Of a stretch of 35,317 nt of DNA, positions 1 to 35,317 are shown piece by piece. The position numbers and the translations under genes are program-made. A model generated the notes under the pieces. It worked only from the letters and a program-made list of their open reading frames with translations. It searched no databases and was not told the DNA's origin. The stretch lies in NCBI GenBank assembly GCA_947589275.1, contig CANQAQ010000008.1, positions 1 to 35,317 of the forward strand, in the 5' to 3' direction. Source of the DNA: an uncultured Bacilli bacterium. GTDB taxonomy: Bacteria > Bacillota_I > Bacilli_A > RF39 > UBA660. Every line of letters begins with the position of its first letter. Positions within the stretch are counted from its first letter, which is position 1.

Positions 1-760
1 ACATTAATGCTCCCTTGCTTCCTGTAAAATCTGTTCCTTCTAATTTAACATCATCTAATAAACCAGTTATTTCTACACCTGCTAATTTTGCATATCTTAA
101 ATTCTTATCATATAATGTTTGTGGATCTAGTTTTATTACTCCCTTACTTCCTGTAAAATCGGCTCCTCTTACATAAACAGCATCGAATGAACCAGTTATT
201 TCTACATCTGCTAATTTTGTATTTTTTAAATTCTTATCATATACTGTTTGAGGATCTAGTTTTATTACTCCCTTGCTTCCTGTAAAATCTGTCCCTCTTA
301 CATCAACACCATCAAATGAACCATTTATTTCTACACCTGCTAATTTTGCATAGCTTAAATCCTTACTAGATACTTCTTGAGGATCTATTATCGCTCCTTC
401 GCTTCCTGTAAAATCTGTACCATATACATCAACACCATCAAATGAGCCTTTTATTTCTACACCTGCTAATTTTGCATTACTTAAATCCTTATCATATACT
501 GTTTGTGGATCTATTACTACTCCTTTGCTTCCTGTAAAATCTATTTTCATTACATCAATACCATCAAATGATACACCACTTAAATCTAATAATTTCCATA
601 AATTATCTGGAATAGCTATTTCATTATTTTCAAAAAGTATTTGTTGAAGTATTTTTTTATCTATGTCTAATTTTATATGGTCTTTTCCACCATTTCTTTG
701 ATATTTATATAATTTATCAGTTAACATTTTTCTTGATTTTAATATATGCTCTATTTCCAT
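1..760 (-). CDS. Tandem-repeat (pentapeptide-like, beta-helix) protein, partial
   Basis: The frame is open from the ATG at 760 to the window edge, so the C-terminus is missing. The start is set by GGAGG eight bases upstream. An N-terminal region of about 70 residues (MEIEHILKSRKM...; LDLSGVSFDGIDV) is followed by units of about 42 residues. Each unit carries the motifs DFTGSKG, DPQ(T)VY, AKLAGVEI and GSFDGVDV, and five DFTGS motifs are visible. Such short-period aliphatic/Gly repeats resemble pentapeptide-repeat right-handed beta-helices. No signal peptide or catalytic motif is seen. It is a close paralogue of the gene at 881-2281, 120 bp upstream in the same orientation, and probably arose by gene duplication. 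Function unknown; a structural, binding or surface role is only inference. Confidence 0.8.
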   Translation of the reverse strand, partial: MEIEHILKSRKMLTDKLYKYQRNGGKDHIKLDIDKKILQQILFENNEIAIPDNLWKLLDLSGVSFDGIDVMKIDFTGSKGVVIDPQTVYDKDLSNAKLAGVEIKGSFDGVDVYGTDFTGSEGAIIDPQEVSSKDLSYAKLAGVEINGSFDGVDVRGTDFTGSKGVIKLDPQTVYDKNLKNTKLADVEITGSFDAVYVRGADFTGSKGVIKLDPQTLYDKNLRYAKLAGVEITGLLDDVKLEGTDFTGSKGALM

Positions 761-880
761 AACATTTTCCTCCAAATTAAATCTATGCATTATTATAACA
801 ATTTCTTTATTTTTTTCAAGATATAATAACCAATAAAAATGAAAAAATTACCAAAAAAAGACCTATACTTAGGTCAATTA

Positions 881-2281
881 TTATTCTAATTTTAGTTGTT
901 TTTGAAATACTTTTTCAATTTTATCTTCTATTTCTTTATATTTATCATTATCAATTATTTCTACGTCTGTTAAATCAGCACCTAATTTTATTGCATGTTG
1001 ATATTCATAAAAAGACATTTTTGCTCCTTCGCTTCCTGTAAAATCTGTTCCCCTCATATTAATATCATCTAATGAGCCAACTATTTCTACATTAGCTAAT
1101 TTTGTACCACGTAAATTACGAAATCTTACTTTTTGAGGATTTATTACTACTGTCCCTTTGCTTCCTGTAAAATCTGCTCCCTCTACATCAACACCATCTA
1201 ATGAACCAACTATCTCTACATCCGCTAATTTTGTACCGTATAAATTCTTATCATATACTTTTCTTGGATTTAATACTCCACCTTTACTTCCTGTAAAATC
1301 TGTTCCTATTACTTCAACATAATCTAATGAACCAACTATCTCTACATCCGCTAATTTTGTACCGTATAAATTCTTATCATATACTTTTCTTGGATTTAAT
1401 ACTCCACCTTTACTTCCTGTAAAATCTGTTCCTCTTACATCAACACCATCAAATAAACCAACTATTACTACATTAGCTAATTTTGTACCACGTAAATTAC
1501 GAAATCTTACTTTTTGAGGATTTATTACTACTGTTCCTTTGCTTCCTGTAAAATCAGTCCCTACTACACAAACACCATATAATGAACCAGTTATTTCTAC
1601 ACCTGCTAGTTTTGCATTTCTTAAATTCTTACAATATACTTTTTGTGGATCTATTACTACTGTCCCTTTGCTTCCTGTAAAGTCAGATCCTTCTACTTTA
1701 ACACCATCAAGTGAGCCTTTTATTTCTACATTAGCTAATTTTGTATTTCTTAAATTCTTACAATATACTTTTTGTGGATCTATTACTGCTCCTGTACTTT
1801 CTGTGAAATCTGCTCCTTCAACATAAACATAATCTAGTGAGCCTTTTATTTCTACATTAGCTAATTTTGTACCGTTTAAATCATTAGCATATACTGTTTG
1901 TGGATTTAATACTCCACCTTTGCTTCCTGTAAAATCTGTACCTTTTACTTTAACATTATCAAATGAACCAGTTATTTCTACACCTGCTAATTTTGCATTA
2001 CATAAATTCTTATCATATACTGTTTGTGGATCTATTACTACTCCCTTGCTTCCTGTAAAATCTATTTTCCTTACATCAACACCATCAAATGATACGCCAC
2101 TTAAATCTAATAATTTCCATAAATTATCTGGGATAGCTATTTTTTTATTTTCAAAAAGTATTTGTTGAAATAATTCTTTATCTATGTCTAATTTTATATG
2201 GTCTTTTCCACCATTTCTTTTATACTTTATTAATTTATCAGTTAACATTTTTCTTGATTTTGATATATACTCTATTTTCAT
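881..2281 (-). CDS. Tandem-repeat (pentapeptide-like, beta-helix) protein
   Basis: 466 residues from the ATG at 2281, chosen over an upstream in-frame ATG (2311) because GGAGG lies eight bases before it. After an N-terminal domain of about 70 residues shared with its downstream paralogue, the protein is eight full units of 42-43 residues plus a partial ninth. Each unit has DFTGSKG-VxxPQKVY-NLxxTKLANVEI-GSLDGVxVxG. The C-terminal 40 residues (YEYQHAIKLG..., then a Lys/Glu-rich tail) leave the repeat pattern. The repeats read as pentapeptide-type coils. There is no signal peptide, and the upstream gene (2349-2750) encodes a membrane protein that may be its partner. Neighbouring units are identical at the DNA level over more than 100 bp, so copy number probably varies. 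Function not known. Confidence 0.85.
   Translation of the reverse strand: MKIEYISKSRKMLTDKLIKYKRNGGKDHIKLDIDKELFQQILFENKKIAIPDNLWKLLDLSGVSFDGVDVRKIDFTGSKGVVIDPQTVYDKNLCNAKLAGVEITGSFDNVKVKGTDFTGSKGGVLNPQTVYANDLNGTKLANVEIKGSLDYVYVEGADFTESTGAVIDPQKVYCKNLRNTKLANVEIKGSLDGVKVEGSDFTGSKGTVVIDPQKVYCKNLRNAKLAGVEITGSLYGVCVVGTDFTGSKGTVVINPQKVRFRNLRGTKLANVVIVGLFDGVDVRGTDFTGSKGGVLNPRKVYDKNLYGTKLADVEIVGSLDYVEVIGTDFTGSKGGVLNPRKVYDKNLYGTKLADVEIVGSLDGVDVEGADFTGSKGTVVINPQKVRFRNLRGTKLANVEIVGSLDDINMRGTDFTGSEGAKMSFYEYQHAIKLGADLTDVEIIDNDKYKEIEDKIEKVFQKQLKLE
1196..1433. repeat. Near-perfect tandem duplication inside the repeat gene
   Basis: Positions 1196-1307 and 1322-1433 read identically (112 bases) at an offset of 126 bases, exactly one 42-codon unit. 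A second near-identical pair spans about 1091-1167 and 1472-1550 (offset about 381 bases, three units). The period is a multiple of three, so changes in copy number keep the frame. Confidence 0.85.
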
Positions 2282-2348
2282 AACATTTTCCTCCAAATTA
2301 AATCTATACATTATTATAACAATTTTTTCTAAACAATTTATTAAAATA

Positions 2349-2750
2349 CTATTTATTTATTAGTACTTTTTCATCAGTTTCAGAATTATAGTAAGTAACA
2401 ATACCATCTTCACCTACTAATGAAATAGCAATATCATTTGCACTTATTCCCTTATCTTCATCAACATAAATAACGTTATCATTTACTGGCATAAAAAAAT
2501 ATCCAGATGTCACATCAAATATAACTGCATTATCACCATTTACAACAATGGCTTTATCATATTTTTTTAAGAATTGGATAGTACCTAAAGAAAATACAAT
2601 CAAACCTGTAAGTATACCAAATTTTAAAGAAAACTTTCTATTACTAATTTTGAAAAAATTATTACTTAAAGTTTCATTAAGTCTATGTAAATCAATATCA
2701 ATTAGTTTTAAATTATTATTAATCTTTTCATATAAATCTCTTTTTTCCAT
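2349..2750 (-). CDS. Small single-pass membrane protein, unknown function
   Basis: 133 residues; an ATG with AAAGGAG just upstream. Residues 1-40 are charged and probably helical, and about 42-62 (FGILTGLIVFSLGTIQF) form one membrane segment. The rest is an extracytoplasmic-looking, acidic, beta-rich domain (VVNGDNAVIFDVTSGYF..., NDIAISLVGEDGIVTYYNSETDEKV). I do not recognise a family. It is the first gene of a run of three on this strand, 67 bp before the repeat-protein gene at 2281, so it may anchor or partner those proteins (inference). Confidence 0.75.
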   Translation of the reverse strand: MEKRDLYEKINNNLKLIDIDLHRLNETLSNNFFKISNRKFSLKFGILTGLIVFSLGTIQFLKKYDKAIVVNGDNAVIFDVTSGYFFMPVNDNVIYVDEDKGISANDIAISLVGEDGIVTYYNSETDEKVLINK

Positions 2751-2838
2751 ATAATTCTCCTTTCAAAAAGTAGTAATATACTAACATTTTAGGGCTATTT
2801 TGTCAATTATATGTTATACTTGTTTTAGGTGGAAAAAG

Positions 2839-4296
2839 ATGTTTAAATATACACTTGACAATAAAAGATATCATACACTTAATTATTACTATAATAAAAA
2901 ATATGGATGTAAAGTATTTAAGGTAAGCTTAAATGCTAATTTTTCATGTCCAAATATAGATGGTACCAAAGGTTATGGTGGTTGTATATATTGCTCACAT
3001 GGATCTGGTGATTATTATAAAAATAATACTGACTTAATTACTCAGTTTAATGAAGTAAAAGAAAAATTACATAAAAAATGGCCTAAAGCAAAATATATTG
3101 GATATTTTCAGGCTAATACTAATACTTATGCTCCTTTAGATGAATTAAAGGAAAAATATGAATTAATTTTAAAACAAGATAATGTAGTTGGACTTAACAT
3201 TGCAACTAGGCCTGATTCTATTAGTGATGAAGTACTTGATTATTTAACTAAATTAAATAAAAAAACAGATTTAGTTATTGAACTTGGATTACAAACTATA
3301 CATGATAAAACTGCTAAATTAATTAATAGAGGTAGTACTTTAGAAGAATTTGAAGATTGCTTAGATAAATTAAATAAAAGAAATATTGATGTAGTTGTCC
3401 ATATTATAAATGGTTTACCATATGAAACTAAAGAAATGATGATTGAAACAGCTAAATATTTATCAAATAAAAAAATATTAGGAATAAAAATACATATGCT
3501 TCATATTCTTAAAGATACAAATTTATTAAAACTATATATAAAAGAAAATTTTCATGTACTTACTAAAGAAGAATATGTTGATATAGTTTGTGATCAACTT
3601 GAGTATTTAAATGAAAATATAGTGATAAATAGAATTACAGGTGATCCTGACAAAGATGAATTAATTGAACCAACATGGCTTATAAAAAAATTTACTGTAC
3701 TTAATGAAATAGATAAAGAATTAAAAAGAAGAAATACTTATCAAGGATTTAATAGAAGTATCTTAAATAAAGTTAGACAAATATGTGAAAATAATTTAAA
3801 AGAAAATGACTTAGTAGTTGATATGACTATTGGTAATGGTAATGATACATTATTTTTATGTAATTTAGTAAATAAGGGTTTTGTATTTGGTTTTGATATT
3901 CAAGATATGGCAATTACTAATACTAATAATTTATTGATTAAAAATAATATATCAAATTATAAATTATTTAATGAAAATCATAAAAATATAAATAAAGTAT
4001 TAAAAGAATATAAAGGAAAAATAAGTTTAATATTATTTAATCTAGGATACCTACCAAATGCAAATAAAAATATAACTACTAATCATATATCTACAGTTAA
4101 TGCACTTAAAAATAGTTTTGAAATGCTTAATAATAAAGGAATTATATTAATAGTCTTATATCCACATGAAGAAGGTAAAAAAGAAGAAATCAGTATAAAA
4201 AATTACTTAATTAAAAATAAAGTTGTATATAATGAGTATCATAATACTAATAATATAAATTCTCCATTTTTAATTGAAATAAAAATAAGAAATTAA
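2839..4296 (+). CDS. Radical SAM (YtqA/MnmL type) fused to class I methyltransferase (YtqB/MnmM type)
   Basis: 485 residues from the ATG at 2839, chosen because AGGTGG lies just upstream. Residues 1 to about 290 are a TIGR01212-type radical SAM protein: C37-PNIDGTKGYGG-C49-IY-C52 binds the 4Fe-4S cluster, followed by YFQANTNTYAP, GLNIATRPD and ELGLQT. Residues about 300-485 are a YtqB-type methyltransferase with the SAM motif VVDMTIGNGNDT and the family signature NLGYLPNANKNITT. In Bacillus subtilis these are separate neighbouring genes, ytqA and ytqB. YtqB (MnmM) methylates nm5(s2)U to mnm5(s2)U at the tRNA wobble position, and YtqA (MnmL) acts in the same pathway. Here one polypeptide carries both, with no stop between the domains. 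It stands alone, between divergent and convergent neighbours. Confidence 0.9.
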   Translation: MFKYTLDNKRYHTLNYYYNKKYGCKVFKVSLNANFSCPNIDGTKGYGGCIYCSHGSGDYYKNNTDLITQFNEVKEKLHKKWPKAKYIGYFQANTNTYAPLDELKEKYELILKQDNVVGLNIATRPDSISDEVLDYLTKLNKKTDLVIELGLQTIHDKTAKLINRGSTLEEFEDCLDKLNKRNIDVVVHIINGLPYETKEMMIETAKYLSNKKILGIKIHMLHILKDTNLLKLYIKENFHVLTKEEYVDIVCDQLEYLNENIVINRITGDPDKDELIEPTWLIKKFTVLNEIDKELKRRNTYQGFNRSILNKVRQICENNLKENDLVVDMTIGNGNDTLFLCNLVNKGFVFGFDIQDMAITNTNNLLIKNNISNYKLFNENHKNINKVLKEYKGKISLILFNLGYLPNANKNITTNHISTVNALKNSFEMLNNKGIILIVLYPHEEGKKEEISIKNYLIKNKVVYNEYHNTNNINSPFLIEIKIRN

Positions 4297-4310
4297 TTTC
4301 TTATTTTTTT
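4281..4310. terminator. Bidirectional rho-independent terminator
   Basis: A perfect 14-bp palindrome (4281-4294 with 4295-4308; AATT at the centre is the effective loop) is flanked by A and T runs. It sits between the convergent genes ending at 4296 (+) and 4309 (-) and can serve both. Confidence 0.8.
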
Positions 4311-5043
4311 AACTAAAATCTTTTTTTCTATCACGCATTAAAGTATATATTCGTATATCTTCATCATTTTCATATACTTTTTCATTTTCACAAACAATAT
4401 CACTACTAATATTTTTATATAATTCTAACATTACTTCTAGTTCTTCTTTTGATTTTTTCTTAAAGAATGATGCTAATCCATACACATCACTATTATTAAT
4501 AAAATCAAAATATTTATTTCTTTCTCTACTATCTATTATTATAGGAGCATTATTTGCTTTACATAAATTATAGTTTGTTATTATTCTACCTGTTCTACCA
4601 TTTCCATCTTCAAAAGGATGAATATGCATAAACCTAATATGAAATCTTGCTTCTCTTTCATATGGTGGGAGTATATTCCAAATATTATAATAACAATCAA
4701 ATAAATTATACATATCTGGGATTATATTTTTAGCATCTACTGGAAAAAATGATGCTCCCCTTACTTCAACATTAACTTTTCTAAATCCTTTATCAAAATA
4801 ATTAAGATTTTTATTAACGATTTCTGCTATATTAATTACATCATATGGACTTAATTTATATGGATTTTTTCTTATTAATTCCGAAAAAGCCTCCATATTA
4901 TTATATATTTCAATAGCCCTTTTAGTAGATGTTAAATCAGTTTTACTATTTTCAACTCTTAAACTACCCATAGTAAATCTAGTAGCAAATAATTGCATAT
5001 ATTTTTCAAAAAATTCATTTTTAGATGTAAATTCAGCAAACAA
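4309..5043 (-). CDS. Fic domain protein (probable AMP transferase)
   Basis: 244 residues. The Fic core motif HPFEDGNGRTGR lies at residues 142-153; the His is catalytic and the GNGR loop binds phosphates. It is preceded by FHIRFMHI, the usual helix. Fic proteins transfer AMP or related groups from nucleotides to hydroxyl side chains of target proteins. The best start is TTG at 5043, since AAGGTGAT lies seven bases upstream; no ATG with a comparable site is near. I could not identify a clear [S/T]xxxE[G/N] inhibitory helix, and there is no small antitoxin gene next to it. Its neighbours are SpoVS upstream and a shared terminator downstream. The target is unknown. Confidence 0.85.
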   Translation of the reverse strand: MFAEFTSKNEFFEKYMQLFATRFTMGSLRVENSKTDLTSTKRAIEIYNNMEAFSELIRKNPYKLSPYDVINIAEIVNKNLNYFDKGFRKVNVEVRGASFFPVDAKNIIPDMYNLFDCYYNIWNILPPYEREARFHIRFMHIHPFEDGNGRTGRIITNYNLCKANNAPIIIDSRERNKYFDFINNSDVYGLASFFKKKSKEELEVMLELYKNISSDIVCENEKVYENDEDIRIYTLMRDRKKDFS

Positions 5044-5096
5044 TTTATCACCTTCTTTTTACATCAATATTATAATTATATAATTATAAAAGTCAA

Positions 5097-5121
5097 ATAA
5101 AAAGAAGCTTATCTAGCTTCT
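5097..5121 (-). terminator. Terminator of spoVS
   Basis: On the minus strand a 6-bp AGAAGC/GCTTCT stem with a 7-base loop overlaps the last codons of spoVS and is followed by CTTTTTATTT. Confidence 0.7.
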
Positions 5122-5369
5122 ACAATTAATTTTATTGCTGTTCTTTCTTCTGAATCTATTAATATATCAGTAAATGCTGGAATACATACTAAATTTTTAC
5201 CAGATGGTGCAACAAAACCTCTTGCTATTGCAATTGCTTTAATTGCTTGATTAAGTGCCCCTGCACCTATTGCCTGCATTTCTACTGATGATTTTTCCCT
5301 AAAAACATTAGCAAGTGCTCCTGCTACTGAATTTGGATTTGATTTTGATGAAACTTTGATTGTTTCCAT
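5109..5369 (-). CDS. spoVS: Stage V sporulation protein S
   Basis: 86 residues, the standard length of SpoVS. The sequence is typical of the family across its length: ETIKVSSKSNPNSVAGALA at the N-terminus, then AIGAGALNQAIKAIAIARG and NLVCIPAFTDI. SpoVS is a small Alba-like protein that affects spore coat assembly and septation in Bacillus and is highly conserved in spore formers. AGGAGG lies eight bases before the ATG. It is followed directly by its own terminator, so it is probably monocistronic. Together with the ger operon it shows that the host makes endospores. Confidence 0.95.
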   Translation of the reverse strand: METIKVSSKSNPNSVAGALANVFREKSSVEMQAIGAGALNQAIKAIAIARGFVAPSGKNLVCIPAFTDILIDSEERTAIKLIVEAR

Positions 5370-5427
5370 AATTCTTGCCTCCTATCATATTACAATAAAA
5401 TATATGAGGCATTTATAAATTTAAGAA

Positions 5428-5991
5428 CTAATTTAAAAATATATTATTTTCTTTTTCAAATCCTATAGTACTATCTTCTCCATGTCCAGGATATATTATT
5501 ATATCATTAGAATATTTTTTAATCATATCAATACTACTTAACATATCATTATAACTTGCATATTCTAAATCAGTTCTTCCAATTGAACCTTTAAATAAAA
5601 AATCTCCTGTAAACATTATTTTATCATTATAAAAATAAAAAATTACAGAGTCATTCCTATGACCTTTTGAAAAAATAACTTCAAAATCAAAATTACAAAT
5701 ATTATATTTTTCTTCCTTTATATTTACTAACTTATCATATTTTATTTCATTATTAATATTATTGTAATATAAACCTACATTATATTTTTCTAAAATATCA
5801 TTTAATGCCCCTACATGGTCAAAATGTGCATGAGTTAGTAATACACATATTACATTTAAATTCAAATATTCTATCCTAGAAATTATTTTTTCATATTCAT
5901 CTCCTGGATCTACTATAATACAATTACTATCTTTAATAATTAAATAACAATTTTCTTCATATAGTCCAACTACTATTTTTTCTATAATCAT
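5428..5991 (-). CDS. Metallo-beta-lactamase-fold hydrolase (glyoxalase II-like)
   Basis: 187 residues from the ATG at 5991, which has AGGTGA six bases upstream; a GTG at 6000 in the same frame is less likely. Metal ligands are visible in THAHFDHVG (the HxHxDH motif), the FTGDFLFKGSIGRTDL block (ligand Asp) and YPGHGEDSTIG near the C-terminus (ligand His). This is the YqgX/GloB-like branch of hydroxyacylglutathione hydrolase-type proteins, cytosolic and usually binding two Zn/Fe ions. The natural thioester substrate is not known. The start lies 9 bp after the stop of the HAD-like gene at 6001, in a run of compact housekeeping genes from 8041 down. Confidence 0.88.
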   Translation of the reverse strand: MIIEKIVVGLYEENCYLIIKDSNCIIVDPGDEYEKIISRIEYLNLNVICVLLTHAHFDHVGALNDILEKYNVGLYYNNINNEIKYDKLVNIKEEKYNICNFDFEVIFSKGHRNDSVIFYFYNDKIMFTGDFLFKGSIGRTDLEYASYNDMLSSIDMIKKYSNDIIIYPGHGEDSTIGFEKENNIFLN

Positions 5992-6000
5992 ATTATTCAC

Positions 6001-6504
6001 CTAATCAAATATATTTATAAGTTCTTCTAATGATGTTATATTTAAATAATTACAATCATCTTCTTTATATCTAGTAAATTTAACCCCTATTCCACCTTGT
6101 TCCTCCCACTCTTTTAAATTTCCTGAAAAATCATCAACTAATATAGCATTACTAGTTTGAGTCATTTTAGTTTTTGATATATCTTTTGGTACAGGTATTA
6201 TTGTTAAATCAGGAACCATGCTATCTAAATATTTTATTTTTGCCTTTGCTTCTTTTAAAGAATTAACATGAGTTAATATAGATATATTAAATTTATTACT
6301 ATTTTTTAACTTCTTTATAGCATTAATACTATCATTAATATCAGTAGTATCTTCAATTAACTCTTCCCAATCAATTTTTGAAAATAACTTTGCAACTTCC
6401 TTTGTTTGAGTTTTATAATCTAAATTAAGCTCTTTTGCAAGTTTATAAACTGGCCCTAACGTATCAAGTATTACTCCATCAAAATCAATATATAAATTTT
6501 TCAT
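6001..6504 (-). CDS. HAD-like hydrolase (5'-nucleotidase-like)
   Basis: 167 residues. Motif I is YIDFDGVILD near the N-terminus (nucleophile and acid/base Asp), motif II is probably ILTHVNS around residue 75, and LVDDFSGNLKEW around residue 125 gives the acidic motif IV. The overall shape resembles small HAD 5'(3')-deoxyribonucleotidases (NT5C-like), but the substrate cannot be told from sequence. It abuts the pseudouridine synthase upstream (6505) and the MBL hydrolase downstream, so it is probably co-transcribed with both. Confidence 0.75.
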   Translation of the reverse strand: MKNLYIDFDGVILDTLGPVYKLAKELNLDYKTQTKEVAKLFSKIDWEELIEDTTDINDSINAIKKLKNSNKFNISILTHVNSLKEAKAKIKYLDSMVPDLTIIPVPKDISKTKMTQTSNAILVDDFSGNLKEWEEQGGIGVKFTRYKEDDCNYLNITSLEELINIFD

Positions 6505-7185
6505 TTATAACAGCTCCTTTACTTCATTTATTATACCCCATACATCTTCTTGTCTAGGTAATAATTTAAATTCCATTTTTTCTTTTTTTACTGGATGAAT
6601 AAATTCTATTTTATATGCATAAAGTGCAATTTGTTTTTTATCTTTATATCCATATCTTTGATCTCCATATATTGGAGTACCTCTACTACTTAACTGAAGT
6701 CTAATTTGATGATGACGACCTGTTATTAGATTTATCTTTAATAGTGATAAATCTTTTTTATTATCATATTTTATAATATCATAATGGAGAATAGCTTCTT
6801 TTCCATTTTTATCATCTATATATGATGTATTAGTCCTATCATCTTTTGAAATTTTATCAATTAATGTACCACTTTTTTCATCTAATTTTCCATGTATAAC
6901 AGCTAAATAAGTTTTATTAAACCTTTTTTCTTTTACGTCTTTACTTAATCTTGATGCTGCTTTACTTGTCTTTGCAAATACCATTATTCCAGAAACTGGT
7001 CTATCAAGTCTATGAATAAGTCCTAAATATACATTCCCAGGTTTATTATATTTTTCTTTTATATATTTTTTTACCATAGTAAACATATCTATATCATTAC
7101 TTGAGTCTAATTGAGATGGTATATTTTTTATTTTCTCAACAACAATTATATGATTATCCTCATATATAACATTTAATTTATTCAT
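6505..7185 (-). CDS. RluA-family pseudouridine synthase
   Basis: 226 residues from the ATG at 7185. The longer frame from 7212 lies inside the preceding gene, and GGAAGATGGG precedes 7185. Catalytic motif HRLDRPVSG holds Asp61; GRHHQIRLQLSSRGTPIYGDQRYG is the family's C-terminal block. There is no S4 domain, and the protein starts directly with YEDNHIIVVEK. It converts uridine to pseudouridine in rRNA or tRNA; the target site is not predictable. It overlaps the upstream methyltransferase gene by 8 bp (stop at 7178), which suggests translational coupling of two RNA-modification enzymes. Confidence 0.88.
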   Translation of the reverse strand: MNKLNVIYEDNHIIVVEKIKNIPSQLDSSNDIDMFTMVKKYIKEKYNKPGNVYLGLIHRLDRPVSGIMVFAKTSKAASRLSKDVKEKRFNKTYLAVIHGKLDEKSGTLIDKISKDDRTNTSYIDDKNGKEAILHYDIIKYDNKKDLSLLKINLITGRHHQIRLQLSSRGTPIYGDQRYGYKDKKQIALYAYKIEFIHPVKKEKMEFKLLPRQEDVWGIINEVKELL

Positions 7186-8041
7186 TATTTTCCCATCTTC
7201 CATAAATACCACAAGGGAGTATTAAGTTACTATTTTTCATTGGTAAACCTATTTCACCTGACGTTATTTTTCCTTCATATTTTTTATCTATTAAAATATT
7301 TAATATATTTTCTAATACCTTTGCACTCATACCTGTTGTATAAGAATTTATTAGAAAAAATAATGGATTATCGCTTAACAATTCTGTACATAATTTTACA
7401 AGATCATATAAATTATTTTCTATACTCCAAACTTCACCATTTGAACCTCTACCATATGATGGTGGATCCATTACAATTGCATCATATTTGTTTCCTCTTC
7501 TTATTTCTCTTTTTACAAATTTAATAACATCATCAACAATAAATCTTACATATCTATCTTCTAAATTTGAACTTGAAATATTTTCTTTTGCTAATGCAAT
7601 CATACCCTTAGATGAATCTACATGAACAACATCTGCACCAGCATAAGCACATGCAACTGTAGCACCTCCAGTATATGCAAATAAATTAAGTACTTTTATA
7701 TGTCTATTACTTTTCTTTATTTTATCAATCATATAATCCCAATTAACAGCTTGTTCTGGAAATATTCCTGTATGTTTAAAACCCATAAGTTTAACATTAA
7801 ATACTAAATCATTATATTTTACAGTCCATTTATCTGATAATTTTGTTTTATATTCCCAGTATCCCCCACCTGATTTACTTCTATGATAAATTGCATCTAT
7901 ATTGTAATTATTTTCTTTTTCATTACCCCATATTATTTGTGGATCTGGTCTTGATAGTATTACATTATTCCATCTTTCTATTTTCATCCCATTATGCATA
8001 TCAAGTATCTCATAATCTTTCCAATTTTTTGCAACTATCAT
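7178..8041 (-). CDS. Class I SAM-dependent RNA methyltransferase (RlmI-like)
   Basis: 287 residues. Motif I is VLNLFAYTGGATVACAYAG, motif II carries VVHVDSSKG, and the catalytic motif is VMDPPSYGRG. The N-terminal part has GIFPEQAVNW, as in the SAM-binding domain of RlmI/RlmK-like enzymes (23S rRNA C1962 or m7G methylases), but no PUA domain precedes it, so this is the shorter YxjB-like group. The ATG at 8041 has AAGGAAG upstream. First gene of the run going down to 5428. rRNA as target is an inference from family and operon. Confidence 0.8.
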   Translation of the reverse strand: MIVAKNWKDYEILDMHNGMKIERWNNVILSRPDPQIIWGNEKENNYNIDAIYHRSKSGGGYWEYKTKLSDKWTVKYNDLVFNVKLMGFKHTGIFPEQAVNWDYMIDKIKKSNRHIKVLNLFAYTGGATVACAYAGADVVHVDSSKGMIALAKENISSSNLEDRYVRFIVDDVIKFVKREIRRGNKYDAIVMDPPSYGRGSNGEVWSIENNLYDLVKLCTELLSDNPLFFLINSYTTGMSAKVLENILNILIDKKYEGKITSGEIGLPMKNSNLILPCGIYGRWENNE

Positions 8042-8161
8042 AACAACACTTCCTTAAAAACATATTATATATTAATAATAGTATTAAAGTCAAAATTATT
8101 TTGTGGTAAAAAAATAATATCATACAAACAATAGTTCGTCAATATGATTTTTAAAAATTAT

Positions 8162-8206
8162 AAAAAAAGTATTTTATTACCTTTTTTTATAACTTAAATA
8201 CTTTTT
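8162..8206 (-). terminator. Probable terminator of the exonuclease/hypothetical pair
   Basis: An 11-bp inverted repeat (8196-8206 AAATACTTTTT; 8164-8174 AAAAAGTATTT) brackets the last codons of the broken gene at 8177. On the minus strand the second arm ends in a T run. Confidence 0.6.
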
Positions 8207-8554
8207 AGCTTCTTCACTAGATACACTATTTAAAAACTTTAAACATAAATCAATTTTATCAATTTCTACTTTCCTTCTTTTTATTCTACGAGACAAAGTA
8301 TATATTTCTTCTTCATAATCTAAAATTATATTAAATAGTTTTTTCTCAACTCTATTTTTAAATAATCTATAAAAAATTATATTTAATAAATTACTTAAAT
8401 ATAAATTATCAAGATTAAAACTAATTCTTCTAATATATTCTTCTTACATTATATTTGCATTTTTTTCAGCTTTTTTAATTAATTCTTTATCAGAGTTATT
8501 CATGTAAATTAAAGAATTTTTAATATTTAAAAGCACATATATATACTCTTTCAT
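8177..8554 (-). pseudogene. Small hypothetical gene interrupted by an in-frame TAA
   Basis: A frame of 126 codons starts at the ATG at 8554, overlapping the exonuclease stop as ATGA, and ends with TAA at 8177. It contains one TAA at 8444-8446 (after ...KKAEKNANIM). Codon use on both sides is the same and the second part (EEYIRRISFNLDNLYLSNLL...) is protein-like, rich in Lys/Glu/Leu. The C-terminus LNSVSSEEAKKYLSYKK resembles that of the neighbour at 9168-9587 (LGSLTEEEKKKFLSYK), so the two are probably paralogues. The simplest reading is a gene inactivated by one stop; a sequencing error or two tiny genes are alternatives. Confidence 0.6.
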
Positions 8555-9096
8555 TTTAAAACTTTCCTATGTTTATTCTTACAATATTGATAAACTGCAT
8601 TACATGTATAACAATCATCAAGTGCTCTATGTGAATTATATTTTAAATTTAAATATCCCTTTAAAGTTTTAAGCCTATGATTTTTAATATCATATATAGT
8701 TACTCTAGATAAAAATAAAGTATCTATTATTTCATTTTCCATATATTTTAAATGCAATTTTTTAATATTATATTTAATAAAATCATAATCAAATTTTACA
8801 TTATGACCAACCAATACATTATTAGATATAAAATCTAAAAATTTTGGGATAACAATATCAATAGTAGGTTTACCAACTAAATCACTATCTGTTATACCCG
8901 TTATATCAGTTATTATCTTTTCTAATTTTATTTTTGGATCAATTAGAAAATGAAATTTATCTATAAGTTTATTATCCTTATATTTTAATGCGCCTATCTC
9001 TATTATTTTATCATGAGAATAATCAAGACCACTTGTTTCTATATCAAAAACAACATAATCATCTGGAAAAGAATTTAATTTTATATTTTTATACAT
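8551..9096 (-). CDS. DnaQ/PolC-like 3'-5' exonuclease (DEDDh)
   Basis: 181 residues from the ATG at 9096; a TTG seven codons upstream is possible but less likely. All three exonuclease motifs are present: Exo I FDIETSGLD, Exo II GHNVKFDYDF, and Exo III HRALDDC with the DEDDh histidine. The length matches the free-standing exonuclease domain, related to the PolC proofreading domain and to DNA polymerase III epsilon. It removes nucleotides from 3' ends of single-stranded DNA or RNA and probably serves repair or RNA turnover. Its stop overlaps the start of the broken small gene downstream (ATGA). Confidence 0.88.
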   Translation of the reverse strand: MYKNIKLNSFPDDYVVFDIETSGLDYSHDKIIEIGALKYKDNKLIDKFHFLIDPKIKLEKIITDITGITDSDLVGKPTIDIVIPKFLDFISNNVLVGHNVKFDYDFIKYNIKKLHLKYMENEIIDTLFLSRVTIYDIKNHRLKTLKGYLNLKYNSHRALDDCYTCNAVYQYCKNKHRKVLK

Positions 9097-9167
9097 TTTA
9101 AACTTTCTTTCTAGCAAATATGCACTTGTATTATATTACTTTTTTAAATTATTAACAATAAATTTGT

Positions 9168-9587
9168 TTACATTTTATAACTTAAAAATTTCTTTTTTTC
9201 TTCTTCTGTTAAGCTACCTAATAATTCAATAAAATCTTCAATTTTATTAATTTCACTATAATTTTTATTTATAATTTTATCATAATCTATAATTTTTATA
9301 TTTTTTTCTTCACAATTTATAATAACATGAGATCTTGTAACAAATATAATTAAAATACCAAATAAAACAGCATTGTCAACATTCGTATCAAGAAGAGATT
9401 TTAAAAACATAATCCAATCAATAATCAAAGTTATTTTAATAAGTAATTTAGTTTTCTTTAAATTTTCTAAATATTCATCTTTTATATCTAATTTTTTTAT
9501 TATATTATATTTATTATTTAATCCCTTTAATTGATTTTGAGTATATCTCAATATCTTTTTATATTCAGTTATATCTATATTTTGCAT
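9168..9587 (-). CDS. Hypothetical membrane protein
   Basis: 139 residues, with GGTGAAAAC just before the ATG. The N-terminal 45 residues are Lys/Tyr/Asn-rich and probably coiled (YKKILRYTQNQLKGLNNKY...). Two hydrophobic stretches follow, about residues 50-64 (LIKITLIIDWIMFLK) and 72-84 (AVLFGILIIFVT), and then a charged tail ending EEKKKFLSYK. I do not recognise a family. The tail is shared with the broken gene at 8177-8554, which suggests an old local duplication. Confidence 0.65.
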   Translation of the reverse strand: MQNIDITEYKKILRYTQNQLKGLNNKYNIIKKLDIKDEYLENLKKTKLLIKITLIIDWIMFLKSLLDTNVDNAVLFGILIIFVTRSHVIINCEEKNIKIIDYDKIINKNYSEINKIEDFIELLGSLTEEEKKKFLSYKM

Positions 9588-9645
9588 GTTTTCACCACCA
9601 AATTAGTGATTATTTTAGCATAATATTTATATTTATTCAATAATA

Positions 9646-10425
9646 TTATTTTTTTATAAATTTTATATATAATTTAATTAATATTGATTGCAACAAAGGT
9701 GCCCTATATATACTTTTTAATTCATCTTTTTTTATTATACTAATTATTTTATTTGATATAGAATCTATATTATTACTAGCAGCAAAATTTAAGATTTCAT
9801 TTTCAAAATTCATAATAGATTCTCTTAATTCTTTAAATTTACTATTAACATTATCATATTTATTATCAAGCATTACTTTATTAAACCCTGTTTTATATAT
9901 ACCAGGCTCTACTAATGCTATTTGTACTTTTTTATTTATTAATCTAATTTCTTTTTTTAAACATTGTCCAAGCATAGATATACTTGCTTTTGTACTTGCA
10001 TATATACCAAGAAAAGGAATAGGAATATTTGATATCATTGATGATATAATTATTATTTTTCCCTTATTTTTATCAAGCATATTATTTAAAACTAGTTTTA
10101 TTAATTCAAAATTAGAGAAAACATTAACCTCATAATTATCTCTAACTTTATTCATATCAGCTTCTAAAATACTTCCACCTACACCAATTGCAGCATTACT
10201 TATTAATACATCTACATCAAAATCTTTTAATAATTTTATATCTTCTTTATTTTTTAAATTTAACCTAAACGAACCTATATTAGAATAATCTTTTAATTTT
10301 TCTCTTAATACTTTTAATTGTTTATTATCTTCTGTTGTAAAAAACACATTATAACCTAATTTAGAAAGTTTTATACCTGTATTAAATCCAATTCCTGATG
10401 CAGCACCTGTTATTAAAATATTCAT
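9646..10425 (-). CDS. Short-chain dehydrogenase/reductase (SDR)
   Basis: 259 residues from the ATG at 10425, with AGGTGA six bases upstream; the GTG at 10434 overlaps that site. Classical SDR motifs: TGAASGIG for the nucleotide-binding Rossmann turn, NAAIG in the central strand, a catalytic Ser in IIISSM, and YASTK (Tyr and Lys). The sequence after the turn (FFTTEDNKQL) lacks an obvious Arg preference, so the NAD/NADP choice is open. The C-terminal 35 residues are hydrophobic/basic, as in membrane-associated SDRs that act on lipids. Substrate unknown. Confidence 0.85.
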   Translation of the reverse strand: MNILITGAASGIGFNTGIKLSKLGYNVFFTTEDNKQLKVLREKLKDYSNIGSFRLNLKNKEDIKLLKDFDVDVLISNAAIGVGGSILEADMNKVRDNYEVNVFSNFELIKLVLNNMLDKNKGKIIIISSMISNIPIPFLGIYASTKASISMLGQCLKKEIRLINKKVQIALVEPGIYKTGFNKVMLDNKYDNVNSKFKELRESIMNFENEILNFAASNNIDSISNKIISIIKKDELKSIYRAPLLQSILIKLYIKFIKK

Positions 10426-10480
10426 TATTATCACCTAATAACTATTATTAACATTATAAATAATTACATACAAAAAAACA

Positions 10481-11338
10481 TTAAAATAATGTTTTAAATT
10501 CATTTGGCATATCAGTTTTAAAATTAATAATTTTATTAGTTATTGGATCTATAATTTCTAACTTATATGCATGTAAATACATTCTTTTAATATTTTTATC
10601 TTTAACTGAATATTTTGTATCACCTAATATTGGTGTGTTATTTTCTTTCATATGAACTCTAATTTGATTTTTTCTTCCTGTTTTTATATTAATATCTAAT
10701 AAAGAATATCTATCATTATTTTTTAACACACTATACATAGTAATAGCTATCTTACCAAGTTTTTTATTAGTACTATGAACCATATAATTTTTGTCTTCTA
10801 TTAAATAAGATTTTATTACACCACTTTTATTCTTCATTTTTCCTTTTACAACTGCATAATAACATCTATTTATTACAATATTGTTCCAATTTTTTTGAAA
10901 TAAATTTTTTATTTTTTCATTTTTTGCAAACATTAAAATTCCAGATGTATCTTTATCTAATCTATGAATTATAAATACTTTATTATTTTTATTTTTCAAA
11001 TAGTTACTAACAATATGATACATAGTTATATTTTTTTCTTTATTTGTTGAAATGCTTAAAATTTTACTAGGTTTATCAACTACTATAATATTATCATCTT
11101 CATATATTATTTTAATATTTTTATTAATATCTTTATCAAAAAAACTTGTTGTTTTAATAGATACTAAATCACCTTTTTTTAAATTATAATTATAATTTTT
11201 TATTAAACAATCATTAACATATACATGTCTATTTGAAAGTAAAGCTTTTATATTATTCTTTGATTTATTTAGTAGTTTACTTTTTAAAAAAGAAAAGAGA
11301 ATATCATCTGTTTCTACAATAAAATTATTATTTTTCAT
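10481..11338 (-). CDS. RluA/RluD-family pseudouridine synthase with S4 domain
   Basis: 285 residues. An N-terminal S4 RNA-binding domain (about residues 12-62: LKSKLLNKSKNNIKALLSNRHVYVN) precedes the synthase domain. The catalytic motif is HRLDKDTSG with Asp128; GRKNQIRVHMKENNTPILGDTKY is the C-terminal family block. It isomerises uridine to pseudouridine in rRNA. It is the last gene of a three-gene run with the methyltransferase (11348) and polyprenyl synthase (12045); the spacer to the methyltransferase stop is 9 bp. The ribosome-binding site is weak (AAAGG, 13 bases away). Confidence 0.88.
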   Translation of the reverse strand: MKNNNFIVETDDILFSFLKSKLLNKSKNNIKALLSNRHVYVNDCLIKNYNYNLKKGDLVSIKTTSFFDKDINKNIKIIYEDDNIIVVDKPSKILSISTNKEKNITMYHIVSNYLKNKNNKVFIIHRLDKDTSGILMFAKNEKIKNLFQKNWNNIVINRCYYAVVKGKMKNKSGVIKSYLIEDKNYMVHSTNKKLGKIAITMYSVLKNNDRYSLLDINIKTGRKNQIRVHMKENNTPILGDTKYSVKDKNIKRMYLHAYKLEIIDPITNKIINFKTDMPNEFKTLF

Positions 11339-11347
11339 AAATTTTAT

Positions 11348-12043
11348 TTATACCTTTCTAATAACGATATGTAAGTATTTATCATTTATATTAAATTTTT
11401 GTTTACAAAAATTAGTAACCATTGCATATTTTATATCATATTTTCTTAATATATCTTCTAATTTTCTAGGATCATAAATTAAATATCTATGTTCTGTTAC
11501 AAATTTTCTTGCACCTATATAAGTAGTTATTTTCCTTACTTGTATTTCAGTATCTCTATTATATAAACATTCTATTATTCTTTTATTACCATCTATCTTA
11601 TCAGATATAGTTCCAGTTTGCCTTCTATTATCTAAATCAAGTATTATAAGTCCATTTTTTTCTAAATGTAAAAGTAAATTATTAAGTCCTTCTTCAAATT
11701 CTTCATAACTATTTAAATGATTAAATACATGATTCATGCATATTATAGCGTTATATTTTTCTTCTTGTTTAAAATTAAGTAAATTACCTTTTTCAACATT
11801 ATTTACTTTTGTTTTTGCTACTGCAATCATCTTTGGACTTATATCTATACCACAAACAATATACCCTAGATTTTCTAAAATACTCATATGGGTACCTGTA
11901 CCACATCCTACATCTAAAACTCTTCTTCTATTTTTAAGCATCTTTAATAAAAATCTCATTTCAACATTATAATTTCTATCTTTATTAAAGATATCATAAA
12001 AGTTTGCATCTATTTTATAATCTTTATAAAGTATACTAGACAT
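11348..12043 (-). CDS. Class I SAM-dependent methyltransferase
   Basis: 231 residues. SAM motif I is RVLDVGCGTGT (residues 41-51), followed by GIDISPKMI (motif II) and NAIICMNHVFNHL (motif IV region), typical of small-molecule Methyltransf_11/25 proteins. The ATG at 12043 lies 1 base past the stop of the polyprenyl synthase, whose end supplies the AAGGGAAGAA ribosome site, so the two are coupled. A methyltransferase beside a polyprenyl synthase hints at a prenylated substrate such as a quinone, but it does not match UbiE/MenG motifs well and the substrate is unknown. Confidence 0.75.
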   Translation of the reverse strand: MSSILYKDYKIDANFYDIFNKDRNYNVEMRFLLKMLKNRRRVLDVGCGTGTHMSILENLGYIVCGIDISPKMIAVAKTKVNNVEKGNLLNFKQEEKYNAIICMNHVFNHLNSYEEFEEGLNNLLLHLEKNGLIILDLDNRRQTGTISDKIDGNKRIIECLYNRDTEIQVRKITTYIGARKFVTEHRYLIYDPRKLEDILRKYDIKYAMVTNFCKQKFNINDKYLHIVIRKV

Positions 12044-12044
12044 A

Positions 12045-13127
12045 TTACTTTTTTCTTCCCTTTAGATAATCAATAAAACCATATAATATTTTCTTATTTT
12101 CTTCACTAATCCAGTTTATATTTAAAAGTATATCTTTACCTTCATCATATAAATTATTCATCAAATTTTCTGCATATTTTTTAGCACCAGAATCTATAAA
12201 AATTTTTCTAACATTATTTATTGAATCATATGTAAGATCATTACCATAATATTGTAATAATTCATTTTTGTAATCTTTTTTATATTTATCAATATATGAA
12301 TACATAATAGTTTGTTTAAATTCTTTTATATCTGAACCAACTATTTTACCCATATCACCATCTAAATAAATACCAAGTATATCATCTTGTATTTGATATG
12401 CAATTCCTATTTTTTCACCAAATTTAGTTATATCCTCTATTTTATATTTATCACATCCACTTAAAATCATTCCAAGACATATAGGACCTATAATTGTATA
12501 ATAAGCTGTTTTTAATTTATATATTGAAATTACATTTTCTTCAATATCATCATTTAATAAATTATATTTACTTTTAAATGGAAGAATAGTATCAATTAAT
12601 TCACCTTTTATTGTTTTTAAAACAATATTATTAAAATAAGATAATATATTTCCAAGATTCTTATCAAATTTATAATTTTCAATGATACATTGATTAGAAA
12701 GATATAAACCATAATCTCCAATACATAGTGCAACCGAATTTGATAAATGCATTATGTCATAATTAGATTTAATTTTAGAATAATTTTCATAATTAGCATA
12801 ATGAACTGTTTTTTTACCTCTTCTTAAATTGTCACAATCAATAATATCATCATGAATTAATATAGACGTTTGAAATAATTCATAAGCTAATGCAAGATTC
12901 ATACTATAACTAATATCATAATTACCCATAAGTTTATATCCTAAATTTATAAGAATACCTCTAATTAGCTTACCATTTGTATTTAAATCACTAAAAATTT
13001 CTAGATTACTTCTTAATAATTCATTTTCTTCTTTTACTAAATTACTATTAAATTCATTTATTTTACTATTTAATATTTTAAAATTTTCATCATAAAAAGC
13101 TTTAAATAGATCAATATTATTATTCAT
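12045..13127 (-). CDS. Polyprenyl synthetase (trans-isoprenyl diphosphate synthase)
   Basis: 360 residues. First aspartate-rich motif LIHDDIIDCDN (D93, D94, D97) with GKLIRG (52-57) before it and RRGKKTVH after; second motif YQIQDDILGIYLDGDMGK at about residue 247. Both are needed for Mg-dependent condensation of isopentenyl diphosphate. The second motif reads DDILG instead of the common DDxxD, a variant found in several GGPP/polyprenyl synthases. The chain is about 40 residues longer than usual because of an Asn/Tyr-rich insertion after SNSVALCIGDYGLYLSNQ. AGGTGA precedes the ATG; a TATAAT -10 lies at 13147-13152 (minus strand). Product chain length cannot be told. Confidence 0.87.
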   Translation of the reverse strand: MNNNIDLFKAFYDENFKILNSKINEFNSNLVKEENELLRSNLEIFSDLNTNGKLIRGILINLGYKLMGNYDISYSMNLALAYELFQTSILIHDDIIDCDNLRRGKKTVHYANYENYSKIKSNYDIMHLSNSVALCIGDYGLYLSNQCIIENYKFDKNLGNILSYFNNIVLKTIKGELIDTILPFKSKYNLLNDDIEENVISIYKLKTAYYTIIGPICLGMILSGCDKYKIEDITKFGEKIGIAYQIQDDILGIYLDGDMGKIVGSDIKEFKQTIMYSYIDKYKKDYKNELLQYYGNDLTYDSINNVRKIFIDSGAKKYAENLMNNLYDEGKDILLNINWISEENKKILYGFIDYLKGRKK

Positions 13128-13221
13128 ATATAAATCACCTATAGTAATTATAACATAAATATAAATAATAATAGAAAATATATAAAATTTCTATATTTTT
13201 TGTCATGTTTTATCGAATCTG

Positions 13222-13250
13222 TTGACTTTAAAGTTTACATATAGTATACT
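13222..13250 (+). promoter_or_regulatory. Strong sigma-A promoter of the E1-like peptide cluster
   Basis: TTGACT (13222-13227), a 17-base spacer, then TATACT (13245-13250). Transcription would start near 13257, leaving a leader of about 80 bases before the peptide gene. AACAACTGG at 13269-13277 in this leader is complementary to CCAGTTGTT at 13414-13422. Confidence 0.75.
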
Positions 13251-13336
13251 TTATTTAGATAATTAATTAACAACTGGTAAACTTATTCATATAAAAATTA
13301 TCTATAAATAATATAAATATGAAGGAGGAAAAAATT

Positions 13337-13402
13337 ATGAAAATTACTGTTAAAAAATTAGAATCAACTAAATTTTCATGTCATGTTGACCAAAATTGTT
13401 AA
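13337..13402 (+). CDS. 21-residue putative RiPP precursor peptide
   Basis: An ATG eight bases after a perfect AAGGAGG opens a 21-codon frame ending in TAA. The peptide has a basic N-terminal half (MKITVKKLEST) and a C-terminal end FSCHVDQNC with two Cys, one His and a C-terminal Cys. It sits behind a consensus promoter and before a terminator-like hairpin and an E1-like enzyme gene. This is the usual layout of a modified-peptide precursor: high peptide expression with partial read-through into the enzyme. Microcin C-type systems have comparably short precursors acted on at their C-terminal residue by MccB. That this peptide is the substrate of the next gene is an inference from position. A leader peptide for attenuation is the main alternative. 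Confidence 0.6.
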   Translation: MKITVKKLESTKFSCHVDQNC

Positions 13403-13408
13403 TAATTT

Positions 13409-13440
13409 AAAGTCCAGTTGTTTATCAATATGGACTTTTT
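13409..13440 (+). terminator. Hairpin terminator/attenuator between peptide and E1-like gene
   Basis: An 8-bp stem (AAAGTCCA 13409-13416, TGGACTTT 13431-13438) with a 14-base loop, ending in TTTTT. It is placed so that most transcripts would end after the peptide gene. Its left arm and loop can pair with a 9-base leader segment (13269-13277). Confidence 0.7.
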
Positions 13441-13461
13441 AATACTACGAGGTGATTATAA

Positions 13462-14505
13462 ATGATAGTTATTAATCCTTCAAAACCTTTTTATATAAAT
13501 AAAAAAAATAAAATTGTTAGAATGGGTAATTTTAAAGAAACAGGAAAAGAAATTGAATATGAAGATAATAAATTCTTAACAATTTTTGAATATATAAAAG
13601 AACCTATTGAATATAATGATTTAGTTTGTAAGTTATTATTAGAAACTAAATATAGTAAAGAAGATATTATTAATACTATAGATTATTTATTAAATGAAAA
13701 TTTCATATGTAATTATGATGATATAGAAAATATATTAAATGATAAATATTATAGTAGAGAAAAATTATATTTTTATATGTTAAATGATAAAGTTATAAAT
13801 TTTACTAGTGATATATTAAATAAAAATATATTAGTATTAGGAATTGGAGGTATTGGATCAATTGTTATTCAAATTCTTGCAAGAGCAGGATTTAAAAATT
13901 TTACAGTTGTTGATTATGATATTGTTGAAAATTCTAATTTAATAAGACAATTATATAATTTAAGTGATATAGGAAAATATAAAGTAGACGTTATAAAAGA
14001 AAAATTATTACAAATTAATAAAAAAATAAAAGTAAATATTGTAAGAAAAAGAATAGAAAAAGAAAAAGATATTAATGAAGAAATTTATAAATCTGATTTT
14101 GTATTATGCACAATTGATAAACCACTTAGAGTAATAAGAAGAATTATAAATAATGTTTGTATAGATAAAAATAAACCTGTTTTATTTTCTGGTTTTTCAG
14201 AACATGTAGCAATGGTTGGACCATTTGTTGTTCCAAATAAGACCGCATGTTTATCATGTATTGAAATAGATGATATTGATGAACCATTATTTAATGTAAA
14301 AGTCTCCCCTTCTTTTGGTCCAGTATGTTATTTAATATCATCAATTGTTTCAAATGAAATAATAAATTATTTTATAAATTTTAAAAATGATAATTTAATT
14401 GGAAAAACGCTTATGTTTAATATGTGTAATTATAAATGTGAAATAATAAAATGGAATAAAAATAAAAATTGTAAAAAGTGTGGTGATAAAAATGATAGTA
14501 AATAA
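13462..14505 (+). CDS. E1-like (ThiF/MccB-type) adenylating enzyme, probable peptide modifier
   Basis: 347 residues; AGGTGA precedes the ATG. Residues about 1-110 form an extra N-terminal domain (FYINKKNKIVRMGNF..., then a small helical part), in the position of the peptide-binding clamp of MccB and of TOMM ThiF-like proteins. From about 120 comes the E1 fold: LVLGIGGIGS binds ATP, DYDIVENSNLIRQ carries the conserved Asn-Leu-x-Arg-Gln, GKYKVDV gives the Lys, and CTIDKP the acidic residue. Zinc ligands are the CLSC pair and the CKKC pair near the C-terminus. All adenylation residues seem intact. ThiF, MoeB and HesA act on ubiquitin-like proteins, but no such partner or thiamin/molybdopterin gene is nearby, while a 21-aa peptide gene lies 59 bp upstream. 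It overlaps the ABC-F gene. Confidence 0.82.
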   Translation: MIVINPSKPFYINKKNKIVRMGNFKETGKEIEYEDNKFLTIFEYIKEPIEYNDLVCKLLLETKYSKEDIINTIDYLLNENFICNYDDIENILNDKYYSREKLYFYMLNDKVINFTSDILNKNILVLGIGGIGSIVIQILARAGFKNFTVVDYDIVENSNLIRQLYNLSDIGKYKVDVIKEKLLQINKKIKVNIVRKRIEKEKDINEEIYKSDFVLCTIDKPLRVIRRIINNVCIDKNKPVLFSGFSEHVAMVGPFVVPNKTACLSCIEIDDIDEPLFNVKVSPSFGPVCYLISSIVSNEIINYFINFKNDNLIGKTLMFNMCNYKCEIIKWNKNKNCKKCGDKNDSK

Positions 14506-16117
14506 TTTAAATAAATCATTTAATGGAAATAAAATATTAGATAATGTTAGTTTTACACTTGATTTTGATGATAAAGTATGTTTAGTTGGAAATAATGGTG
14601 CTGGAAAAAGTACTCTTTTAAAAATTTTATCTGGAAATTTAGATAAAGATTCTGGAGAAATTAATTTAAATGGAGAAAGTATTAAATTATTAGAACAAGA
14701 AATTGATATTAGTGATTATAATTTAACTGTAATCGATTATATAAAATCTAAAACTAATATATTATCATTAGAGGAAAAATTAAAAAAATTAGAATCAAGT
14801 TTAACCGAAGATAATATGGATGAATATGGTAATATTTTAGATATGTATTTAAAATTAGATGGTTATAATTTTGAAAATAATATAACTATGATATTAAATG
14901 GACTTGATTTTAATCAAAAATTAGATTGTAAAATAGGAAAATTGTCTGGTGGAGAAAAGATAAAAATAATGCTTGCAACACTTCTTTTAAGTAATCCTGA
15001 TATTTATTTATTAGATGAACCAACTAATAATTTGGATTTAGATTCAATAAAATTTTTAGAGAATTATCTATCAAAATTAAATAAGAAAATGATAATAGTT
15101 TCACATGATGAAGAGTTTTTAAATAATATTTCAAATAAAATTCTTGAACTTAAAGATGGAAAACTTAATGAATATAATCTACCATATTATACATATTTAG
15201 AATATAAAGAAAATGAATATAATAAAAAATTAGATGAATATAATCAAAACAAAGAACAAAAAGAAGAGTTAAAAAAGAAAATAAAAGAAAAACAAGAATG
15301 GTCAAATAAAGGGACAAGTAATAAAAAGAAAAAAGATAATGATAAATTATCCTCTAATTTTGCAAAAGAAAGAACAAAAAAGACATCTTCCGAGGTATCA
15401 AAATTAACAAGAGAATTAGATAAAATGCAAGTAATTGATTTTAAAGAAAAAGAAGATGTTTATTTTGATATTAATTTTTCTAATGAAAAAGGTAATAAAG
15501 ATATAGTAATAGAAAATTTAATATGTGGTTATGATTCATTTAAAATAAATCCTATTAATTTAACAATACCATTTGGTACAAGAGTTAGTATTACTGGTAA
15601 AAATGGAACTGGTAAAACTACATTTATAAAAACTTTATTATCACAAATAAATAAATTAAGTGGTAATATACATATTGGAAATGAAGTAAAATTTGGATAT
15701 ATATCACAAGATACTATATCTAATAATTTAGATATATCAATATATGAATATTTAACTAATGATAAAGATGAAATAAATAATGGTTTATTATTTACTATTC
15801 TTAATAAATTTAATATATCATATAATGATAGAAACAAAAAGTATTCTTCTTTAAGTCCTGGAGAAAGAACTAGAATTAATTTAGCTAAACTTTCTTTAGA
15901 TAAAGTTAATGTGCTTTTATTAGATGAAGTTACAAATCATTTAGATATTGAAGCGCTTAATTTAATATATAATGCCATTAAAGAATTTAAAGGAACAATA
16001 ATTAGTATTTCGCATAATAGAAAATTTAATCAAATACTAGATCCTGATATTATATATGATATAAGTGATGGTAAAATAATTTATAAAGATTCTATTAATA
16101 AACTAAATATGAAATAG
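14492..16117 (+). CDS. ABC-F family ATPase (possible ribosome-protection immunity protein)
   Basis: 541 residues from the ATG at 14492, overlapping the E1-like gene's last codons; in-frame GTGs lie at 14480 and 14483. Two ABC domains without membrane segments: Walker A GNNGAGKST and GKNGTGKTT, signatures LSGGE and LSPGE, Walker B YLLDEPTNNLD and LLLDEVTNHLD. A long Lys/Glu-rich linker (about residues 240-320) joins them; in ABC-F proteins this interdomain linker reaches the ribosomal E-site or peptidyl-transferase centre. Such proteins either tune translation or dislodge antibiotics. The second Walker B has Val in place of the usual Pro (DEVTNHLD). Being coupled to a peptide-modifying enzyme suggests self-protection, but the sequence alone does not separate resistance from housekeeping types. 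Confidence 0.88.
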   Translation: MIVNNLNKSFNGNKILDNVSFTLDFDDKVCLVGNNGAGKSTLLKILSGNLDKDSGEINLNGESIKLLEQEIDISDYNLTVIDYIKSKTNILSLEEKLKKLESSLTEDNMDEYGNILDMYLKLDGYNFENNITMILNGLDFNQKLDCKIGKLSGGEKIKIMLATLLLSNPDIYLLDEPTNNLDLDSIKFLENYLSKLNKKMIIVSHDEEFLNNISNKILELKDGKLNEYNLPYYTYLEYKENEYNKKLDEYNQNKEQKEELKKKIKEKQEWSNKGTSNKKKKDNDKLSSNFAKERTKKTSSEVSKLTRELDKMQVIDFKEKEDVYFDINFSNEKGNKDIVIENLICGYDSFKINPINLTIPFGTRVSITGKNGTGKTTFIKTLLSQINKLSGNIHIGNEVKFGYISQDTISNNLDISIYEYLTNDKDEINNGLLFTILNKFNISYNDRNKKYSSLSPGERTRINLAKLSLDKVNVLLLDEVTNHLDIEALNLIYNAIKEFKGTIISISHNRKFNQILDPDIIYDISDGKIIYKDSINKLNMK

Positions 16118-16139
16118 TTTTAAATAACTATTTTTTTTA
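16112..16139. terminator. Terminator after the ABC-F gene
   Basis: An 8-bp stem AAATAGTT/AACTATTT (16112-16119, 16126-16133) overlapping the stop codon, followed by a T run. It lies between convergent genes. Confidence 0.75.
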
Positions 16140-17309
16140 TTAACCTAAATATTGTATAAGTATAGTTACTAAAGGATCTACTAAATATGATTGTGACGCT
16201 ACTGAATCTATTGAAGGTGCATTTAATATTATATCATTTTTTGAAGTATTAACTAGTTCAAAGTAATCTTTAACTATATCTGATACAATAAACATTCCTT
16301 GCCCTACAATTTTTACATTTTTTTCATTTTCATACCAAGAGCTTCCTCCAGCATAAACAGATTTTTGTATAACATTTTTAAACCCTACTGATATTACATT
16401 TTCATTCTTATCAAAAGATTGCGAAGCTTGTGGACTTGTAGTAACAACAAAATCAATACGATATACCCCTTCTTTAGAAAAAGTTAATGAATAGTCATCA
16501 TGTAATGTACATATTTGTGTATTATCAACTTCTTTTCTTTTTATTGGTATTCTATTATTTTTTGATATTGTATATCCATCAAATGGAGGCACATCATTTA
16601 ATGTTAATAAATATACTACACCAATTTCTTCTGGTCCTTTATCTCCTTTTGGACCTGTTGCTCCTGTTGGACCTATCTCACCTTTTATTCCTTGATCTCC
16701 TTTTACACCTTGTAATCCTTGTGGTCCTCTTGGGCCTATTTCTCCTTGTTCACCTTTTGGTCCTACTGGACCTTGTGGCCCTCTAATTACTCCAACATCA
16801 TTCCAATTTTTATTATTTTCAGACCAAACATATAAATTGCCTTCTACTAAATATCCGTCCCCTGCTTCTCCTTCTGGTTTAGATCTTTGTAAATCTTCTA
16901 GACTACTATATGAACCTAATATTCTAACACTTGTTCCTGATGGTCCTGTTGCTCCTGTTGGACCTATCTCACCTTGTATACCTTTTGGAATTACGAAATT
17001 TAAAACATGATTAGTTCCATCACCTGTATCAGTTATATTTGCATCTTCAATTTCATCAGTAAACTTTATATCTCCAATACTTATATTTATTGAATCGCCT
17101 TTTTCTCCTTTATCTCCTTTTGGCCCGATTGGTCCTGTTGCTCCTGTTGGTCCTGGTATTCCTTGTAATCCTTGTGGTCCTTCTAAACCATCACTACCAA
17201 TTGGACCTGTTGCCCCTGTTGGACCAGTTGGACCAAAACATATTCTACAACAGTTTTTATTTTTAGATATTATTTGAAGTATTTTTTCATCATCATTACA
17301 GTTATTCAT
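16140..17309 (-). CDS. Collagen-like protein, probable spore-surface (exosporium-type) protein
   Basis: 389 residues; GGAGGG precedes the ATG. The N-terminal 25 residues (NNCNDDEKIL..., a Cys-Cys pair and a third Cys) have no signal peptide. Three Gly-x-y blocks follow: about 27-70 (GPTGPTGATGPIG..., GPKGDKGEKG), about 113-127, and about 174-230. They are separated by short globular segments, one of which (SSLEDLQRSKPEGEAGDGYLVEGNLYVW...) is common in such proteins. Residues about 235-389 are a C1q/TNF-like beta-sandwich, as in BclA, that would trimerise the stalk. In spore formers these proteins form surface filaments. Lack of a secretion signal fits assembly from the mother cell. The gene is alone, near the germination operon. 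Confidence 0.87.
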   Translation of the reverse strand: MNNCNDDEKILQIISKNKNCCRICFGPTGPTGATGPIGSDGLEGPQGLQGIPGPTGATGPIGPKGDKGEKGDSINISIGDIKFTDEIEDANITDTGDGTNHVLNFVIPKGIQGEIGPTGATGPSGTSVRILGSYSSLEDLQRSKPEGEAGDGYLVEGNLYVWSENNKNWNDVGVIRGPQGPVGPKGEQGEIGPRGPQGLQGVKGDQGIKGEIGPTGATGPKGDKGPEEIGVVYLLTLNDVPPFDGYTISKNNRIPIKRKEVDNTQICTLHDDYSLTFSKEGVYRIDFVVTTSPQASQSFDKNENVISVGFKNVIQKSVYAGGSSWYENEKNVKIVGQGMFIVSDIVKDYFELVNTSKNDIILNAPSIDSVASQSYLVDPLVTILIQYLG

Positions 17310-17380
17310 GTTTTCCCTCCTTTGTTTATATATTATGTTATATACTTTTTTTTGAATAATTACTAAACACTATAAATAAA

Positions 17381-17424
17381 AATTATAAAACTAATATCAA
17401 TACTATGATATTAGTTTTATAATT
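17381..17424. terminator. 19-bp perfect inverted repeat terminator
   Basis: 17381-17399 and 17406-17424 are perfectly complementary (19 bp) around a 6-base loop, four bases after the stop of the rRNA methyltransferase gene. It is unusually long for this window. Confidence 0.75.
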
Positions 17425-17428
17425 AATT

Positions 17429-18670
17429 TTAATTTAATTGTAATAAACATACACATTCAACATGATAAGTATTTACAAACATATCATATGCATTTATTTC
17501 TTTTAACATATATTTTTCTTTTAAAATATTTATATCTCTTGCTAAAGTAACTGGATTACATGAAACATAAATTATTTTTTTAGGTTCTATATTTAATATT
17601 GAATTTAATGTTTTTCTATCACTTCCACTTCTTGGTGGATCCATAATAATTATGTCTATATTTAAATTTTTTAAAATATCTATCTTATTTTGAACTTTAT
17701 CGCAAATAAATTCTACATTATTTACATTGTTTAAGATTATATTATTTTTAGCATCTTTTACCGCATCTTTTACTACTTCTATTCCAATTACTTTTTTAGC
17801 TTTTTTAGATAACATTGTAGTAATTGTTCCAGTTCCAGAATATAAATCAACTATAACATCTGATTTATTAACATAGCTTAATACTTTGTTATATAGGTTT
17901 TTAGTTACATCAATATTAACTTGAAAAAAAGATTTAGGTGATACACTAAAATTTAATTCATTTAGTGTTTGAGTTAAAAATGCTTTACCATATATATTTT
18001 TATTATTTATATATATACTACTTACATCTTTTAATTGATCAATAAAATTATTTTTAACACTATTATTTATATTATCAATACAAATCATTACTTCATTATT
18101 ACATACTCTTATCAATATTTCAGTTATACCATGATTATTATTTATTTTTATAAAATTTCTTATTTTCATCAAACATTCATTTATTTTATTATTTGATATA
18201 ATGCATTTATCAATATCGATTAAATCATTAGTTTTTTTCTCATAAAATCCTATTTTATTTTTATCTACTTTAAATACAACTTTGTTTCTATAATTTAAAG
18301 TATTATAACTATTAATATAATCCAAACTAATATCAATATTACATATTTTTTTTAAAATTGATTTTACCTTTTCTTTTTTTAATTCTAGTTGTTTACTATA
18401 ATCAATATGCATTAAATCACAACCTCCACATTTAAAAAAATATGGACATATAGGTTCTACTCTATCTTTACTTTTTTCTATAATTTCTACTATACTTCCT
18501 ATTGCATAATTTTTAAAAATTTTATTAATTTTTACTTTTACAACTTCATCTTTAATAGCATAATCTATAAATACAATAATATCATCAATTATTCCTATAC
18601 CAGATAATTCATTATTTTGTCTTATAATTTTTGTTTTATAAATTTTATTTACCTGCACACTCTTCACCAT
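17429..18670 (-). CDS. 23S rRNA (uracil-5-)methyltransferase, RlmD/RlmCD (RumA) family
   Basis: 413 residues. An N-terminal TRAM-type OB domain (about 4-66) is followed by the 4Fe-4S site C75-PYFFK-C81-GG-C84, with the fourth ligand Cys in the IDKCIIS segment. The SAM domain holds VDLYSGTGTITTML, the motif DPPRSG, and YVSCNPVTLARD with the catalytic Cys. It makes m5U in 23S rRNA (one or two sites in Bacillota). No good ribosome site precedes the ATG at 18670; a TATAAT lies only seven bases before it, so either the mRNA is nearly leaderless or a GTG at 18658 after GGTGAAGAG is the real start. Confidence 0.9.
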   Translation of the reverse strand: MVKSVQVNKIYKTKIIRQNNELSGIGIIDDIIVFIDYAIKDEVVKVKINKIFKNYAIGSIVEIIEKSKDRVEPICPYFFKCGGCDLMHIDYSKQLELKKEKVKSILKKICNIDISLDYINSYNTLNYRNKVVFKVDKNKIGFYEKKTNDLIDIDKCIISNNKINECLMKIRNFIKINNNHGITEILIRVCNNEVMICIDNINNSVKNNFIDQLKDVSSIYINNKNIYGKAFLTQTLNELNFSVSPKSFFQVNIDVTKNLYNKVLSYVNKSDVIVDLYSGTGTITTMLSKKAKKVIGIEVVKDAVKDAKNNIILNNVNNVEFICDKVQNKIDILKNLNIDIIIMDPPRSGSDRKTLNSILNIEPKKIIYVSCNPVTLARDINILKEKYMLKEINAYDMFVNTYHVECVCLLQLN

Positions 18671-18730
18671 TAATTATTATACTATATTTTTAAAAAAAAT
18701 GGTTAAACTACATAAAAAGGAGTTTATATT

Positions 18731-20125
18731 ATGAATATAGAAGAAATAAAACTACTAATGAAAGACAATCCTGATTTAAAAATAAGAAAAATTAAAAACG
18801 ATAAAACAACTATTAATATAATATACTTTGAAACTATATGTGATACTGAATCAATTAATGACTTTATATTAAAACCTATAAATCAAAATATTATTAAATC
18901 AATTGATGATATTAAAGACAAAATACCAAGTGGAAACTTAAAAAAAATAGAAGATGAAAAAACTTTGTATGACTCATTATATAGTGGATTTACAATAATT
19001 GAAATAAAAAATAAGTTTTTATCTTTTGAAACTAAATATAAACTTGATAGTGGAATAAATGAAGCATCAAATGAAAAAGTAATAAAAGGACCAAAAGATG
19101 CTTTTACAGAAAATTATCAAAATAATATGGGATTAATTAGGAAAAGAATAAGATCAAAAGATTTAGTATTTAATGAACATGTTATTGGTACAAAAAGTAA
19201 AACTAAAGTTTCATTAATATATATGAGTAATATTGCAAATAAAGATTTAATAAATAAAATAGAAAAAAAATTAAAAACTATGTCAGTAGATTATGTTGCT
19301 AATAGTAATTATATATTTGAAAATTTAACTGATAATAATTATATGTTACCAACTAATTTAATGACAGAAAGACCTGATTATGTAAGTTTTGAACTTATGG
19401 AAGGAAGATGTGCAATATTAGTTGAAAATACCCCACAAGTTATTATATTACCTGCATTTTTTTCTGATTTTATAAAAACAATTGATGATTATTATCAAAA
19501 TAGTAAAAATGTTACTATTACTAGGATTATAAGGATTTTAGCACTTATTATATCAATATTTACTCCTGCAATATATATAGCACTTACTACTTTTAATCAG
19601 GAAACTCTTCCAACAAGTGTACTTATAAATTTTTCAATACAAAGAGGTGGTGTTCCTTTTCCATCTATTGTTGAAGCTGTAATTATGTGGTTAACATTTG
19701 AAATACTTAGAGAATCTGATACAAGAATTCCATTTGTTATGGGTACATCTATGTCAATAGTTGGAGCACTTGTTTTAGGACAAGCTGCTGTTGAAGCAGG
19801 ATTAATTTCCCCTATTATGATAATTATAATTGCTGTTTCATCTGTTGCATCATTATTATTTAATGATAATGATATGGTAAATGCAATAAGAATATGGAAA
19901 TTAATATTCTTATTACTTTCTTCTTTTGTTGGCCTTTATGGTGTATTTATTGCAACTATATTATTTATTATAAAATTATGTTCTATGGAATCATATGGAT
20001 TTGATTATACATCTCCTATTGCGCCATTTAATTTAAATGCACAAAAGAATAATGTTATTTTAACAAAGAACTATAAATTAAATAAAAGAAATCCATTTTT
20101 AACAAAAAATATAAATAGGAGGTAA
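18731..20125 (+). CDS. gerAA: Spore germination receptor subunit A (GerA family)
   Basis: 464 residues with AAGGAG before the ATG. The first 240 residues are the soluble N-terminal domain, with family segments such as GPKDAFTENYQNNMGLIRKRI and EGRCAILVENTPQVIILPAFF. Then come membrane segments near 260-280, 336-375 and 388-415, and the conserved block NFSIQRGGVPFPSIVEAVIMWLTFE, with the usual GGxPFP. The tail is short and basic. GerA-type A subunits form the multimeric core of the germinant receptor in the spore inner membrane and respond to amino acids or other nutrients. It starts the A-C-B operon with a 2-bp gap to the next gene. Confidence 0.95.
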   Translation: MNIEEIKLLMKDNPDLKIRKIKNDKTTINIIYFETICDTESINDFILKPINQNIIKSIDDIKDKIPSGNLKKIEDEKTLYDSLYSGFTIIEIKNKFLSFETKYKLDSGINEASNEKVIKGPKDAFTENYQNNMGLIRKRIRSKDLVFNEHVIGTKSKTKVSLIYMSNIANKDLINKIEKKLKTMSVDYVANSNYIFENLTDNNYMLPTNLMTERPDYVSFELMEGRCAILVENTPQVIILPAFFSDFIKTIDDYYQNSKNVTITRIIRILALIISIFTPAIYIALTTFNQETLPTSVLINFSIQRGGVPFPSIVEAVIMWLTFEILRESDTRIPFVMGTSMSIVGALVLGQAAVEAGLISPIMIIIIAVSSVASLLFNDNDMVNAIRIWKLIFLLLSSFVGLYGVFIATILFIIKLCSMESYGFDYTSPIAPFNLNAQKNNVILTKNYKLNKRNPFLTKNINRR

Positions 20126-20127
20126 TT

Positions 20128-21282
20128 ATGAAAAAAATATTTATTATTATAATATTAATCTTATTATTATCTGGTTGCTATAATTATAAAGAACTTAATA
20201 AAATAGCAATAGTTAGTTCTATTTCGATAGATAAAGATAATGATAAATATATAGTTGGTGCACAAGTAATGAATGCAAAACAAGATGATGAAAGTGAAAG
20301 TAGTCAAGTTGTAGTATATGAATCAGAGGGAAAAACTATTAATGAAGCACTTAGAAATATGATCATGAAAGCTCCTAGAACAATATATGGTGGTCATTTA
20401 AGTAAATTAGTAATATCAGAAGAAATTGCTAAAGAGGGAATTATAAATGTTATTGACACATTTCAAAGACAAACAGAAATACGTAATGAATTTACAATTA
20501 CTGTATCAAAGGGTATTAAAGCATCTGATGTTATTAAAGTTATGACATCAACTGAAGCAGTTCCAGCAGAATATGTTAAAACATCTCTTGAAACAGCAGA
20601 TATATCTAGTGCATTAACATATTCAACTAAACTTGATGAATTTGTATCTTATTATTTAAAAAAAGGAATAGATCCAGTTATTGCTGTACTTGAAGTAGAT
20701 AATTATAAGAATAAAGGAACTACAACTGATAATACTACTACAACTAATCCAATTACAAAGATAATACTTAAAAATATTGCAATTACTAATGAAGGAAAAT
20801 TTGAAAAATATTTAACCAAAGATGAAACAATTGGATATAATTTCATTAGAAATCAAGTACAGGAGATGGTAGTACCTATTAAGTGTGATGATAAGTATTA
20901 TGCTTCTATAACAATACTAAAAAATAATACAAAATCTAAAGTTATTAAAATTAATAATAAATATCAAATTAAATTTGATATTAATTCTAATGGTGTACTT
21001 TCAGAATATAATTGTTCTAAAAATCTTACATCAAAAAAAGTTATAGACGAAATTGAGAAAAAAACAGAGAAAAAAATAAGATCTTATATAGATAAAGCTC
21101 TACAAGTACAAAAAAATTCAAAAAGTAAATTTTTAGGATTAGAAAGAACGATATATTTAAATTATCCAAAATATAAAAATGAAGAATTTGATGTTATAGT
21201 AAATGTTAATTTAGAATTAAGTCGTAAAGGAGAAATTAGAAATTCTAGTAAAGGAGCTAAAAATAATGAATACCAAAATTAG
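20128..21282 (+). CDS. gerAC: Spore germination receptor lipoprotein subunit C
   Basis: 384 residues. A lipoprotein signal of 16 residues ends in the lipobox LLSGC with Cys17. The mature part follows the GerAC plan (Ger(x)C family): YNYKELNKIAIVSSISID at the start, then YESEGKTINEALRNM, the YGGHLSKLVISEEIAKEG block and a C-terminal domain rich in Lys/Asn. It would be lipid-anchored outside the spore inner membrane. AGGAGG precedes its ATG inside the end of gerAA. The order A-C-B (not A-B-C) is common in clostridia. Confidence 0.94.
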   Translation: MKKIFIIIILILLLSGCYNYKELNKIAIVSSISIDKDNDKYIVGAQVMNAKQDDESESSQVVVYESEGKTINEALRNMIMKAPRTIYGGHLSKLVISEEIAKEGIINVIDTFQRQTEIRNEFTITVSKGIKASDVIKVMTSTEAVPAEYVKTSLETADISSALTYSTKLDEFVSYYLKKGIDPVIAVLEVDNYKNKGTTTDNTTTTNPITKIILKNIAITNEGKFEKYLTKDETIGYNFIRNQVQEMVVPIKCDDKYYASITILKNNTKSKVIKINNKYQIKFDINSNGVLSEYNCSKNLTSKKVIDEIEKKTEKKIRSYIDKALQVQKNSKSKFLGLERTIYLNYPKYKNEEFDVIVNVNLELSRKGEIRNSSKGAKNNEYQN

Positions 21283-22348
21283 TAATAAAGGTTTTTCAAG
21301 TTTAATATTTTTTACATCACAAGCCATGTTTTTAGGAGTTGGAATTACTCAAATTATTAATTCTAGTAAACAAAATAGTCCATTAGTAGTAATTCTTGGT
21401 TCAATTTTAGGACTATGTGTGCTTTATTTATTTTTAAAACTATTTAATTATGAAAAAGATTTAAATATATTTTTAAAGCTTGAAAAGTTATATGGAAAAG
21501 TTATTGGAAATATATTAAATATATTATTAGTTTTACTTGTTGCTTTTTATTTTATATATACATTATGGAGCATTCAAATATATATACAAAATAAATATCT
21601 TGATAAAACTCCAAGTATAATTATATTAATATTATTTTTAATACCTATTATTTATTCTATAAGTAAGGATATTAAAACTATATCAAAATTATCATTAATT
21701 ATTTTTATAATAGCTATATTTGAAATATTACTATCAATTTTTGGACTTGTTAATCTTATTGAAATTGATAATCTTAAACCTTTTTTTGATACTACTTTTT
21801 CTAATATATTAAAAAATTCATTATATTTTGTTTCTTACTTTTTAACTCCTACATTTATGCTTTTAACAGTTCCTAAAAATCAAATAGAAAATCAAAAAAG
21901 TTTAAATAAACATATAATTATATTTTATATTTTTGGTTGTATAAATTTTCTGTTATTATTTACATTTATAATAGGTATTTTTGGATCTGAACTTGCATCT
22001 TTATTCTATTACCCTGAATTTACATTATTAAAGAAAATAAATTATTTTGATTTTATTCAACATGTTGAAAATATACTATCAACGCAGTGGTTATTTAGTT
22101 TATTTATAAGTGGCGTAACTAGTTTATACTACGTTAATAAATATCTTAATTATAAAAATATTAATAAAAAAATATTTCTTTATATATTTGTCTTAGTTGC
22201 ACTTATAATATCTACAATGTTATTTAAAAATACAACTATTGGATATAATTTAGTTAGAAATTATTTTGTATTTATTTATTCAATACCAATACTTATATTA
22301 GTTATTATTAGTGTAATAATATCTAAATTTAAAAAAAGTAAAAATTAA
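21266..22348 (+). CDS. gerAB: Spore germination receptor permease-like subunit B
   Basis: 360 residues, about ten membrane segments spread across the whole chain, of the amino acid/polyamine/organocation superfamily used by GerAB. The opening ISNKGFSSLIFFTSQAMFLGVGI fits the family. GerAB is thought to bind the germinant. The start overlaps the end of gerAC by 17 bp and has AAAGGAG upstream. It ends four bases into the convergent OGG gene. Confidence 0.93.
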   Translation: MNTKISNKGFSSLIFFTSQAMFLGVGITQIINSSKQNSPLVVILGSILGLCVLYLFLKLFNYEKDLNIFLKLEKLYGKVIGNILNILLVLLVAFYFIYTLWSIQIYIQNKYLDKTPSIIILILFLIPIIYSISKDIKTISKLSLIIFIIAIFEILLSIFGLVNLIEIDNLKPFFDTTFSNILKNSLYFVSYFLTPTFMLLTVPKNQIENQKSLNKHIIIFYIFGCINFLLLFTFIIGIFGSELASLFYYPEFTLLKKINYFDFIQHVENILSTQWLFSLFISGVTSLYYVNKYLNYKNINKKIFLYIFVLVALIISTMLFKNTTIGYNLVRNYFVFIYSIPILILVIISVIISKFKKSKN

Positions 22349-23184
22349 TCTACTTTTTCTTTATTTCTTTTATAATGAAACATATATTGAATAACTAAAC
22401 CACTATATTCTTTATATTTATTATATGTAAAATCTTTTATATCCTTAATATTTGTAATATTATATGTTTCTTTCATATATTTTTTTACCCATGTATCAAT
22501 AGGAAATACATCTAATCTTGAATATCCAAATAAAAGTATACATGATGCGACTTTTTCACCTATTCCTTTATTTTGAAGTAAATAATTCATCGCATCAATA
22601 GAATTCATAAAATCTATATCATCAATAATAAATTCTTTATTTATTAATTTATTTATAAATTCATATATATATTTATCTCTAAATCCTGTTTTTAAACTCC
22701 TTAGTTCTTCAATTGTACAATTTTTTATTTCATCTAAATTAGGAAATAAATAATATTCTTTATCTTCATATATTACTTTTTTTCCATATTTTTGTGATAT
22801 GTTATCAAGTGCTTTTGAAATTTGAGGTACCCTATTATTTTGAGATAAAATATAACTTATTATAGTTTCAAATTTAGGCTGATTTATAATTTTAAAACCT
22901 GAACATGCTTTAATAATACTCTCCATATTTGAATCTAGTTTTATTATTTCTTTATTTAATTTATCATAATCTCTATCTAAATCTAAATATTGTCTAACTA
23001 TCTTTTCTAAATTTTCTTCATTATTTGATTTTACTACTAATTTATTATTATCTTGTTTTAAATTAACTACCCTATCTTCCATTATAACTGTATATGAATT
23101 ATCATCTTCTATAGTAAATCTAAAAATCTGTCCACATGTTATTGTATCTTTCAAATTTATGTCTATATTTTTTATCTCTATCAT
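22345..23184 (-). CDS. 8-oxoguanine DNA glycosylase/AP lyase (OGG1 family)
   Basis: 279 residues from the ATG at 23184 (GGTGAG eight bases upstream). The N-terminal OGG domain (LKDTITCGQIFRF, residues about 10-25) is followed by the HhH-GPD fold. The hairpin NKGIGEKVASCILLFGY contains the Lys equivalent to the Schiff-base Lys of OGG1, and FPIDTWVKKYM contains the catalytic Asp. It removes 8-oxoG opposite C and cuts the strand by beta-elimination. In spore formers it may help with oxidative damage gathered in dormancy. It is convergent with the ger operon. Confidence 0.9.
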   Translation of the reverse strand: MIEIKNIDINLKDTITCGQIFRFTIEDDNSYTVIMEDRVVNLKQDNNKLVVKSNNEENLEKIVRQYLDLDRDYDKLNKEIIKLDSNMESIIKACSGFKIINQPKFETIISYILSQNNRVPQISKALDNISQKYGKKVIYEDKEYYLFPNLDEIKNCTIEELRSLKTGFRDKYIYEFINKLINKEFIIDDIDFMNSIDAMNYLLQNKGIGEKVASCILLFGYSRLDVFPIDTWVKKYMKETYNITNIKDIKDFTYNKYKEYSGLVIQYMFHYKRNKEKVD

Positions 23185-23268
23185 AATAACACTCACCATA
23201 AATATTTTAACATATATAGTATATTTTTTTAAATAATAAACAAAATAAAAATAAAGGAGATTGATAAT

Positions 23269-23547
23269 ATGTCATGTAAAAATAAAGATAATGGGAGTAA
23301 AAAGAAAGAAAAAAGAATTTTTTGCGAAGCTTGTACATGCTCAAAAGACGATAATGATAAATTAAAAGTTGAATGTATAAACTGTGAAGATGATAGTAAC
23401 AAAATAATTGTTTGTGATACATGTAAGTGTGTAGATGATAATGTAAATAATAATAAAGAAATTCGTCTTGAAAATTGTTCTTTAGATGGATGTGAAGAAA
23501 AAACAATTTACATCACATGTACAGAATATAATGAAGATTTAAATTAA
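23269..23547 (+). CDS. Small protein with 12 cysteines, unknown function
   Basis: 92 residues; AAAGGAG precedes the ATG. Cysteines lie at 3, 19, 22, 24, 36, 39, 49, 52, 54, 70, 75 and 84. Two similar blocks, FCEACTCSKDDND (18-30) and VCDTCKCVDDNVN (48-60), each with C-x-x-C-x-C, suggest an internal duplication; CxxC at 36-39 fits metal binding or disulphides. The rest is very rich in Asp, Asn, Glu and Lys, with no signal peptide. I do not recognise a family. A metal-binding or spore coat protein would fit, but this is a guess. It is followed by its own terminator. Confidence 0.7.
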   Translation: MSCKNKDNGSKKKEKRIFCEACTCSKDDNDKLKVECINCEDDSNKIIVCDTCKCVDDNVNNNKEIRLENCSLDGCEEKTIYITCTEYNEDLN

Positions 23548-23564
23548 TTTTAAATCTTTTTATT
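23534..23564 (+). terminator. Terminator of the 12-Cys protein gene
   Basis: A 10-bp stem AAGATTTAAA/TTTAAATCTT (23534-23543, 23549-23558) that includes the stop codon and runs into TTTTATTT. Confidence 0.7.
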
Positions 23565-23591
23565 TACAAAGCAGTAAAGATATTGTATACT
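23563..23591 (+). promoter_or_regulatory. Sigma-A promoter of the UPF0316 gene
   Basis: TTTACA (23563-23568), a 17-base spacer and TATACT (23586-23591), immediately after the preceding terminator. Confidence 0.65.
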
Positions 23592-23615
23592 GATTAAAGT
23601 AAAGAGGTGTAAAGT

Positions 23616-24134
23616 ATGGAACTATTATTATTATGTATAAAAATATTTATTGGAAGACTTGTAGATGTTACTTTATCTACTTTAGTAACAGTAAATGTAG
23701 TTAAAGGTCAAAGAGCTAAAGCTACTGTATTAGGTTTTATTGATGTATTTATATGGTTTATAATTGTTAAAGAAGCACTAAATACTGATATTGAAAGTAT
23801 TTGGATTGCTCTATCATATGCTGGAGGATATGCTGCCGGTACATATGTTGGAAGTTTATTATCTCAAATATTTAATAAAGGTACAGTAAGTGTACAAATT
23901 ATTACTAAAGATATTGATAAAAAGGTTACTAATATAATTAAAGATTCTGGTTATTCTGCATCTATAATAGAATGTAAAGGTATATATGCACAGGATACTA
24001 ATTATATGATATATGCTCAAATTGAAAATAAAAAACTAAAAGATTTTAAGAGTCTAGTAACAAAAATCGATGAAAATGCATTTATTACAGTTACAGAAAG
24101 TAAAGAAATGCTAAATGGATATTTAGGAAAATAA
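23616..24134 (+). CDS. UPF0316 membrane protein (DUF5698/DUF2179, YebE-like)
   Basis: 172 residues; AGAGGTG precedes the ATG. Three membrane segments in the first 95 residues (LLLLCIKIFIGRLVDVTLSTL; TVLGFIDVFIWFIIV; ALSYAGGYAAGTYVGSLL) match the UPF0316 core, and residues about 98-168 are a DUF2179 cytosolic domain (TVSVQIITKD..., FITVTESKEMLNG). The family is widespread in Bacillota; its function is not established. It is the last chromosomal-looking gene before the recombinase remnant. Confidence 0.88.
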   Translation: MELLLLCIKIFIGRLVDVTLSTLVTVNVVKGQRAKATVLGFIDVFIWFIIVKEALNTDIESIWIALSYAGGYAAGTYVGSLLSQIFNKGTVSVQIITKDIDKKVTNIIKDSGYSASIIECKGIYAQDTNYMIYAQIENKKLKDFKSLVTKIDENAFITVTESKEMLNGYLGK

Positions 24135-24173
24135 AAATATCTCTTTTTTTTAACTAAACCCCAGATACATTTT

Positions 24174-25406
24174 TTATGTAACATTTTTAAATGTAAATAT
24201 AATATCTATCCTCTTATCTTGATAGATATAGATTTTTTCTACTAAATTAACTATTAATTCTCTAGTTGGTTTTTCTAATGATAAAAATTCATCTATATAT
24301 TTTTCTATTTGCTTTTTATCTACTTTATTTGAAACTATTTGTTCATTTTTAAGATTATCAATATTTGATTTATTATCTTCTATTTCTTTTTTTAGACTAT
24401 CACTAATTCTCTTGTATTGTTCTTCATCGATTATACCTTTTAACATATCCCTATAAGTTTTATCTAGATTATTTGTTAATTTTTTATTTGTTAATTCTAA
24501 ACTTTCAATTTGTTTTTTTATCTTTAAAGTATTATCTTCAAATGTCATATTACCTATAGAATCTTTTATTTTGCTTTTATCTAAATACTTTTCACAGACA
24601 CTTTTTATTTCTTCTAAAATAACATTCTCTAGTGTTTCATAATTATTGGTATGCGTTGTACAAACATGATATTTAGAATAAGTTCTATAATAATCACAAG
24701 TAGTATAACTTCTTCCTGTTTTATTTTGATATCTTATTGTTATTCTATGTTTACAATCTCCACAATACAAAAGTCCATCTAATAAGTAAAATCTTTTCTT
24801 TTCAGGTCTTTTAACATTTTTAGGTAAAAGTGTTTGAACATAATTGAAAGTATCTCTATCAATAATTGCCTCATGTGTATTTTCTACTATTATAAATTCT
24901 TTAGGATTATTTTTGATTGTCTTTTTAAGTTTGTAATTAATCTTTTTGGTCTTACCTTGAACTGTATCTCCTACATATATTTGATTAGTCAAAATTGACT
25001 TTATTGTAGTATCAACCCATACACCATATTCTTGTGATATACAATTAGTATTTATACTCTTTGTATTCCAAACATAGTTGTAATAAGATGCTGGTGTTTT
25101 TATTTTCCTTTTAGTAAGTTCTTGTGCTATAAAGTGATATGTATTACCTTTGAGTGCTAAATCAAATATTAATCTAACAGTCTCTGCTTGTTCCTCATTT
25201 ATAATTAAATGATTTTTATTATTTGGATCTTTCATATATCCAAAAGGACATCTTCCTGATACATATAAACCCTCTTTCATTCTTGAATGTAAACTTGTTT
25301 TAACCTTTTTAGAAATATCTTTAGCATACATATCATTCATTATTGCTTTAAAAGGTGCTATATCATTATTAGTATTATCTATAAATGTATCAATTCCATC
25401 ATTATT
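24174..25406 (-). pseudogene. Large serine recombinase, catalytic domain deleted
   Basis: What remains encodes about 410 residues in frame with the recombinase, beginning NNDGIDTFIDNTNNDIAPFK directly after a TAA; the longest ATG-initiated frame starts at 25340. It contains the linker MNDMYAKDISKKVKTSLH, the recombinase domain (about 20-150), a zinc ribbon (LLYCGDCKHRITI... CTTH) and a Lys/Glu coiled coil. The N-terminal resolvase domain of about 120 residues, with the catalytic Ser, is absent. Upstream sequence instead belongs to a ribbon-helix-helix gene in another frame. It is a remnant of an integrative element that can no longer catalyse strand exchange, although the DNA-binding part could still be made. 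Confidence 0.87.
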
Positions 25407-25492
25407 TTAGTTATAGAGATATTATAAAATTTTGAAAGTAATTTTATTCGTTCGAATAATTCTTCAGATAAATAAAAATTAAATCTTCTCAT
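25379..25492 (-). pseudogene. 5' fragment of a ribbon-helix-helix (CopG/MobC-like) gene
   Basis: 37 residues from the ATG at 25492 (AAAGGAG, nine-base spacing): MRRFNFYLSEELFERIKLL then SISITKIMMELIHL-like helices, typical of the strand-helix-helix start of RHH DNA-binding proteins on mobile elements. It ends at TAG 25379-25381 only because it runs into the recombinase gene in a different frame. The last codons overlap the recombinase remnant, so the gene is a truncated junction product. Confidence 0.65.
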
Positions 25493-25506
25493 ATACATCA
25501 TCTCCT

Positions 25507-25769
25507 TTGCATGATGAATGGTAGCTCCAATCATTAAAAGAGTCAAGTCATAAAGTATAGAAAGTTTTGTCTATCATCCTAAAATAGTTAAGAATCTATT
25601 AAAATATTGAATAGCAGGATAAGAAGTTTACACATCAATACTAAATTATCACTTATTTCATAAGAGTTTAGCATTGTGTAAAATTATTTCGTACTTACGA
25701 AATTCATCCTACTTTGTAGGTTACTATAAAGGATAAAGTTAATAATATCAATACATTAGAGCATTAAAA
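25507..25769. other. Gene-free stretch with stacked hairpins
   Basis: No reading frame with a ribosome site was found. Three inverted repeats follow each other: 25627-25645 with 25667-25682 (imperfect, TTTACACA...TGTGTAAA), 25686-25692 with 25697-25703 (ATTTCGT/ACGAAAT), and 25108-like CCTAC/GTAGG at 25708-25712 and 25716-25720. They may form a structured RNA, an attenuator or the remains of an element end. GC is higher here than in the surrounding intergenic DNA. Confidence 0.4.
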
Positions 25770-25813
25770 AATCATCCTATTTTTTATTTATCTATAATTT
25801 TTATAGGATGATT
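25770..25813 (-). terminator. Strong terminator after the Cys-rich precursor gene
   Basis: An 11-bp perfect stem (AATCATCCTAT 25770-25780; ATAGGATGATT 25803-25813) with a 22-base loop. On the minus strand it ends in TTTTTT, 37 bp after the precursor stop; A/T runs on both sides allow either direction. Confidence 0.78.
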
Positions 25814-25849
25814 AAAAAAATAAATAAGTAGTTGTACTAAAATTTTGTA

Positions 25850-26020
25850 CTAAATTAAGCTAGTCAATCTTTTTCTATAAGCTATTGTTAAGTTTCCTAA
25901 ATTATTATTTAATGAAAATTTACAATTGCAATTACAGTTGCTACAAGTACATTGATTAGCTACTACCAATTTTTCTTTTTTTAACTTTGCTAAAGCTTTT
26001 GTTCTGTTAGCTAAAATCAT
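25850..26020 (-). CDS. 56-residue Cys-rich RiPP precursor (substrate of the radical SAM enzyme)
   Basis: The ATG at 26020 follows GGAAAGGAAGG, which overlaps the end of the radical SAM gene (stop 26022-26024); the frame ends with TAG at 25850. A basic N-terminal leader (NRTKALAKLKKEKLVVANQ, residues 5-23) is followed by a core with five Cys at 24, 26, 29, 31 and 33 (C-T-C-S-N-C-N-C-N-C) and then a 23-residue tail (FSLNNNLGNLTIAYRKR...) without Cys. Alternating Cys next to a SPASM radical SAM maturase is the pattern of clostridial Cys-rich peptides (CLI_3235/CcpM type) and of ranthipeptides, where Cys is linked to a neighbouring residue by a thioether. Family assignment is tentative; the operon link is firm. 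Confidence 0.82.
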   Translation of the reverse strand: MILANRTKALAKLKKEKLVVANQCTCSNCNCNCKFSLNNNLGNLTIAYRKRLTSLI

Positions 26021-26021
26021 A

Positions 26022-27362
26022 TCAATCAGCCTTCCTTTCCAAATTACTTTCTATTGTAACATAAAAATATTGTTTTATCAACCATTCAAGCAGCTTTTTA
26101 TAATATATACATGATGCATTATCCAAATTTGTTCTCTTACCAAATAATACTTCAGCTTGCAAAGGACATCCTCCACCACAAACTGATAGTGCTGGACAAT
26201 ATTTACATTCTTCCTTGTCTATTGTATACATTTTTAACCATTCGTTATTTGCAGGATTATTTAAAATATCTGCTATATCATCTTTAATTATATTTCCGAC
26301 AATATTTTTATATGATCTAGAATCTCCTTGACATATACATACATCTCCATTGGGCTTTATAGTTAATTGATTTAGTCCAACTGCACCACAACTATGGAAT
26401 TTAAAAGTTTGATTTAAAAACATTTCAATTTGCTCTTTTACTTTTTCTTCATCAATACCATTGTCTTTTAATTTTTTATAAGAATTTAATATAAAATCAC
26501 TCATTTTATTATAATGTTTTTCCCAATCATTAGTGTTACTAGAATAATGATATAAATTCCAAAAAACATTTTTAATCTTACTATCTATTAACCAATTTAA
26601 TACTTCTTGTTCATTTTCTACTACATCGGGTGTAACAGTTGCAGATACACAATAACTGCTATTCATGTTATTTAATAATTTTATAGCAGCCATTGCTTTA
26701 TCATAAACACTGTTGTTACCGGATTTGAAAACTCTATTTTTATCATTTATGAATTTTGGGCCGTCAATAGAAATACCTATTCCAATATGTTTATCCATTA
26801 AAAATTGTATTATTTCTTTCGTTAACAATGTACCATTTGTAATAATTGTTAATGTTATATTCGATTTTTTTTCTTCTTGAATATAATTTATCGTTTTTTT
26901 TACAACTTCAAAATTTGTTAAAGGTTCTCCTCCATAAAAAATTATTTGAGATTCCTTTATCTTATTTTTTTCTAATTCTGCTAAAAATTTATCAACAGCA
27001 ATTTTTGCAGTTTTAAAGGACATTTTGGTATATTTTTGGCTTGAAATGGGACTGCTTTCAATAAAACAATATTTACAAGCTAAATTGCAAAAAGTTGAAA
27101 CATTTAAATACATAATTGTTGGAATTTTTACTTGCTTTTTAATTCCAAATTTTAATGTTTCATAAACCTCTTCCATATCAGATGTTGTTTCATAAATACC
27201 ATTTTCTATCATTAATTTTGTTTCTTCTTTTGTTAAATTAAAGTTTTTTATATCATTGATTTTTTCCTTTTCAACAAATATTATTTGCATTAATATTGAA
27301 TTAAATATTGCTTCATATTGCTCATCCATTTTAATATGTTGAAAATATTTTGATAATTTCAT
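26022..27362 (-). CDS. Radical SAM/SPASM peptide maturase
   Basis: 446 residues from the ATG at 27362; TAGGAGGAAATAGT just upstream fixes this start over an in-frame codon at 27410. Residues 1-80 precede the barrel and may bind the leader peptide. The radical SAM site is C92-NLA-C96-KY-C99; IFYGGEPLTN and TLTIITNGTLL are the next family motifs. The C-terminal SPASM domain has Cys in FHSCGAVG, VCIC, ECKYC, VCGGGCP and NASC, enough for two auxiliary 4Fe-4S clusters. Such enzymes form thioether or C-C crosslinks in peptides. It lies between a methyltransferase gene (stop 27364) and the Cys-rich precursor gene, both adjacent without spacers, so they form one operon. Confidence 0.9.
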   Translation of the reverse strand: MKLSKYFQHIKMDEQYEAIFNSILMQIIFVEKEKINDIKNFNLTKEETKLMIENGIYETTSDMEEVYETLKFGIKKQVKIPTIMYLNVSTFCNLACKYCFIESSPISSQKYTKMSFKTAKIAVDKFLAELEKNKIKESQIIFYGGEPLTNFEVVKKTINYIQEEKKSNITLTIITNGTLLTKEIIQFLMDKHIGIGISIDGPKFINDKNRVFKSGNNSVYDKAMAAIKLLNNMNSSYCVSATVTPDVVENEQEVLNWLIDSKIKNVFWNLYHYSSNTNDWEKHYNKMSDFILNSYKKLKDNGIDEEKVKEQIEMFLNQTFKFHSCGAVGLNQLTIKPNGDVCICQGDSRSYKNIVGNIIKDDIADILNNPANNEWLKMYTIDKEECKYCPALSVCGGGCPLQAEVLFGKRTNLDNASCIYYKKLLEWLIKQYFYVTIESNLERKAD

Positions 27363-27363
27363 A

Positions 27364-28119
27364 CTATTTCCTCCTAATAACAAAAATTTGTTTCCTGCTA
27401 GTTTTATCAAATTTTTCTAAATTATAATCTCCATATAAACCAATTATTTCAAAATCATAAGCTTCAAATATATTAATTATTTCTTGATGAAAAAATATCC
27501 TGTTTGGTAATATATATTCTTTTATAGTTTCGCCATTACAAACATACTTTTTTTTGTATATACAAGTCAAATTAATGATATCAAATTTTCTACTTTCATA
27601 TAATTCTATCATTTTATTTTTCATATTAAATTCATTTGTTTTAATATAATTACTTACATCTAATAAATCATTTATTGTAGGGTTAATTGTATCAATAACT
27701 ACTTTCGTATCCTTGCTACATAATTTTTTTAAATTATTAAAGCACAATTTTATATCATTCACATCATAAAAATTATTTATTACATTAAATGGAAAAATTA
27801 TTAAATCATAAGTTTTATTAACTAAAAAAGTTTTAAAATCACTATTATATAGTTTTACATTTTTATAATTATATTTTTTGTTACAATATTCAATTATTTC
27901 TTTAGAAAAATCAACACCATCATATAAGTCAACTTTATCATGTAATAATTTTATTAATCTACCATTACCGATACCAACCTCCAAAATTTTTTTTGAATTA
28001 TAATTATTTATTATTTTTGACCAAAAATATATGTCATCTTTATAGTTTTGAAATTCATTTATATATAAATTGGGAGTTGAATATAATTTTTTAATTAATT
28101 TATTATAATCATTTTTCAT
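27364..28119 (-). CDS. Class I SAM-dependent methyltransferase in the RiPP operon
   Basis: 251 residues. Motif I KILEVGIGNGRLI (about residues 39-51), motif II YDGVDFSKEII and motif IV YDLIIFPFNVINNFY mark a Methyltransf_25-like enzyme; DTINPTINDLLD follows. The start overlaps the upstream rRNA-methyltransferase-like gene by 11 bp, and the stop lies one base before the maturase start. The substrate may be the peptide or something unrelated; its place inside the operon favours a role in the product or in immunity (inference). Confidence 0.8.
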   Translation of the reverse strand: MKNDYNKLIKKLYSTPNLYINEFQNYKDDIYFWSKIINNYNSKKILEVGIGNGRLIKLLHDKVDLYDGVDFSKEIIEYCNKKYNYKNVKLYNSDFKTFLVNKTYDLIIFPFNVINNFYDVNDIKLCFNNLKKLCSKDTKVVIDTINPTINDLLDVSNYIKTNEFNMKNKMIELYESRKFDIINLTCIYKKKYVCNGETIKEYILPNRIFFHQEIINIFEAYDFEIIGLYGDYNLEKFDKTSRKQIFVIRRK

Positions 28120-28951
28120 TTTTATTCCTTAAGACATATATATTTAAAGCAATAGTGATTTTATCAATTTTGGGAATTTCTTTATAATTATTTAAAAGTG
28201 GGGTCATATTAATCAAATAATTAAAAGTTTTATTATCTAGTGTAAATGTTTTAATATATTCGTCTTTCTCAATAATTTCATATTTTTTCTTTATATTATC
28301 AAAAATTATATTTTCATTTTCATATTCTTTAATATTTAATATATCCCTAATTTCATGTAAATATTGTTTTTTAGGAGTTACTTTTATTATTATGCCATCT
28401 TGCTTTAGCAAACGTCGCATTTCATTTTCGTTGGATGGGGATAATATATTTAAAATTACATCTATAGAATTATCCTTTATAGGCACACTATTTAAATCAG
28501 AAACTATTCCAATAATATTATGACTTATATAATCGTTATATAAATCTATTCCATCTTTTGATAAATCTATTCCTATCATTTGTAAATTACTGTCATTTAA
28601 TTTTTTTAAAATTTTGTAATCATGAGTTCCTTCTCCAGAACCCATATCTAAAATTTTTTCATTTTTGCCATTTTGAATAATACTACATATTCTGTTGTGT
28701 AATTCATCATAAAATCCACTATTAATAAGATTTCGTCTATTGGTAAATAATTTTTTGTTATAAATCTTATCTTGTTTTAATTTTGATGTTTTATACAGAA
28801 TTATTGTGCCTTTTTTTGATATATTAAATGTATGATTATTTATACACTTTAAACTATTATCACAAAAATTTAACTTTTCGGCACAAAAAGGACATATAAA
28901 TATTTCACTTAATCTATCATAATTATTCACAAAATAATCAATCTTCTTCAT
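28109..28951 (-). CDS. RlmA-type 23S rRNA (guanine-N1) methyltransferase homologue
   Basis: 280 residues from the ATG at 28951 (GGAAGGAG eight bases before it, better than the one at 28966). The N-terminal zinc ribbon is C-x-x-C (FICPFCAEKL) with a second pair C...H in LKCINNHTFNISKKG, as in RlmA and TlrB. Then comes motif I ILDMGSGEGTHDYKIL and the block DLSKDGIDL; SPSNENEMRRLLKQDG fits RlmA's late motif. RlmA makes m1G745 in Gram-negatives, and its relatives at G748 (TlrB, RlmA-II) give resistance to tylosin-type macrolides. As first gene of a peptide-product operon it could confer self-immunity, though a housekeeping role remains possible. Confidence 0.82.
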   Translation of the reverse strand: MKKIDYFVNNYDRLSEIFICPFCAEKLNFCDNSLKCINNHTFNISKKGTIILYKTSKLKQDKIYNKKLFTNRRNLINSGFYDELHNRICSIIQNGKNEKILDMGSGEGTHDYKILKKLNDSNLQMIGIDLSKDGIDLYNDYISHNIIGIVSDLNSVPIKDNSIDVILNILSPSNENEMRRLLKQDGIIIKVTPKKQYLHEIRDILNIKEYENENIIFDNIKKKYEIIEKDEYIKTFTLDNKTFNYLINMTPLLNNYKEIPKIDKITIALNIYVLRNKNEK

Positions 28952-28977
28952 GTAGACTCCTTCCATTGAATAATAGT

Positions 28978-28983
28978 ATTATA
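28978..28983 (-). promoter_or_regulatory. -10 box of the Cys-rich RiPP operon
   Basis: TATAAT on the minus strand, 26 bp before the first gene's ATG (28951). No good -35 hexamer is found at 16-18 bases, so the promoter may need an activator. Confidence 0.5.
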
Positions 28984-29079
28984 CCACACAAAAAGACATT
29001 TTTCTTCAAAATGCCTTAAATTTAAACAATATTTTTATATTTTTATATTGCTACTCATTATTCCCCATAAAAATTCTAT

Positions 29080-29107
29080 CCCCGGTTTCTACGACTAAGA
29101 AACGGGG
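29080..29107. other. GC-rich hairpin, terminator or IS200/IS605-type end
   Basis: CCCCGGTTTCT (29080-29090) pairs with AGAAACGGGG (29098-29107) with one bulged C and the loop ACGACTA. It is the most GC-rich stretch nearby and has TTCAT right after it. It could end the ZIP transporter transcript (minus), but its T run is weak. Compact GC hairpins of this kind also occur at ends of IS200/IS605 elements. No transposase gene is present. Confidence 0.4.
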
Positions 29108-29131
29108 TTCATATAATTTAAGGGATATTTT

Positions 29132-29878
29132 TTATTCAAATAACATACTAATAAATATTATTAATATTCCAATTATTATTCCAAAAATAGATAATATTTT
29201 ATTTTTATTATGAAGTAAATGAGGTATAAGCTCAAAAATAATTATATATATTATCATACCAATAGTTATACACATAAGTATACCTATAATAATATCATTT
29301 AAAATTGAACTAATAAATAACATAAGTAATCCACCAATAAATGTTGATAATCCTACTAGTGATAATAGTATTATTTTTTTATTTTTATTTTCTTTTTCAA
29401 TAGTAGAATATATTATCATACCCATTGGTATATTATGTAGACCAATACTAAGTGCCATTAAAATACCAACTTTTGTTGATTCTAAAGTAATATTATAAAC
29501 AGCCATTCCCTCAATAATATTATGAAGAACAATAGCTATTGAAGAAACTATACCAATATGAACTAAATTTTGTTTTGTACAATCATGACTTAAGCCATGT
29601 TCACTATCATGTTCTGGTATAAATTTGTCTAATAATTTTAATAATAATATTCCAACTATTACTAATGATAATATTAATGATAATGTAATTATTATGTTAT
29701 TACTTTTAAATATTTCAAAAACTTCAGGAATTAACTCAGTAGATATTAATGATAACATTGTTCCTAAAGCTATTGATATTGATAGTTGCTCAATAATTTT
29801 ACTATTATTAGTTAGTTTTATAACTAATACCCCAATAAATATAAATATACCTAAAATAAATGTTATTAAAAGACCCAT
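29132..29878 (-). CDS. ZIP-family metal transporter
   Basis: 248 residues with about eight membrane segments. The metal-pathway motifs are LHNIIEGMA in segment IV and LHNIPMGM in segment V; the loop between segments III and IV is His-rich (PEHDSEHGLSHD). ELIPEVF in segment II and ELIPHLL near the C-terminus are also typical. ZIP proteins import Zn(II), Fe(II) or Mn(II); the metal is not predictable. AGGTGAC precedes the ATG. It is transcribed away from the PepSY gene with 26 bp between them, so it may share its operon. Confidence 0.88.
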   Translation of the reverse strand: MGLLITFILGIFIFIGVLVIKLTNNSKIIEQLSISIALGTMLSLISTELIPEVFEIFKSNNIIITLSLILSLVIVGILLLKLLDKFIPEHDSEHGLSHDCTKQNLVHIGIVSSIAIVLHNIIEGMAVYNITLESTKVGILMALSIGLHNIPMGMIIYSTIEKENKNKKIILLSLVGLSTFIGGLLMLFISSILNDIIIGILMCITIGMIIYIIIFELIPHLLHNKNKILSIFGIIIGILIIFISMLFE

Positions 29879-29904
29879 AAGTCACCTCAAAAAATATAAA
29901 TAAA

Positions 29905-30294
29905 TTAATCTCTTTCTCTAAATGATTTTATAATATTACCATTTGATGCATTAATAAAATACTCATACTCATAATTTTGATAATTAAAATTAACTTCATA
30001 AACTGTTTGATTATACTTATAATCAACTTCAATATCTATATCATAAATATCACTCTTACTTAATTTAACATCATCTAATGCTATATTTAAAGCACTTTCT
30101 CTAGATATATAATTTTTATTTTCATTAGAATCGTTATTAAAATGTATATTATTATTCTCATCATATAAATTTCTAATTTCTTTTCTTTCATTATTAAACT
30201 CTATTATAAAAAATATAGAGAAACCTATTAATAAAACTATTATTACTATAAGTAATATTATAATATTCTTTAAATTATTTTTTTCTTTTTCCAT
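29905..30294 (-). CDS. PepSY-domain membrane protein
   Basis: 129 residues. One N-terminal membrane segment (about 10-32, IIILLIVIIVLLIGFSIFFII) is followed by a linker and a PepSY domain at about 62-125 (SRESALNIALDDVKLSKSDIYDIDIEVD..., YEYFINASNGNIIKSF). PepSY domains are found in extracytoplasmic proteins, often protease inhibitors or envelope sensors. GGAGG precedes the ATG. Its neighbour upstream is a small membrane protein. Confidence 0.83.
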   Translation of the reverse strand: MEKEKNNLKNIIILLIVIIVLLIGFSIFFIIEFNNERKEIRNLYDENNNIHFNNDSNENKNYISRESALNIALDDVKLSKSDIYDIDIEVDYKYNQTVYEVNFNYQNYEYEYFINASNGNIIKSFRERD

Positions 30295-30326
30295 AAGTAT
30301 CTACCTCCTAAAAATTACTATTTATC

Positions 30327-30749
30327 TTATCTTTTATTTTTTAATAATAATATACTTATTACTATTAAGATAATAGATGGTAATAAAAATTCTAAACCTC
30401 TTACTAAAATAAACACATAAAATGGACTAGAATTAGCATTCAAATAATAAGTAAGCCAATCAATATTTACCATTATAATAAACCCCATAATTAATATTAA
30501 GGATATAAAAATTAATATACTACCTAATATTTTATTAATACCTATTTTCTCTTTTTTTATCTTCTTAGTAATTATATAAACTATAGATAATAAAATATAA
30601 GTTATAAATAAAAATATAAATAATAAATAATTAAATGTCAAAATAGTAGGTATACTTCCAAAATGATATAAATTAAATATTTCCGTAGTTATAAAAGTTA
30701 TTATCAAAGATAAAATAATTGTTACTATAACTATTAATATTTTTTTCAT
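30327..30749 (-). CDS. Small integral membrane protein, unknown function
   Basis: 140 residues with about four membrane segments: near 5-25, 35-58, 72-95 and 115-136. No conserved motif is recognisable, and it ends LLKNKR. It lies 32 bp before the PepSY gene on the same strand, so the two are probably co-transcribed. The 300 bp upstream hold no gene but a decayed cupin fragment. Confidence 0.65.
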   Translation of the reverse strand: MKKILIVIVTIILSLIITFITTEIFNLYHFGSIPTILTFNYLLFIFLFITYILLSIVYIITKKIKKEKIGINKILGSILIFISLILIMGFIIMVNIDWLTYYLNANSSPFYVFILVRGLEFLLPSIILIVISILLLKNKR

Positions 30750-30920
30750 ATTTCACCCTTTTCTAAAAATTATTATTTATTCATCAAATATTATACTACA
30801 ATATTTAATAAAATTTAAAAAATAATTATAAGAATTTACCTAAATAAAGTCTATATATATTTTTATATGCATAAAAAACACATTTTTAATTTTTCTTCCG
30901 TTCTTAAATAGTTATTTTTA

Positions 30921-31050
30921 ATTTATTATATTCCTAATCAGTAACCGATTCTAACCATATATTCTCGGTTTCTTCACTTAGTGCCTCAACAAGCAATATG
31001 ATTAAGTAAAAAATCTTTTCTTGCTTCATGAAAATTTTTACAGTAGTAGT
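30921..31050 (-). pseudogene. Decayed copy of the 3' end of the cupin gene
   Basis: This stretch aligns with the cupin gene at about 32085-32210: both read ttatattc...gattctaacca(t/a)atatt, ttttc(c/g)gttt, cttcac, then caac(a)(g/a)caat and atcttttcttgct(c/t)catgaaa. It has indels and many substitutions, so no frame survives. It lies just downstream of the DinD gene while the intact cupin lies upstream, so the DinD gene is bracketed by the two copies. The remaining bases from 30750 to 30920 hold nothing recognisable. Confidence 0.7.
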
Positions 31051-31067
31051 CTAGTATTTTTTCAAAT

Positions 31068-31928
31068 CTATTTTTTATTTTCCAATTTTTCTTTTTTCTC
31101 TAAATATTGATAGTTAAGATTATTTTGATTGCTGATTACTGATTTGCCAAGTTTTTGTTCTAAATTATCTCTTGCTACTTTAGAAACATTACCACCCATT
31201 TTAGCAATTGCTTTATTTTGCTCTAAACCATATGGCTTATGTTCCTTAGCAAGTTCACGAGTAGCAATTTCTCCTAAATCAGTAAGAACAATTTCTATAT
31301 CAGACATATTATCTCTTAAGGATTCTTTTCTAATACCTTTGTATGATTTATATTCACTTGATTTCATACCAGACCATTCTTTATATATTTCATTTGTTAT
31401 TATTCCATATTCATAATCTTTTGAAATACCGCCTTTTTTCCATATATCAGTTAGTTTATTTCTATTCAATATACCTTTTAATCTAGCTTCAATCCATTTA
31501 TCCGAATATCCTCTTTTTCGATAATAATTTATAGCTCTTTTAATAGCAATCTCAGGATCAAATACTTCATCTATTCTTTCACTTCCTAAGTTAGCAAGCC
31601 AAACCTTAAAAGGCTCTGCTTTATAGCTTGGAACTGACTCAATTAATCTTAATATTCCTTTTGTATCAAGTGTGTCTGTTAAATAGTTTTTCCCATCTTT
31701 TGTAGATTTTATTTTCAGTTGCACGATTTTTTCGTGCAACTCACTACCTTCTTGTTTCAACTTTCTTTTTAAATCACTCCAATAATTTCTTGGAATATTA
31801 GCATCAGTTAAAATACTTATTACATCTACTACACTAAAATAATAATCTTCTTTTTCACTATCCCAAACACTTCTTATTTCTTTTCCTTCGAATAGATTTG
31901 AGATTGTTTCTAATTTGTTTTGATTCAT
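31068..31928 (-). CDS. DinD/BRO-family protein (SOS-associated, phage-type)
   Basis: 286 residues; AAGGAGG precedes the ATG. The N-terminal BRO-like domain (FEGKEIRSVWDSEKEDYYFSVVDV, YWSDLKRKLKQEG, residues 12-62) is followed by a middle region (KGILRLIESVPSYKAEPFKVWLANLG) and a C-terminal part rich in basic residues, with GYSDKWIEARLKGI and MSDIEIVLTDLGEIATREL. This is the layout of E. coli DinD (274 residues), a damage-inducible protein reported to bind RecA, and of phage antirepressor-like proteins. Its promoter overlaps a LexA-like box (31961-31974), as expected. It is flanked by a decayed and an intact cupin copy, a sign of insertion. Confidence 0.85.
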   Translation of the reverse strand: MNQNKLETISNLFEGKEIRSVWDSEKEDYYFSVVDVISILTDANIPRNYWSDLKRKLKQEGSELHEKIVQLKIKSTKDGKNYLTDTLDTKGILRLIESVPSYKAEPFKVWLANLGSERIDEVFDPEIAIKRAINYYRKRGYSDKWIEARLKGILNRNKLTDIWKKGGISKDYEYGIITNEIYKEWSGMKSSEYKSYKGIRKESLRDNMSDIEIVLTDLGEIATRELAKEHKPYGLEQNKAIAKMGGNVSKVARDNLEQKLGKSVISNQNNLNYQYLEKKEKLENKK

Positions 31929-31949
31929 TTAAACCTCCTTGATAAGATC

Positions 31950-31978
31950 ATTATATAATAAGAACATTTGTTTGACAA
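31950..31978 (-). promoter_or_regulatory. DinD promoter with embedded LexA/DinR-like box
   Basis: On the minus strand TTGTCA (31973-31978), a 17-base spacer and TATAAT (31950-31955). Inside the spacer, on the plus strand, AGAACATTTGTTTG (31961-31974) fits the Bacillus LexA consensus CGAACRNRYGTTYC at nearly all core positions. A repressor bound there would block RNA polymerase. Confidence 0.7.
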
Positions 31979-32026
31979 TATATTTTTTAAATTGTTTTAA
32001 TCATTATTGATACAAAACATTATGAT

Positions 32027-32057
32027 ATAAAAAAACAAACCATATAAATGGTCTGTT
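32027..32057 (-). terminator. Terminator of the cupin gene
   Basis: A 10-bp stem with one G-T pair (AACAAACCAT 32034-32043; ATGGTCTGTT 32048-32057); on the minus strand it ends in a long T run. Confidence 0.7.
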
Positions 32058-32075
32058 AATAATACATATATTTTT

Positions 32076-32504
32076 TTAATTATCTAGTTTATTATATTCT
32101 TCGTCTGTTACAGATTCTAACCAAATATTTTCCGTTTCTTCACCTGGTACTTCAACAGCAATGTGACTAAACCATGAATCTTTTCTTGCTCCATGAAAGT
32201 GTTTTACATTTGCAGGAATTACTACAATATCACCTGGAGATAATTTTTGTACCTTTTTTCCTTCTTCCCCGTAATATCCATATCCAGCTATGCAAATTAA
32301 AACTTGTCCCCCACCAGATTTAGCCTTATGAATATGCCAGTTATTTCTACATCCTGGTTCAAATGTTACATTTGCAAAACTAATTCCATTATCTGTTTTA
32401 GCTAACATATTAATATAACTTTGTCCACTAAAATATTTAGCAAAATCATCATTTGGTTGTCCTAATCCAAATACATTTAATTTATCAAATTCTTCTTTAT
32501 TCAT
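32076..32504 (-). CDS. Cupin-domain protein (CMD-associated)
   Basis: 142 residues; AAGGATAG lies near the ATG. Single cupin fold: motif 1 GCRNNWHIHKAKSGGGQVL carries two His and Gln, motif 2 PGDIVVIPANVKHFHG carries the last His. It resembles the small cupins fused to or beside carboxymuconolactone decarboxylase-like proteins, as here (CMD gene at 34035). The metal and the reaction are unknown. A broken copy of its 3' end lies at 30921-31050. Confidence 0.87.
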   Translation of the reverse strand: MNKEEFDKLNVFGLGQPNDDFAKYFSGQSYINMLAKTDNGISFANVTFEPGCRNNWHIHKAKSGGGQVLICIAGYGYYGEEGKKVQKLSPGDIVVIPANVKHFHGARKDSWFSHIAVEVPGEETENIWLESVTDEEYNKLDN

Positions 32505-32522
32505 AAACTATCCTTCTTTCTT

Positions 32523-32890
32523 TTAAAATACCAAATTAATAATTTGTTCAAATATTAAAGAACCAATCATAACATATAAAAGATATATTATAAAATTTTT
32601 CATTTCTAAGACTATTTTTAATGCACCTAAATTAGTTATTTTAGTTGATGGACCTGTTGCTTTAATATTTCTACCAATGTTTTTAATAATCTCATAAATA
32701 AATTAGGATCGGTATCATGATTATAAATTTCACACAATTTATCAAATCTAAAAAATGATTTTTTCTTATAAAAAATTCTGACGAGTAATCCCGCAATAAA
32801 TCCAACTAATATACAACTATTTAATTGAATTAATATTATCTTTACCCCAAGTGCTAATGTATGAATAAAAGTTTTGGATTTAAAAGTATT
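32523..32890 (-). pseudogene. Remnant of a predicted permease (UPF0718/COG0701-like)
   Basis: Translation in two frames gives pieces of one protein: KTFIHTLALGVKIILIQL and GLLVRIFYKKKSFFRFDKL, then HDTDPNLFMRLLK in the first frame, and NIGRNIKATGP plus a hydrophobic end (LLYVMIGSLIFEQIINLVF, stop at 32523) in the second. The frame changes in the A-run at LLK/NIG, where one base appears lost. The first part of the gene is absent. 32890-33023 holds nothing I recognise. Confidence 0.55.
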
Positions 32891-33023
32891 GAGGACATCA
32901 TAAAAAAGGCCAAGATATCATCTTTCACTACTTTTTTAGAAAAAGATGCAGCAATAGATAAACATTTGTGAAAATTGTATTTCAAAGTAGTACAAGAAAT
33001 ATATTAACCACGCTTTTATTGCA

Positions 33024-33976
33024 CTAATCATCAATGTGCAACAATTTATAATTTTTAGTACCTAGTCCTATCGCTGCCGCGTGTTCTATTGTAAGTAATC
33101 CATTCCTTGATTCAATTCGATTAACTAATGATTTACCATCTGGAGCATTATATACTAAATCAACACTTGCTTGGTCTAATGCAACAGGATCAGTTGATGC
33201 AAGTATTCCTATATCGTGCATATCTGGTTCTTTAGGATTTCCATCACAATCGCAATCTACGGATAATCTATTTAAAACATTGATATAAACAATTCTTTTA
33301 CCATGTTCTAAATAATCTGATACTGCTTTACCTGCTTCAGCCATTGATTTAAGAAAGTCATTTTGATCTCCTCCCCATGGAGAAGTTTTACTTTTTCCAC
33401 CACTATGAATCCATGATTTTCCTTTACTAGAACCTAGCCCAATAGAAATATTCTTTATTGCTCCACCATATCCAGCCATAGCGTGACCTTTAAAGTGAGA
33501 TAAAACTAAATAATAATCATAATTAGGAAAATGAGTACCAACAAAATCTTCCTGTATAATCTCGCCATTTTCAATAGGTATAGACATTGAACCTTCTTCA
33601 TCTAATATATCTACATCTGCTATATCATAAAATCCATGTTCTCTTGCTACTTGTTTATGTGCTTCTGTACTACTTCTTGAACCACCATAAGCTGTATTAC
33701 ATTCAACGATAGTACCATTTATTTTTTAACTAAATCACCAATTAATTCTGGTCTTAAATAGTTACTTGCTGGAGGTTCTCCTGTTGACATTTTTACAGCA
33801 ATTTTACCTTCAGGATTCCAATTTAATTTTTCATAAATTTTTACTAGAGCTTTGCTACTTATATTTGTCGTCATATAAACAGTTGCTGCTTCACCAGTAA
33901 AATTTTCATCATTAGTTACATCTGAACCACTTTCGTATTTGATTTCTTCTGATTTTCCTTTATTAAATACTTTCAT
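33024..33976 (-). pseudogene. DUF362-family (ferredoxin-like) protein, frameshifted
   Basis: Start ATG 33976 (GGAGGTG upstream). The first part (MKVFNKGKSEEIKYESG... ELIGDLVKK) ends at a TAA, 33719-33721, after an A-run. The rest continues without a gap in another frame from NGTIVECNTAYGGSRSSTE through AHKQVAREHGFYDIADVD to HIDD. The joined product of about 315 residues is a typical DUF362 protein (FKGHAMAGYGGAIKNISIG, DPVALDQASVD, VDCDCDG). A one-base change in the run would restore it. The second part also has an internal ATG at 33587, so a truncated protein is conceivable. Sequencing error cannot be excluded. Confidence 0.75.
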
Positions 33977-34034
33977 AATAACACCTCCTATAATGAGTAT
34001 CAATACTATTATAATAATTGATACAATAATATTT

Positions 34035-34355
34035 TTATTTATTTCTATATACTTCCTCTATTAAAGGGAAAGTACTCCAAGCTTTAGGCCATCCAGCATA
34101 AAATGCTAGTTGAGTTACTACTTCTACAACTTCCTCTTTTGTAAGTCCATGTTCTTTGCCGATTTCAAGATGACTTTTTAATTGCGGGAAAGTCCCCATC
34201 GCAAATAATGCTGATATTGTTATTAAACTTCTATCTCTAGGAGACAATTTATCTTCTCTTGACCATACCTCCCCAAATAATACATCATCATTTAATTCTG
34301 CAAATTTAGGTGCAATATTACCTAATTTTTCTCTACCTGCTGTTTGTTTTTTCAT
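34035..34355 (-). CDS. Carboxymuconolactone decarboxylase-family protein
   Basis: 106 residues. The CMD/AhpD-like fold is seen in LSPRDRSLITISALFAMG, LKSHLEIGKEHGLTKEEVVEVV and LAFYAGWPKAWSTFPL. It lacks the CxxC of peroxidase-type AhpD. It is smaller than 4-carboxymuconolactone decarboxylase, so its reaction is unknown; an oxidative-stress or quinone-related role is often proposed for such genes. Its ATG overlaps the stop of the ABM gene as TAATG. Confidence 0.87.
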   Translation of the reverse strand: MKKQTAGREKLGNIAPKFAELNDDVLFGEVWSREDKLSPRDRSLITISALFAMGTFPQLKSHLEIGKEHGLTKEEVVEVVTQLAFYAGWPKAWSTFPLIEEVYRNK

Positions 34356-34654
34356 TACTTTTCCTCCAAACTTTTAAATTTTTCTACTTTCATACTTATT
34401 TGATATTTACTTCTTAAATCTGCTATTTCTTTCATCATTTCTGATTTATGATGAATATCTAATGCTTCTTTATTTTTCCATCTATCAATAAGTAAAACTG
34501 TTTCATTATCATCTATAGGAAAAAAGTATTCATATCTTTCATTACCTTCTTCTTTCCTTACTCTATCTACAATGCCGCTAGATACCATTTCGTGAGCAAA
34601 CTTTTTGGCATTACCATTTTCGCCTTTATAATAAATGTTAATAGTTATACTCAT
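34355..34654 (-). CDS. ABM-domain protein (putative quinol monooxygenase, YgiN-like)
   Basis: 99 residues, a single antibiotic-biosynthesis-monooxygenase (ferredoxin-like) fold: ITINIYYKGENGNAKKFAHEM at the start, then ERYEYFFPIDDNETVLLIDRW and HHKSEMMKEI. AGGTG precedes the ATG. YgiN-like proteins act on quinols or detoxify aldehyde-type products. It lies in a run of flavodoxin, ABM and CMD genes. Confidence 0.83.
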   Translation of the reverse strand: MSITINIYYKGENGNAKKFAHEMVSSGIVDRVRKEEGNERYEYFFPIDDNETVLLIDRWKNKEALDIHHKSEMMKEIADLRSKYQISMKVEKFKSLEEK

Positions 34655-34661
34655 AATACAC

Positions 34662-35129
34662 CTACATAATCCAATTTGTTACATCATTTTCTGATACATT
34701 ACTTGCAAGTCTTTTAGCACTTATAAAATTAAGGTTATTATAAGTATTTTTTAAAGTATTAAAACTATTTATTACACTTGAACCACCTGATGTTGCAAAT
34801 ACATATATTTTTTTATTTTCAAGATTGTTTTCTTCAATAAATGTATTGATTATTGTTGGGGCTAAATCCCACCATACAGGAAAACCTATTAAAATGGTAT
34901 CATAATCATTTAAATTAGAAACCTTATTCTTTACTTCTGGTCTTGACGTTGTATCATTCATTTCTTTTGAAGACCTACTTTGTTTATTAGTCCAATCTAA
35001 ATCTTCATTTGTATATTTATTTACAGGTTCAATTTCAAATAAATCTCCACCTATAATACTAGCAACTTCATGGGCTACTTTTTTTGTTACTCCACTAGCT
35101 GAAAAATAACTAACTAAAATTTTACTCAT
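34662..35129 (-). CDS. Flavodoxin
   Basis: 155 residues from the ATG at 35129 (AAAGGAATG upstream), better than the one at 35171. The FMN-binding P-loop is VSYFSASGVTKKVAHEVA near the N-terminus, GFPVWWDLAP is the central block and TSGGSSV the late loop. It resembles the YwoE/NAD(P)H-type flavodoxins used with small redox proteins. It probably donates electrons to, or is co-regulated with, the ABM/CMD/cupin genes downstream. Confidence 0.88.
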   Translation of the reverse strand: MSKILVSYFSASGVTKKVAHEVASIIGGDLFEIEPVNKYTNEDLDWTNKQSRSSKEMNDTTSRPEVKNKVSNLNDYDTILIGFPVWWDLAPTIINTFIEENNLENKKIYVFATSGGSSVINSFNTLKNTYNNLNFISAKRLASNVSENDVTNWIM

Positions 35130-35186
35130 AAAATCATTCCTTTCTTTTTTAATACCAATTATGTTTTTCATTTTTATCTAAAGCAT

Positions 35187-35317
35187 TTATTTTAAATTAT
35201 CTTTAAAAAATTTTTCTATTTTATCAAATGGAATTATATTTTTATTATCATATAAATCAGTATGAACAGCATTAGGAATTATCATTAGTTCTTTATTATC
35301 AGTATAATTACTATTTG
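35187..35317 (-). CDS. Alpha/beta hydrolase, C-terminal part (partial)
   Basis: A frame open from the window edge to TAA 35187-35189 gives 43 residues with KELMIIPNAVHTDLYDNKNIIPFDKIEKFF cut into IPNAVHTDLYD (the catalytic His loop of alpha/beta hydrolases) and a C-terminal helix. The rest lies outside the window. It is 58 bp upstream of the flavodoxin start and probably in the same operon. Confidence 0.7.
   Translation of the reverse strand, partial: NSNYTDNKELMIIPNAVHTDLYDNKNIIPFDKIEKFFKDNLK

Follow-up and report, generated by a model that had tools for sequence, protein, structure and literature searches.

A three-gene operon in the DNA of an uncultured Bacilli bacterium encodes a 21-residue peptide, a ThiF/E1-like adenylyltransferase with a predicted N-terminal RiPP recognition element (RRE) and an ABC-F ATPase. 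The system is a previously unreported branch of the ThiF-like adenylyltransferase (TLAT) RiPPs with a new invariant core sequence and an unusual ABC-F partner, and as an overall explanation we think it probable that a single modified peptide is the product of the operon. The window, meaning the whole stretch of DNA that was analysed, is 35,317 nucleotides long (contig CANQAQ010000008.1). The features of TLAT RiPPs are present: the enzyme has a PF00899 domain with GxGGxG and the Arg/Lys/Asp residues and a fused N-terminal RRE, and a short precursor adjoins it at all four intact loci. The original prediction of a new RiPP class goes too far, as ThiF-like adenylyltransferases that carry a fused RRE and modify short precursors are already well known, among them MccB, PaaA, GrcB, EnfB and IndF (PMC12250964, PMC12150305). 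Nor are the length of the peptide and its C-terminal cysteine new; EnfA also has 21 residues, and GrcA ends in Cys39.

The locus and its precursor peptide

The unit lies on the forward strand and consists, in order, of a promoter, the 21-codon ORF, a hairpin, the E1-like gene and the ABC-F gene (Table 1). It is flanked by a polyprenyl synthetase gene in divergent orientation and a collagen-like gene in convergent orientation, so we regard the unit as a three-gene operon. The ABC-F ORF starts 14 bp before the end of the E1 ORF, in agreement with the predicted overlap. No exporter, protease, peptidase or receptor is encoded in the operon at any of the four intact loci, although two of the four are close to a contig end. 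The lack of an exporter had been foreseen, as had that of a ubiquitin-like partner, and the flanks contain no GG-ended carrier ORF.

Table 1. Positions of the operon features in the window
Feature	Position	Strand	Basis
Sigma-A-type promoter, TTGACT-17-TATACT	13222..13250	+	Direct sequence; scan score 10/12
Imperfect palindrome TAAAGTTTAC-ATATA-GTATACTTTA, overlapping the promoter; candidate operator	13229..13253		Sequence; putative function
Shine-Dalgarno sequence AGGAGG of the peptide gene	13323..13328	+	Direct sequence; present also in G007 and G169
Precursor peptide gene, 21 residues, MKITVKKLESTKFSCHVDQNC	13337..13402	+	Conserved in G007, G029 and G169
Putative core F(S/A)CHVDQNC, near-invariant	13373..13399	+	Codon-pair differences, 14 synonymous / 4 non-synonymous
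Hairpin between peptide stop codon and E1 gene	13409..13438	+	Fold z = -4.25; equivalents in three relatives
ThiF/E1-like adenylyltransferase with N-terminal RRE, 347 aa	13462..14505	+	PF00899; MccB is the best solved relative
Predicted RiPP recognition element, enzyme residues 1-93	13462..13740	+	Model pLDDT 84.5; fold matches are RREs
ABC-F ATPase, 541 aa, proposed immunity protein	14492..16117	+	NF000355 slightly above cut-off; persists where E1 is lost

The promoter sequence, described in the original prediction as a consensus promoter, is real, and its support comes from comparison of the loci. Promoter and palindrome recur in G007, where the palindrome has one central change, and the counterpart in G169 reads TTGACA-17-TATAAT. 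The window scan does not support the site, as promoter-like sites in this AT-rich DNA show no excess over shuffled sequences (37 found, 40.9 expected). Each of the four genomes has a stable hairpin just 3' of the stop codon of the peptide gene (z from -2.9 to -5.4), and the four hairpin sequences are unrelated to one another. It had been predicted as an attenuator, but the terminator scan called no terminator at the hairpin and its T-run is weak, so that "hairpin" is the better description. We propose that it causes partial termination or stabilises the transcript end. In the microcin C operon, a terminator between mccA and mccB leads to an excess of MccA over the enzymes (PMC6495379).

The 386 genomes of the family were searched for the E1 and, as the same set, for the CHVDQNC pattern. 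Intact close relatives of the E1 are present in three further genomes, G007 (71% identity), G029 (58%) and G169 (57%), and these are the only intact loci known besides that of the window. Their peptides are MKITVKKIKSTKFSCHVDQNC, MKFTIKKLNTTKFACHVDQNC and MRFGVKKLRVVKFACHVDQNC, respectively, with the peptide gene 59-66 bp 5' of the E1 gene. Conservation of the peptide in homologous loci had been chosen beforehand as the point on which the prediction could fail; the peptide, ending in cysteine, is conserved at the same position in the four genomes. The degenerate CHVDQNC pattern matches once in each of 4 of the 386 genomes, exactly those with an intact E1, while the reversed pattern, used as a control, has no match in the 386. 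Viral contigs contain no CHVDQNC DNA match. Summed over all pairs of the four genomes, the last nine codons show 14 synonymous and 4 non-synonymous differences, the latter all Ser/Ala at a single site; the first twelve codons, which form the leader, show 11 synonymous and 30 non-synonymous differences. Because the differences in the core, unlike those in the leader, are almost all synonymous, the codon comparison indicates that the C-terminal part of the peptide is under selection at the amino acid level. The near-invariant core suggests one fixed product. All four precursors terminate in QNC, with asparagine as the penultimate residue. Many RiPP families have a conserved leader and a variable core, the opposite of the pattern in this peptide. 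Neither the core sequence KF(S/A)CHVDQNC nor the ABC-F partner was found in the literature searched.

When the profile search was extended to the order and the phylum, it gave one extra remnant (G467), plus ind-like or other ThiF systems, and no further intact E1 copy; the closest matches beyond the family are ind-like. No E1 relatives were found by profile in viral contigs, nor in phage records. Plasmids contain only distant relatives of the ThiF, MccB or Pantoea type (at most 36.5% identity among the matches listed), and the scan of genome contigs gave a single weak, unrelated match (L031).

The adenylating enzyme and related systems

The PF00899 match (E = 2e-48) covers residues 115-338, so residues 1 to about 95 form an extra domain, as predicted for an otherwise intact E1-like enzyme. 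Among solved structures the best sequence match is MccB (6e-29), far ahead of ThiF (6e-18), with PaaA lower. The model of the whole protein (mean pLDDT 70.9) matches MccB chains first and over the whole length, PaaA next, and then ThiF/MoeB in the adenylation domain alone; VIA-align of the adenylation domain gives a tie among UBA5, MccB and MoeB. The N-terminal 96 residues were also modelled alone (pLDDT 84.5). The top 12 Foldseek matches to residues 1-96 are all RiPP-enzyme or RRE chains, with weak E-values (best 0.009), and include TbiB1 with leader, McbB, ThcOx, lasso B1 with leader, MccB, PqqD and PaaA. Such E-values are expected for a domain this small, and the match list is uniform. VIA-align matches the same residues to NisB, MadB, MccB and TruD (Z about 10 for the RREs of NisB, MadB and MccB). 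On the evidence of these models, the N-terminal domain folds as an RRE.

The enzyme has a GIGGIG motif and the ATP-site residues R162, K174 and D219, which align with MccB and correspond by motif to R167, K180 and D225 of EnfB (EnfB residues from the literature). These three residues and the two CxxC pairs of the zinc site are invariant, including in the distant G039 enzyme. In the tree, the four enzymes group together with full support (100/100), and the TcdA-like E1 that these genomes also encode is clearly separate from them. Topology tests do not reject a joint RRE-ThiF clade (p-AU 0.195). Clustering with MoeB/ThiF had been named as the finding that would count against the prediction; the architecture and the best structural match, MccB, speak against it, but a joint clade with E. 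coli ThiF/MoeB is likewise not rejected (p-AU 0.26). ThiF and MoeB are single-domain E1 enzymes with a GG-ended carrier; the enzyme here has the additional RRE and no carrier ORF in the flanks. Given the conservation of the peptide, the co-occurrence of its motif with intact E1, the RRE fold and the likeness to MccB, we consider it very probable that the peptide is the substrate of the neighbouring E1. The original prediction had relied for this on gene order and spacing.

Other RRE-ThiF systems share parts of this arrangement. GRC (GrcA/GrcB, Glu-Cys thiolactone) has an RRE-ThiF enzyme and a precursor with cysteine as the last residue and an acidic residue upstream, GrcB joining Glu35 of GrcA to Cys39 (PMC12250964). 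The Glu is at -4 in GRC, whereas the peptide here has Asp at -3 and a second invariant cysteine. GRC also has two radical SAM enzymes, a separate RRE and a transporter; this gene set is absent from the operon, which consists of peptide, E1 and ABC-F alone. The enterofaecin pair EnfA/EnfB is similar in its 21-residue precursor, RRE-ThiF enzyme and identical ATP-site residues, but has a WWIVI core and several transporters, neither of which is found here. The indolylamide system ind (IndA/IndF) likewise has an RRE-ThiF enzyme working at the C-terminus; it differs in its peptidase, its transporter and its NWYF(I/V) core, in place of which we find F(S/A)CHVDQNC, and the enzyme identity is 33% (G039). 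PaaA of pantocin A shares the RRE-ThiF fold and is second to MccB as a fold match, but acts on another precursor with Glu-Glu bicyclic chemistry.

Distribution of the ABC-F gene

The ABC-F protein scores 381.8 bits with NF000355, an NCBIfam ribosome-protection model with a cut-off of 380. Its nearest solved structure is the housekeeping YbiT (3e-62), before the resistance types PoxtA and ExpZ/VmlR (2e-55). The subfamily, defined by at least 54% identity to the window's ABC-F (next match 38%), is present in 11 of the 386 family genomes, plus G467. The gene is accompanied by the peptide and an intact E1 in four genomes, by a degraded E1 remnant on its 5' side in G079, G199, G198, G104 and G467, and by no recognisable upstream E1 in G369, G378 and G258. 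Its frame is complete in G079, G198 and G199; in G104 and G467 it is open as far as the contig end, which truncates it. The ABC-F gene tree needs about three changes of E1 state; for example, G198, G199 and G258 are nested beside G029, where the E1 is intact. As dN/dS is 0.11-0.12 among G198, G199 and G258, pairs that have no intact E1, the ABC-F remains under selection there. Persistence after decay of the maker genes is the pattern expected of orphan immunity, and it would also fit any peptide-independent function. Immunity is, by a small measure, the likelier role.

Product and proposed pathway

The product might be a secreted signal, such as an AIP-like thiolactone, with the ABC-F tuning translation and not conferring immunity. 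A signalling role is suspected for the peptides of the GRC and enterofaecin systems, a nearly invariant core would suit such a role, and the palindrome covers the promoter. We nevertheless consider this unlikely, as the operon is without receptor, regulator or exporter and the ABC-F persists where the peptide is absent. True microcin C chemistry, in which the C-terminus would be joined to a nucleotide to give a Trojan-horse cysteinyl-nucleotide against cysteinyl-tRNA synthetase, is slightly less likely again. MccB is the best solved relative in sequence and fold, matched over the full length, and both systems have a short precursor, a hairpin and then an RRE-ThiF adenylyltransferase, so that here too, as between mccA and mccB, a hairpin separates the peptide and enzyme genes. 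However, MccB requires a C-terminal Asn, which is present in all surveyed McC precursors (PMC6495379) and in none of the four here, making AMP transfer of the microcin type less likely. The microcin C precursor has 7 residues and ends in Asn, as against 21 ending in Cys; its exporter MccC and immunity proteins MccE/F have no counterparts in the operon, which has an ABC-F instead, and an ABC-F would be ill-suited to protect a tRNA synthetase.

The short ORF and the hairpin could also form a ribosome-stalling leader (uORF) that induces the ABC-F in response to antibiotic, as for vmlR and msrD, with the E1 a passenger. ABC-F resistance genes are often controlled in this way (PMC9226507, PMC10314930), and the short ORF, hairpin, downstream ABC-F and C-terminal conservation are all compatible with it. 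A leader of this kind would be expected to accompany the ABC-F, but the CHVDQNC motif follows the E1 and is absent from all seven pattern-searched family genomes that have this ABC-F and no intact E1; in the six loci inspected, no recognisable leader peptide lies close to the ABC-F. The E1, with its predicted peptide-binding RRE, moreover stands between peptide and ABC-F, and we regard a stalling leader as improbable. Least probable is ThiF-like sulfur chemistry converting the peptide carboxylate to a thiocarboxylate, which would give a miniature sulfur carrier or a peptide that binds metal: ThiF makes thiocarboxylates through acyl-AMP, the tree test leaves room for a ThiF/MoeB grouping and the C, H, D and C residues could bind metal, but no sulfurtransferase or ThiS-like protein is nearby, and ThiF/MoeB are without the RRE and MccB-like architecture.

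For the preferred reading, an operon making one modified peptide, we propose the following pathway. The hairpin after the stop codon would limit read-through into the enzyme gene and so give an excess of precursor, by analogy with mccA-mccB. The RRE would hold the N-terminal strand MKITVKKLES of the precursor while the core F(S/A)CHVDQNC enters the adenylation site, where a carboxylate would become an acyl-AMP, as homology with MccB, GrcB, EnfB and IndF implies. A nucleophile of the peptide itself would then capture the acyl-AMP, one water being lost, and the nucleophile would decide the product. An intramolecular product (-18 Da) is likely; its most likely form is a thiolactone macrocycle, for which the chances are about even. 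One candidate ring would join the C-terminal carboxyl to the Cys15 thiol, a 7-residue thiolactone spanning exactly the invariant CHVDQNC, and the other would join the Asp18 side chain to the Cys21 thiol, a thiolactone resembling that of GRC. The leader would then be cut off by a protease encoded outside the operon. TldD/TldE is a protease pair from other RiPP systems; of six genomes tested, G007 alone has it, 412 bp 3' of the operon, and it was rejected as a general protease of the pathway. The product would probably act on translation, with the ABC-F shielding the ribosomes of the producer; the ribosome itself is a tentative target. The complete account, a minimal three-gene RiPP pathway for a ribosome-acting CHVDQNC-ring thiolactone with dedicated ABC-F immunity that persists as an orphan after decay, in an uncultured lineage with small genomes, is doubtful as a whole.

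The system is very small, consisting of peptide, enzyme and ATP. If the account is correct, it would be a candidate for new core chemistry among ThiF-like RiPPs and would connect a translation factor of the ABC-F type with the protection of a producer from its own ribosomal peptide. It would also point to a natural setting in which ABC-F protection genes arose and are maintained.

A second RiPP-like cluster and a Cys-rich protein in the window

The window holds a second, RiPP-like cluster (25850-27410, minus strand), in which a radical SAM/SPASM enzyme is paired with a 56-aa ORF and two methyltransferase genes lie upstream of the pair. Elsewhere, the window encodes a Cys-rich protein of 92 aa in which CxxC-like motifs recur; it has no match in NCBIfam.

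Features of the window and of the compared loci
Feature	Record	Position	Strand	Remark
92-aa Cys-rich protein	window	23269-23547	+	
56-aa ORF containing QCTCSNCNCNC	window	25850-26020	-	directly after radical SAM/SPASM gene
Radical SAM/SPASM enzyme	window	26022-27410	-	nearest TIGR04136, score under cut-off
TldD and TldE	L039 (G007)	5404-8053		412 bp downstream of ABC-F gene
Two small ORFs	L042 (G079)	8323-8843		place of E1 5' part
MKELKLNKIIKTAKEDVVVNWYFV	L004 (G039)	1190-1264		
MKELVLVEVNESSILDGNWYFI	L080 (G623)	1125-1193 (oriented)		

Neighbours of E1-like genes in other genomes

In G007, a relative with the intact locus, TldD and TldE protease genes follow the ABC-F gene; they were not found in any of the five other genomes tested. 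In G079, where the E1 is decayed, two small ORFs occupy the place expected for its 5' part, by eye resembling a Phd/YefM-YoeB-type toxin-antitoxin pair. Genomes G336 (L034) and G302 (L035/L073) carry yet another ThiF-like gene, a distant one; in front of it, each encodes a related protein roughly 200-230 aa long. This may be a separate system.

Short ORFs upstream of ThiF-like genes

A Lactobacillus plantarum plasmid (L090, NZ_CP028335.1) encodes two nearly identical short ORFs, MISM(E/K)KVSEVKVLAHEEKNGSC, which precede a ThiF-family gene (by about 361 and 244 bp) and an MFS transporter. Both end in Cys, with acidic residues upstream of it, and the locus is a possible further C-terminal-Cys ThiF RiPP.

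The indolylamide (ind-type) group is confined to Lactobacilli according to a 2025 review. The peptides encoded upstream of the ThiF-like genes of G039 and G623, both genomes reading TGA as Trp, are ind-type (NWYF) precursors. The core Trp of the G039 precursor is itself encoded by TGA, so standard-code annotation would truncate the peptide at that residue.

Follow-up and report, generated by a model that had tools for sequence, protein, structure and literature searches.

A mobile cysteine-rich RiPP cassette with an RlmA-like methyltransferase in uncultured gut Bacilli

In uncultured gut Bacilli with tiny genomes, for which, to our knowledge, no RiPP has been described, a compact minus-strand operon raises the question of which peptide is made and why a relative of ribosomal RNA methyltransferases is encoded with it. 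The operon lies in a window of 35,317 nucleotides (the whole stretch of DNA that was analysed), for which a first-pass annotation had proposed a cysteine-rich RiPP operon with a SPASM radical SAM gene and a 56-aa precursor. All named elements were found on the minus strand, including the two methyltransferase genes (28951–28109 and 28119–27364) said to precede the maturase gene. The four genes, spanning from the promoter at ~28983 to a hairpin at ~25770, are all intact in the window copy of the cassette:

28993–29017, minus strand: inverted repeat followed by a T-run, directly upstream of the promoter (−10.6 kcal/mol, z −3.3)
28978–28983, minus strand: −10 element TATAAT with an extended TG (TGTGGTATAAT), the likely operon promoter as read from the sequence
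28109–28951, minus strand: RlmA-like SAM methyltransferase with N-terminal Zn ribbon, 280 aa (PF21302, NF008300, structure match 1P91)
27364–28119, minus strand: second class I SAM methyltransferase (MT2), 251 aa
26022–27362, minus strand: radical SAM/SPASM peptide maturase with N-terminal RRE-like domain, 446 aa (profiles, homologue alignment, structure match)
25850–26020, minus strand: RiPP precursor, 56 aa, core CTCSNCNCNC at residues 24–33
25765–25825, minus strand: AT-rich hairpin with T-run, putative operon terminator

The start of MT2 overlaps the 3' end of the RlmA-like gene, and the ATG of the precursor, preceded by GGAAAGGAAGG, follows the maturase stop codon by 1 nt. A hairpin with a T-run is present at the operon end as claimed, while its description as a strong terminator was generous, since it is AT-rich (−11.3 kcal/mol, z −2.4) and absent from the consensus terminator scan. 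The inverted repeat upstream of the promoter is a candidate for either the end of the upstream transcript or an operator; Rfam gave no match within positions 23500–30000.

The precursor, its maturase and the known systems

The precursor reads MILANRTKALAKLKKEKLVVANQ-CTCSNCNCNC-KFSLNNNLGNLTIAYRKRLTSLI, in agreement with the five-Cys core, basic leader and 23-aa Cys-free tail that had been described. A six-frame translation of the window contains the pattern C.C..C.C.C a single time, compared with no occurrence in 60 Markov-1 windows, and in every locus the pattern is confined to the precursor position. Among six homologous precursors, the core has a pN of 0.00 against a pS of 0.69 (whole gene: pN 0.12, pS 0.60); the precursor is thus a real gene, because its core is free of amino-acid change while synonymous sites are saturated.

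The maturase matches PF04055 (8.8e-19) and PF13186 (5.8e-9). It carries the radical SAM motif CxxxCxxC (C92/C96/C99) and a seven-Cys SPASM domain (C325, C344, C386, C389, C395, C399 and C418, all invariant among 13 homologues), which identifies it as a radical SAM/SPASM RiPP maturase. Residues 4–436 of its model align to the maturase CteB (5wgg; Z 31.2), which forms thioethers and possesses an RRE (PMC8326336), and the alignment includes the RRE-like domain. Together with the predicted order of strands and helices, this structure-based comparison suggests that the N-terminus is an RRE-like domain.

The claim that the gene set follows no known pattern is borne out by the curated models, since FibroRumin, SCIFF, CcpM and the PapB ranthipeptide maturase (NF047865; 160 bits, cut-off 340) all remain below cut-off. 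By profile comparison, the nearest curated system is FibroRumin, itself below cut-off: its maturase model TIGR04136 is the top NCBIfam match of all 13 maturases, yet the window maturase, at 201.1 bits, reaches about half of the 400-bit cut-off. TIGR04135, the FibroRumin precursor model (cut-off 45 bits), does not match the window precursor and gives 14.2 bits for that of the clade I locus L005. The precursors of a Campylobacter plasmid comparator (L074) also have CxC-rich cores (CTGCMCSCRCSC, CACVSCNSCTCACSC), whereas leader and tail differ from those of the window precursor, and the one FibroRumin locus examined encodes a UvrA-like ABC protein and no methyltransferases. In the literature searched, no paper names FibroRumin, TIGR04135 or TIGR04136.

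With SCIFF/CteB (TIGR03974), the cassette shares the full-length maturase fold and the adjacency of a Cys-rich precursor. However, the window maturase reaches only 133.8 of the 425 bits required by the SCIFF/ScfB model, the precursor does not match the SCIFF precursor model, and the family is patchy, mobile and equipped with methyltransferases. The likeness to CLI_3235/CcpM proposed in the first-pass annotation is limited to the combination of a Cys-rich precursor with a SPASM maturase in Gram-positive anaerobes: the suggested comparison with TIGR04065 returned no match to the precursor at E ≤ 10, and the maturase scores 120.8 bits against a cut-off of 500 for TIGR04068, so that FibroRumin is nearer.

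Distribution and mobility of the cassette

The maturase is present in 13 of the 386 family genomes, spread over 12 of 150 genera, and falls into three clades. Clade I comprises the window type; in clade II, a GNAT replaces the methyltransferases and the core is different; clade III encodes a divergent precursor, an RlmA-like protein and a maturase. The core CxCxxCNCNC is nevertheless common to clades I and III. The precursor of L005 has a six-Cys core with an extra Asn-Cys, and that of the window is three residues longer at its C-terminus than its relatives. No further member of the maturase family was found in a class-wide search, and plasmid and phage collections contain only distant radical SAM proteins, all below 60% identity and with the best plasmid match at 32%. 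A phage link was not found either, as scans of viral contigs for the maturase and FibroRumin gave two weak partial matches and no close relative.

In the window, the operon is part of an inserted element:

24140–29120, no strand assigned: insertion of ~5 kb between a DUF2179-type gene and a ZIP transporter gene (borders uncertain by ~40 bases)
24174–25340, minus strand: serine recombinase remnant in the insertion, with the Recombinase and Zn_ribbon domains retained and the catalytic N-terminal domain absent
25379–25546, minus strand: small ORF in the inserted element, putative ribbon-helix-helix protein (sequence reading only)

In five genomes of the same genus, the DUF2179-type and ZIP genes are adjacent and the site is empty. 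Given this empty site, the recombinase remnant and the occurrence in 12 of 150 genera, horizontal movement of the cassette is the best reading. Insertion sequences interrupt the cassette in L006 and L008. An IS605-type end at the hairpin 29080–29111 is unsupported, since that hairpin is single copy in the genome.

The cassette contains no exporter, no peptidase and no classical immunity gene, and an antibiotic role is therefore unproven; SCIFF-type peptides have been argued to be non-antimicrobial (PMC8326336). An NMT1-type ABC transporter adjoins the cassette in L003, L010 and L051 and was considered as exporter or partner; it was set aside, being of the importer type, near-universal among the genomes whether they carry the cassette or not, and located on a different contig in the window's genome. 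A defence-system reading was rejected because the PADLOC matches (viperin, Mads) are superfamily cross-matches.

The RlmA-like enzyme and the proposed product

The first methyltransferase is a full-length RlmA homologue. It matches PF21302 (Zn_ribbon_RlmA; 2.1e-7) and has the RlmA architecture of a CxxC...C...H Zn ribbon followed by a Rossmann methyltransferase domain; the ligands C20, C23, C36 and H40 are invariant across clades I and III. E. coli RlmA(I) (1P91) matches over the full length (E 9.8e-31; Z 27.1 over 256 residues), the next structural match being at Z 17.5. In its Zn ribbon, domain order and fold, the protein thus resembles RlmA(I), RlmA(II) and TlrB, from which it differs in being encoded within a RiPP cassette and in scoring 132.3 bits on NF008300 (G745 RlmA equivalog), below the cut-off of 303. 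This model is a strict test for RlmA(I), as only one of 14 control genomes exceeds the cut-off; the substrate may have changed.

The gene tracks the core: it is found in 10 of the 11 genomes with CxCxxCNCNC cassette types compared with none of the four clade II genomes, and cassette types I and III, which differ in gene order, have both kept it; MT2, by contrast, is restricted to clade I. Of the first 25 genomes of the family, only the two cassette carriers have it, the others reaching at most 33 bits against 132. It is not always needed, since L005 lacks an RlmA-like gene both in the genome bin and at the locus, where a tRNA array, a promoter and an orphan ribosome site are found instead.

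Experimentally known RlmA relatives methylate 23S rRNA and confer tylosin resistance; methylation of G748 by RlmA(II) does so, and the enzyme is a self-resistance determinant of the tylosin producer (PMC6851288). For this reason, the RlmA-like gene may serve immunity rather than tailoring. In our proposal, the maturase would bind the basic leader of the precursor via its RRE-like domain and join the core cysteines by thioether links to acceptors nearby. Candidate acceptors are Asn, Ser and Thr as well as the FSLNNN tail, which lacks Cys; if one linkage is to be named, we would favour an Asn Cβ-thioether of the NxxC type. MT2 may tailor the peptide, while the RlmA-like enzyme would most likely methylate helix 35 of the producer's own 23S rRNA and so protect it against a product acting in the ribosomal exit tunnel.

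These parts differ in strength. The thioether links envisaged by the first-pass annotation are upheld as the likely reaction; such chemistry is quite probable. Self-resistance as the role of the RlmA-like enzyme comes close to an even chance, whereas tailoring of the peptide or of another substrate by it is considerably less probable than not. That the ribosome is the target is plausible, somewhat short of even. The cassette as a new, mobile thioether-type RiPP family lacking a curated model, with an RlmA-like enzyme that rather protects the 23S rRNA than methylates the peptide, is our leading reading, held with nearly balanced odds; a cross-linked product that hits the exit tunnel and is accompanied by a 23S rRNA methyltransferase for immunity is put forward tentatively. 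The anticipated methylation of the peptide by two enzymes is accordingly narrowed: MT2 stands as the only ordinary tailoring candidate left, while the first enzyme may belong to immunity.

The closest rival, which we regard as possible but doubtful, assigns a peptide-tailoring role to both methyltransferases: the RlmA-like enzyme would have been recruited from an rRNA methylase to act on the cross-linked core or the termini, and the ribosome would not be involved. The association of the gene with the CxCxxCNCNC core type, the score far under the equivalog cut-off and the RiPP methyltransferase LahSB (6uak; Z 15.0) among the weaker structural matches point in this direction, and its loss in L005, with the extra Asn-Cys, fits a dispensable tailoring step. 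However, both clades have a complete and unvarying Zn ribbon of the rRNA type, which a methylase of peptides would not obviously require, and the structural match to 1P91 exceeds all others by a wide margin. Protein pI did not separate rRNA from peptide methylases in this comparison.

A signal or housekeeping peptide, secreted or intracellular and modulated by the methyltransferases, as proposed for SCIFF ranthipeptides, is unlikely. For these ranthipeptides, a quorum-sensing role is reported in work cited in PMC8326336; the CteB-like fold and RRE and the lack of an export or immunity gene would suit such a role. The patchy occurrence on an insertion stands against it, SCIFF peptides being widespread, as does the disruption by insertion sequences in two loci.

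Should the ribosome reading be true, radical SAM peptides would be linked to ribosome inhibition, and a mobile source of RlmA-type methyltransferases would be at hand; in the exit-tunnel version, these gut Bacilli with tiny genomes would make a new class of antibiotic that comes with its own resistance of the TlrB kind. If the enzyme methylates the peptide instead, an rRNA methylase would have been recruited for RiPP tailoring. The RlmA-like gene thus offers a direct, testable target guess from genomics alone, of which there are few cases, in a conserved family defined by an invariant core.

Metal binding by the Cys core, as a metallophore or metallothionein-like peptide with only secondary radical SAM modification, is very improbable: the CxC/CxxC spacing of CTCSNCNCNC is metallothionein-like and would suit Zn or Cu, but the maturase co-inherited with the precursor is of a peptide cross-linking type, and the adjoining ZIP transporter gene is not a partner, since it is a fixed neighbour in cassette-free genomes as well. 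The notion of a chance or decaying ORF without product, to which the truncated recombinase and the extended C-terminus of the precursor might have pointed, is refuted by the core, which is unchanged at saturated synonymous divergence; the four intact genes also speak against it.

The operon and its precursor

The minus-strand cassette of the window is a compact operon in which the RlmA-like gene overlaps that of a second class I SAM methyltransferase (MT2), MT2 and the maturase gene are separated by 1 nt, and the precursor ATG, preceded by GGAAAGGAAGG, lies one base past the maturase stop.

Features of the cassette in the window
28983, minus: extended -10 TGTGGTATAAT, likely, as read from the sequence
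28951-28109, minus: RlmA-like methyltransferase
28119-27364, minus: MT2
27362-26022, minus: radical SAM/SPASM maturase
26020-25850, minus: precursor
25765-25825: AT-rich hairpin with T-run (-11.3 kcal/mol, z -2.4)

The precursor consists of MILANRTKALAKLKKEKLVVANQ, the core CTCSNCNCNC and KFSLNNNLGNLTIAYRKRLTSLI. Across its six frames the window contains the pattern C.C..C.C.C a single time, against no occurrence in 60 Markov-1 windows. Among clade I precursors (n=6; clades are described below), the core-region codons (A-N-Q-C...C) have a pN of 0.000 at a pS of 0.69, compared with 0.14/0.55 (pN/pS) for the leader and 0.19/0.60 for the tail; thus, the precursor is a genuine gene, constrained most strongly in its core. 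The corresponding clade I enzyme values are 0.12/0.58 (maturase), 0.25/0.56 (MT2) and 0.21/0.56 (RlmA-like). In L005, a clade I locus, one added Asn-Cys unit brings the core to six Cys. The Cys-rich RiPP operon proposed in the first-pass annotation is both real and unusual.

Radical SAM and SPASM domains of the maturase are recognised by Pfam, and CxxxCxxC as well as all seven SPASM cysteines are invariant among its homologues. Its AlphaFold model (mean pLDDT 81.8) matches ChlB (9gmc, Z 31.8, residues 77-438), CteB (5wgg, Z 31.2, residues 4-436), anSME (Z ~30) and TigE (8vpo, Z 29.3, residues 1-437). Alignment of CteB and TigE over residues 1-80 supports an RRE-like N-terminal domain in the model. 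Named NCBIfam equivalogs were missed widely (bits/cut-off: FibroRumin 201.1/400, PapB 160/340, SCIFF 133.8/425, CcpM 120.8/500); FibroRumin scores best over all 13 maturases and is nearer than the CLI_3235/CcpM affinity initially suggested. At a FibroRumin locus on the Campylobacter plasmid p16187MP2 (L074), precursors are CxC-rich, as here, but the partner gene is UvrA-like: the maturase is followed by a UvrA-like ABC protein with the UvrA DNA-binding domain (L074 3442-7244). Partner genes that resemble self-resistance determinants may recur in these systems.

A three-clade family on a mobile unit

Relatives were sought in genome contigs and in 386 genomes of the host's family, and the maturase was found in 13 genomes (12 of 150 genera). 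Three gene arrangements match three groups of the maturase tree (I, 100/100; II, 87/91; III, 96/97). Clade I (window, L003-L008) has the order RlmA-like, MT2, maturase and a precursor with ...ANQCTCSNCNCNC(K/N/R)(F/M)S(L/F)(N/D)NN.... Clade II (L009, L010, L047, L048) carries a GNAT acetyltransferase in place of the methyltransferases, the maturase and a precursor YASVC.SCACGGG..SCNTTCKGCKDK...; its extra protein of ~328 aa (MIIDTHSH... or MIIDAHSH...) has no Pfam match. Clade III (L049-L052) combines RlmA-like and maturase genes with a divergent precursor on the opposite strand (...SS(S/T)CNCG(S/T)CNCNC...), before which the L050 contig stops. CxCxxCNCNC is common to clades I and III. A Cys-free tail, in most members with a Tyr near the C-terminus, ends the precursors of all three clades; hence the long tail that had seemed puzzling is a family trait, and is perhaps a follower segment. 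The cassette is a new variant within the radical SAM/SPASM RiPPs, and this three-clade family is so far confined to one bacterial family.

In five same-genus genomes (L084-L087, L089), the DUF2179-type gene (window 23616-24134) adjoins the ZIP transporter gene (29132-29878), with a spacing of ~80 bp in L086 and a single ORF, glycosyltransferase-like by sequence reading, between them in L084. The window has ~5 kb extra at this place, comprising the cassette and a recombinase remnant missing its catalytic N-terminal domain. Serine recombinases also lie beside the cassette in L003, L008 and L051, and in L006 and L008 it is interrupted by insertion sequences; the unit is mobile. Maturase identity across genera (78-83%), compared with 66-83% inside the genus and 38% to G351 for the DUF2179 neighbour, is consistent with horizontal spread, though proteins differ in rate.

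A GC-rich hairpin close to the insertion's right border (29080-29111, CCCCGGTTTCTACGACTAAGAAACGGGG) resembles an IS605-type end, yet was set aside as single-copy in the genome. Five tRNA genes directly 5' of the L005 cassette (L005 1-600) are a possible integration site. An NMT1-type ABC transporter operon adjoins the cassette in L003 and L010 (partly L006) and encloses it in L051; with 3 of ~12 genomes and differing positions, this is either a hotspot or an unexplained association.

Roles of the methyltransferases and the proposed linkage

The RlmA Zn ribbon is recognised by Pfam, a search with a profile built from nine homologues places E. coli RlmA(I) (1P91, E 9.8e-31) far above every other solved structure, and the model matches 1P91 with Z 27.1 over 256 residues (next match 17.5). 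Clades I and III and two stand-alone RlmA proteins show no variation in the ligands C20, C23, C36 and H40 or in the C-terminal MTP motif. Among the first 25 family genomes, only the two cassette carriers hold the gene (132 bits vs at most 33 in the others); it is present in 10 of the 11 genomes of clades I and III and in none of the four of clade II. The enzyme is therefore not a chance-captured resident housekeeping gene but accompanies the CxCxxCNCNC core type, in two arrangements.

RlmA(II), known from B. subtilis (tlrB) and from the tylosin producer, methylates the exit-tunnel nucleotide G748 and confers tylosin resistance (PMC6851288), and klebsazolicin and phazolicin are peptides that block the ribosomal exit tunnel (PMC7136475). 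By analogy, the RlmA-like enzyme could serve self-protection, a reading to which we give slightly less than even credence; the main argument against it is L005, where promoter and ribosome site are kept and the RlmA-like gene is missing. Tailoring of the peptide by this enzyme is a weaker, though still realistic, prospect. The homology moves the hypothesis of greatest interest from a methylated peptide to a peptide with ribosome immunity. MT2, limited to clade I, would be the likelier peptide tailor; the other methyltransferase is an rRNA-methylase homologue by Zn ribbon and 1P91 match.

The gene set and its conservation, the insertion, the clades and the RlmA homology are demonstrated by the analysis; that the maturase joins core Cys to nearby residues is our inference. 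CteB forms a thioether in a SCIFF peptide, and the Asn Cβ-thioether spacing NxxC occurs in NxxcA (PMC8326336). The Asn-Cys alternation contains this spacing (in the window, N28..C31 and N30..C33, of which the latter recurs in clade III), so an Asn Cβ-thioether would be the first linkage to look for; alternatively, links to the FSLNNN tail might give a nested hairpin.

Other loci in the window

A ThiF/E1-like protein (PF00899) with an N-terminal extension of ~110 aa is encoded at 13462-14505 in this 0.9-Mb genome. ThiF-like proteins are known in other RiPP pathways, and a second peptide system is possible. A 92-aa protein with twelve Cys and no family match (23269-23547) shares 53-58% identity with counterparts in same-genus genomes, where its gene sits between OGG and DUF2179-type genes. 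A complete GerA/GerC/GerB-type spore germination operon (18731-22348; PF03323, PF05504, PF03845) is conserved in the genus; sporulation would be notable at such a small genome size.
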